Virus record (IMG/VR): IMGVR_UViG_3300022209_000007
Location: 1-34,964 of that record
Direction: 5' to 3' (one strand)
Length of the DNA stretch: 34,964 nt
From: a virus
The position numbers were made by a program, and so were the translations under genes. This document shows, in pieces, positions 1 to 34,964 of the stretch (positions are counted from its first letter, which is position 1; the number at the start of each line of letters is the position of its first letter). Below the pieces are notes generated by a model. That model was not told the DNA's origin, ran no database searches, and worked only from the letters and a program-made list of their open reading frames with translations.

Positions 1-1832
1 CAGAACAAAACAAAAAAATAATACTGGCGACGGGTGTAATATCACCGCCTTCAGCTTTACCAAATGCGGCTTTTTTAACCGATGCCCGGATAGGGTTAGC
101 TAGCGGCAATAGAACGCGGCTTTCCGCCGGACGACGAAATGAAGTGCTACCCATAACGAACAACCCTGCGCTTAATCAACGCAATAATATTCGCGGCGAA
201 GGGAATACGGGGCGCTGGAAAATGCTCGGTAAAAGTCCGAAAGATGGGATGGGAATCGGGTTCGATTACTGGGAACAAATATTAGTAAACCCGAACGTTG
301 TCGATCTTGGAAATGTTGTTAGCGACACGATTTTCAATGTCACAGTATTGAATACTTACCGCCGCGATAATAAAACAATAACCGCGATAGACAATAATGC
401 GGGGGCTGGGATAACAGTTGAGGGAGCGACGCCCCCCGCTAATTTGCAACCGCTTCAGGATCGAGTTTACGCGGTAACAGTTGGAACAACCGGACCGCCA
501 AATATAAGCGGTTCAATTGATTTCGTGACTACGGACGGAACATTAACCGTTACCGTTTCCGGAACACGAATTATCATTTTTCCGTATCCGCCGCAGCGTG
601 AAATAGTTGAGCGACTAGAATGGTTAACAGATGTTCTTCGAAAGGCAGACGGATCAGAACAGCGGTTTAGCTTGCGAACGGACCCCCGGCAAAAAGTGAA
701 CTATGAGATTCTATTGGACAATGGGATTGACGATATCAACAACGTTCGAAATTTATTATTCGATTGGACAACGCGTGTTTTCGGTGTTCCGCTATGGTGG
801 GATGAACAAGCACTTCGCGCAGATGTTGTTATAAATGACTTAACAGTTTTTATTCGCGACAACGGATTGCGCTATTCCGATTTTCGTGTCGGTGGTCTAG
901 CGATGGTCTATCAAGAATTTGACGACGGAACATTTCAAACGGATGTCCTTGAAATCGCTTCAATTCAAACCGAACTAGCAAGCCCGGAAGCTACCGCTAG
1001 TTCAATCACTTTTGCTACGCCAATACTAAATAATTACGACGGGAACGTCGCGACAATAGTCCCAGTTTTACCGGGGATACTGGTAGACAACGCGAAACAG
1101 TCAACGACAAGAAATAGCGATCTTGTTTCTTATAAATTAAATTTCGAAATGTTGGATAATTTGAATTCGTATTCTGGGGTTGATGTAGCATGGTATGCGG
1201 AACTTCCTGACTTCGATGGTAAAAACGCATTAGTTATCGAAGACAAAAACATGATAGAAAATGAATTATCAGAAATTATCAGCCAAGTCCGGCAGCGCAT
1301 TGATTTCGGAATAGGCCGGGTAACACAGTTAACGCAAGAAACAAAAGGGCGTCGCTCTGCGCCGTTTCAATGGAAGGTCGAAGACGATTCCTTCGCGTGG
1401 CAGTTGCGCGCATTGTTGGCGCATCTTCGCGGTAAGTGGCAGGCTGTCTGGCTTCCTACTTGGCGAAACGATTTTATTGTCAACACTAATATCGGAAACG
1501 GTTCTATAAATATCGATGTTGATAACCACGGATTCGCGCGTTACGTCGGGGCTACTCAAAAATGGGCGGGTCTTAGACTCGAAAAAACAGATGGAAGTTT
1601 AAGCTACCATAGGATAACGAACTCCGCTGAAATAGACGCGACGACAGAACGATTAACAATTGAACCGGCTACGTCATTCGCTGCAACAGTAGCCGAAGTT
1701 TCTCGCGTGGATTTAATGGTTCTTTCCCGTCAGAATACCGATAGTATAACGATTGTTCATTCGTGGAACGATGCGCAAAGCGATGCTATAGACGAAACTT
1801 TTCAAACTGAATTTGTTGGGGATGTCAGATAA
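1..1832 (+). CDS. phage tail-tip protein, 5' end outside the window
   Basis: The reading frame is open from the left edge (first whole codon at 3) to the stop at 1832, so this is most likely the 3' part of a longer gene. A GTG at 144 is available but has no Shine-Dalgarno, and the upstream codons read like protein. At least 610 residues are present. The C-terminal third has the pattern HLRGKWQAVWLPTW, which I associate with siphovirus tail proteins of the distal-tail/baseplate type; the rest shows only beta-rich, low-charge sequence. The stop overlaps the next gene's start (TAATG), and the BR0599-like and hub genes follow, so a structural role at the tail tip is inferred from context. The exact tail role is not resolved. 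Confidence 0.7.
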   Translation, partial: EQNKKIILATGVISPPSALPNAAFLTDARIGLASGNRTRLSAGRRNEVLPITNNPALNQRNNIRGEGNTGRWKMLGKSPKDGMGIGFDYWEQILVNPNVVDLGNVVSDTIFNVTVLNTYRRDNKTITAIDNNAGAGITVEGATPPANLQPLQDRVYAVTVGTTGPPNISGSIDFVTTDGTLTVTVSGTRIIIFPYPPQREIVERLEWLTDVLRKADGSEQRFSLRTDPRQKVNYEILLDNGIDDINNVRNLLFDWTTRVFGVPLWWDEQALRADVVINDLTVFIRDNGLRYSDFRVGGLAMVYQEFDDGTFQTDVLEIASIQTELASPEATASSITFATPILNNYDGNVATIVPVLPGILVDNAKQSTTRNSDLVSYKLNFEMLDNLNSYSGVDVAWYAELPDFDGKNALVIEDKNMIENELSEIISQVRQRIDFGIGRVTQLTQETKGRRSAPFQWKVEDDSFAWQLRALLAHLRGKWQAVWLPTWRNDFIVNTNIGNGSINIDVDNHGFARYVGATQKWAGLRLEKTDGSLSYHRITNSAEIDATTERLTIEPATSFAATVAEVSRVDLMVLSRQNTDSITIVHSWNDAQSDAIDETFQTEFVGDVR

Positions 1833-2686
1833 TGCCGACTTTTCAGGAATTAGAAAGAAGCCGCGAAAGTCGACCGGTTGAAATATACCGGTTCGATTTC
1901 GGAACTGAAATATATAGATTTACCAGTTCTGCGGACGATGTTGTTTTCGGTGGTGCTACTTATAACGCGATTGAGATCAAAAGAAGCGCGCCAACATTGA
2001 ACCCGAAAGAACGCCGAAACACAAAGCTTCAACTAGACATCAATAATGCAGAAAGACCGTTTCGGGATTTTATTGGTATTCAACCAGCAAGCCGACTGGA
2101 ATGCACTATTTCAAGAATTCAGCTAGACGAAAAAACGATTCCGACTTCCCCGGTTTCTTCACCGGAACCAGTCGCCGCCCCAGCCACGGCTTTTGTTTTA
2201 TTTCAGGGATACGTCACAAGTATTGCTTTCAAAGGTCGAACCTGTAAAGCTGAAATGAACCCGTTCAATGAACAGTTCAGTCGAGAAATACCGCGCTATA
2301 AGTATCAATCGTTGTGCAATCATGTTCTTTACGATTCACAATGCACAATTGATTCAAATCTATTTAAGCAAACGGGCATTGTTAACGGTGTTTCCGGAAA
2401 TAATATTTCAGTCAGCGGCTTTACTGGGACTGCGTTTACTGGTGGTTATGTTCAAAACGCGGCGGGCAACGACTACCGGATGATAATAGAACATAGCGGC
2501 GACACGTTCACTTTATTACTTCCGTTTCGGGAAAATATATTGAACGCGTCCGTAACAGCTTTTCAAGGATGCGACCACACGGTTCAAACCTGCAAGACTA
2601 AATTCAACAATGTGATAAACTTCGGCGGATTCCCCCTTGTCCCCGGGGTTAACGTTTTCAGCAAAGGACAATTCGCGAAATCATAA
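1832..2686 (+). CDS. DUF2163 / phage BR0599-like tail protein
   Basis: The product is 284 residues. The N-terminal part (EIYRFDFGTEIYRFTSSADD) and the cysteine pattern C-x(3)-LYDSQC near residue 170, followed by a further Cys pair near the C-terminus (GCDHTVQTC), match DUF2163/phage BR0599 proteins. In gene transfer agents and many siphoviruses these sit beside the tail hub and are thought to link distal tail and hub. The start ATG shares a base with the preceding stop, and the stop at 2686 shares a base with the next start, so the three tail genes are translationally coupled. The conserved cysteines could bind a metal or form disulfides; that is inference. Confidence 0.75.
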   Translation: MPTFQELERSRESRPVEIYRFDFGTEIYRFTSSADDVVFGGATYNAIEIKRSAPTLNPKERRNTKLQLDINNAERPFRDFIGIQPASRLECTISRIQLDEKTIPTSPVSSPEPVAAPATAFVLFQGYVTSIAFKGRTCKAEMNPFNEQFSREIPRYKYQSLCNHVLYDSQCTIDSNLFKQTGIVNGVSGNNISVSGFTGTAFTGGYVQNAAGNDYRMIIEHSGDTFTLLLPFRENILNASVTAFQGCDHTVQTCKTKFNNVINFGGFPLVPGVNVFSKGQFAKS

Positions 2687-5253
2687 TGGCATTCTGGCTC
2701 ACCTTTCTTGTTTATCTGGGAACGTTCATACTTGGCGAATTGCTGCGCCCGAAACCTGAGATAGAAGGAGCAAAACCGGCTAGTCTGGGGGATTTTCAAT
2801 TTCCGACTTCTACCGAAGGGCGGGCAGTTCCTATAATTTGGGGTACTGTCAGATTGAACGGTCCGAATGTTGGCTGGTACGGCGATTTAAAAACGGTTGA
2901 AATAACAGAAGAAATACAGACAGGTCTTTTCAGTTCGGACAATGTCACGGTAGGCTTCGAATACTATATCGGAATCGATTTGATGTTATGTCGCGGCGAT
3001 CTGGAAACGATAAGTCCGGCAAACGCCGGGATACGAAGAATCTGGATTGACGACGATGAGTTGCGTCCGGCGTCCGCCGGATGGGTTGATAACGGATCGT
3101 TTACGATTAACCAGCCGAATTTTTTCGGCGAAGATTCAGGCGGTATTGTGGGAACGTTCACACTATTCCCCGGATCAATTAATCAAATAAAATCTACTTA
3201 TTTGGAAGGCGTTGTCGATGATAGCACGCTTCTACCTGCCTATCGCGGAACCGCGCATCTTGTAATGGAACAAATTTATGTAGGAAACGCCCCATCACTG
3301 CGCCCGATTTCAATAGAAATGCGCAGGGTTCCAAATGGTTTAAACTTAACAGCCGCGCAAAGTTTGATAGGTGGTCAAGAAGCAAATCCAGCAAACGTCG
3401 TTTACGAAATAATGACCAATACGGAATGGGGTTTAGGAATAACGAACATCAACGAAGCGCAATTAGCAGCGACCGGCGTGACGCTCGCGTCAGAAGGAAA
3501 CGGATATTCAAGAATACTGGATAATCCCAGACAAGCCGCTTCTGTACTCCAAGAAATAGAACAGCAGTGTGACGGCTTTCTAGTACAGAATCCGACTACT
3601 AACGAATGGGAATTTCGCCTGATTCGTGAAACTGATTACCCGTCCCCTGTCACGGCTGTCCCGCTGTTCGATGAAAGCAATATGCTGTCTATGGATTTTA
3701 GTCGCGGCGCGTGGTCGGATACAGCAAATCAAGTTAAGGTTCAGTTCACGGACCGCGATAAAAATTATCAGCCGTCGTTCGCCGTGGCGCAGGACATGGC
3801 GAATAAAATAATACAGAACAATGACGACGTAATTTCAACAGAGAATTACCCAGCGGTTCAGGATAGATCGCTGGCGAATAATTTAGCGTGGCGAGATTTG
3901 CGGACGCTTTCATATCCGCTGGGAAAAGGAACTCTTCGATCCGATCGATCAAACTACACACTTGTTCCGGGGGACTTGGTTCGTATAACGTGGCCCCCGT
4001 ATGGATTAGAAAATTTCTTCGCGCGCATCAATCGCGTTTCATTAGGCACTGAACAGGCAAACGAAATACTATATGATTTTACCGAAGACATATTCCGGAC
4101 TGAAGTTCCGTCGTTTGGTGATCCTACTGATACGCTGTGGAATCCGCCAGATCAAAATCCGGTAGACGTAGCGGCTGCAAGAATTATTTCTTTGCCGATT
4201 GGTTATCAGGATGTTAACACGAAACAGCAATTCGGGTTGCTGGCGGTTCGTGGTAATACCCTGCAAACAGAATACAGGGTTTATAGGTTTTTTGATCCGA
4301 CCCTTCCAATTACGACACAAAGATCGGCGCATGATTTAGACAGCGTTATATCCCCATTTACGCCGTCAGGGTTATTGCTCAATCCGGTAAGCATTTCACC
4401 GGGATCGCCAGAAAGCTATATCGACGATTCGATCATCATCGATTCAACAACCGATATTCAAGCGGTCAATCAAACTGCTGTTTTAGCTGATCTAGATAAC
4501 CCTATTCCGCCGAATCTTGCGCTGATAAATGATGAATGGATTTTCTTCGAATCGATTACTGATCTAGGTGCGGGACAGTACCGGCTGAACAACGTTCACC
4601 GGGGAATGCTGGATTCAGCGCCCGGTAATCATGCCGCGAACGATCGAGTCTGGTTTGTAAGCTACGGCGTCGGAGTTTTGCAGGGTGAACCGATTTCGAC
4701 AGACGACGGGATAAGCATTTGGTTTATGTCAACGTCGGGCGGAGGAACTCAAGGTGCCCCCGATGGAAGCCCGGAGCAGGGCGTTCAGGCAGTGATCGAT
4801 ATTACTGACACGTCGAATAGTCTTCGATATATTGGACCGTCTGCACCGATTGACGTGCGCGCGGATGGTGTGGCATTAGGTGTCGCCGAAACACTTCCGG
4901 ATTCATTCCGTTTAACATGGGATAATCGTCTGAACTCGTTTACCGATCGAAGCAAGGCACAAAATCACGGCAATGAATCTGTCAGCTATACTTACAATGT
5001 CCGGGTTTATCATACCGGGGTAAGCCCGGAAGTTGAAACATACAACGTTACTGGAATTTCATCGACCGGGGCCGCGTCGCCCGTTAATGCTGAACACGAT
5101 GTTTCTGGGTATGCGGTCGATCCGTCGCCGATAACATCGCCGTTTCCATCCCCTGAACCATTTGCGCAAACCTATCGGGTTGAAATTGAAGCCGTATTCG
5201 GAAGCCCGGAAGTTGTTAGCCCGAAATGGTCACATAATTTTGTGAGGCAATAA
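2686..5253 (+). CDS. large tail-tip / central hub protein (phage-tail_3 type)
   Basis: This is an 855-residue protein. It begins with a hydrophobic stretch (residues about 3-20) and then GRAVPIIWGTVRLNGPNVGWYGD, the opening seen in hub proteins of lambda J/GTA gp15 type. Residues about 325-365 (NMLSMDFSRGAWSDTANQVK) resemble the phage-tail_3 domain of tail-hub proteins. The C-terminal 250 residues look like fibronectin-type or other beta domains (SVSYTYNVRVYHTG, QTYRVEIEAVFG), a usual place for host-surface contact. It is the last gene before lysis, the normal end of a tail module. Which part binds the receptor cannot be read from sequence. Confidence 0.8.
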   Translation: MAFWLTFLVYLGTFILGELLRPKPEIEGAKPASLGDFQFPTSTEGRAVPIIWGTVRLNGPNVGWYGDLKTVEITEEIQTGLFSSDNVTVGFEYYIGIDLMLCRGDLETISPANAGIRRIWIDDDELRPASAGWVDNGSFTINQPNFFGEDSGGIVGTFTLFPGSINQIKSTYLEGVVDDSTLLPAYRGTAHLVMEQIYVGNAPSLRPISIEMRRVPNGLNLTAAQSLIGGQEANPANVVYEIMTNTEWGLGITNINEAQLAATGVTLASEGNGYSRILDNPRQAASVLQEIEQQCDGFLVQNPTTNEWEFRLIRETDYPSPVTAVPLFDESNMLSMDFSRGAWSDTANQVKVQFTDRDKNYQPSFAVAQDMANKIIQNNDDVISTENYPAVQDRSLANNLAWRDLRTLSYPLGKGTLRSDRSNYTLVPGDLVRITWPPYGLENFFARINRVSLGTEQANEILYDFTEDIFRTEVPSFGDPTDTLWNPPDQNPVDVAAARIISLPIGYQDVNTKQQFGLLAVRGNTLQTEYRVYRFFDPTLPITTQRSAHDLDSVISPFTPSGLLLNPVSISPGSPESYIDDSIIIDSTTDIQAVNQTAVLADLDNPIPPNLALINDEWIFFESITDLGAGQYRLNNVHRGMLDSAPGNHAANDRVWFVSYGVGVLQGEPISTDDGISIWFMSTSGGGTQGAPDGSPEQGVQAVIDITDTSNSLRYIGPSAPIDVRADGVALGVAETLPDSFRLTWDNRLNSFTDRSKAQNHGNESVSYTYNVRVYHTGVSPEVETYNVTGISSTGAASPVNAEHDVSGYAVDPSPITSPFPSPEPFAQTYRVEIEAVFGSPEVVSPKWSHNFVRQ

Positions 5254-5255
5254 CC

Positions 5256-5792
5256 ATGAAAAAATTTCACTGGGCTTATACAGTTCTGGCACATCATGAA
5301 GGTGGGTTCGTTGATCATGCTAACGACCCCGGCGGCGCGACGAATTACGGCGTCAGTCTTCGATTTCTACGTCAGGAAGGACTAGATATCGATAACGACG
5401 GCGATATCGACGAAGACGATATCCGGGCCATAACGCCAGAAAAATCAAAGGCGATATACAAGGAAAAGTTCTGGATTCCTTGCCGATGCGAGCAAATTCG
5501 AAGCACGGCAGTCGCGACGAAGGTTTTTGATATGGCGGTAAATATGGGCCAAAAACAGGCTTACAAAATTGTTCAGCGGGCGATAAATGCGCTACAATAC
5601 GAACCTAGTCTTATTGTGGACGGCTTAGTCGGGGTAAAAACGATTGAAGCCGTTAACAGTTTTGACCGGGAAGATTACGCGCTACTGGACGCTATTCGGG
5701 AAGAACAGGCCGATTTTTATGAAACGCTGATCAACGAAAAACCACAGCTTTCAAGTTTTAGACTTGGCTGGTTACGCAGGGCGGCAGCTTGA
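5256..5792 (+). CDS. endolysin, GH108 N-acetylmuramidase with EF-hand-like insert
   Basis: The product is 178 residues. The N-terminus carries the GH108 signature HHEGGFVDHANDPGGATNYG, with Glu15 as the expected catalytic acid. The C-terminal half (FDMAVNMGQKQAYKIVQRAI ... LIVDGLVGVKTIEAV) matches the peptidoglycan-binding domain that accompanies GH108. Residues 44-55 (DIDNDGDIDEDD) fit an EF-hand calcium loop (D1, D3, D5, G6, I8, acid 12), inserted between the catalytic region and the following helix. There is no signal peptide or N-terminal membrane helix, so export should depend on the holin. It lies 2 bp after the hub gene; the holin start overlaps its stop. It should cut glycan strands of host murein at the end of infection. 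Confidence 0.88.
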   Translation: MKKFHWAYTVLAHHEGGFVDHANDPGGATNYGVSLRFLRQEGLDIDNDGDIDEDDIRAITPEKSKAIYKEKFWIPCRCEQIRSTAVATKVFDMAVNMGQKQAYKIVQRAINALQYEPSLIVDGLVGVKTIEAVNSFDREDYALLDAIREEQADFYETLINEKPQLSSFRLGWLRRAAA

Positions 5793-6058
5793 ATAAACAG
5801 GATTGGCTTGATTTTGCTGAAGCGATCGACGCATTGCGATTAATTCCGCGATTGCTTCTGGTTTCTTATTGCGCTTTTGTTTTCTGGTTAACGGATAGGC
5901 TGTTGACGTGGTATTTTGCGCTTCCCGCTTCTGAGCGCAGTTTAGAAGCTTCTGGTCTTGCGGGCGGCATCTTCACCGCCGCTACTGGTCTCGCGACGAT
6001 ATTCCTGAACACTTATCTAAAAAGCGGTCGGAATTGGAATGCATCACTTTCAGAATAA
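5789..6058 (+). CDS. holin-like membrane protein
   Basis: The product is 89 residues, probably starting at TTG 5789, which overlaps the endolysin stop (TTGA). Two membrane segments are visible: about residues 18-45 (IPRLLLVSYCAFVFWLTDRL and on) and about 55-80 (ASGLAGGIFTAATGLATIFL). A basic C-terminus (KSGRNW) follows. Size, two helices and position after the endolysin suit a class II-like holin that opens the inner membrane for the endolysin. The family assignment rests on topology and context only. The TTG start and tight coupling would keep its synthesis low, as is common for holins. Confidence 0.7.
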   Translation: MNKQDWLDFAEAIDALRLIPRLLLVSYCAFVFWLTDRLLTWYFALPASERSLEASGLAGGIFTAATGLATIFLNTYLKSGRNWNASLSE

Positions 6059-6074
6059 GATCGGATTATACAAA

Positions 6075-6260
6075 ATGTCTAGACCGGAAATTTTAGCGGA
6101 TTCGGCAGCGGTCGGATCGATCGCGACCTTTTTGGGGATGTCCCTTGCAGATTGGGATTCGATTATTCATATAGTTGCCGGAATAGTGGCTATTATAGCG
6201 GGTATAACCGCAGCCATTTTTCACATTAAAAGAATCCGGCAACTGGGAAAAAAGGGATGA
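6075..6260 (+). CDS. second small membrane protein of the lysis cassette
   Basis: I chose ATG 6075 (61 residues). An upstream ATG at 6039, overlapping the holin gene, would add 12 residues. Neither has a strong ribosome site. There is one clear membrane helix, about residues 27-47 (SIIHIVAGIVAIIAGITAAI), and possibly a weaker one near residues 10-24. A basic tail follows (HIKRIRQLGKKG). A second holin, an antiholin or a pinholin partner are all possible, because phages often carry two small membrane proteins beside the endolysin. No family is recognised. Confidence 0.6.
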   Translation: MSRPEILADSAAVGSIATFLGMSLADWDSIIHIVAGIVAIIAGITAAIFHIKRIRQLGKKG

Positions 6261-6263
6261 ACT

Positions 6264-7829
6264 ATGCCTATATCCGAATGGTGCCCACATTGCGGGGCAA
6301 ATGGAACACTTGTGCCGGACGGATCGCGATTTGATCACAGAACAGGCGAACGCAACAAAAAATTCAGATGCACAGATTGCGAAAGGACGACGCAGAATCC
6401 GCTAGATTACGATCCAAAAACAAACGTTTTCGACACGCTACGAAGACCACTTCCTAGAACAAACCGGTATGTAGTTACCTGCGCACAAAACGCAACGAAC
6501 TACCATCGAAAATTCCTTACCAGCTTAGTCAAGTATTGTGATCATAACAATGCCGAACTTTTAATAATCCCCATCCGATATAAAAACCCTACGTCGACGT
6601 GGTCGAAGACAGCGAAGAAATACGACTGGTGGCACGACGATCTTGTTCCGTTTCTTTTTGTGGATCGAATAAATTTAACGCCGTCACTGGTATTACTTGG
6701 CGACATCCGAACCCAGTTAACCGCCGAAAAACCGCTGACTGGTTTCGAAACAATAACCGGTAACGCGTGGGGTATACTGGGTCATCCAAAATTACAGTTG
6801 ACCGCTATCGCAACGCCCGCGAATCGTTTACCGAAAATAATGACGACAACCGGGGCGGTTACGCTGTCCGATAATTATGTCGACAGCAAAGCCGGGAAAA
6901 AGGGCGCGTTTCATCATACTTATGGCGCGTGTATTGTTGAAATTGATGGCGATAAAACGCACCTTCGACAGATCAATGCGTTGAAGAACGGAACCTTTAT
7001 TGATCTTGATAAAAAGTACACCCCCGAAGGCGTGGAAGATGCTCCGCCCGCTGCCGGTCTGGTGATGGGCGACACGCACGTTCAATTCGTTGACCCCGGG
7101 GTTGTCGATGCCACGTTTACCAATAAAAATTCAATTGTCAAAACTCTTAAACCCCGGCAACTTATTTTTCATGATGTTTTAGATTTTTATAGTCAGAACT
7201 GGCACGACAGAAACAACCCATTTATTCAGTACGGAAAGCACGTCGCGCAAATGAACAACGTTCGAAACGAAGTAGATTTGACGTGTCGGTTCCTGAATGA
7301 AATGGTCCCAAAAGATACGAAGGCGATAATTGTTCCATCAAACCACAACGAAGGTTTAGATCGATGGATTCGGGAACATGACTGGAAATCCGATCCGTCC
7401 CACATGGAATTTTATCTTGAAACTGCGCTTGAAATGATTAGGTCAACGCAGATGGAAGATCGCGGCGTCACGACAGTTGACCCGTTCCGATACTGGGCAG
7501 AAAAAAAATTAATCTGCGACCATACTTTTTTGAACCGCGACGATCCTTATATGATCCAAGGAATCGAATGCGGCTTTCACGGTGATCAAGGTCCGAACGG
7601 GTCAAAAGGTTCTGCGGAGGCATTCAAGCGAATTTCTGCAAAAACGATCATCGGGCATTTCCACTGGCCCGCAATAAGCGAAGGCTGTTATCAAGTCGGC
7701 ACAAATAGCCGACTAAAATTGCAATATAATACCGGTCCGTCATCATGGATGCATGCCGACTGCGTTGTCTATGCAAACGGCAAGCGCAGCCTTATTATGA
7801 TACTGGACGGCGACTGGCGTCTACCGTAA
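6264..7829 (+). CDS. zinc-ribbon metallophosphoesterase-like protein
   Basis: The product is 521 residues. The N-terminus is a four-cysteine zinc ribbon (C7-x2-C10 ... C36-x2-C39). The C-terminal half has the ordered signatures of a calcineurin-like phosphoesterase: GDTH at 269-272, LIFHDVLDF near 298-306, NHNE at 360-363 and GHFH at 464-467. Together these could form a di-metal site as in Mre11/SbcD nucleases and phosphatases. The ribbon suggests DNA binding, so a DNA nuclease is the favoured role. T5 protein A1, an early DNA-degrading protein of similar size, came to mind as a possible relative, but I cannot verify it. A phosphatase or phosphodiesterase is the alternative. It follows the lysis genes and ends next to a convergent small gene. 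Confidence 0.65.
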   Translation: MPISEWCPHCGANGTLVPDGSRFDHRTGERNKKFRCTDCERTTQNPLDYDPKTNVFDTLRRPLPRTNRYVVTCAQNATNYHRKFLTSLVKYCDHNNAELLIIPIRYKNPTSTWSKTAKKYDWWHDDLVPFLFVDRINLTPSLVLLGDIRTQLTAEKPLTGFETITGNAWGILGHPKLQLTAIATPANRLPKIMTTTGAVTLSDNYVDSKAGKKGAFHHTYGACIVEIDGDKTHLRQINALKNGTFIDLDKKYTPEGVEDAPPAAGLVMGDTHVQFVDPGVVDATFTNKNSIVKTLKPRQLIFHDVLDFYSQNWHDRNNPFIQYGKHVAQMNNVRNEVDLTCRFLNEMVPKDTKAIIVPSNHNEGLDRWIREHDWKSDPSHMEFYLETALEMIRSTQMEDRGVTTVDPFRYWAEKKLICDHTFLNRDDPYMIQGIECGFHGDQGPNGSKGSAEAFKRISAKTIIGHFHWPAISEGCYQVGTNSRLKLQYNTGPSSWMHADCVVYANGKRSLIMILDGDWRLP

Positions 7830-7832
7830 AAG

Positions 7833-8036
7833 TTAAAAATAAGCTTTTTTCAGAAGCCGGACAATATCTTCCAAAGCTTCAGCTATCTTGCTAATTGGAA
7901 CAGCTTTTACAATGTGAAAATCGACTTCAAGAAACGGTATCACGACGCAAAATTGATCGCGGTACGGTTTGATTTCGACGCCTAAATTTTTACCTTCCAG
8001 CGCAACCGCCAGAACTTTTGCTTCATTTTCAGTCAT
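7833..8036 (-). CDS. small hypothetical protein
   Basis: This 67-residue gene is one of only three supported on the minus strand. It has a good ribosome site (AGAAAGGAAAT before the ATG) and its own near-consensus promoter at 8066-8093. The sequence (MTENEAKVLAVALEGKNLGV, then PISKIAEALEDIVRLLKKAYF) suggests a small alpha/beta fold with an amphipathic C-terminal helix. There is no membrane segment and no family is recognised. It converges on the phosphoesterase gene with a gap of 3 bp. A strongly expressed, isolated early-type gene such as this may encode a host-takeover factor; that is inference. Confidence 0.7.
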   Translation of the reverse strand: MTENEAKVLAVALEGKNLGVEIKPYRDQFCVVIPFLEVDFHIVKAVPISKIAEALEDIVRLLKKAYF

Positions 8037-8065
8037 TTATATTTCCTTTCTTGATACTTGTTCCA

Positions 8066-8093
8066 ATTATAACACATACGCCAGTCTTGTCAA
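8066..8093 (-). promoter_or_regulatory. sigma70-like promoter for the minus-strand small gene
   Basis: On the minus strand, TTGACA (8088-8093) is followed after 16 bp by TATAAT (8066-8071), with TG one base upstream of the -10 (extended -10). Both hexamers match consensus exactly. It lies about 30 bp upstream of the start codon at 8036 and is divergent from the plus-strand promoter at 8147. Confidence 0.8.
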
Positions 8094-8146
8094 GTAATAA
8101 TTAAAATAGGCTTTGTAATCATTTGTAATAATTTTTACAAAAACGC

Positions 8147-8174
8147 TTGACTTTCTGTAATGGTATGCTATTAT
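8147..8174 (+). promoter_or_regulatory. sigma70-like promoter with extended -10
   Basis: TTGACT (8147-8152), 16 bp, then TGC-TATTAT (-10 at 8169-8174), followed by an A-rich start region ending AAAAC. The A/T-rich stretch just upstream (8126-8145) may act as an UP element. The core is almost the same as the promoter at 20102. It drives 8214 onwards. Confidence 0.75.
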
Positions 8175-8213
8175 ATAAAACATAGAAAGCAAATACAGAA
8201 AGGAATAAGAAAC

Positions 8214-8423
8214 ATGAATCGCAAAGTCATCACCGAATACCAGAACGTCAAACTGACCCATCAGATAACAACCGGTCAATACGAAGTCGTCTTCGGAACC
8301 CTGAATGTTGCTTTCAATAAGTTCGATGACGCAGCAAAAGCTTTCGAAGGCATCTGCGCTCAGAACAAGCCCAGCCTGTTAAAGCTGGTTAGTCAATTGG
8401 TTCGCGGCAAGCGTGCCGCGTAA
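8214..8423 (+). CDS. small hypothetical protein
   Basis: The product is 69 residues from ATG 8214, which has an AAAGGAA site 9 bp upstream. An in-frame ATG at 8160 lies inside the promoter and is rejected. The sequence is an alpha/beta mix (KVITEYQNVKLTHQITTGQY, then FNKFDDAAKAFEGICAQNKP) ending in a basic tail (VRGKRAA). No family is recognised. It is the first gene after the promoter at 8147, so it should be strongly made early in infection. Confidence 0.7.
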   Translation: MNRKVITEYQNVKLTHQITTGQYEVVFGTLNVAFNKFDDAAKAFEGICAQNKPSLLKLVSQLVRGKRAA

Positions 8424-8435
8424 GGAGAAAGGAAA

Positions 8436-8627
8436 ATGACAGAAAAACGAACCCTGCGTTCCGATACGATTATCGCGGAAATTCTAGATGTGATCCGCCC
8501 GTTCGTTGAGGCGAAGAAGTACAACCCGAACAACAGCACGTCGATCCATACTCGACGCGTGATGAACGTGAAAGCGATCGACATCGCACATTTGAACGCG
8601 CTTTATGCACGGCTTGGCGGTGAATGA
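8436..8627 (+). CDS. small hypothetical protein
   Basis: The product is 63 residues with a strong ribosome site (AAGGAGAAAGGAAA) before ATG 8436. It is helical and charged (TIIAEILDVIRPFVEAKKYN, then NVKAIDIAHLNALYARLGGE). There is no membrane helix or known motif. Its stop overlaps the next start (ATGA at 8624), so the two are coupled. Function is unknown. Confidence 0.65.
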   Translation: MTEKRTLRSDTIIAEILDVIRPFVEAKKYNPNNSTSIHTRRVMNVKAIDIAHLNALYARLGGE

Positions 8628-8869
8628 TGCGCACGACACGAAAAGCGATCAGCGCAGAAATCAAGAAGCGTACCGGGATGGATATTCTTGTCGGCGGTTC
8701 GCAGGCGATCGGTTGCTATCATTTCTATTCGGATGATAGTGACACGGCTTCGATGCTGGCAAAATTTTACAGCACGACGGTCGATGTTTTCAGCTTGTCG
8801 GACTTGACGGTTGAACGCTGGGCGGATGAATTCGACGCGATGCTTGAAAAAACTTTAGAGTGGAATTGA
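8624..8869 (+). CDS. small hypothetical protein
   Basis: The product is 81 residues from ATG 8624 (80 if the adjacent ATG at 8627 is used); translation is probably coupled to the gene before. A basic N-terminal helix (RTTRKAISAEIKKRTGMDIL) is followed by a mixed region (GGSQAIGCYHFYSDDSDTAS) and an acidic C-terminus (WADEFDAMLEKTLEW). No family is recognised. The next 86 bp carry no gene before the kinase. Confidence 0.65.
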   Translation: MMRTTRKAISAEIKKRTGMDILVGGSQAIGCYHFYSDDSDTASMLAKFYSTTVDVFSLSDLTVERWADEFDAMLEKTLEWN

Positions 8870-8955
8870 TTGTGCGAATGTGAAGGAAGCTGACTGGATA
8901 GAAATAAACTGGTAAAATTCACCATCCTAAAATATTGAATAAAGGACAAGCCACT

Positions 8956-9510
8956 ATGTTGATAGGTTTATGCGGTGCCCCGGGTTGCGGGAAGGATACG
9001 CTTGCGGAACAATTTGTTCTACACGATGTCTATGAACAGTACCGATTCGCCGATCCGATAAAAGCGATGCTGACACAGTTTCATATTCGCCCGGACGTGT
9101 GGGACGATCACGAGCAAAAGGAAAAACCTATTCCGTGGCTTGGCAAGTCTCCGCGTTATCTTGCGCAAACGCTGGGGACCGAATGGGGGCGCGATCTGGT
9201 TCATCCGGATGTTTGGGTATTGATGGCGAAGGGCCGCTGGCATGTCCTGAATGCTGGCAAGGAAGGTCGTATGGTTATCAGTGATGTCCGCTTTCCGAAC
9301 GAAGCCCAGTGGATTCGAAAGGCTGGCGGAATTATTGTTAACATCCAGCGCCCGGATAGTCAGCATAAAGCCGACAATGCGGGACACAGCAGCGAGAACG
9401 GAATATCGCTGAAATTGTGCCAAGTCGTTGTTTATAACGACGGGACGAAAGAAGAACTTCGCGAAAAAGCATGGAACCTGATTCGCGTTTATCTGGGTAT
9501 CGACAAATGA
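8956..9510 (+). CDS. deoxynucleoside monophosphate kinase
   Basis: The product is 184 residues. It opens with MLIGLCGAPGCGKDTLAEQF, a P-loop (GAPGCGKDT, residues 6-14) of the phage dNMP kinase type (T4 gp1 and relatives). The following pattern (YRFADPIKAML, then SPRYLAQTLGTEWGRDL and VISDVRFPNEAQWIR) agrees with that family, which phosphorylates dNMPs to dNDPs. ATG 8956 is preferred over an in-frame TTG at 8935 because AAAGGA sits 9 bp upstream. It overlaps the spanin gene by ATGA. With ThyX and the MazG-like protein later in the window it forms a dNTP-supply set. Confidence 0.85.
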   Translation: MLIGLCGAPGCGKDTLAEQFVLHDVYEQYRFADPIKAMLTQFHIRPDVWDDHEQKEKPIPWLGKSPRYLAQTLGTEWGRDLVHPDVWVLMAKGRWHVLNAGKEGRMVISDVRFPNEAQWIRKAGGIIVNIQRPDSQHKADNAGHSSENGISLKLCQVVVYNDGTKEELREKAWNLIRVYLGIDK

Positions 9511-9944
9511 AAAACACGCTGGTCGTTTCTATCATGTGCCTGATCATCGGCGGAATGTTCGGATGGTTCGTCAATGGATGGCGTCTAGAAGCCGCGTTCG
9601 GCAGGGCGCAAAATGCGGCGCTGGAAGAATACGAACGGATCAGCAAGGAACAGCGCGCGAAGTGGGAAGCGCAAGCGACGCGTGATCAGGCCGCGCGTGT
9701 GGCGCTGTCAGCAAAGCTTCGGGAATCCCGGGCAACCGCTGACACACTGCGCAACCAGATAGCCAGCGCCGATCTAGTAGCCCCTGCACCATCAATCGCA
9801 AGTCTTTCGGAGTGTCCAACCCATGAAGAAGTTAAAACCGTTCTGGATAGTTACAATCCTTTCAACGATGATTTTGTTCGGCTGTGGAACGCCTCGGCCA
9901 GTGGTATTAACCCCGGACCCGATAGCACGATCGAAACCGATTGA
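9507..9944 (+). CDS. inner-membrane spanin (Rz-like)
   Basis: The product is 145 residues. There is an N-terminal membrane anchor at residues about 4-22 (TLVVSIMCLIIGGMFGWFV) with the remainder periplasmic. A long charged, alanine-rich coiled coil follows, about residues 30-92 (ALEEYERISKEQRAKWEAQA). This is the Rz topology. The decisive evidence is the second gene inside it in another frame, a lipoprotein at 9823. Rz and Rz1 together fuse inner and outer membranes in the last step of lysis. The start overlaps the kinase stop (ATGA). The spanins lie about 3.4 kb from the endolysin, so the lysis genes are split. Confidence 0.85.
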   Translation: MKNTLVVSIMCLIIGGMFGWFVNGWRLEAAFGRAQNAALEEYERISKEQRAKWEAQATRDQAARVALSAKLRESRATADTLRNQIASADLVAPAPSIASLSECPTHEEVKTVLDSYNPFNDDFVRLWNASASGINPGPDSTIETD

Positions 9945-10125
9945 AGCAATCGAACCCTGCGCAGAATTACCGGTCCTACCGGAAGCCCTTCCGCAGCAAA
10001 AGCAACAGGATGCTATTCGAACGTTACTAGCGACGAAAGTGCGCAGTGATGAGATATACCGGGACTGCGCAAACCGGCATAAGGCGCTGGCAGATTGGAT
10101 AATAGACGAAAAAACGTCGCCTTAA
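9823..10125 (+). CDS. outer-membrane spanin lipoprotein (Rz1-like), embedded in Rz
   Basis: The product is 100 residues, starting inside the Rz-like gene in a different frame and running 181 bp past its end. It has a lipoprotein signal: MKKLKPFWIVTILSTMILFGC, with the lipobox ending at Cys21. The mature part is proline-rich at first (TPRPVVLTPDPIARSKPIEA) and then helical. It is expected to be lipidated and sorted to the outer membrane, where it contacts the Rz coiled coil. A GGAG site lies 10 bp upstream of the ATG. The partly embedded arrangement is intermediate between fully nested and separate Rz/Rz1 pairs. Confidence 0.85.
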   Translation: MKKLKPFWIVTILSTMILFGCGTPRPVVLTPDPIARSKPIEAIEPCAELPVLPEALPQQKQQDAIRTLLATKVRSDEIYRDCANRHKALADWIIDEKTSP

Positions 10126-10395
10126 CTTCTGAATCACATATAGTAAACGGCGGATTCGTCACAAAATCACAAGCGGGTCGGTTTGAAACATAACAGCGTT
10201 TACATTTACATGGTACAAAAAAGGTTTAATTGGTACAACAAAGGTATGATATTGGTACATTTTTGGTACAGAGCAAAGGGGGCGCGCGAGGATTACACAG
10301 TGTAAGTAAAGTAAACCTGATTTTTTTTCAAAAATGCTGTTTACTATATAGCGCGCCGTTGTTAAGCTAACCTGACAACTGAGAAAGGAAAATTT
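10126..10395 (+). promoter_or_regulatory. non-coding region with TGGTACA boxes and a palindrome
   Basis: No gene fits these 270 bp. TGGTACA occurs four times, at 10211, 10231, 10253 and 10264 (start-to-start 20, 22 and 11 bp, near whole helical turns). A perfect 13-bp palindrome (TTACAC-A-GTGTAA) lies at 10293-10305. AGTAAAC at 10310-10316 is repeated inverted at 10339-10345 across a T8 tract. The region precedes the SNF2-type helicase gene and separates the spanin operon from the replication genes. Either a regulator-controlled promoter region or a replication-initiator binding site fits. I found no clear -35/-10 pair. Confidence 0.5.
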
Positions 10396-12057
10396 ATGCC
10401 AGCACCGAACACGATCGACCCGGTCGATTACTTGTATAAAACTGAACCATTTAAACACCAGTCAAAGGTTTTTGGGCTTTCCCGGGATATGCGGAATTTT
10501 GCGCTGTTGATGGGAATGGGAACGGGGAAATCAAAAGTAACGATCGATACAGCCGCGTATAATTATGATCGGGGGCGAATAGATTGCTTCGTTATCATTG
10601 CGCCGAAAGGCGTTCATAGAAACTGGATCGAGCAAGAAATACCCATACACATGCCAGACTGGACGAAGTACCGGGCCGCGACTTGGATGTCGCCAACAAA
10701 ATCAAAAGTAGCGGATCGCAAAGCTGTTGAACGCGTGCTTGATCCTGAACATGAAGGGTTACGAATTCTTGCGATCAATATCGAAGCTTTTCGGGATTCT
10801 ACGAAATGCCCGGCGGCGAAGATGGTACGGAAACTGGTAAACGCTTTTCGCGTGCTTATGGTGATAGACGAATCGTCGAAAATAAAAACCCCCGGGTCAA
10901 AACGAACAATGGCACTTCGCACGCTCGGAAAATACGTTGAAGCGAAAAGAATTCTGACAGGTACGCCAGTCACGCAGGGGCCGCTTGATCTATATTCACA
11001 ATTTAATTTTCTTGATCCTGATATTTTGGGTTTTGATAATTTCATTACTTTCAAACACTACTTCGCAGAATGGCAACGCGAAATTAATATGGAACAATAC
11101 CGGCGTATTGCTGCAGAATGCCACGCGCGCGGGAGAGCAGTTCCAGAAAATGCCGGGGAATACGAAACATTGACCGGCTACAAAAACATAGAGGTTTTGA
11201 AAAAACTGATTGCGCCGCATAGTTATCGAATCACAAAAGAAGAGTGCCTCGATCTTCCCGAAAAAGTTTATATGTCGCGTTTTGTTGAATTGTCGGATGA
11301 ACAGCGAAAGATTTACAACAAGATCGCTCGGAAGTCTGTAATTGAAATGGAAGGGCAACAGGTCGCAATAAATCATGTCCTGACAAAACTGTTACGCCTT
11401 CAGCAAGTTTTAGGGGGTTTCGTTCCTATCGAAGAATTCGGCGAAGCGCAGCCGATACCCGGTCCGAACCTGCGGATCGAATCCTTGATTGATATGGTGG
11501 GGGAATCTGAAGGTAAATGGATAATATGGGCGCGATTCCGCGCGGAAATAGTTGCGATTCATGCCGCCTTTTGTAAAGTATACGGACCGAAAAGCGCAGT
11601 CATGTATTACGGTGATGTAAACGACGACGATCGGGCAGAAGCAATCCATCGCTTTCAGGGTAGACGCCCCGTCATTGAAAATTTAGTTCGTGTCGGATTT
11701 GAAGATATACCGGAATCAGGGCAGGCGCGGTTTTTTATCGGGCAGCAGCATTCCGGCGGTTTCGGGTTAACACTGACCGCCGCTGAAAATGTTGATTATT
11801 ATTCAAATGATTTCAGCCTTGAAGCACGACTTCAATCAGAAGACCGCGCGCATCGAATCGGAACGAAGCACGTTGTAACATACATTGATCAGGAAGCCCC
11901 GGGAACAGTTGATTCAAAAATAATAACGGCACTGAAAGGAAAAATGAACGTTGCCGATATGATTACTGAAGATAATATTCGGATTCGTGCAGCAAAAGGC
12001 GGCGGATCAAATATAATTTCCGGCGAAGTATTGTCGGATTTATTTGCAGAAATTTAA
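10396..12057 (+). CDS. SNF2/SF2-type DNA helicase
   Basis: The product is 553 residues with a good ribosome site (GAGAAAGGAAAATTT) before ATG 10396. Helicase motifs appear in order: Q-like KHQSKVFGLS, motif I GMGTGKS (about residues 36-42), motif II VIDESS near 155, motif III ILTGTPVTQGPLDLYSQFNF, motif V GFGLTLTAAENVDYYS and motif VI RLQSEDRAHRIG, typical of SNF2 proteins. Such proteins translocate on duplex DNA and in phages are associated with replication or recombination. No nuclease domain is attached. It heads the replication module, behind the TGGTACA-box region. Family assignment is firm; the exact job is not. Confidence 0.87.
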   Translation: MPAPNTIDPVDYLYKTEPFKHQSKVFGLSRDMRNFALLMGMGTGKSKVTIDTAAYNYDRGRIDCFVIIAPKGVHRNWIEQEIPIHMPDWTKYRAATWMSPTKSKVADRKAVERVLDPEHEGLRILAINIEAFRDSTKCPAAKMVRKLVNAFRVLMVIDESSKIKTPGSKRTMALRTLGKYVEAKRILTGTPVTQGPLDLYSQFNFLDPDILGFDNFITFKHYFAEWQREINMEQYRRIAAECHARGRAVPENAGEYETLTGYKNIEVLKKLIAPHSYRITKEECLDLPEKVYMSRFVELSDEQRKIYNKIARKSVIEMEGQQVAINHVLTKLLRLQQVLGGFVPIEEFGEAQPIPGPNLRIESLIDMVGESEGKWIIWARFRAEIVAIHAAFCKVYGPKSAVMYYGDVNDDDRAEAIHRFQGRRPVIENLVRVGFEDIPESGQARFFIGQQHSGGFGLTLTAAENVDYYSNDFSLEARLQSEDRAHRIGTKHVVTYIDQEAPGTVDSKIITALKGKMNVADMITEDNIRIRAAKGGGSNIISGEVLSDLFAEI

Positions 12058-12096
12058 TTATTACGGTATCATACGCAATCGAAAGGAGTTTAAAAA

Positions 12097-12480
12097 ATGG
12101 CAAAAGTTTTTATACCATCGATACCGTATCGAATTGAACGTGATCCGGCAACAAATAAACCGAAGCGCGATCCTGTTACCGGGGAAGTCATCAAGCATGC
12201 CGCCGTAGACATTACCGTCGCGTCAATTTATGGTCGTATAGACGACGAACCAATTTTCAACGGGCACGGCGTACCCCCGGCAGCAAGTAAAAACAACGTT
12301 AATCAGGTCCGGCGTCGCCTTCGTGATTTTGATCCCGACGAAGATTCTATTATTGCGGTAGGTGATCCCGTTGCTGTTGCGCTTTGCTGCGCTGTTGCCG
12401 TTCGCGATTTTGGCGGGTTTTCAATCTTACGCTGGGACGGAAGAACCCGGCAATATGTGAAAATGGCTTTTTCGATATGA
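12097..12480 (+). CDS. hypothetical protein
   Basis: The product is 127 residues with a clear ribosome site (AAAGGAGTTTAAAAA). An N-terminal beta-rich part (KVFIPSIPYRIERDPATNKP, then DITVASIYGRIDDEPIF) is followed by DPDEDSIIAVGDPVAVALCC and a short C-terminal region (FSILRWDGRTRQYVKMAFSI). No family is recognised. It sits between the helicase and the tiny membrane peptides and is coupled to the first of these by an ATGA overlap. A role near replication is inferred from position only. Confidence 0.7.
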   Translation: MAKVFIPSIPYRIERDPATNKPKRDPVTGEVIKHAAVDITVASIYGRIDDEPIFNGHGVPPAASKNNVNQVRRRLRDFDPDEDSIIAVGDPVAVALCCAVAVRDFGGFSILRWDGRTRQYVKMAFSI

Positions 12481-12566
12481 ATACAGAAGTCATTGATTTA
12501 ATTTTAAACGCCATTATGATTATCGGCTTGCTGGTAGTCTGGCGGGAAATAAGACGAAATCGCTAA
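12477..12566 (+). CDS. 29-residue membrane micropeptide, copy 1
   Basis: ATG 12477 overlaps the preceding stop (ATGA). The product begins MNTEVIDLILNAIMIIGLLV and ends with a basic tail (REIRRNR). Residues about 6-21 form one membrane helix, so the peptide should lie with the basic end in the cytoplasm. A near-copy follows at 12583. Conservation of the frame, the helix and the basic end in both copies argues that they are real genes. Function is unknown; single-helix micropeptides often modulate larger membrane proteins. Confidence 0.55.
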   Translation: MNTEVIDLILNAIMIIGLLVVWREIRRNR

Positions 12567-12582
12567 CAGAAACGAAAACGCT

Positions 12583-12714
12583 GTGAACACAGAAGCCCTT
12601 GATTTGATTTTATTTGCCATCGGGCTTCCAGATGTTCGCTTCATGCTTGCGCAGAACGCCATTATGATTATCGGTTTACTGGTAGTCTGGTGGAGCATAA
12701 GACGAAACCCTTAA
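12583..12714 (+). CDS. 43-residue membrane micropeptide, copy 2
   Basis: The start is GTG 12583. The product begins MNTEALDLILFAIGLPDVRF and then repeats the core of copy 1 (NAIMIIGLLVVW) and its basic end (SIRRNP), with a 14-residue insertion in between. The DNA upstream of the start (ACAGAAACGAAAACGCT) is a copy of the leader before the next gene (ACAGAAAGGAAAACGCT), but with the AGG of the ribosome site changed to ACG. This copy is therefore probably translated weakly or by coupling. It is clearly a tandem duplicate. Confidence 0.5.
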   Translation: MNTEALDLILFAIGLPDVRFMLAQNAIMIIGLLVVWWSIRRNP

Positions 12715-12730
12715 CAGAAAGGAAAACGCT

Positions 12731-13285
12731 ATGAATGAAGAAGGTCTTGATTTATCTGAACTAGACGGAATTGTCGGTCCAACAGACGAACAACTGAAGA
12801 ACATCACGGAACTGGCTAAGCGTCAACTTGCTGCGGAAAGAACTGTCGCTGCCGCGTCTGGTTCACTTGACGAAGCGAAAAGGAACTTGCGCCGCATCAA
12901 TGAAAACTTGTTGCCGGAAGCGATGACAGAAATCGGGATGGAACAATTCAAGCTATCCGAAGGGATAGAAATCAAAATTAATGAAGCACTCCGGGCCAGT
13001 ATTAGTGAAGCGAATCGCCCCGCCGCTTACGATTGGCTGCGGGAACATGGTCACGACGCGATCATTAAAAAGACTGTGACAATAACATTTGACCCCGGGC
13101 AAGAACAGAATTATGATTCTGTCGTTAAATTTCTGGAAGACAACGATATTGAATTCGACGGTCGTTCGTCTATCCACGCAAGAACCCTAACCGCGTGGGT
13201 TGGTAATCAACTGCGCGAGGGTAATCCAGTACCGGACGAAATTTCGCACTATGAGCAGCGAATTTCTAAGGTTAAGGTGAATTAG
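12731..13285 (+). CDS. hypothetical coiled-coil phage protein next to SSB
   Basis: The product is 184 residues with ribosome site AGAAAGGAAAACGCT. Residues about 20-60 form a charged helix, probably a coiled coil (LAAERTVAAASGSLDEAKRN). Then comes NENLLPEAMTEIGMEQFKLS, a beta-rich segment, and YDWLREHGHDAIIKKTVTIT. I associate this pattern with an unnamed phage family often encoded beside SSB or recombination genes, but the assignment is from memory. The N-terminus MNEEGLDLS resembles the micropeptide starts MNTEVIDLI and MNTEALDLI, so the start region may have been part of the same duplication. It probably acts in DNA metabolism. Confidence 0.7.
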   Translation: MNEEGLDLSELDGIVGPTDEQLKNITELAKRQLAAERTVAAASGSLDEAKRNLRRINENLLPEAMTEIGMEQFKLSEGIEIKINEALRASISEANRPAAYDWLREHGHDAIIKKTVTITFDPGQEQNYDSVVKFLEDNDIEFDGRSSIHARTLTAWVGNQLREGNPVPDEISHYEQRISKVKVN

Positions 13286-13348
13286 GGTCGGGTCCCCTAA
13301 AGAAAAAAGCCCCCTTTAACCATCACCGACAAAAGAGGTAAATCCAAA

Positions 13349-14182
13349 ATGTCAAAAGCAATGAAAACTAATGGGAACGCGGCTCTCGCAATTCCGGACG
13401 AAGTCGATCTGCCAGAAGGCGCAGGTCTGGAAGAAGCTGACGCGTCAGCGTATGCAATCCCATTCCTGCGATTGATGCAGAAGGGATCGCCGCAAGCCGA
13501 TCCGGATTCGGACGCATACATCGACGGAACGAAGGCGGGAATGATCTATAACACTGTTTCCGGCGAAATCATCGATCCTGAAAAAGAAGACATATTCTTC
13601 ATTCCGGTTTACTGGCGGCGCGCGTTCGTCGAATGGAAGCCGCGCGATGCTGGCGGCGGTTCCGGCGGCGGTTTTGTCAAGGAATATTCTCCGGCGGAAG
13701 GGGAAGCCCTGATGCGCCAAACGACGCTCGACGACAAGAATCGCGACATCCTGCCGAACGGCAACCAGTTGAACGACACGCGCTATCATTACGTGATCGT
13801 GGTTCACGCTGGCGAAATGCTTCCGGCAGTGATTGCGATGGATCGCACGCAGATTAAGCGATCAAAACGCTGGTGTTCGTCTATGAATCAGGAAGTCGCC
13901 GCGAAAGGTTTGCGTGCTACGTTTCAGCTATTCTACAAGGTTGAATCTGAAGCACAGAGCAAGGACGGCAACACGTGGCGAATCTGGGACATCAAGGCCC
14001 CGCAGAATATCGCGGATCAGAATCAACTGAACGCAGCCATCGAGTTTTACAAAGCGATCAAATCCGGTGCCGTCAAAGAAGCGATTGATTCGCTTGATGA
14101 CGACGAAGCCACCGCCGGATCGGGGTCACGGGCTACCGGGGAGCAGCAAGCCCCGGAAGCTTCCGAACCAGCAACGTTCTAG
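13349..14182 (+). CDS. single-stranded DNA-binding protein-like
   Basis: The product is 277 residues with ribosome site AAAGAGGTAAATCCAAA. The body is beta-rich with an aromatic and basic core (IFFIPVYWRRAFVEWKPRDA, then IAMDRTQIKRSKRW). The C-terminus is a flexible acidic tail (DSLDDDEA ... EASEPATF) ending in Phe, the hallmark of SSBs that recruit partners through the tail (T7 gp2.5 and bacterial SSB). Position just before a primase supports this. No classical SSB signature is visible, so the call rests on tail, composition and context. Its codons are richer in GCG/CGC than its neighbours', consistent with high expression. A terminator follows. Confidence 0.6.
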   Translation: MSKAMKTNGNAALAIPDEVDLPEGAGLEEADASAYAIPFLRLMQKGSPQADPDSDAYIDGTKAGMIYNTVSGEIIDPEKEDIFFIPVYWRRAFVEWKPRDAGGGSGGGFVKEYSPAEGEALMRQTTLDDKNRDILPNGNQLNDTRYHYVIVVHAGEMLPAVIAMDRTQIKRSKRWCSSMNQEVAAKGLRATFQLFYKVESEAQSKDGNTWRIWDIKAPQNIADQNQLNAAIEFYKAIKSGAVKEAIDSLDDDEATAGSGSRATGEQQAPEASEPATF

Positions 14183-14193
14183 TTGTATTGAAT

Positions 14194-14222
14194 GGGGCGG
14201 CAATTACGCCGCCCCGTTTTTT
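14194..14222 (+). terminator. intrinsic terminator after the SSB-like gene
   Basis: Perfect 8-bp stem GGGGCGGC / GCCGCCCC (14194-14201 and 14208-14215), loop AATTAC, then G and six T. It ends 2 bp before the preferred GTG start of the primase gene, so it should cap SSB transcription and limit readthrough into the primase. Confidence 0.85.
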
Positions 14223-14224
14223 AC

Positions 14225-15802
14225 GTGACAGCAAAAAAATTATCTGAACTGTTCAAAGGACTGGACAGGGCACACGGAACCTACCAGATCGACGATACTG
14301 ACGTATCCGAAAAGGTTTCGGGTCAAGCCCTGACACTCGCGCAACCGCCTACCCTTGCTATGTGGCAGCAACATCTAGACGGGACGCGGAGTCTGGGAAT
14401 CGTGCCAATCATGGACGACGGAAAATGCAACTGGGCTTGCATTGACATCGATACTTATAAGGGCGATGTATGCGCGCAGATTGTGCTATTCCTGAAAAAG
14501 TACAATATACCTTTTATAGTATGCAGGTCGAAATCGGGCGGCGCGCACGTGTTTGTATTTTTCAAGGAACCTGTCCCAGCGCCGAAGATAATTCGCAAGC
14601 TGAACGCGATCGCGAAATCAATGGGGCACGAAGGCGCGGAAATATTTCCGAAACAGGTCAAGATCGAACCCGATCAATACGGCAACTGGTTGAACATGCC
14701 GTATTTTGACGAAGAAGTAACCCTTCGATATGCATTCGATAAAGATGGCGAGCAATTGACTCTTGACGAATTCCTGAAGGCAGCGGAAAAAATAAAGTTG
14801 ACCGAAAAAGAATTCGACGCGATACAACCGCCGAAACTTGAATTTCCGTTCGCGGACGGTCCGCCGTGTTTAGCACAATTTGCCATGCAGGGCGGCGTCA
14901 GCGAGGGCGGACGGAATAACGCATTGATGCAAATGGCGGCGTATGCAAAATTCAAATATGGTGAAGAAGGCTGGAAGGAAGAAACGGAAAAATTAAATGA
15001 TCTTTATATCAAGCCACCACTGACCGGGCGCGAACTGGCCGACACGGTCTTCAAGTCGAACGACCGGCGCGACTACGGCTATATGTGCACGCATCCCCCG
15101 ATGGTCAACGTCTGCAACAAGCGCGTCTGTATGCAGCGACAATTCGGTGTCGGCGGCGCGGCGGAAGATCAGTTCGAAGCGGAAATTAATCTTGAAGATT
15201 TGAAAAAGCTGATCTATGAATTGCCGAACGGCAAAATGATCGATGACAATCCGAAATGGGAACTTACAATTCAGAATCGGGTTATTCGTTTCCCCGATAC
15301 TTCGTTTTTACAGGAACAGAAAAAATTTGCTACGCTCTGTATAAACAAAGTCAATACATATCCGCCGACGCTTCCCGCTGGTCGATGGCGCGCGCTGATC
15401 CACGATAGATTAAAAAACGTGGAAGTCGTTCGAATACCATTTGAACAATCGGACCACGCGCAAACATTAGAACATCTGAAAGACTTCCTGCGCAATATGG
15501 CACACGCGAAAAATGTGTCGCAACTGATGGACGGGCTTGCGTTGAACGACAAAGGGGTTTATCGTTTTAGGTTGGAATCACTGGTTGATTTTATTCGCGA
15601 AAAAACTCGCCGGGCTGTTGATGCCGACGCTATCGGAGAACATCTGGAAGCTTTCGAAATGCGTCGACAACGGTCAACCGTCCGAATCGGGGCGGGGCAT
15701 GTCGCTATTGTTTATTGGGAAACGGATAACGAAGTTCTTCAAATGATAGAGTCGGAAATAGAAACCCCAGAACAACCAGATGAACCCGGGGTTAATTTCT
15801 GA
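14225..15802 (+). CDS. archaeo-eukaryotic-type primase (TOTE-like AEP)
   Basis: With GTG 14225 the product is 525 residues. An in-frame ATG at 14192 lies at the foot of the terminator hairpin and is less likely. Motifs of an AEP primase are visible: CIDIDTY (Asp74 and Asp76, metal-binding), RSKSGGAHVFVFF (about 101-113, the SxH motif), GAEIFPKQ and GNWLNMPYF. This order matches the TOTE-type AEP family. Near residue 300 a cysteine cluster (YMCTHPPMVNVCNKRVC) suggests a zinc or Fe-S site, as in PriCT-like domains. No helicase domain is fused. It should make primers for the phage polymerase. Its stop overlaps the next start (TGATG). No ribosome site precedes the GTG. Confidence 0.82.
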   Translation: MTAKKLSELFKGLDRAHGTYQIDDTDVSEKVSGQALTLAQPPTLAMWQQHLDGTRSLGIVPIMDDGKCNWACIDIDTYKGDVCAQIVLFLKKYNIPFIVCRSKSGGAHVFVFFKEPVPAPKIIRKLNAIAKSMGHEGAEIFPKQVKIEPDQYGNWLNMPYFDEEVTLRYAFDKDGEQLTLDEFLKAAEKIKLTEKEFDAIQPPKLEFPFADGPPCLAQFAMQGGVSEGGRNNALMQMAAYAKFKYGEEGWKEETEKLNDLYIKPPLTGRELADTVFKSNDRRDYGYMCTHPPMVNVCNKRVCMQRQFGVGGAAEDQFEAEINLEDLKKLIYELPNGKMIDDNPKWELTIQNRVIRFPDTSFLQEQKKFATLCINKVNTYPPTLPAGRWRALIHDRLKNVEVVRIPFEQSDHAQTLEHLKDFLRNMAHAKNVSQLMDGLALNDKGVYRFRLESLVDFIREKTRRAVDADAIGEHLEAFEMRRQRSTVRIGAGHVAIVYWETDNEVLQMIESEIETPEQPDEPGVNF

Positions 15803-17346
15803 TGGAAAAGAAGCTTGTGCTAGGACCGCCGGGAACGGGAAAAACTACGTTTCTGGTAAATACTTTTCGCAAGCTTTTAGAACGCGGTGTTGACCCCGAA
15901 CGAATAGCCTATGTCAGCTTTACTCGAAAAGCCGCACAAGAAGCACGCGATCGCTGCGTTCAAAGTCTTTCGCTTCCCGCTTCCCGCTTCCCGCATGTTA
16001 AGACACTTCACAGCATCGCTTTTCGCGAAAATGGTCTGGCGACATCCGATGTTATGAACAACGAAAATTACCGAGAAGTTAGCGACTATCTAGGTATTAA
16101 TATAATGCCGGTGAACGAATCACGCGGGCTTGGCGAAGACACGATGATCGGTTTCCACTTAGCACTAGCACGGAATCTTCGTCGAGATTACGAACAACAT
16201 TTTCGATCTGTTGCGGGGTCGACTACATTAAAACGTTTTAATTTTGGTAGTTTGGACCGGGGCGGTTCACTCGCTGAATTCCTTCGCGCCGCGCGCGTCC
16301 TTGAGCAATACAAGCGCAAAAATAATTTATGGGATTTCCACGATATGCTAGAAGCTGGCACGCACTGCGATCCGTTGCCGGTTGATTACGCCATCATAGA
16401 CGAAGCGCAAGACCTTTCGCCCCTGCAATGGCAATTTGCCGCGCAGATGTTCAAGAATGTTAAAACGTGTTGGATTGCCGGGGACGACGATCAGGCTGTC
16501 TATTCTTGGTCAGGTGCTGACTTGCATACTTTTCGAAATATGCAAGCGGAACGAACCGTTCTGGATCAATCTTACCGACTGCCGGAATCGATCTGGAAGT
16601 TCGCGATCAAGATTGCTGAAATGATTGATGACCGTTACGAAAAAGAATGGAAGCCGCGATCGGATTCCGGCGAGTTACATTTTGTGACCGGATTGGAAGA
16701 ATGCCCACTGAACAATTCTGAATCTTGGTACTTGCTGACGCGCACCAGATCGCAACAATACGAACTAACGCGATGGCTTCGTTTTCACGGGTTTCCATAT
16801 ACTCAGAACGGGAAAGATTCTATAAAAAAAGAACATATTCGATTGGCTAACACGTGGACAAAATTGCAGCGCGGCGAGTATGTCCCCGTTTCTTCGGCGC
16901 TGGCAGTATACGACTTTATGCGGGACGAACAACTTCAGCCGGATGCGCGGAAAAAATTGTCAATGCTTCCTTTAGATGATCGGATTAAATTACCAGAATT
17001 AGTAAGTTCTTGCGGTCTTATTAACGCGGACGGAATCTGGCATGATGTTTTATTGATAGATAAAACAGATTCGAATTATTACCGAGCAGTCAAAGATAAT
17101 TTAGGAATGGATGCTTTGATCTCAGAACCGCGAATCGCAGTTCATACGATGCACGGGGTAAAGGGCGGCGAAGCGGACAACGTTTATTTTTCAAACAGCA
17201 TGGGGCAGAAACCATACAGTTATTATAAAACCGGGCATACGCGGGATGATGAAGCCCGAATATTTTATGTTGCCGCGACCCGTGCCCGGAAACGGTTATT
17301 TGTAAAAATGTCGCCTCGCTGTCCTTTCCCTGTTCCGAAGAATTAA
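15802..17346 (+). CDS. UvrD/PcrA-like SF1 helicase
   Basis: The product is 514 residues. Motif I is GPPGTGKTT (residues 7-15), Ia YVSFTRKAAQEARDR, II YAIIDEAQDLSPLQ, III AGDDDQAVYSWSGAD, V VHTMHGVKGGEADNVYFSN and VI EARIFYVAATRARKRLFV. It is shorter than bacterial UvrD (about 720 residues), so accessory subdomains are reduced. It is a 3'-5' translocase by family. Together with the SNF2-type protein it gives the phage two helicases, but no DnaB-type replicative helicase is visible here. Coupled to the primase by TGATG, so the two are made together. Confidence 0.88.
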   Translation: MEKKLVLGPPGTGKTTFLVNTFRKLLERGVDPERIAYVSFTRKAAQEARDRCVQSLSLPASRFPHVKTLHSIAFRENGLATSDVMNNENYREVSDYLGINIMPVNESRGLGEDTMIGFHLALARNLRRDYEQHFRSVAGSTTLKRFNFGSLDRGGSLAEFLRAARVLEQYKRKNNLWDFHDMLEAGTHCDPLPVDYAIIDEAQDLSPLQWQFAAQMFKNVKTCWIAGDDDQAVYSWSGADLHTFRNMQAERTVLDQSYRLPESIWKFAIKIAEMIDDRYEKEWKPRSDSGELHFVTGLEECPLNNSESWYLLTRTRSQQYELTRWLRFHGFPYTQNGKDSIKKEHIRLANTWTKLQRGEYVPVSSALAVYDFMRDEQLQPDARKKLSMLPLDDRIKLPELVSSCGLINADGIWHDVLLIDKTDSNYYRAVKDNLGMDALISEPRIAVHTMHGVKGGEADNVYFSNSMGQKPYSYYKTGHTRDDEARIFYVAATRARKRLFVKMSPRCPFPVPKN

Positions 17347-17352
17347 AAAACC

Positions 17353-17380
17353 TTGACAATATTTAGTAAAGTGCTATTAT
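17353..17380 (+). promoter_or_regulatory. promoter of the guide-RNA (Tas) operon, inside an inverted repeat
   Basis: TTGACA (17353-17358), 16 bp, TGC-TATTAT (-10 at 17375-17380), then TTAAAAC. An exact 10-bp inverted repeat, AAAACCTTGA (17347-17356) and TCAAGGTTTT (17393-17402), brackets the core promoter and overlaps the -35. This could be an operator pair. The promoter serves the genes at 17429, 17728 and 18161 and then the repeat array. Confidence 0.78.
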
Positions 17381-17428
17381 TTAAAACAAGCCTCAAGGTT
17401 TTAATTTATATAGAAAGGAGAATTAAGG

Positions 17429-17740
17429 ATGTTAGATCAAAAAATTACTTGTGGAAAACACTCGTTTAAACTCGATGAGTTAGAAACGGCTGTAAAATTC
17501 GCGTTCGTTACTGAACTTGCATTGAAGATTGAAAACGTGATCGCTGCAAGCGGAACGTCTGACGGTTTGTGCTTCGGCGATCTTCAGGATCGCGGTCTTC
17601 TGAAAAAAAGATATATCCCCGGGAATGGACCGGATTACGATCCTTCCGGTATTGAATGGACAGTTGTCGGCGATGTGGAATTCACAACTGAGTGCGGCAA
17701 CACTTTCAAAAAGGGGGACGTGATCGAATGGGAAAAATAG
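17429..17740 (+). CDS. small hypothetical protein, first gene of the Tas operon
   Basis: The product is 103 residues with strong ribosome site AAAGGAGAATTAAGG. The N-terminal half is helical (LDELETAVKFAFVTELALKI); the C-terminal half is beta-rich (IEWTVVGDVEFTTECGNTFK) and could be a small barrel. No family is recognised. Its coding end overlaps the next gene by 13 bp. It shares the promoter of the Nop/IS110-like gene and array, so a link to the guide-RNA system is possible but unproven. Confidence 0.65.
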   Translation: MLDQKITCGKHSFKLDELETAVKFAFVTELALKIENVIAASGTSDGLCFGDLQDRGLLKKRYIPGNGPDYDPSGIEWTVVGDVEFTTECGNTFKKGDVIEWEK

Positions 17741-18120
17741 CCGATAGATTTTCAAAATCGAAAAGAAAAAAAGCAAAACGGACGGGGCATTGTTTTGTTA
17801 CCGCCGCAACAATGCAATCTAAACTTTTAACAGACTGGGAATTAGTTCATGGCATACCGCTGGGCAAGGGCGGGGAAGCGCAGGGTTTGCGCTATCCCCA
17901 CGCGTGGCTAGAATCCCCGGATGGGTTACAGGTATTCGATCCGAGCCTTTATGAAAAAGGAATCGAGCCGTTTTTTCCGTTGCGTAGTTATTACGAAATC
18001 GGAAATATAGAATGGACGGTTCGTTACCCGGTAGAGTCCGCCACGCGACTAATGCACGTGAGCGGGAATTTTGGTCCGTGGCATCAGAAGTTAATCGACC
18101 TTGACCGGGAGATCGGCTGA
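17728..18120 (+). CDS. possible papain-like/transglutaminase-fold protein
   Basis: The product is 130 residues from ATG 17728; an in-frame start further upstream would lie deep in the preceding gene. A very basic N-terminus (RFSKSKRKKAKR) precedes a candidate Cys-His-Asp triad in the order of papain-like and transglutaminase folds: Cys22 in GHCFVTAATM, His58 in YPHAWLE and Asp71 in VFDPS. The small size and spacing resemble uncharacterised phage proteins with this pattern. If active it could be a peptidase or amidase, but this is inferred from three short motifs. It is the second gene of the Tas operon. Confidence 0.55.
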   Translation: MGKIADRFSKSKRKKAKRTGHCFVTAATMQSKLLTDWELVHGIPLGKGGEAQGLRYPHAWLESPDGLQVFDPSLYEKGIEPFFPLRSYYEIGNIEWTVRYPVESATRLMHVSGNFGPWHQKLIDLDREIG

Positions 18121-18160
18121 CAGGTCGCGGACTTTTAAAAATCTGAAAGGAGAAATTAAA

Positions 18161-19021
18161 ATGAGTGAATTAAAAACTATGGTACGTGGTGTGTATGATC
18201 TTCAAAAATTACGCATTCAAATGGGAAACCGAATCGTCGGTAATTTTAAAGCAAAACTAGGGCAGGAACCTTCTCAACCCGAAGCCGAAATAGGGTCAGA
18301 AGGTGCTATGATTTTAAAATCGATGCGCGCTTCCTATGATAAGTTGATGGACGGGGTAAAAACTTTTCCGCGTCAAGCATCTTTTTCAGGTGACGAAATT
18401 ATCAGCAGTTACACGGAATTTTGTTTAATGGCGCAGTATGTTGAAATCGAAGAATCTGAAATTGCTGGTTTTCGACGGTTGAAAACAACCTTGCGGGAAT
18501 ATCCTATTTACAATAATTTTCTTGTAAATGTGAAGGGCGTCGGTCCGGCGATGGCGGGGGTTATTTTATCTGAATTCGATATAACCCGAGCAACTTACCC
18601 GTCGTCAATGTGGAAATATGCGGGTTTAGACGTTGCGTCGGATGGAAGGGGTCGGTCAAGACGGGCTGAACATTTAGTTGAAGTTGACTACAATGACAAG
18701 GACGGCAACCCGGCAAAACGTCGCGGCATTACGTTTAATCCGTGGTTGAAAACAAAATTGATCGGCGTTCTGGGGTCGTCTTTTCTGCGTGCTGGTGAAA
18801 ATCCTTATCGTGCTATTTACGATGACTACAAAAATCGTTTGGAAAATCATCCGGCTCATCAAGAAAAATCGAAAGGTCATCGGCATAATATGGCAATCCG
18901 ATACATGGTTAAACGGTTTTTAGTTGATCTTTATACAGAATGGCGCGCGCTGGAAGGCTTGCCGGTTGCAGATGAATACAGCATCGCGAAACTAGGCATT
19001 GATCATCGGAAAGCAGGTTGA
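18161..19021 (+). CDS. TIGR-associated (Tas) protein, nuclease-less, Nop/IS110-like
   Basis: The product is 286 residues from ATG 18161, with an ideal ribosome site (AAAGGAGAAATTAAA). The N-terminal 110 residues are predicted long helices (VYDLQKLRIQMGNRIVGNF), as in Nop-domain coiled coils. Residues 122-139 (VNVKGVGPAMAGVILSEF) form a helix-hairpin-helix followed by MWKYAGLDVASDGRGRSRR, the layout of the C-terminal domain of IS110 transposases (Tnp_20), which is structurally akin to Nop. A basic C-terminal helix follows (GHRHNMAIRYMVKRFLVDLY). The IS110 RuvC-like DEDD half is absent, and no HNH is seen. The repeat array starts 10 bp after the stop. It should bind array-derived RNAs and be guided to DNA; binding without cleavage is inferred. 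A lone transposase remnant is the alternative. Confidence 0.78.
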   Translation: MSELKTMVRGVYDLQKLRIQMGNRIVGNFKAKLGQEPSQPEAEIGSEGAMILKSMRASYDKLMDGVKTFPRQASFSGDEIISSYTEFCLMAQYVEIEESEIAGFRRLKTTLREYPIYNNFLVNVKGVGPAMAGVILSEFDITRATYPSSMWKYAGLDVASDGRGRSRRAEHLVEVDYNDKDGNPAKRRGITFNPWLKTKLIGVLGSSFLRAGENPYRAIYDDYKNRLENHPAHQEKSKGHRHNMAIRYMVKRFLVDLYTEWRALEGLPVADEYSIAKLGIDHRKAG

Positions 19022-19031
19022 TCGCGTGCAG

Positions 19032-20076
19032 AGTGAATCATGAAAGCCAAGAAACCCGTTTCAAGCTAGTGAACCGGAAGAAAAAAGAAACCCATTGGAT
19101 CGAAGTGAACCATGTAAGTAAAGGAAACCGCAGATAAATAGTGAATCAAAAAGCCGACGGAACCCGATGCCGCGTAGTGAATCAAGTGGGTAAAGAAACC
19201 CAACCCGGATAAGTGAACCAAATAGTGAAAGAAACCCGCTGATTTATAGTGAATCGATGACTGGAATAAACTCAGGCTGGCCGAGTGAATCAATATAAGG
19301 AAGAAACCCGGGAAAACGGAGTGAACCACCGCAGGAAAAGGAAACCGCTGATAATTAGTGAACCAAAAATTGAAAGAAACCCATACAGGCATAGTGAACC
19401 ATTGAATAGAAGAAACCCAGATTGACCAAGTGAATCAACGGCGAAAAGAAACCCGAACGAGACTAGTGAACCATTATATGTGAGAAACCCACCGGAAAAC
19501 AGTGAATCAACGGCGAAAAGAAACCCGAGCTAGGCTAGTTAATCAAAAACAAAAAGAAACCCAGACAGGCCGAGTGAACCAAGTGGGTAAAGAAACCCAA
19601 CCCGGATAAGTGAACCAAGCGGGGAAAGAAACCCATTGCAAGCTAGTGAACCAAGTTGTTGAAGAAACCCGCTTCAATTTAGTGAACCATTACATGAAAG
19701 AAACCCAAACTGACCAAGTGAACCAAACAGGGAAAGAAACCCAAACTGCCCAAGTGAATCACAAACAGAAAGAAACCCAGTCAGTCCGAGTGAACCATAA
19801 AACTAAAGGAACCCAGTGAAAACGAGTGAATCACAAGCAGAAAGAAACCCAGATAGGACGAGTGAACCATAGAACTAAAGGAACCCAGTGAAAACGAGTG
19901 AACCAACCGCGAAAAGAAACCCGTCTAAAGCTAGTGAATCGGAAACCGTGAGAAACCCATACTTACAAAGTGAACCAAGCGGGGAAAGAAACCCATACTA
20001 ACCAAGTGAACCATAAAGCGAAAGGAAACCAAACTTGCCTAGTGAACCAAGCCTACAAAGAAACCCAGTTAATCGG
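19032..20076 (+). repeat. TIGR array: 29 units of 36 bp with paired short spacers
   Basis: There are 29 head-to-tail units. 28 are exactly 36 bp; unit 9 (19320-19356) is 37. Each is AGTGAAYC, 10 bases (spacer A), RGAAACCC, 10 bases (spacer B). Box 1 deviates once (AGTTAATC at 19537) and box 2 in a few units, the worst being unit 7 (ATAAACTC). Spacer A nearly always starts and ends with A, and spacer B always starts with a purine, so the true variable cores are about 8-9 nt. A broken box (AGTGTAAT) closes the array at 20077. Period, two alternating boxes and two spacers per unit match TIGR arrays, which are processed to 36-nt tigRNAs. It should be transcribed with the gene at 18161. CRISPR does not fit: boxes are too short and spacers alternate. 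Confidence 0.88.
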
Positions 20077-20101
20077 AGTGTAATATTTTTTAAAAAAACG
20101 C

Positions 20102-20129
20102 TTGACTTCTGGTAAGGCTATGCTATTAT
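20102..20129 (+). promoter_or_regulatory. sigma70-like promoter with extended -10
   Basis: TTGACT (20102-20107), 16 bp, TGC-TATTAT (-10 at 20124-20129), then TTAAAAC. A T6A7 tract just upstream (20086-20098) may serve as an UP element and lies directly after the repeat array. It drives the DUF932 gene and is nearly the same as the promoter at 8147. Confidence 0.78.
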
Positions 20130-20160
20130 TTAAAACATGAACAGGGCGTACCCCGGTTCA

Positions 20161-20184
20161 GCGGAATTTTCCGCAACGTTTTTT
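20161..20184 (+). terminator. possible attenuator in the DUF932 leader
   Basis: GCGGA-ATTT-TCCGC (20161-20174) followed by AACG and six T (20179-20184), between the promoter and the ribosome site. It has the form of a weak intrinsic terminator in the 5' leader, so it could attenuate transcription. The stem is only 5 bp and no alternative structure is evident. Confidence 0.35.
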
Positions 20185-20209
20185 AACAACTGGAAAGGAG
20201 AATTAAATT

Positions 20210-20968
20210 ATGTCAAACCTCAATCTTATGCTTCACTGTGGCGCGTCGCATGTTGATCGTTCGGAACTTGGAAAGGTAAACTTGCCGGTTGCGACTCGAA
20301 GCTTCGTCCCGGTCAATCACGATTACTTCGTCGATCTGGTTCAGGACAGGCTTGAAGATCGCGGTCTTCGGGTTCAATCCGAAGCCCACGGTCTGACAAA
20401 AGACGGGGCCAATTACTTCGGAATGTTCGAAGTTGTGGGTCGTGAATCGCGAGGCGATTACAGCACTGTGATCGGACTGCGGAACAGCCATGTAAAGGCT
20501 TTCGCTGCGATGATCGCAGTCGGTTCCGGGGTGTTCGTTTGCGACAACCTCGCTTTTTCTGGCGAAGTCGTTGTCGGTCACAAGCACACCAGAAACGTGC
20601 TTGAATATCTTCCCCTGCGAATTGCTGCCGCAATGGATCAGGTTATTCGCTTAGACGATCATCAAGAAATTCGTTATGATCGGTATAAGGAAACAGAATT
20701 CGGCGACAAGGATGCAGAATTCCATATCGTCGAACTGTTTCGCAAAGGCGCACTGAATACGCGGTCTTTGCCGAAAGTTGTTGAACAGTGGGACAATCCT
20801 GATCATCAGGAATTCGAAAACTCGAATGTCTGGAAGTTGTTCAACGCTTGCACTGAAGCATACAAAGGAACATCACTGGAATGGATTCAGCGGATGTCGG
20901 GTGAATTACATCGTCACCTTGATACGGTCTGCGAAGTTCCGGAACTTGTTCTTCCTGAAGCGGCGTAA
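20210..20968 (+). CDS. DUF932 family phage/plasmid protein
   Basis: The product is 252 residues with ribosome site AAAGGAGAATTAAATT. The core GLRNSHVKAFAAMIAVGSGV, then FVCDNLAFSGEVVVGHKHT, is the DUF932 signature, common in phages and plasmids but of unknown function. A C-terminal helical region (WKLFNACTEAYKGTS) precedes the end. It is a one-gene transcription unit with its own promoter, a possible attenuator, and a strong hairpin behind it, which suggests high, independently controlled expression. Whether it works with the adjacent Tas system is unknown. Confidence 0.8.
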   Translation: MSNLNLMLHCGASHVDRSELGKVNLPVATRSFVPVNHDYFVDLVQDRLEDRGLRVQSEAHGLTKDGANYFGMFEVVGRESRGDYSTVIGLRNSHVKAFAAMIAVGSGVFVCDNLAFSGEVVVGHKHTRNVLEYLPLRIAAAMDQVIRLDDHQEIRYDRYKETEFGDKDAEFHIVELFRKGALNTRSLPKVVEQWDNPDHQEFENSNVWKLFNACTEAYKGTSLEWIQRMSGELHRHLDTVCEVPELVLPEAA

Positions 20969-20976
20969 CATTAACC

Positions 20977-21000
20977 CCCGGGGCTTCGGCCCCGGGATTT
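20977..21000 (+). terminator. terminator-like hairpin with UUCG loop
   Basis: Stem CCCGGGGC / GCCCCGGG (20977-20984, 20989-20996) closed by C(TTCG)G, an extra-stable tetraloop, then ATTTT. The T tract is short, but position after the DUF932 stop and before the next promoter supports termination. Confidence 0.75.
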
Positions 21001-21013
21001 TCCTTGAAAGTTG

Positions 21014-21042
21014 TTGCACGATAAAATATACCCTGCTAATAT
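21014..21042 (+). promoter_or_regulatory. probable promoter of the clamp/polymerase operon
   Basis: TTGCAC (21014-21019), 17 bp, TGC-TAATAT (-10 at 21037-21042). The -10 is the same as in the promoter at 30424. It lies right after the terminator-like hairpin and 22 bp before the first gene, so it probably drives 21065-28460. Confidence 0.55.
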
Positions 21043-21064
21043 CCAAACCATAAAGGAGTTAAAA

Positions 21065-21373
21065 ATGTCAGTTACTTTTTACGGGATCGGCGGGGCAAAT
21101 TACGAAAGCATCGAAGAAGCTTGGACTTCGTATTTTGAGAATCTATACGGAAGCATCGATGTTATGTCTTCGCAGGAATATCATTCTAAATATTTGGATT
21201 TTGTATCCGGTATTTTATGCGGAATGAATATTGTTTACACGCGGTTCGACTTTCTGAACCGTCAGCAAGGCGTCCCCGACGGGACAGCAATACAACGGGC
21301 AATGCTAACACTAACAAACGAAGCGATGGAAATCGCGGCGGAAGAATATCAACAGTCAAGGCGAAAAAAATGA
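21065..21373 (+). CDS. small hypothetical protein
   Basis: The product is 102 residues from ATG 21065, with ribosome site AAAGGAGTTAAAA. It is acidic and mostly helical (ANYESIEEAWTSYFENLYGS, then RAMLTLTNEAMEIAAEEYQQ), with a basic end. No family is recognised. The stop overlaps the next start (ATGA). It is the leading gene of the clamp/polymerase operon. Confidence 0.65.
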   Translation: MSVTFYGIGGANYESIEEAWTSYFENLYGSIDVMSSQEYHSKYLDFVSGILCGMNIVYTRFDFLNRQQGVPDGTAIQRAMLTLTNEAMEIAAEEYQQSRRKK

Positions 21374-22158
21374 AAGCGATTATACACGCGACTTCTGCCG
21401 GATGGCATGAACGTTATTTCAAATTCTTCGTTCAGGGTTTTGCCCGGCATGGTATTTTAGCAGAACGCGCCAGATGTGATAAACCGCACGCTGGGGATAT
21501 ACACGTTTTATTCGGTCCGAATTACTGGAAGAATTGCGAACAGCAATACGAAAATTATTTGATTGTGAACCGAAAATTCATCGGCGACGTAAACGACGAT
21601 GTTGCGGTAAGCTGGAACGGATTCAACGGGCGCGGAATATTCTGCATTGATTCCCCGCAACCCTTGCGATTTGAAAATGCGATGTCACGAAGCCCGATAA
21701 AAATCCGACCGTGGAAAAATTTCGATTCCAGAAATTTTTTATTGTTGGGGCAGGCGGATGCCGGTCGTTCTGAAAATTTTGGTTTGTTGTCGGACTGGTA
21801 TACTGCCGTCCGCAATTATTACGATTTCGCGTCCCCGATTTATCGTCAATGGCCGAACGGTGACGGGCATACGCTGCAACAGGATGTCGATCGAACTGGT
21901 TTTTCTGTTAGTCTGAATAGCACTGTTGCCGTGGAAACATTGATGCTTGGTCATCCTACTAGCGCGTGGGATGTGGGTTCGCCGATCTGGTCAGTTTGTA
22001 GCCGGGGTTACGATTTCAAAAAGGAACCGAATCGGGCGGCGTTGTTTGAATATCTTGCGAATTGCCAGTTCTATTATCAGGAAATTCAGAACGGGGATTT
22101 CTGGCTTCAACTGGGTAAGGGTCCCTACGGCCCCCGTCTTTGTGATGTCACTCTTTGA
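21370..22158 (+). CDS. GT-B glycosyltransferase-like protein
   Basis: The product is 262 residues from ATG 21370. The N-terminus (KAIIHATSAGWHERYFKFFV) reads as a Rossmann-like first strand and helix. The C-terminal part VSLNSTVAVETLMLGHPTSA resembles the donor-binding region of GT-B glycosyltransferases (Ser-Thr-x-x-x-Glu near the sugar nucleotide). No complete family signature is visible, so the substrate is unknown. It overlaps the clamp gene by 14 bp in another frame, so the two are coupled. It fits with the other sugar- and methyl-transferase genes at 25254-28460. Confidence 0.5.
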   Translation: MKAIIHATSAGWHERYFKFFVQGFARHGILAERARCDKPHAGDIHVLFGPNYWKNCEQQYENYLIVNRKFIGDVNDDVAVSWNGFNGRGIFCIDSPQPLRFENAMSRSPIKIRPWKNFDSRNFLLLGQADAGRSENFGLLSDWYTAVRNYYDFASPIYRQWPNGDGHTLQQDVDRTGFSVSLNSTVAVETLMLGHPTSAWDVGSPIWSVCSRGYDFKKEPNRAALFEYLANCQFYYQEIQNGDFWLQLGKGPYGPRLCDVTL

Positions 22159-23134
22159 AACCGCCAAGCTGATCGCCAGCGTTATCAATAAGACCGATCC
22201 GCTTCCGGTCATGCGGATGCTTCATTTCGCTGAAGACCGCATTCAAGGTTCCAGCGATCGCATGACGTTCGATGGTCCGTGGCCCCGGGAAGGCAACCCG
22301 GTCAACCTGCCTGCCGACAAGTTCGTCGCGGCACTGAAACGGATGCCGGAAGGAAAGTTCACATCGAAAGACGGAAACCTGATTATCAAGTCTGGAAAGA
22401 TGTCGGCAAAAATGCCAATCAGCACGCAATCGTATCCGACAACTTTGAAGCCGGACGGCTGGGACCCGTGCGGGGACATAATGGAACCGATCAACCGCCT
22501 GCGCTCGTTCATTGCGAAAGATAATCCGAAGCTTTGGGCGCGTGGCGTTTTGTGGTGGGATGGTTGGTTTTACGCAACGAACAATGTAACGCTAATTCGA
22601 ACGCCATATAAATTACCGTGGACTGACCATCCGATCACGATTCCAGATTTTGCAATTGAAGTTATTCGAAAATCTGGTCTTGCTATCACTTCGATTCACG
22701 ATCGAGAGAATGCCGGGGCGATCGAGTTTGATGACTTTTGGCTAGAATATCGGAAATACGGTGAGCCGTGGCCGATGAAAACTGTCACAGATTTATTTTC
22801 CCGGGAAGACTGGGATAAGCTTCCAGAATTTGACGGTCCCACGGCAGCGCAGAACGTTCGCGATTTGTTACCCTTCGCGCCGGAAACACAACGCGCCCCG
22901 GCAGTGTGTTTCCGACCCGGTTTAATCACGACGCTGGACGGCGAGAGCCGCGCGCAAATTGAATTCGATGTTCCGACGGACAAGGAAGTATTTTTTTACG
23001 GGGAAGCAATTGCCGACATATTGATCCATGTCAACGCGATCGATTTTAACTGCTACCCGAAACCCGTGCCGTTTACCGGGGAGCATATTCAAGGTTTAAC
23101 GATGGGCGTGTATAGCCGAACGGGGAACGCGTGA
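22145..23134 (+). CDS. sliding clamp-like protein (DNA polymerase III beta type)
   Basis: The product is 329 residues from ATG 22145, overlapping the previous gene by 14 bp. The region MRMLHFAEDRIQGSSDRMTF, then NLPADKFVAALKRMPEGKFT and GNLIIKSGKMSAKMP, follows the first domain of beta clamps (strand, helix with a PadkF-like segment, then hairpins). The rest is diverged; the protein is shorter than bacterial beta (about 366 residues). It should ring the DNA and tether the polymerase encoded immediately downstream (GTGA overlap). No clamp-loader gene is visible, so loading may rely on host proteins. Confidence is moderate because the match is remote. Confidence 0.65.
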   Translation: MSLFETAKLIASVINKTDPLPVMRMLHFAEDRIQGSSDRMTFDGPWPREGNPVNLPADKFVAALKRMPEGKFTSKDGNLIIKSGKMSAKMPISTQSYPTTLKPDGWDPCGDIMEPINRLRSFIAKDNPKLWARGVLWWDGWFYATNNVTLIRTPYKLPWTDHPITIPDFAIEVIRKSGLAITSIHDRENAGAIEFDDFWLEYRKYGEPWPMKTVTDLFSREDWDKLPEFDGPTAAQNVRDLLPFAPETQRAPAVCFRPGLITTLDGESRAQIEFDVPTDKEVFFYGEAIADILIHVNAIDFNCYPKPVPFTGEHIQGLTMGVYSRTGNA

Positions 23135-25122
23135 CCTACCCGCAGAACAGCGGTCTATTGTGGGACGCCCCTGCGCCGAAACGGGATGGTCTGCGCGTGA
23201 TGCCGAAAATACCGACGGATATTATATGGACCCCGCCGCAAGAATTCCCCCGGCTTGATTCTGCGAAGGAACTGGTGATCGATGTCGAAACGTATGATCC
23301 AGATTTGAAAACAAAAGGCCCGGGCGTTCGTCGCGATGGTTATATCGTCGGACTTGCCGTCGCGACAGAAGATCGATCATGGTATTTTCCCATGAATCAC
23401 GATCATCCCTACAAATACGATCCTAATAACTACAATATGCCGCGCGAAAAGGTTTTGAAATGGGCAAAGCGTGAACTATGCCGCCCCGGTATTCCGAAAA
23501 TCGGTGCGAATATTATTTATGATTTGGATTATCTTTGGCATGAAGGCGTTGAAATCCCGGGACCGTATTACGATATCTTGATCGCGGAACCTCTAATCGA
23601 CGAAAATCAATTCAAATTCTCGCTGGAATCGACCGCGAATAAATATCTGGGGGAAGGTAAAAAATCGGATCGTCTTTACGAATGGCTGGCAGCGGCTTAC
23701 GGCGGAAAGCCTACCCGGGGCGATCAGGCGAGAAACATTTGGCGCGCGCCGCCGGAACTGGTTGGGGAATATGCGCTAGGTGATGTCGAACTTCCCTGCC
23801 GAATCCTGCGCGAACAGCGCGATATTATAGGCAAGGAAGGACTAGACCGAGTATTCGATATTGAATCCCGGTTAACGCCGATGATGCTCGCCATGCGTCG
23901 CAGGGGCGTCCGTGTTGGTCTAGAAGCTGCAAACGCACTGGACGACGAACTATCGTGTGATGCAGACGAAATACGCGTCAAGCTGGACGCGTTAGGGATC
24001 AACCCACATGCGGGGGCAACGATCGCGGAATATTGTCGCGGCAAGAACATCGAACACGCTTACACAGCGGACGGGAACCCGTCCTTCGTGTCGCAATGGT
24101 TGGAAAGCCATGACGACGATGTCCTGCGATCGATTGCGATGATACGACATCTTGATAAGCATAAGGGCACGTTTATTCAAGGTGCAATACTGGGGAATCA
24201 AATCGCCGGACGGATTCATTGCCAGTTCAATCAGTTGAAAAGCGACGAATACGGAACTGTATCAGGACGCTTCAGTTCCAGTAACCCGAACCTTCAGAAT
24301 ATACCGGTTCGGACCGAACTGGGGCAGCGGATTCGTGAAATTTTCCTTCCGGACGACGGCGAAGAATGGCATAGCGACGACTGGTCGCAAATCGAATTCC
24401 GGATGCTTGTGCATTATGCGTATGCACAATATGGTCGTAATCCGCAAAGCCCGGCGGCACAAACCCGGCTTGCCTACCTTGAAGATTCTTCGACTGATTT
24501 TCATCAGGTTGTCGCAGAACTGACAGGCATTGACCGCAAGCCTGCAAAGAATATAAACTTCGGTCTGGTGTATGGAATGGGTGAACCGACGATGGCTAGA
24601 AATCTAGGTCGGTCACTGGAAGCTGTCAAACCGATGTTTGAGCAGTATCATTCCAGACTTCCGTTCATTCGTGATCTATACAACGAATGCAATGGTCGAG
24701 CCAGAAATAGAAAATGGATTAAGACCTATCTAGGGCGTCGACGCCGTTGGAATCGTTTTGAGTCGACCGACTGGGATCAATCCCGGGCACACGGGACAAT
24801 GTCCGAAGAAGCTGCAAAGTCTCGATACGGTAATAAGTACCGCCCGGCAAATACGCATAAGGCGCTGAACGCATTGCTGCAAGGTTCAGCGGCGGATATC
24901 ATGAAACTTGCAATGGTGAATATATGGGAAGCTGGTATTTGCGACGTATTAGGGGCACCGCTTCTAACCGTACACGACGAACTGAACTGGTCCGTCCCAA
25001 AGACGACGGAAGCGCAGAAAGCGCACAGCGAAGCGAAACGGATAATGGAAACCTGCGTGAAGCTGAACGTCCCGTTATTGTGCGACAGCAACCACGGGGG
25101 CAACTGGGGAGAAGCCAAGTAA
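23131..25122 (+). CDS. family A DNA polymerase with 3'-5' exonuclease
   Basis: The product is 663 residues from GTG 23131, which overlaps the clamp stop. The exonuclease domain has DVETYD (about residues 51-56), GANIIYDLDYLW and YALGDVE. The polymerase domain has motif A DDWSQIEFRMLVHYA, motif B RKPAKNINFGLVYGMG and motif C LLTVHDELNW. The O-helix Phe is kept, as in Pol I. There is no 5' nuclease domain, as usual for replicative phage Pol A. It should be the phage replicase, with a sliding clamp from the gene before and the AEP primase at 14225. All catalytic residues look intact. Confidence 0.93.
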   Translation: MTYPQNSGLLWDAPAPKRDGLRVMPKIPTDIIWTPPQEFPRLDSAKELVIDVETYDPDLKTKGPGVRRDGYIVGLAVATEDRSWYFPMNHDHPYKYDPNNYNMPREKVLKWAKRELCRPGIPKIGANIIYDLDYLWHEGVEIPGPYYDILIAEPLIDENQFKFSLESTANKYLGEGKKSDRLYEWLAAAYGGKPTRGDQARNIWRAPPELVGEYALGDVELPCRILREQRDIIGKEGLDRVFDIESRLTPMMLAMRRRGVRVGLEAANALDDELSCDADEIRVKLDALGINPHAGATIAEYCRGKNIEHAYTADGNPSFVSQWLESHDDDVLRSIAMIRHLDKHKGTFIQGAILGNQIAGRIHCQFNQLKSDEYGTVSGRFSSSNPNLQNIPVRTELGQRIREIFLPDDGEEWHSDDWSQIEFRMLVHYAYAQYGRNPQSPAAQTRLAYLEDSSTDFHQVVAELTGIDRKPAKNINFGLVYGMGEPTMARNLGRSLEAVKPMFEQYHSRLPFIRDLYNECNGRARNRKWIKTYLGRRRRWNRFESTDWDQSRAHGTMSEEAAKSRYGNKYRPANTHKALNALLQGSAADIMKLAMVNIWEAGICDVLGAPLLTVHDELNWSVPKTTEAQKAHSEAKRIMETCVKLNVPLLCDSNHGGNWGEAK

Positions 25123-25253
25123 ATGTTCCAAACAAAAATAGTTCAAAAACGGTTGTCGTTGGAAAAAGAAAACCGATCACCGCTAATCATCGCGCCGCAA
25201 ATGTCACGGGCGAAGAAATTCCACGACTATTTGAAGGAGAACGCGCTTTCGTT

Positions 25254-25844
25254 ATGGCGACGGGTCCTTCTTTGGACGACGCTGTTATTGATCGGATTTA
25301 TAATCTTACTGGTTGGCGTTATATCGGCATTTCTGATTGTTATCGTTGCTGTCCGTTTCTTGATTTCTTCTATGCTTGCGATCAACGCTGGTGGACAATA
25401 CACTATAAAAAAGTGATGGAGTGGGGAAATAGCCCGAATGGTTACTGGTGCACCGAAGCCACGACGAAACAAACTTATCCAGATTTGCATTTGATTAATG
25501 GGCGATCTGGTGCGGGCTGGTCGAAGGCGCAAAATCTGATTCATTACGGATCGAATAGCGGCTATCAGATAACGAACGTCGCTTATTTATTGGGCATAAA
25601 AACGATGATTTTGATCGGGTTTAATATGATGGTCGTCGACAAGAAGAAACATTTCTTCGGCGATCATCCGAAAGGATTGGCGCAGAATTCTTCGTATCAA
25701 TCGTTTGCACAGCAATTCAACACGATAAAACTTGATTCTTATGATGTAGATGTTATAAATGCATCACAACCGACCGCCTTGAAAGCTTTTCCACAAATGT
25801 CGCTTGAAGATGCGATCGAATTCGCGGATGTAAAACATGGATGA
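25254..25844 (+). CDS. DUF115/GT42-like protein, start uncertain
   Basis: From ATG 25254 the product is 196 residues, but the same frame reads like protein well upstream (GEEIPRLFEGERAFVMATGPSL) without any ATG, GTG or TTG back to the polymerase stop, so the true start is unclear. Motif ATGPSLDD at the start, then GISDCYRCCPFLDFFYACDQ, NSGYQITNVAYLLGIKTMIL and a HFFGDHPKG segment match DUF115 (Maf/MptE-like) and GT42-like glycosyltransferase-fold proteins. It is a paralogue of the gene at 26391. Substrate unknown; sugar transfer or a modified-nucleotide step is possible. Confidence 0.65.
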   Translation: MATGPSLDDAVIDRIYNLTGWRYIGISDCYRCCPFLDFFYACDQRWWTIHYKKVMEWGNSPNGYWCTEATTKQTYPDLHLINGRSGAGWSKAQNLIHYGSNSGYQITNVAYLLGIKTMILIGFNMMVVDKKKHFFGDHPKGLAQNSSYQSFAQQFNTIKLDSYDVDVINASQPTALKAFPQMSLEDAIEFADVKHG

Positions 25845-26394
25845 GAAAACGAAATATGAAAAAGTCTGGCGCGAGTGCGCGCGATACGGGAAGAACTGGA
25901 CCGACGCCGGGCTAGGTCGACCCTATAAAATACCATTTTTGAAACGCGCCCGGATCGGATCTTCTGTTATCGATTTCGGTTGCGGAAATGGTTCGTCGCT
26001 GGATTGGTTAAAAATGGAAGGCTTTTCCCCTTTCGGTGTCGACATAGCAAAAAACGCACTAACGAAAAAACGCGAAGATGTTGTTATAGGCGATTTGCGC
26101 GAACCCGGGTTGATAACTCAACCGGCAAAATACGGCATCTGCACGGATGTCATGGAGCATATACCGACTTCTGATGTTTCAATCGTTCTCGAAAATATTG
26201 CTGAAGTTATTCGTGAAGGTGTTCTATTTGGAATCGCACGCTTGCCGGATAAGGACGGCGACGAACTTGGTTTAAAATTGCATCTAACAATTAAGAATCA
26301 AGAATGGTGGGATGAACTTATCTTGCGGTATTTCAGAACTATTGAATTGATACGTTACGATGACGGCGTTTATATTTTATGGGCGATTAAATGA
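25837..26394 (+). CDS. class I SAM-dependent methyltransferase
   Basis: The product is 185 residues from ATG 25837, overlapping the previous stop. Motif I is VIDFGCGNGSSLDWL (about residues 44-58), the acidic residue after strand 2 is in GVDIAKNAL, and the post-motif region YGICTDVMEHIPTSDVSIVL is typical of small-molecule methyltransferases (methyltransferase 11/23 type). It lies between two DUF115-like genes, so methylation of a glycan or nucleotide precursor is the likely context. No target-recognition domain for DNA is present. Confidence 0.82.
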   Translation: MDEKTKYEKVWRECARYGKNWTDAGLGRPYKIPFLKRARIGSSVIDFGCGNGSSLDWLKMEGFSPFGVDIAKNALTKKREDVVIGDLREPGLITQPAKYGICTDVMEHIPTSDVSIVLENIAEVIREGVLFGIARLPDKDGDELGLKLHLTIKNQEWWDELILRYFRTIELIRYDDGVYILWAIK

Positions 26395-27020
26395 CAGAAA
26401 CAACCGAAGGCATTATTATCGGAACTGGTCCGTCACTGACAAAGGAACAACTTGACTGGGCAGCGGGTAAAAAGTACGGTTACGGCTGGAAGCTTTTCGG
26501 GATCAATAACGTTTACCAGCAAGTTAACGATCTTGATTGCTTCATGGCGTGCAATCCGGAATGGTGGGACGAATATTGCGCGGACCCCCGCCTTCGTGAT
26601 GCGCCTTACCCGAAATGGACATGGTCCGAACCGACGTGGAGAAAATATCGTGGCGTCATTAAAAACCTGCGTTATATCCGGGGGGTCTGGGCAGACTCAC
26701 TATCAAAAAATCCTAACTACTTGCATTATGGGCACGCTTCCGGGTATCAAATCATGGGCATTGCCTACCATGCCGGGATCAGAAATTTCTTTTTGTTGGG
26801 GTATGACATGGCGTATCCGCCCGGAGAAAAACGGCATTACTTCGGAGAGTACCCCGCAAGCCTTTACCATAACCCGAAGACAGGTCCGAACGGAGAATTC
26901 ACCGGACTTATTCGTCAATTCGAAACGATTGACGAAGCTGATCTCGGAATCCATGTTATCAACCTTTGCAAAAATTCTGCGTTAAACCATTTTGATAAAG
27001 GATCGATTTATGAATACTGA
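26391..27020 (+). CDS. DUF115/GT42-like protein, second copy
   Basis: The product is 209 residues from ATG 26391 (ATGA overlap). It shares with the gene at 25254 the elements GTGPSLTKEQ, GINNVYQQVNDLDCFMACNP, HASGYQIMGIAYHAGIRNFF, HYFGEYPASL and VINLCKNSAL. These match the DUF115-type and GT42-type Rossmann folds. Its intact N-terminus shows what the upstream paralogue should look like: only 9 residues precede GTGPSL. Probably part of the same pathway as its neighbours. The substrate cannot be predicted. Confidence 0.72.
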   Translation: MTETTEGIIIGTGPSLTKEQLDWAAGKKYGYGWKLFGINNVYQQVNDLDCFMACNPEWWDEYCADPRLRDAPYPKWTWSEPTWRKYRGVIKNLRYIRGVWADSLSKNPNYLHYGHASGYQIMGIAYHAGIRNFFLLGYDMAYPPGEKRHYFGEYPASLYHNPKTGPNGEFTGLIRQFETIDEADLGIHVINLCKNSALNHFDKGSIYEY

Positions 27021-27738
27021 TTATGAAGCACAAACAACTTATATAGAATTCAACGGGCGGCGCTGGAAATGGCCGAAGTTCGACGAAAAGCTGTTGCAGG
27101 TTAATGACTGGGTTAACGATCTAAACGCTGCGCTTCTGGAAATGGCTAAAGCCGATCGAGATTGCGGAATTGTGATTCAAGCTGGCGGGGCGTGCGGTGT
27201 TTGGCCTGTCGCGATGGCGGAACATTTCGATATGGTATTCACGTTCGAACCCGATCTTTTAAATTACTGGTGTTTGTCGGCGAACGTGTCGCACTTACCG
27301 ACGAAAATTTTCCCGGCTAATTTTGCGCTTGGCGAGCGACCGGGGCAGGTTGCAACCGCAGTCGACAAAAGCGAGTCCATGAACTGCGGCGCATATTACA
27401 CGGTCGACATTAAGGAAGCCCCGCGAAATGCTGTTTTGGTTCCACGGATAACGATCGATTCGCTGAACATGGCGGGCTGTGATCTGATCTGTCTAGATAT
27501 CGAGGGGCGAGAAGTTGAAGCCTTACGTGGCGCGCAGCGGACGATCGAAGAATTCCAGCCTTTCATTATGATCGAAGAAAAACCGCTTCCGCACATGGGC
27601 AAGGGTAAGCCGGTTGAACACACGAAGGGAGAAGCTACGGAATGGCTTCAAAAAATTCACGGCTACCGAATTGTCCGCGAGGTTCATCGGGATATCGTTC
27701 TGGCTCCGCCGGAACCGAAACCAGTGATAGAAGAATGA
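27010..27738 (+). CDS. FkbM-family methyltransferase
   Basis: The product is 242 residues from ATG 27010, chosen because AAAGGA lies 7 bp upstream; an in-frame TTG at 26992 lacks one. The SAM-binding part begins GIVIQAGGACGVWPVAMAEH, and FTFEPDLLNYWCLSANV follows. The signature DLICLDIEGREVEALRGAQR is characteristic of FkbM/Methyltransf_21 enzymes, which O-methylate sugars and other small molecules. It overlaps the DUF115-like gene by 11 bp. Together with the next glycosyltransferase gene it points to modification of a glycan. Confidence 0.85.
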   Translation: MNTDYEAQTTYIEFNGRRWKWPKFDEKLLQVNDWVNDLNAALLEMAKADRDCGIVIQAGGACGVWPVAMAEHFDMVFTFEPDLLNYWCLSANVSHLPTKIFPANFALGERPGQVATAVDKSESMNCGAYYTVDIKEAPRNAVLVPRITIDSLNMAGCDLICLDIEGREVEALRGAQRTIEEFQPFIMIEEKPLPHMGKGKPVEHTKGEATEWLQKIHGYRIVREVHRDIVLAPPEPKPVIEE

Positions 27739-28460
27739 ACATCGATTTAACGACGCCGCCAATCGCACCGACACGCTGGACTATCACGCGCGAAAAAGTC
27801 GAGGAACCTTTAATTGTCGTTTGCGTTTGTTACGGAACGAAATATTCAGATGATTACGTTCACCGGTTAAAAAATGCGGTCAGTAAAAACTTGCCAATTG
27901 ACCACGGATTCGTTTGTTTATCGGATAGGGAAATTTCCGGGGTTCCTACAATACCGCTTCCGAAACTGGATAGACGCGCGGAAGGCTGGTGGCAAAAAAT
28001 AAATTTGTTTTGGCCGGGCCTTTTTCCGGATGGGGCAAGGATTTTATACTTCGATCTGGATGTCGTTATTACCGGGGATTTATCAGTTCTGGCAATGCAG
28101 TGGGCAGCGGACCCGCTGGCAATGATTTTCAATTTCGGTCCGAACCGTCCGCATTGCGCACACAATTCAAGCGTCATGCTGTGGTCTGCTAACGACGAAC
28201 GGCTGCATTCGATCTGGCTGGAATACCAGCGAAACGCGGACAAGATCATGAAAGCCCTTCACGGGGATCAGTGCTGGATATGGCGTGTTCTACGTGATGA
28301 CGTTGCGAATTTCCCGCGTGAATATATCCTATCCTATAAATACGATTGCCGGGGGAAAAACGTTGACCCGCAAGCGCGGGTCATTGTCTTTCATGGCGAT
28401 CCGAAGCCGGACCAATGTCGCGAACCGTGGGTCCGCGAACACTGGCACAATTTACTTTAA
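27735..28460 (+). CDS. GT-A glycosyltransferase-like protein
   Basis: The product is 241 residues from ATG 27735 (ATGA overlap). Strand 1 is EEPLIVVCVCYGTKYSDDYV; the metal-binding DxD is in ILYFDLDVVITGDL; later GDQCWIW and VIVFHGDPKPD correspond to acceptor and donor elements of GT8/GT32-like folds. A metal-dependent sugar transfer using a nucleotide-sugar donor is expected. It ends the clamp/polymerase operon and converges, with a 4-bp overlap, on the minus-strand gene at 28457. Confidence 0.78.
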   Translation: MNIDLTTPPIAPTRWTITREKVEEPLIVVCVCYGTKYSDDYVHRLKNAVSKNLPIDHGFVCLSDREISGVPTIPLPKLDRRAEGWWQKINLFWPGLFPDGARILYFDLDVVITGDLSVLAMQWAADPLAMIFNFGPNRPHCAHNSSVMLWSANDERLHSIWLEYQRNADKIMKALHGDQCWIWRVLRDDVANFPREYILSYKYDCRGKNVDPQARVIVFHGDPKPDQCREPWVREHWHNLL

Positions 28461-28681
28461 GCTGCGTAATGCAATACCGCAGCGTTAACCATTTCCGAAT
28501 CGAAGTCGATGCGAACTTCTTCTTCCAGCTTTGCGATCGCGTCGTCGGTCAATGATTCGATTTCGATTTCTGCGCCGGTAACTGCACAATATACGAAAGT
28601 GGTTGCTATGCTAACATCGCCGAATCGATCGGGTTCATATTCGACACGAACGATTTTGCTATCCAGTGCTGTAGTAAACAT
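28457..28681 (-). CDS. small acidic hypothetical protein
   Basis: The product is 74 residues. Two in-frame ATGs lie 6 bp apart; the inner one at 28681 is 8 bp from AGAAAGGAG, whereas the outer one at 28687 is only 2 bp from it, so 28681 is preferred. The sequence is strongly acidic at its end (TDDAIAKLEEEVRIDFDSEM) with a beta-rich start (IVRVEYEPDRFGDVSIATTF). No family is recognised. It follows the gene at 28711 in one minus-strand unit. A small acidic early protein such as this might mimic DNA or inhibit a host protein; that is inference. Confidence 0.7.
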   Translation of the reverse strand: MFTTALDSKIVRVEYEPDRFGDVSIATTFVYCAVTGAEIEIESLTDDAIAKLEEEVRIDFDSEMVNAAVLHYAA

Positions 28682-28710
28682 TTTCATTTCTCCTTTCTAA
28701 ATTGTGGGGC

Positions 28711-28920
28711 CTATCGGCCCCGGTTTAAGTAATATCCGCGTTCGGCGCGGTAGTCGCGGGCTTCGTCGCAGCAGCCAGTATAAACACTGCGATCGATTCC
28801 GTTCCTGTCGTGGCGTCCGTCCTTAAAATTTTGCGGAAGCCGTTGACTGCGGAAATATTTAAAAGCTTCAACGGGGGTTCCGATAAAACAACCGTGTTCG
28901 TCAAATTTGGGTTCGTTCAT
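28711..28920 (-). CDS. small hypothetical protein
   Basis: The product is 69 residues from ATG 28920, with AGGAGAAAGGAAA directly upstream. An in-frame ATG at 28938 would place the ribosome site inside the coding sequence and is rejected. The sequence is charged, with many Arg, Asp and Tyr (GTPVEAFKYFRSQRLPQNFK, then CCDEARDYRAERGYYLNRGR). No family is recognised. It is the first gene after the minus-strand promoter at 28946-28974. Confidence 0.65.
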   Translation of the reverse strand: MNEPKFDEHGCFIGTPVEAFKYFRSQRLPQNFKDGRHDRNGIDRSVYTGCCDEARDYRAERGYYLNRGR

Positions 28921-28945
28921 TTTCCTTTCTCCTTTCATGTTTTAA

Positions 28946-28974
28946 ATAATAGCAACTATTACCGGAATTGTCAA
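28946..28974 (-). promoter_or_regulatory. sigma70-like promoter for the minus-strand pair
   Basis: On the minus strand, TTGACA (28969-28974), 17 bp, TGC-TATTAT (-10 at 28946-28951), then TTAAAAC. Same design as the promoters at 17353 and 20102. It drives 28920 and 28681, and is back to back with the plus-strand promoter at 29017. Confidence 0.8.
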
Positions 28975-29016
28975 GTTTTATTTATAACCTATTTTTAAAA
29001 GGAATTAAAAAAGTTC

Positions 29017-29044
29017 TTGACCTTAGAAGAAAACCTGTTATAAT
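29017..29044 (+). promoter_or_regulatory. sigma70-like promoter
   Basis: TTGACC (29017-29022), 16 bp, TATAAT (29039-29044) with TG one base upstream of it. It lies 76 bp before the start of the gene at 29120, leaving a leader of roughly 70 nt. Confidence 0.75.
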
Positions 29045-29119
29045 TGAAACAAGATCAAGAAACGGATTTTAGATGATCTCGGGGCAATGGGGTCCCGGGA
29101 AGTGAAAGGAGAAAGACGA

Positions 29120-29323
29120 ATGAAGTTCGTTCATTATCCGGACATTGCCATATCGATCACCGATTTGAAAGGGAACAGCATTGACATTGTTCAACGCGTT
29201 TCCGACAGACTCCGCGAAGCGGGGGTTCCTGAAAAGGAAATCGAAGCCTTCACGAAGAAAGCGATCGCAGGCAGCAAAGACGAATTGTTGAATGTTGTTT
29301 GGCATACTGTCGAAATTCAATGA
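29120..29323 (+). CDS. small hypothetical protein
   Basis: The product is 67 residues from ATG 29120, with ribosome site AAAGGAGAAAGACGA. It has a beta-hairpin-like start (VHYPDIAISITDLKGNSIDI) and a helical remainder (VSDRLREAGVPEKEIEAFTK). No family is recognised. It is followed by a strong hairpin (29330-29354), so it may form a short transcript of its own. Confidence 0.65.
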   Translation: MKFVHYPDIAISITDLKGNSIDIVQRVSDRLREAGVPEKEIEAFTKKAIAGSKDELLNVVWHTVEIQ

Positions 29324-29329
29324 GAGTCG

Positions 29330-29354
29330 CCCCCGGGATGGGAAGTCCCGGGGG
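29330..29354 (+). terminator. strong hairpin without a T tract
   Basis: CCCCCGGGA / TCCCGGGGG (9-bp stem, 29330-29338 and 29346-29354) with a 7-nt loop, right after the stop at 29323. No T run follows, so it may be a weak terminator or an mRNA-stabilising or processing structure. Confidence 0.5.
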
Positions 29355-29395
29355 TCCTTCCCGAACTTTACTGGAACGATAAAGGAGAAAGTAAA

Positions 29396-30082
29396 ATGGC
29401 TTATTCTGAAATGCGCGGGAAAAGTTTCGAGGGTGAATGCAACGATTGTTCTGTCGTGGCTCTCTCTGTTGCTTGCGATATTTCTTATAAAATTGCACAC
29501 GAAGCCCTGAAAAAAGCAGGGCGTAAAAACAGGAAAGGCGTTTATCCGCCGTTGCTTATTAAAGCGGCTAAATTTTTGGGGTGCAGTCTGGTAGAAGAAA
29601 AATTTCCCGGCAAGACGTTGATCACAATTGAGCGTGATATTAAACGCTACGGCGGCGGGCGTCGTTATATCATTTTCGCAACGGGGCATTTCGTTGGATT
29701 CAACGGAAACGAAATTGTTGACTGGTCGAAGGGCAGGCGCATACGCATTAATGCTGTTTACCGTGTGAAACCGATCGAACATACACAAGAAAAATTGACG
29801 ATGGTCGACCATACACAAGGAGAAGTTCTGTCGAAGCGTGATGGATTAATTCCCGTGACTAATAACACGATGGTTCAACCCATCGCGGGGAATTGGTTGC
29901 GAGACATGCCCCGACCGAAAGGCGCGCCGAAGAAAGGAACGCGGATCAAACTGAAACTTCCTGACGACAACGAAATCGAATTAACGGTAATATGCTATCT
30001 GTCGTCACAGTTCATCGCAGAGTCCGACGCCGGTCGCGAACGCATCGTGCATCCGGGCGACGAATGGGAAGTGGTGTTGTGA
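29396..30082 (+). CDS. papain-like/C39-like cysteine peptidase-type protein
   Basis: The product is 228 residues with ribosome site AAAGGAGAAAGTAAA. The N-terminal 110 residues show an ordered Cys-His-Asp set: Cys18 in ECNDCSVVALSVACD, His98 in FATGHFVGF and Asp109 in IVDWSKG. This is the layout of papain-like and C39-like peptidases. The C-terminal half (from about 130) is a separate beta-rich region (KKGTRIKLKLPDDNEIELTV). Phage proteins of this type could process host or phage proteins, but no activity is proven. It is the second protein in the window with this pattern (see 17728). Confidence 0.65.
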   Translation: MAYSEMRGKSFEGECNDCSVVALSVACDISYKIAHEALKKAGRKNRKGVYPPLLIKAAKFLGCSLVEEKFPGKTLITIERDIKRYGGGRRYIIFATGHFVGFNGNEIVDWSKGRRIRINAVYRVKPIEHTQEKLTMVDHTQGEVLSKRDGLIPVTNNTMVQPIAGNWLRDMPRPKGAPKKGTRIKLKLPDDNEIELTVICYLSSQFIAESDAGRERIVHPGDEWEVVL

Positions 30083-30258
30083 TGCATAAACGAATCGAAG
30101 ATGCGCTCGACGAAATTGACGCCGCTGTTTTCAGCGGCGACACTTTCCACGACAGCAATGATCGACAAACATTAATGCTTTACATGGATCGCTGGTCCCG
30201 GGAGCTTGCCCGAATTGCAGTCGTCCACATGGAAAACACTAGTGCGAACCTTGATTAA
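30082..30258 (+). CDS. small hypothetical protein
   Basis: The product is 58 residues from ATG 30082, which overlaps the preceding stop (TGATG), so it is probably coupled. It is acidic and helical (HKRIEDALDEIDAAVFSGDT, then TLMLYMDRWSRELARIAVVH). No family is recognised. Confidence 0.55.
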   Translation: MHKRIEDALDEIDAAVFSGDTFHDSNDRQTLMLYMDRWSRELARIAVVHMENTSANLD

Positions 30259-30291
30259 CAGCGGGGCACACCAGCACGGCGCAGGCATCGC

Positions 30292-30427
30292 CGTGAACCA
30301 AAGCCGCTCCGGTCCCCGCGACTCCTTACCGGGGCGGCATTCCATAATCTACGCGCGATTGCGTAGCGTGGAATATTTAAACGTGGTTGAAGAACGCAAG
30401 GGGAAAAACATTGACGAAAAGGCTTGA
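30292..30427 (+). other. doubtful short ORF in the 30259-30420 gap
   Basis: A GTG at 30292 opens a 44-residue frame ending at 30427. The C-terminal part (RHSIIYARLRSVEYLNVVEE) reads like protein, but there is no good ribosome site, and the stop falls inside the -35 of the next promoter. The same stretch holds an imperfect GC-rich hairpin (about 30305-30340) and CTACGC/GCGTAG (30349-30366). I regard the gap as non-coding unless conservation shows otherwise. Confidence 0.25.
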
Positions 30428-30451
30428 CAAATATCAGCACTATGCTAATAT
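30424..30451 (+). promoter_or_regulatory. sigma70-like promoter with extended -10
   Basis: TTGACA (30424-30429), 16 bp, TGC-TAATAT (30446-30451). The leader holds a small hairpin ACTGG(AACTTA)CCAGT at 30469-30484 before the ribosome site at 30491-30500. It drives 30508 onwards. Confidence 0.75.
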
Positions 30452-30507
30452 TTAATTATGGTTAAGTTACTGGAACTTACCAGTTTTGATAGAAAGGAGA
30501 AAACGAA

Positions 30508-30549
30508 ATGAATATTGAAAAATATCTGATGGCGGAGAACTTGTCATGA
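30508..30549 (+). CDS. 13-residue leader peptide
   Basis: ATG 30508 has an excellent ribosome site (AGAAAGGAGAAAACGAA) and encodes MNIEKYLMAENLS, ending in TGA at 30549. Its stop overlaps the start of the next gene (ATGA at 30546), which has no ribosome site of its own. It therefore looks like a leader peptide that delivers ribosomes to the downstream gene. It may also be the remnant of a longer gene. Confidence 0.55.
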   Translation: MNIEKYLMAENLS

Positions 30550-30953
30550 AAACCGACAAAGGACCCGAAACCGACGCATTGAAATTTTCGCGCCTGCCGA
30601 AGTGGGCGCAGCGTAAAATTTCGGCGATGGAAAAACATGAAGAACTGCTGAAGAAAACGATTGCCGATCTGGAAGGTGGGCAATGCCATCGCAAACCTTA
30701 TCACAACCATACAATTTCAACTAGCGACTATGATGGTATTACGCATACAAAACGCTATTTTGTCGCGTCGGATGTTGACATCGAACTAGACAACGGGTTG
30801 ACTGTGAACTTATGCCCACGGGAAAATCATGTTCGTGTGTTTCTTGGCGTCAAGCGCGCACAGACGAAGGACGGCAACCGCTGGGAAGCAGTCATTTTGC
30901 CCCGGGCAGGAAATTCGTTTAACATCTGCGCAGCGCAGGTAAAGGAGAGTTGA
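30546..30953 (+). CDS. hypothetical phage protein
   Basis: The product is 135 residues from ATG 30546, coupled to the leader peptide. The helical N-terminus includes FSRLPKWAQRKISAMEKHEE and a charged stretch (LLKKTIADLEGG), then a beta-rich part (RYFVASDVDIELDNGLTVNL, then VRVFLGVKRAQTK). The LPxWAQRKI pattern is familiar from many phage proteins of unknown function. I cannot name a role. The next gene starts 2 bp later. Confidence 0.65.
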   Translation: MKTDKGPETDALKFSRLPKWAQRKISAMEKHEELLKKTIADLEGGQCHRKPYHNHTISTSDYDGITHTKRYFVASDVDIELDNGLTVNLCPRENHVRVFLGVKRAQTKDGNRWEAVILPRAGNSFNICAAQVKES

Positions 30954-30955
30954 CA

Positions 30956-31315
30956 ATGACACATCTTTACAACCCCGAACATCTGACGGCGGATGAACTG
31001 GAGCATTACGCCAGTTTGGGTCTGGTCAAGGGTATCGAACCGAAAGCCGGGGCGTTGATCGCTGGCAAATGGATCAGCGCGCTGATCGACTTCGAACACG
31101 AACACGTTCGCGCGAACGAAATGCAAGATGAATGCGCCAGTCTGGAAGACGATTGCGAGGCGTGGGAAAACCTTGCGGAAGATGCGAAAGCAAACTTGCG
31201 GGTCGTCCTGCGTGAACTGCATATTCTGTTCGTGAAGTTTCCGAACCTGAAAAATTCGACGCCGGATTTGCACGCGGCATATTTACAAATGAAGGACTGG
31301 GAAGAAAATGTCTAA
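30956..31315 (+). CDS. hypothetical coiled-coil protein
   Basis: The product is 119 residues from ATG 30956, with AAAGGAG 8 bp upstream; a TTG at 30950 is rejected. The middle is a long acidic helix (HVRANEMQDECASLEDDCEA, then NLAEDAKANLRVVLRELHIL) that could form a coiled coil. The N-terminus has TADELEHYASLGLV. No family is recognised. It overlaps the MazG-like gene by 8 bp. Confidence 0.65.
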   Translation: MTHLYNPEHLTADELEHYASLGLVKGIEPKAGALIAGKWISALIDFEHEHVRANEMQDECASLEDDCEAWENLAEDAKANLRVVLRELHILFVKFPNLKNSTPDLHAAYLQMKDWEENV

Positions 31316-31775
31316 ACACGAAGTCGAAAGTTCTAAATATGGCCGACTGGACAAAGTTGAAATCGGTCGCGCCGACACGGTTCCAACTGGCGACCCGACG
31401 ACCTCTGAAAAAGAACTGAACAACCTTGCGATTCACTTTCACAATGAATCCGCGCGGCGTGGCTGGTGGGATGAACTGATAGAAGTTCAAAATCACTTGC
31501 CCGGACATCTGAAGGGCAAGGTCGAAGCGTGGTTTCTGGCGACGAAGATCGCGCTGATTCACAGCGAAACAAGCGAATTACTGGAAGCCCTGCGTCGCGG
31601 GGATTTTTCTAATGAACACGAAGAAACCGCCGATGTATTTATTCGCCTTGCTGACTATTGCGGTCGTCGTAATATTCCGCTAGGATCAAGTGTCGCTACA
31701 AAAGCCGACGTTAATCGCAGTCGAGAAGACCACGATCCAGAGCAACGCGCGAAGCCCGGCGGCAAAAATTTTTAA
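31308..31775 (+). CDS. MazG-like nucleotide pyrophosphohydrolase
   Basis: The product is 155 residues. The all-alpha NTP-pyrophosphatase motif is visible: E87-x2-E90 (IHSETSELLEALRRGD) and E106-x2-D109 (EETADVFIRLADYCG), which bind Mg2+. Such enzymes hydrolyse (d)NTPs or related alarmones to monophosphates and can alter host nucleotide or ppGpp levels. Residues 6-19 are encoded by a 40-bp repeat that occurs again, in another frame, at the start of the gene at 31789, so the N-terminus may be a recombination product. The conserved core begins only near residue 36. Confidence 0.8.
   Translation: MSKHEVESSKYGRLDKVEIGRADTVPTGDPTTSEKELNNLAIHFHNESARRGWWDELIEVQNHLPGHLKGKVEAWFLATKIALIHSETSELLEALRRGDFSNEHEETADVFIRLADYCGRRNIPLGSSVATKADVNRSREDHDPEQRAKPGGKNF
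31323..31362 (+). repeat. 40-bp direct repeat, copy 1 (copy 2 at 31791-31830)
   Basis: The 40 bases beginning GTCGAAAGTTCTAAATATGG recur without mismatch at 31791-31830, 468 bp downstream. The two copies are read in different frames: here as EVESSKYGRLDKVE of the MazG-like protein, downstream as SKVLNMADWTKLK at the start of the next protein. Confidence 0.9.
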
Positions 31776-31788
31776 AGGAGAAATTAAA

Positions 31789-32052
31789 ATGTCGAAAGTT
31801 CTAAATATGGCCGACTGGACAAAGTTGAAAAATGAACCAGAGCAAGCAACAAATGACGATCTGGTCACGATGCTTTCGTTCCTGTTGGAAGAAGCGCGCG
31901 CCGGTAATCTTGTTGGCTTTACCGGGGCATTTCTCCTTAATGATGACGACGACGGTCCATCTGTCGGAATGGTTGCGTCGCACGTCATGGCGGATACAAA
32001 ATACCTTACTATCGGCGCACTGGAAAAAATAAAAGCTGGTTTGCTGAAGTGA
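31789..32052 (+). CDS. small acidic hypothetical protein
   Basis: The product is 87 residues from ATG 31789, with ideal ribosome site AAAGGAGAAATTAAA. The N-terminus (SKVLNMADWTKLKNEPEQAT) is encoded by the second copy of the 40-bp repeat and looks natural in this frame. An acidic run (LLNDDDDGPS) lies in the middle. No family is recognised. Its stop overlaps the next start (GTGA). Confidence 0.65.
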   Translation: MSKVLNMADWTKLKNEPEQATNDDLVTMLSFLLEEARAGNLVGFTGAFLLNDDDDGPSVGMVASHVMADTKYLTIGALEKIKAGLLK

Positions 32053-32663
32053 ATATCGTCTTGATGACATCCCGATCCGGGTCAAGTCTGGTTTGTAAAA
32101 TACTCGCGGCGCACGGTCTAAAGTGGCAGGACGGCGATCAGAATCCAGAGCAGTATGCGTCAGGTGGCGCGGCTGGTTATAAAACTTTCGAGCATCCCGG
32201 CTGGAAAGCACAACTAAAGCGGACCGCCCCGGGCGGAAAATGGCCGCTGGGCTTTTTGGTCCCGAATAGCGAAGACCGCTTGAAAATTATGCTGAACGCT
32301 TACGGTAGTTTCAACGGACCCGACTTCGTAAAGTCCGGCGTTGAATTTGCAGCGTTGTGGATGGCGTTAGGCGCGGAACTGAACATCGACATGAAGTTCA
32401 TCAAAGTCCGCCGCCCGGTTGAACAGATTGCGGCGTCGCTTGCGAGGCGTGGAATCGGGGACGCTGCGCTGGGCGCTGAAGTTGCGCGTCGCAGGTTCAA
32501 GCTGATGGACATGATCGAAGGGCCAGACGTTCACACGGACGTTCTGGTAAATTCTGGTATGTGGCGACGCAGTGGAATACGCGAAGCGTTGATTCAATGC
32601 GGGGTGAAACCCGATCACATGCTAATCCGGCAACAAATTGAACCGGGAAAATTTCATGAATAA
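32049..32663 (+). CDS. sulfotransferase-like P-loop protein
   Basis: The product is 204 residues from GTG 32049 (overlapping the previous stop). It opens NIVLMTSRSGSSLVCKILAA, the 5'-phosphosulfate-binding loop pattern (TSRSGSS) of sulfotransferases. FIKVRRPVEQIAASLARRGI is like the 3'-phosphate-binding Arg/Ser region (R-x-P ... S). Together these suggest transfer of sulfate from PAPS to a sugar or other acceptor. It may belong with the glycosyl- and methyltransferase genes at 25254-28460. Other P-loop roles are not excluded. Confidence 0.65.
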   Translation: MNIVLMTSRSGSSLVCKILAAHGLKWQDGDQNPEQYASGGAAGYKTFEHPGWKAQLKRTAPGGKWPLGFLVPNSEDRLKIMLNAYGSFNGPDFVKSGVEFAALWMALGAELNIDMKFIKVRRPVEQIAASLARRGIGDAALGAEVARRRFKLMDMIEGPDVHTDVLVNSGMWRRSGIREALIQCGVKPDHMLIRQQIEPGKFHE

Positions 32664-32676
32664 AGGAGACACAGAA

Positions 32677-33417
32677 ATGCGTTTCGAAGCGGACGGTAAA
32701 ACCCTGATCGGTGCAAAAGCGGAAATTCTCGATCACGGCTTCGTTCAGTATCGGCAGCACATGGGCGACGATCTTGCGATCGTTCACAATGCACGGCAGT
32801 CGTATGATGCCGCTTGGCAGGCTGGTATCGATGGGTTAGGTGATCAAAAGCTGATTAAATTCCTGATGGTAAACGGGCACAATACGCCGTTCGAAGTCAA
32901 TGCCGCAACCTTTGAAGTCAAAGCCCCGATCTTTGTTTTTCGGCAATGGCATCGGCATCGGACGCAGTCGTATAACGAAGTTTCTGCGCGCTATACTGAA
33001 TTGCCGGAAGAAGTCTATATTCCGTCCGTCGAAGTCATTGGTAAGCAATCGAAGATCAACAAACAGGCCCGGGATTTTATTGCGAATATAACTGACGAAG
33101 AACGACGCGCGCGAGAAGAAGAAATTCAACGGATTCAGGAATTTGTCCATCAGGCTTTTGAACTTTATTACTGGTTGCTTGGTCGGGGCTGGCCGCGTGA
33201 ATTAGCGCGTGGCTATCTACCGCTGGCAACATACAGCAAAATGTCGGCTACCGCTAACTTGTGGAACTGGATGCGGTTTTTATCAGAACGCTTGCATCCG
33301 CACGCGCAATACGAAATCCGCGTCTACGCCGAAGCGATCGCGTCTATGCTGGACGTTCTTTATCCTACTGCAATGGCTGCGTTTCGGGAAAAGCACGCCT
33401 ACGCCACTGACGTATAA
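32677..33417 (+). CDS. thyX: flavin-dependent thymidylate synthase
   Basis: The product is 246 residues from ATG 32677, with AAAGGAGACACAGAA just upstream; ATG 32656 would include this ribosome site in the gene. The ThyX motif RHRxxSxNExSxRY is seen as RHRTQSYNEVSARY, preceded by FRQWH and followed by TELPEEVYIP. The enzyme makes dTMP from dUMP with FADH2 and methylene-tetrahydrofolate. ARGYLPLATYSKMSATANLW is the conserved C-terminal part. Length is normal. It complements the dNMP kinase. Confidence 0.95.
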   Translation: MRFEADGKTLIGAKAEILDHGFVQYRQHMGDDLAIVHNARQSYDAAWQAGIDGLGDQKLIKFLMVNGHNTPFEVNAATFEVKAPIFVFRQWHRHRTQSYNEVSARYTELPEEVYIPSVEVIGKQSKINKQARDFIANITDEERRAREEEIQRIQEFVHQAFELYYWLLGRGWPRELARGYLPLATYSKMSATANLWNWMRFLSERLHPHAQYEIRVYAEAIASMLDVLYPTAMAAFREKHAYATDV

Positions 33418-33428
33418 AAGGTAATAGA

Positions 33429-34208
33429 ATGATTATTTCACGTCGCGGATTTTTAAAAGGTGTTGGCGCTGGTATTGCTGCGGCTGCGGTTCCGAAAATT
33501 GCGCTGGCTGCTGGTGAACTATACACGCCGCCGAACCCGGAAATAGTTCTTCCGGAAACACTGGTTATAAGCCGGGAACCCGGGGCATACGTTACACAGA
33601 ATGCGCAGGAAGGTATCATGTACCCCCGCCCGGACTGGAATTTCAAATGCGATCGTAAATTTCATTTCGATGCCAAGCGAAAGATAATAACCTATGTCGG
33701 GGAAACTGGATTTCGATTGCAGGATATGTACAACACTGCGAAAAATCAGTGGCGATATATTTCTGGTCTTTCTTCTTTCGAATTCCCGTTCGTAGCAGTT
33801 ACGCCAGAATTTTTTTATATCGAGGCTGGTTGGCAAGTTAACCCGTCGTCGTTTGATTGGATGCGCAGCGGAACGCTTTTTGATGAGCAAGCCGGGATTA
33901 AATGGGCCACGGTTAGGGGGCTTTCAAGTGCAGAAGAAGCCCCGTGCGCGTATCTATACCGTTTGTCAGTTAAATCTAAATACGAAACGAAAGTTATTGG
34001 CGAACAAATGATAGTGAATCCGTGGTATCACACTATCCAAATAACGCCAGACATCGAAGGTTTGCGCTGGTGTGGTATTACCCCGGGAACGTTGTTTTGG
34101 GAATTTAACACGCTAGACGCGGGCATTCCGTTGGGGTCCATTTTCGATAACAATGGAACGCTTTTTTATCCGTTCTCTGTTATTACTGATTTATCCTATG
34201 GGGTTTAA
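33429..34208 (+). CDS. Tat-signal exported protein of unknown function
   Basis: The product is 259 residues. The first 28 form a twin-arginine signal peptide: SRRGFLKG (S-R-R-x-F-L-K), hydrophobic VGAGIAAAAVPKI, and a probable cut after ALA in ALAAGE. This predicts export of a folded protein across the host inner membrane. The mature part is rich in aromatic residues (NQWRYISGLSSFEFPFVAVT, then FYIEAGWQVNP) and beta-like. No domain is recognised. A ribosome site (AAAAGGTAATAGA) precedes it. Why a phage would export a folded protein is unclear; surface alteration or superinfection exclusion are options. Confidence 0.72.
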   Translation: MIISRRGFLKGVGAGIAAAAVPKIALAAGELYTPPNPEIVLPETLVISREPGAYVTQNAQEGIMYPRPDWNFKCDRKFHFDAKRKIITYVGETGFRLQDMYNTAKNQWRYISGLSSFEFPFVAVTPEFFYIEAGWQVNPSSFDWMRSGTLFDEQAGIKWATVRGLSSAEEAPCAYLYRLSVKSKYETKVIGEQMIVNPWYHTIQITPDIEGLRWCGITPGTLFWEFNTLDAGIPLGSIFDNNGTLFYPFSVITDLSYGV

Positions 34209-34209
34209 G

Positions 34210-34389
34210 ATGTTGAATAAAATAACACTGACGCAGAAACAAATGCAGGAAGCGGTCGAATACTGGCTGAACGGAAAAATCCTGCGCGTGCCTCAGAAAA
34301 TAACACACGTTGAAAAAATAACGGATGGCGTGTGTGGGACAAAATTCGAAGTAACACTGACCGAAAGTAATGGCGAGCAAGACGCATGA
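34210..34389 (+). CDS. small hypothetical protein
   Basis: The product is 59 residues from ATG 34210, 1 bp after the previous stop. Helical N-terminus (TLTQKQMQEAVEYWLNGKIL) and beta-rich C-terminus (KITDGVCGTKFEVTLTESNG). No family is recognised. Its stop overlaps the next gene (ATGA). Confidence 0.6.
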   Translation: MLNKITLTQKQMQEAVEYWLNGKILRVPQKITHVEKITDGVCGTKFEVTLTESNGEQDA

Positions 34390-34964
34390 CACAAATACCG
34401 AAAGATGAATTATGGACGATGCCGCCGCCGGAATGGTTCGCCGGGAAGCGCGTGCTTGAACTGGGCAACAAGAAAAACCAGTCGGGACTTTACCGGGACT
34501 GGTACGTTTCGAATGGGGCGGAATATTTGTGCCTTGACTGGAACGGGGAAGACGGGGCGATCGTCGCGGATATGGGCGTGCATCATCACGCTGAAAAGAA
34601 CATCCGCCCCTTGATCGGCTGGGCGGACATCGTCACGAACTTCGGCTTTACTGAACACGTGTTCACAGATCAGCGGCAATGCTGGGAAAACGTGCTGGCG
34701 CTGGCAGCGAAGCCCGGTTGTATGCTGTCAATAGTGCAGCCATATCCGACGCACTGGGATCATCATGGCGTTTTCCAGCCTACCCCCGGATGGTTGATGT
34801 CGCTGGTTCGGGCGAACGGCTTTGAAATGTTTCTTGCGACAGTCAACGAAGATCGTAAGCGATGGGTCACTTGTATCGGTGCGCAGCGCGTTGAACCATT
34901 CGATCCGGCAACGTTCGTCTACCCCGATCCGCACTATCAACCCGTCACGCCGCATACGTGCCCG
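34386..34964 (+). CDS. SAM-dependent methyltransferase, 3' end outside the window
   Basis: ATG 34386 overlaps the previous stop, and the frame is open to the right edge, giving 193 residues so far. RVLELGNKKNQSGLYRDWYV corresponds to motif I (altered: ELGNKKN instead of a glycine-rich GxGxG). EYLCLDWNGEDGAIVADMG follows as strand 2, then WADIVTNFGFTEHVF and AKPGCMLSIVQPYPTHWDHH, as in methyltransferase 11/class I enzymes with a diverged SAM site. The acceptor is unknown. Confidence 0.7.
   Translation, partial: MTQIPKDELWTMPPPEWFAGKRVLELGNKKNQSGLYRDWYVSNGAEYLCLDWNGEDGAIVADMGVHHHAEKNIRPLIGWADIVTNFGFTEHVFTDQRQCWENVLALAAKPGCMLSIVQPYPTHWDHHGVFQPTPGWLMSLVRANGFEMFLATVNEDRKRWVTCIGAQRVEPFDPATFVYPDPHYQPVTPHTCP

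What the first reader, a model, noticed from the sequence alone, without database searches (positions are those of the whole stretch)
17353..20077. TIGR-Tas-type RNA-guided system in a phage early operon
Seen: a gene for a 286-residue helix-hairpin-helix/IS110-C-terminal-like protein, then after 10 bp a 29-unit array with period 36 bp (28 of 29 exact). Each unit has two 8-bp conserved boxes alternating with two 10-bp variable segments. Known (from memory of the 2025 description of TIGR-Tas): a Tas protein with a Nop domain sits beside an array processed to 36-nt tigRNAs that carry two spacers, related to box C/D RNPs and IS110. Inference: this is a nuclease-less Tas with guides co-transcribed from 17353. 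What it targets, and whether it silences rivals, the host or its own genes, is unknown.
Basis: partly seen in the sequence, partly recalled or inferred. Interest (0 to 1): 0.96.

Follow-up and report, generated by a model that had tools for sequence, protein, structure and literature searches.

The report
Phage RNA-guided TIGR-TasA system with array
A phage carries a genuine TIGR-Tas system, a recently described RNA-guided DNA-binding protein without a nuclease beside an array of 29 two-part guide sequences; the kind is known, but close relatives show the guides are reshuffled very fast as intact pairs, which suggests an arms race.

Summary
The observation and the core interpretation hold. Window 18161-19021 encodes a 286-aa Tas protein: it passes NCBI's curated TIGR_Tas model (126 bits, cut-off 100), matches TasR and TasH by sequence, and its AlphaFold2 model aligns along its length to the Nop part of TasH and TasR (Z about 20) but not to their nuclease domains. 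It is therefore a TasA. Ten bases downstream lie 29 units (28 of 36 bp, one of 37), best read as 9-nt edge, 9-nt spacer A, 9-nt loop, 9-nt spacer B. Nearly all complete relatives in IMG/VR have the same arrangement, and so does the cultured Microcystis phage Mvi-JY20. This is a new member of a system published in 2025. Beyond that: in sister phages with 98-99.5% identical tasA, arrays share only part of their units, in changed order. Spacers A and B stay together across the loop far more often than B and the next A across the edge (31:0 discordant cases; 9:0 in jumbo phages). The heritable guide is thus one edge-A-loop-B unit, and repertoires turn over quickly. No self-target was found. Natural targets remain unproven; one weak lead points to a conserved motif in a rival phage's replication helicase.

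The parts
17353..17380 (+). promoter-like site TTGACA-16-TATTAT with extended -10, upstream of the TIGR cassette
   Evidence: 11 of 12 consensus, best in region; function inferred
17429..17740 (+). small ORF, 103 aa, unknown function, in the same apparent operon
   Evidence: no Pfam family; no relative at the other TIGR loci held, so probably not part of the system
17728..18120 (+). small ORF, 130 aa (ATG start), unknown function, in the same apparent operon
   Evidence: no family; no relative at the other TIGR loci held
18161..19021 (+). tasA: 286-aa solo Nop-domain Tas protein, no nuclease domain
   Evidence: NF052498 126 bits over cut-off 100; TasR 9mty E=2e-12, profile 3.5e-22; AF2 pLDDT 86.6, Z 19.9 TasH, 19.8 TasR
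19032..20080 (+). TIGR dual-repeat array, 29 units: edge AGTGAAYCA, 9-nt spacer A, loop AGAAACCCR, 9-nt spacer B; ends with truncated edge AGTG (20077-20080)
20102..20129 (+). promoter-like site TTGACT-16-TATTAT just after the array, for the next gene (DUF932-like ORF at 20210)
   Evidence: the Microcystis phage Mvi-JY20 cassette is likewise bracketed by two promoter-like copies

Best explanation
This is a TIGR-TasA locus. Shown here: a nuclease-less Nop-domain Tas protein with a 29-unit dual-repeat array, in a single-strand cassette between two promoter-like sites. Inferred from the published system: the array is transcribed with tasA, cut within edge repeats into tigRNAs of about 36 nt, and a TasA dimer carries one tigRNA whose spacers A and B pair with opposite strands of adjacent 9-bp half-sites (target = A + 0-2 bp + reverse complement of B). 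Having no nuclease, it would act by binding, unwinding and sharply bending DNA, blocking transcription or replication. The most likely use is against DNA other than its own, rival mobile elements or the host, because no self-target was found and related arrays turn over fast while the effector barely changes.
For: Protein. Array. Conserved pairing of protein and array in relatives; a search with the array motif alone independently returned loci encoding Tas. Unit register: in sister arrays A-loop-B is kept in 45 of 53 comparisons and B-edge-A in 14, discordant cases 31:0 (sign test 9e-10); in jumbo-phage arrays 13 and 4 of 14, 9:0. Fast turnover: tasA genes 97.7-99.5% identical at DNA level but units only partly shared and reordered. 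No self-target up to 2 mismatches in the own contig. Mechanism of the system: PMC12045711.
Against: No RNA or binding data exist for this locus. The published study saw no block of phage plating or conjugation by TasR in E. coli, only plasmid loss. No target is established: guides of all arrays do not match the sequence held here more than shuffled pairs do, once hits fetched with the guides themselves are set aside, and the guides tested had no exact target in 50,697 phage records. No convincing terminator follows the array.
Confidence: 0.88

Rival explanations
1. A TIGR-TasA system that regulates the phage's own genes (timing, or lytic-lysogenic choice).
For: Nuclease-less TasA is suited to repression; the cassette sits in the replication module.
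Against: No 18-bp self-match up to 2 mismatches and no excess at 3-4; none above chance in the relatives' records held; fast unit turnover between near-identical phages is unlike guides fixed on own genes. The window contig is incomplete, so part of the genome was not searched.
Confidence: 0.07
2. A TasA that helps integration, segregation or packaging by bending DNA at guide-chosen sites, as the discoverers suggested, rather than by antagonism.
For: TasR bends target DNA by about 180 degrees and some TasA genes sit with ParB-like genes (PMC12045711).
Against: No integrase or ParB among the window genes scanned; fast guide turnover does not fit a fixed attachment site.
Confidence: 0.07
3. A decayed IS110 transposase beside an unrelated tandem repeat.
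For: Weak Pfam match to the IS110 C-terminal domain; PHROG label 'transposase'.
Against: IS110 NCBIfam score 14.7 against a cut-off of 140, TIGR-Tas 126 against 100; intact gene; conserved association with the array across many phages.
Confidence: 0.01

Closest known systems
TIGR-TasA (dual-repeat type), e.g. Flavonifractor plautii FpTIGR (PMC12045711)
   Same: solo Nop-domain protein, no nuclease; dual-repeat array with 9-nt spacers and 36-nt units next to the gene
   Different: 29 units against the usual 5-15; repeats AGTGAAYCA/AGAAACCCR; full first edge repeat; promoter-like sites at both ends
TasR of Thermoproteota archaeon (PDB 9mty) and TasH of Salicola phage CGphi29 (PDB 9w04, 9vzx)
   Same: Nop domain, 24-28% identity in structural alignment, Z about 20
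   Different: they carry N-terminal RuvC or HNH nuclease domains, which this protein lacks
Microcystis phage Mvi-JY20 (PP438412), 241-aa protein XAI95461, annotated hypothetical
   Same: NF052498 193 bits; 9-unit dual-repeat array; bracketed by two copies of one promoter-like sequence
   Different: cultured phage with known host; repeats ATGCGAGCC/ACGAAACCC; terminator present; only 31.8% identical over 62% of the query
IS110 family (IS621, PDB 8wt6)
   Same: related RNA-binding C-terminal region, Z 13.5
   Different: no DEDD/RuvC domain here; array of guides instead of one bridge RNA
Box C/D snoRNP Nop5 (PDB 3pla)
   Same: Nop fold, Z 7.5; repeats with C-like CCA ends
   Different: a Z this low could be common helical arrangement alone; no fibrillarin-recruiting domain

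Membership tests
TIGR-Tas | Tas protein with a Nop domain | tested here: met
   NF052498 126.1 bits over cut-off 100; 9mty and 21kl by sequence; Z about 20
TIGR-Tas | adjacent array of two alternating 8-12-nt repeats separated by about 9-nt spacers | tested here: met
   29 units, 9+9+9+9; shuffles at most 2
TIGR-Tas | edge and loop repeats share covarying box D and box C motifs | tested here: met
   both repeats begin AG and end CC[AG] here; in relatives they change together. The UG box D reported for TasR is not at that position
TIGR-Tas | truncated edge repeats at array ends and a terminator (typical, not defining) | tested here: inconclusive
   3' truncated edge AGTG present; first edge is full; no terminator-like site directly after the array on the + strand
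TIGR-Tas | processing into 36-nt tigRNAs | not testable with these tools
   only indirect support: A and B co-inherited across the loop and separated at the edge in relatives
TIGR-Tas | tandem-spacer RNA-guided DNA binding | not testable with these tools
   needs biochemistry
TasA subtype | no HNH or RuvC nuclease domain | tested here: met
   model aligns only to TasR 111-317 and TasH 68-300; helices only in residues 1-170; no nuclease in Pfam
IS110 RNA-guided transposase | full-length IS110 family match including the N-terminal DEDD domain | tested here: not met
   NF033542 14.7 bits against cut-off 140

The most novel reading that the evidence does not exclude
TIGR-TasA arrays are fast-evolving guide repertoires, reassorted as whole A+B units, aimed at conserved replication genes of rival phages, above all the LRGHS[SA]L motif of RepA-like AAA_25 helicases. 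The most shared sister unit matches this motif exactly in two phage contigs, and a jumbo-phage array holds a different guide encoding the same motif.
Probability: 0.3. Interest if true: 0.85.

Novelty: new member of a known kind. Interest (0 to 1): 0.5.

Why it matters
The natural targets and role of nuclease-less TasA, and how TIGR arrays grow and change, are stated open questions of the 2025 paper. The comparison made here shows that arrays change fast while tasA does not, that the inherited unit is edge-A-loop-B, and that a cultured phage with a known host (Mvi-JY20) carries the same kind of cassette, so the role can be tested by infection.

Tried and rejected
Self-targeting in the own contig: nothing at 0-2 mismatches and no excess at 3-4. 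All 468 guides of all arrays against 1.95 Mb of phage DNA: no excess over shuffled A/B pairs. The later count on 3.2 Mb is raised by loci fetched with the guides themselves.

Exact scans of IMG/VR. Widely shared sister guide (8 variants): 2 contigs, one gene. Second shared sister guide (4 variants): 2 unrelated genes. Window guide of units 5 and 16 (gaps 0-2): 3 contigs in 2 unrelated genes, all with a 1-bp gap. Jumbo-phage guide: none. One hit therefore means little by itself.

Codon-like variation of guides: the window's guide families looked like codon variants by eye, but differences between related guides show no 3-base periodicity; rejected as a general rule.

Exact targets in INPHARED for guides of the sister and jumbo groups, Mvi-JY20, Morrissey, Barriga and Scowl: none; an 18-mer positive control was found.

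L035 guide exact in L006 and L020 just after their arrays: AT-rich, not pursued. Close relatives of the window's DNA polymerase: only two at 32%. Rfam: nothing. PADLOC: nothing.

Full report
WHAT WAS CLAIMED. A phage early operon with a Nop/IS110-like gene followed by a 36-bp-period array, read as a nuclease-less TIGR-Tas system.

THE SEQUENCE. The array is real: 29 units from 19032, 28 of them 36 bp and unit 9 of 37 bp, ending in a truncated edge at 20077-20080. Box pairs 18 bp apart number 28 in the array, at most 2 in 200 dinucleotide shuffles, and 1 in the rest of the contig. Columns 1-9 (AGTGAAYCA) and 19-27 (AGAAACCCR) are conserved; columns 10-18 and 28-36 vary, though the last bases of spacer A are mostly A. 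The gene 18161-19021 stops 10 bp before the array. Promoter-like sites at 17353 and 20102 are the best in the stretch. The two small ORFs between the first promoter and tasA have no relatives at the other TIGR loci held, so the module is probably tasA plus array only.

THE PROTEIN. It passes NCBI's TIGR_Tas model (126.1 bits, cut-off 100), while the IS110 model scores 14.7 against 140. It matches TasR 9mty (E=2e-12) and TasH 21kl (2.4e-6) by sequence, and more strongly as a profile of 20 relatives. The AlphaFold2 model (pLDDT 86.6) matches TasH (Z 19.9, 2.7 A over 216 residues) and TasR (Z 19.8, 2.0 A over 194), then IS621 and ISCro4 (Z about 13.5), then Nop5/Nop56/58/Prp31 (Z about 7; weak for a helical protein). 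The aligned parts are TasR 111-317 and TasH 68-300, so the N-terminal RuvC or HNH domain is missing. By the published definitions this is a TasA.

THE VIRUS. The window is a whole IMG/VR record of 34,964 bases with no near relative in INPHARED. Tail, endolysin, helicase, primase, polymerase, clamp and ThyX genes mark a tailed phage. A second contig (L141) is 99.93% identical over 18,573 bp, breaks inside tasA, and extends beyond the window's left end, so the window is not a complete genome.

RELATIVES. 28 IMG/VR loci encode relatives at 36-99% identity, and nearly all that reach beyond the gene carry a 36-bp-period array beside it. A search with the edge/loop pattern alone returned further loci that encode Tas. 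Nine metagenome-assembled bacterial contigs carry relatives. Among cultured phages, Microcystis phage Mvi-JY20 carries a 241-aa Tas and nine dual-repeat units, with two copies of one promoter-like sequence bracketing the cassette. Gordonia, Rhodococcus and mycobacteriophages carry Tas relatives next to inverted-repeat hairpins with CCA motifs, like the published stem-loop arrays.

HOW ARRAYS EVOLVE. In the sister family (L003, L004, L006-L009, L020, L029) tasA is 97.7-99.5% identical where complete, yet arrays share between none and about two thirds of their units, in altered order. L003 and L004 share the last eight units and none at the tasA-proximal end in register. If A and B act together on one RNA, recombination that parts them should be selected against. 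For spacers A shared between arrays, B of the same unit is kept in 45 of 53 distinct comparisons and the preceding B across the edge in 14; discordant cases are 31 to 0. In jumbo-phage arrays the figures are 13 and 4 of 14, discordant 9 to 0. These comparisons share ancestry, so the p-values are rough. The result is sequence-only support for the published register, in which tigRNAs run from mid-edge to mid-edge, and for guide repertoires that turn over much faster than their effector.

TARGETS. The reported 8-nt 3' overhangs imply a target A + rc(B) on one strand, and 0-2 bp gaps are tolerated. There is no self-match and no general excess in held phage DNA. One lead: the most widely shared sister guide (TAGAGGTCA/AGCGAACTA) matches exactly two IMG/VR contigs, both in the codons for LRGHSSL of an AAA_25 (RepA-like) replication helicase, a motif invariant in 79 homologues. 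Three of four variants of this guide are synonymous there (by my count about 6% by chance). One target contig comes from a sample whose number neighbours those of L009 and L020. Two jumbo phages carry an unrelated guide encoding RGHSA, the same motif, on the other strand. Against this, single exact hits occur at chance rates, guide variation shows no codon periodicity overall, the jumbo guide has no exact match, and INPHARED holds no exact target for any guide tested, with a working positive control. I give it about 0.3.

VERDICT. The system type was described in 2025 (PMC12045711) and is now in NCBIfam, so this is a new member of a known kind. What is new is comparative: unit-wise inheritance and fast turnover of guides, and a cultured dual-repeat example for experiments.

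Noticed in passing
L266:2090-2450, L270:2086-2447, L267:1985-2445, L268:2070-2360: Cultured mycobacteriophages Scowl and Barriga, Rhodococcus phage Peregrin and Gordonia phage Morrissey have Tas relatives annotated hypothetical, transposase or DNA-binding, each preceded by a series of hairpins with about 30-40-nt loops holding CCA/CGAAACCCA motifs, like stem-loop TIGR arrays. 76 mycobacteriophage records match the Mvi-JY20 Tas.
   Followed up: partly
L265:2269-3440: Microcystis phage Mvi-JY20: Tas gene, 9-unit array and terminator bracketed by two identical copies of the 35-bp promoter-like sequence TTGACTTTTGACGTGTCTTGATGGTAAGGTTGAGA.
   Followed up: partly
L021:9962-11227, L022, L024, L026, L019, L027: Jumbo and other large phages carry longer Tas proteins (406-452 aa) with two insertions of about 45-55 residues in the C-terminal half; modelled with strands and helices, no Pfam match.
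   Followed up: partly
L006:1638, L020:933: A guide of the TIGR phage L035 matches exactly the stretch between the array and the next gene, a probable DNA adenine methyltransferase, in two sister TIGR phages; AT-rich, may be chance.
   Followed up: partly
window 24924-28460: Cluster of sialyltransferase-like, methyltransferase and glycosyltransferase genes (phrog_4603 twice, phrog_8156, phrog_1962) in a tailed phage.
   Followed up: no
window 28946-28974 (-): Another promoter-like site TTGACA-17-TATTAT with extended -10, on the minus strand, facing the minus-strand ORFs at 28457-28938.
   Followed up: no
window 19753-19896: Units 21-24 are a tandem duplication of two units in which one spacer B differs at 4 of 9 positions while the repeats are unchanged.
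   Followed up: no
L256:8001-8864: Selenomonadales MAG contig: Tas frame contains one TAA stop, either a broken gene or recoding.
   Followed up: no

What the first reader, a model, noticed from the sequence alone, without database searches (positions are those of the whole stretch)
19032..20076. Array evolves by unit copying, and spacers form families
Units 5 and 16 are the same except for T/C in box 1. Units 12 and 14, and 17 and 27, share spacer A but not B. Units 21-22 and 23-24 are a duplicated 72-bp block; 22 and 24 differ at one base, while 21 and 23 differ at several. B spacers cluster (ending AAGCT in 1, 17, 25; ending GACCA in 11 and 19; starting GCTGAT in 6 and 9). This suggests growth by recombination between boxes with reshuffling of A and B, not one-sided acquisition as in CRISPR.
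Basis: seen in the sequence. Interest (0 to 1): 0.72.

Follow-up and report, generated by a model that had tools for sequence, protein, structure and literature searches.

The report
TIGR guide array evolving by copying
A virus of bacteria carries 29 paired guide sequences of the recently described TIGR-Tas kind, and comparing its array with about 60 related arrays shows that the guides are copied, lost and exchanged mostly as whole 36-base units throughout the array, not added at one end as in CRISPR; this bears directly on a question that the discoverers of TIGR-Tas left open.

Summary
The 29 x 36-bp array (19032-20076) follows a 286-aa gene whose predicted fold is the Nop domain of TasR/TasH without the nuclease (VIA Z 19.4). 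It is therefore a TIGR array of a TIGR-TasA system (known kind, Science 2025). The listed copies exceed column-shuffle nulls: 3 whole-unit copies, 0.03 expected. They show unit and block copies and exact half-unit sharing (15 pairs, 0.16 expected, 44 family-independent arrays). One array has a loop-to-loop 36-bp tandem duplication (a1b1|a2b1|a2b2) that makes a chimeric guide. Shared units are mostly collinear (121 v 15). Unshared units lie at the 5' end (67), interior (144) and 3' end (48), so no leader-end polarity. But A and B are not freely reshuffled: when A is identical in two arrays its B matches in 91%, while the neighbour across the edge repeat matches in 36% (67 to 0 per distinct spacer). 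The 36-bp unit is the main inherited module. In one family tas is 97.5-99% identical between phages with ~70% identical backbones, so the locus also moves between phages. The source of new spacers and the targets remain unknown.

The parts
18161..19021 (+). tasA: 286-aa Nop-domain (Tas) protein without a nuclease domain; effector of the array
   Evidence: phmmer: TasR 9mty E 1.7e-12, TasH 3.4e-6; family profile v TasR 2.5e-22, TasH 8.6e-14; AlphaFold2 model pLDDT 85; VIA Z 19.4 to TasR residues 111-317 and 19.1 to TasH
19032..20076 (+). [quoted passage not shown] unit 9 is 37 bp), starting 10 bp after the tas stop codon
20077..20085 (+). degenerate last edge repeat (AGTGTAATA), end of the array
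19176..19211 (+). unit 5, whole-unit copy of unit 16
19573..19608 (+). unit 16, whole-unit copy of unit 5 (T/C in the edge repeat)
19429..19464 (+). unit 12: same A as unit 14, B 3 of 9 different
19501..19536 (+). unit 14
19609..19644 (+). unit 17: same A as unit 27, B unrelated; B 1 base from that of unit 1
19969..20004 (+). unit 27
19753..19824 (+). units 21-22, first copy of the 72-bp duplication
19825..19896 (+). units 23-24, second copy of the 72-bp duplication
20102..20129 (+). promoter-like site (TTGACT-16-TATTAT) between array and next gene
   Evidence: consensus match only
17692..18120 (+). upstream neighbour gene, 142 aa, no family found; kept in L030, which lacks tas and array
20210..20968 (+). 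downstream neighbour gene, weak DUF932 match (below Pfam cut-off); kept in L030

Best explanation
The locus is a phage-borne TIGR-TasA system. SHOWN HERE: a TIGR-type dual-spacer array next to a nuclease-less Nop-domain protein; copies of units and blocks within the array; in related phages, gain, loss and exchange of units along the whole array; A and B of a unit inherited mostly together; occasional half-unit chimeras; exchange of the tas gene between phages with very different backbones. INFERRED: the array is transcribed from the tas side and cut into about 29 tigRNAs of 36 nt, each pairing with both strands of one DNA site (A on one strand, B on the other), as shown for TasR and TasH. Its repertoire changes through short-homology recombination or replication slippage between the 9-bp repeats and through recombination with arrays of co-infecting relatives, not through CRISPR-like end addition. 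Edge-to-edge events move whole guides. Loop-to-loop events make new A+B pairs, which seem to be kept less often because both halves must fit one target.
For: Identity: PMC12045711. Copying in the window. In 44 family-independent arrays: whole-unit pairs 12 v 0.12 expected, exact A-only 6 v 0.09, exact B-only 9 v 0.07. Loop-to-loop tandem duplication in L078 (units TTAAATATA/TATCAGATT, AGTAAAATC/TATCAGATT, AGTAAAATC/TTAGAAGAT) and a repeated block with loop-repeat boundaries in L049. Linkage; in the largest family (8 arrays) loop and edge repeats are equally conserved (99.5% v 98.0% identity; mean identical tract 10.4 v 9.9 nt), yet 81% v 31% of partners are kept, so repeat homology does not explain the bias there. 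Unshared units 67 at 5' end, 144 interior, 48 at 3' end; shared units 121 in order, 15 out of order. Unit families rise from 14 in one array to 66 in eight, too many for loss from one ancestral array of the sizes seen (at most 19 parsed units). tas 97.5-98% identical where both flanks are about 67-72% identical. Identical arrays recovered from independent samples (L004/L005, L009/L023, L015/L017).
Against: No near relative of the window itself with an array was found (L018 ends inside tas; L030 lacks the locus), so for this array the process is read from copies inside it and from cousins. Transcription, processing and DNA targeting were not tested. No target was found: A+rc(B) matches in 0.86 Mb of held loci do not exceed re-paired controls, nor in the window itself. 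In six of ten families edge repeats are clearly better conserved than loop repeats, or the test is uninformative, so part of the linkage bias could be mechanical.
Confidence: 0.82

Rival explanations
1. CRISPR-like acquisition: new spacer pairs are added at the leader (tas-proximal) end from foreign DNA, and interior differences come only from later losses.
For: The last unit at the 3' end is shared in several pairs, like a CRISPR trailer, and some pairs differ most at the 5' end (L003/L004: 7 unshared at the 5' end, 0 at the 3' end). New unit families keep appearing.
Against: In complete pairs 67 unshared units lie at the 5' end, 144 inside, 48 at the 3' end; if they were spread evenly over the gaps between shared units I reckon about 54 at the 5' end, so there is no strong excess. 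L092/L091 share the first two units and differ inside; L040/L035 differ mainly inside. The number of unit families is too large for loss alone. Half-unit sharing and block copies are not predicted. No cas1/cas2-like gene among ten genes around the array.
Confidence: 0.08
2. Unit-wise insertion by a dedicated mechanism: the mature 36-nt tigRNA, or a DNA copy of it, is the moving piece and is put back at edge repeats anywhere in the array.
For: Units move mainly as edge-to-edge 36-bp modules even where loop repeats offer equal homology. Interior gains.
Against: No reverse transcriptase or integrase was seen near tas in this window, though I did not search all genes for one. Exact A-only and B-only sharing and loop-to-loop duplication need another route. 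Ordinary recombination plus selection on A+B pairs explains the same bias.
Confidence: 0.07
3. Chance and composition: short A-rich spacers look alike by accident.
For: Short shared ends of B spacers beyond near-identical copies are at chance level.
Against: Column-shuffle nulls reject it for whole units, for exact halves in independent arrays and for B families in the window; sharing between phages keeps order.
Confidence: 0.01
4. Assembly artefact of a repetitive region.
For: All arrays are metagenomic; several contigs end in or beside an array (L008, L018, L068, L074).
Against: The same arrays were assembled from independent samples (L004/L005, L009/L023, L015/L017, L048/L050); copies carry their own point differences; a 36-bp unit with 9-bp repeats is spanned by ordinary reads (general knowledge).
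Confidence: 0.02

Closest known systems
TIGR-Tas systems, TasA subtype (Faure et al. 2025, PMC12045711)
   Same: Two alternating short repeats, 9-nt spacers, 36-nt unit, array beside a Nop-domain gene, phage location; the protein is the Nop part of TasR/TasH.
   Different: 29 units, where most arrays have 5 to 15; repeat sequences belong to this clade (AGTGAAYCA/AGAAACCCA). The paper calls emergence, maintenance and expansion of arrays an enigma; the evolution data here are additional.
CRISPR arrays
   Same: Guides stored between repeats; unit duplications and losses by recombination between repeats also occur there (PMC8047081).
   Different: There new units are predominantly added at the leader end by Cas1-Cas2; here no end polarity and no such gene near the array. 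Each TIGR unit holds two spacers, which gives a second, half-unit way to make new guides.
Clustered box C/D snoRNA genes
   Same: Guides of Nop-domain proteins in clusters that change by birth and death of copies (PMC4063771, title and abstract only; otherwise general knowledge).
   Different: snoRNA genes are separate, longer RNAs with K-turns; TIGR units share their edge repeats head to tail.
IS110 transposase with bridge RNA
   Same: Same RNA-binding fold (VIA Z 13.0-13.3 to IS621/ISCro4); explains why Pfam and PHROGs call Tas a transposase.
   Different: No DEDD catalytic domain: the model aligns to residues 128-314 of IS621 only; has a guide array instead of one bridge RNA.

Membership tests
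TIGR-Tas | Array of two alternating 8-12-nt repeats with spacers of about 9 nt | tested here: met
   29 units, 9+9+9+9 bp
TIGR-Tas | Adjacent gene for a Nop-domain protein of the Tas family | tested here: met
   Sequence and fold match TasR and TasH best; IS621 and Nop5/Prp31 rank lower
TIGR-TasA | Nop domain alone, no RuvC or HNH | tested here: met
   286 aa; whole model aligns to TasR 111-317 and TasH 68-299, beyond their nucleases; no nuclease family in Pfam
TIGR-Tas | Box C/D-like motifs (CCA and UG) in edge and loop repeats | tested here: inconclusive
   Both repeats end in (C/T)CA or CCR; the edge repeat holds UG, the loop repeat starts with AG; the paper says the motifs can diverge but covary
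TIGR-Tas | Array ends in a truncated edge repeat and a rho-independent terminator | tested here: inconclusive
   Degenerate edge repeat at 20077; the nearest terminator-like site on the + strand lies at 20161, after a promoter-like site
TIGR-Tas | Processing into 36-nt tigRNAs bound by Tas | not testable with these tools
   needs RNA sequencing
TIGR-Tas | The two spacers act in tandem on the two strands of one target | tested here: inconclusive
   A-B pairs are inherited together, as expected if they act together; no target found
CRISPR-Cas | Polarised addition of units at the leader end | tested here: not met
   Unshared units 67 at 5' end, 144 interior, 48 at 3' end in related TIGR arrays
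CRISPR-Cas | cas genes (effector, cas1/cas2) | tested here: not met
   No cas1, cas2 or effector among ten genes around the array (PADLOC; only a PrimPol-like primase); the remaining genes were not scanned with PADLOC
IS110 transposase | N-terminal DEDD/RuvC-like catalytic domain | tested here: not met
   The model covers only the C-terminal, RNA-binding part of IS621

The most novel reading that the evidence does not exclude
TIGR arrays are guide repertoires that evolve without an adaptation step. The 36-bp two-spacer unit is the unit of inheritance and selection, whole units and the tas gene are traded between co-infecting phages, and new guides arise combinatorially when recombination at a loop repeat joins an A to a new B. 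This would be a way of renewing nucleic-acid guides different from CRISPR, and it would mean that TasA, whose function is unknown, also uses both spacers of a unit on one target.
Probability: 0.5. Interest if true: 0.8.

Novelty: new member of a known kind. Interest (0 to 1): 0.62.

Why it matters
[quoted passage not shown] Sixty-one arrays compared here answer part of the first question: arrays change by copying, loss and exchange of whole units at all positions, faster than the surrounding genes diverge (two phages with flanks about 98-99% identical share 7 of 13 units). They also give indirect evidence on the second: A and B are kept together where repeat homology alone would let them separate, so the pair seems to be what selection sees. 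If new guides arise by recombination, the targets are likely to be something the phages meet again and again, such as relatives or rival mobile elements (inference), rather than recorded past invaders. The data name families (L003-L009, L088/L096/L070, L040/L035) in which this can be tested.

Tried and rejected
Targets: for 929 units I searched A+rc(B) and rc(B)+A with up to 2 mismatches in 0.86 Mb of held loci; counts equal those of re-paired spacers. One exact match (L036 unit 5, just downstream of the array in L006/L020) is AT-rich and probably chance. The window has no self-targets beyond re-paired controls, gaps 0-2 bp included. I did not scan the large collections with single 18-mers: at those sizes about one or more chance hits per 18-mer is expected, so a hit would tell nothing. 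The order A then rc(B) is my inference from the cut geometry in the paper and from IS110. Seed constraint: substitutions in homologous spacers are not rarer at positions 4-5 (23 of 118, 26 expected). Breakpoints inside spacers: shared 5-base ends beyond near-identical copies are at chance. Excess divergence of unit 21/23 B in the window duplication: 4 of 6 differences fall in one spacer, suggestive only. Substitution in homologous units: spacers 118 in 2466 sites, edge 33 and loop 31 in 1233 each; pairs were chosen by spacer likeness, so the spacer rate is a lower bound. A deletion-only model was rejected on the accumulation of unit families. Annotated phage genomes gave only three distant relatives, so no isolate-based comparison was possible. 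The alignment of L007 stops at a GA run in one spacer, which inflates its 3'-end count (25 of the 48). The window-type repeat search found arrays with like repeats but none sharing units with the window.

Full report
WHAT IS THERE. The array runs from 19032 to 20076 on the + strand, 29 units of edge repeat (AGTGAAYCR), spacer A (9 nt), loop repeat (AGAAACCCR) and spacer B (9 nt); only unit 9 is 37 bp. It starts 10 bp after the stop codon of a 286-aa gene (18161-19021).

WHAT KIND OF SYSTEM. The gene product matches TasR (9mty, E 1.7e-12) and TasH (3.4e-6) by sequence (with a family profile 2.5e-22 and 8.6e-14). The AlphaFold2 model (mean pLDDT 85.3) aligns best with TasR (VIA Z 19.4, residues 111-317) and TasH (Z 19.1), then with the RNA-binding part of IS621/ISCro4 (Z 13) and, more weakly, Nop5 and Prp31 (Z about 7). 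The nuclease part of TasR/TasH is missing, so this is TasA. Array and gene together are a TIGR-TasA system in a tailed phage (tail, endolysin, polymerase and thymidylate synthase genes). Pfam and PHROGs call such proteins transposases. The kind is known from Faure et al. 2025 (PMC12045711), who show processing to 36-nt RNAs for TasA, TasR and TasH, and DNA targeting by both spacers for TasR and TasH. They state that how arrays emerge, are kept and expand is an enigma. I found no later open paper on this.

IS THE COPYING MORE THAN CHANCE? I shuffled each spacer column among units, which keeps positional composition. In the window, whole-unit pairs (both spacers within 2 differences) number 3 against 0.03 expected (0 of 2000 shuffles), B pairs within 2 differences 11 against 1.85 (0 of 2000), B-alike/A-unlike pairs 7 against 1.8 (6 of 2000), A-alike/B-unlike pairs 12 against 5.6 (31 of 2000). 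The evidence for A/B reassortment in the window alone is modest: one exact A-only pair (17/27), reached by 90 of 2000 shuffles; 12 and 14 look like a diverged copy (B differs at 3 of 9).

RELATED ARRAYS. Scans with the Tas protein and with two repeat patterns gave 61 non-redundant arrays with 771 regular units. In 44 arrays, one per family, whole-unit pairs number 12 against 0.12 expected, exact A-only pairs 6 against 0.09, exact B-only pairs 9 against 0.07. Whole-unit copies tend to lie close together (13 of 20 within four units, 8.0 expected, p 0.017). Two cases show the mechanism most directly. In L078 three successive units read a1b1, a2b1, a2b2, which is what a 36-bp tandem duplication from loop repeat to loop repeat gives; the middle unit is a new A-B pair. 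In L049 the block B-A-B-A recurs 108 bp further on, with boundaries at loop repeats.

GAIN AND LOSS ARE NOT AT ONE END. Aligning arrays of related phages unit by unit gives 121 shared units in the same order and 15 shared pairs out of order. In pairs with both ends present, unshared units number 67 at the 5' (tas-proximal) end, 144 in the interior and 48 at the 3' end; 25 of the 48 come from L007, where parsing stopped early. By my arithmetic, an even spread over the gaps between shared units would put about 54 at the 5' end. The last unit is often kept, as at a CRISPR trailer. Unit families in the eight-array family rise from about 14 in one array to about 66 in eight, so interior differences are not only losses. 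CRISPR arrays also lose and duplicate interior units, but new units there come predominantly at the leader end (PMC8047081).

A AND B TRAVEL TOGETHER. Between arrays, an identical A has a B within 2 differences in 93 of 102 cases, but the B before it, across the edge repeat, in 24 of 66; an identical B has its A in 90 of 111 and the next A in 27 of 78. Per distinct shared spacer, the loop partner is kept more often in 67 cases, the edge partner in none, with 45 ties; nine of ten families point this way and one ties. In several families loop repeats are less conserved than edge repeats, which could make recombination at them rarer. In the largest family they are not (99.5% v 98.0% identity, mean identical tract 10.4 v 9.9 nt), and the bias remains (81% v 31%). 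I infer that selection keeps A-B pairs, as expected if both halves address one target.

EXCHANGE BETWEEN PHAGES. In the same family the tas gene is 97.5-99% identical between phages whose flanking DNA is about 67-72% identical on the downstream side and, where held, upstream (L003/L004 group v L009 v L006/L020). One boundary lies near the tas start, the other in the array. L003 and L004, with flanks 98-99% identical, share 7 of 13 units; L048 and L050, with flanks 99.6% identical, share all 24. For the window's own lineage, L030 has the same neighbour genes on both sides but two other genes in place of tas and array, so the locus is accessory there.

LIMITS. No array from a near relative of the window was found: L018 is 99.95% identical to 12161-18573 but ends inside tas. 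All arrays are metagenomic, though identical ones were recovered from independent samples. Pairs of arrays within a family are not independent, hence the per-spacer and per-family counts. Families were grouped by shared whole units, but the ungrouped counts agree. Targets were not found, and the source of truly new spacers is unknown. Spacer substitutions show no seed constraint.

VERDICT. The comparison makes part of a stated open question testable.

Noticed in passing
L003-L009, L020 (tas gene and flanks): The tas gene is 97.5-99% identical between phages whose backbones are about 70% identical: a recently exchanged module with one boundary near the tas start and one in the array.
   Followed up: partly
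window 17692-20968 v L030:4643-6762: L030 has homologous neighbour genes on both sides but no tas and no array; two other ORFs (114 and 154 aa, the latter nuclease-like by eye) sit there.
   Followed up: partly
window 18161-19021: Pfam Transposase_20 (below cut-off) and PHROG phrog_4285 label Tas proteins as transposases; many annotated phage 'transposases' of this kind may be Tas proteins.
   Followed up: no
L007:1222-1330 and L029:615-725: One spacer A has grown into a (GA)n run of about 50 nt that differs by 2 nt between two samples of nearly the same phage.
   Followed up: no
L012:2584-2835: Two A spacers alternate (a, b, a, b, a') while all B spacers differ: A copied or B replaced in a regular pattern.
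   Followed up: no
L103:5150-5900 and 7222-7617: Arrays on both sides of tas on a contig binned as Acidipila, with a perfect 36-bp tandem duplication at the contig end.
   Followed up: no
L036 array unit 5; L006 and L020 just downstream of their arrays: The only exact 18-nt A+rc(B) match in all held loci; AT-rich, probably chance.
   Followed up: partly
L021, L022, L024-L027: Contigs up to 315 kb carry longer Tas proteins (about 390 aa) with insertions in the Nop domain and arrays upstream of tas.
   Followed up: no
L011:8250-8842: A period-18/54 repeat near tas with a layout different from a TIGR array.
   Followed up: no
window 20102-20129: Promoter-like site between the array and the next gene, suggesting that this gene is transcribed on its own.
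   Followed up: no
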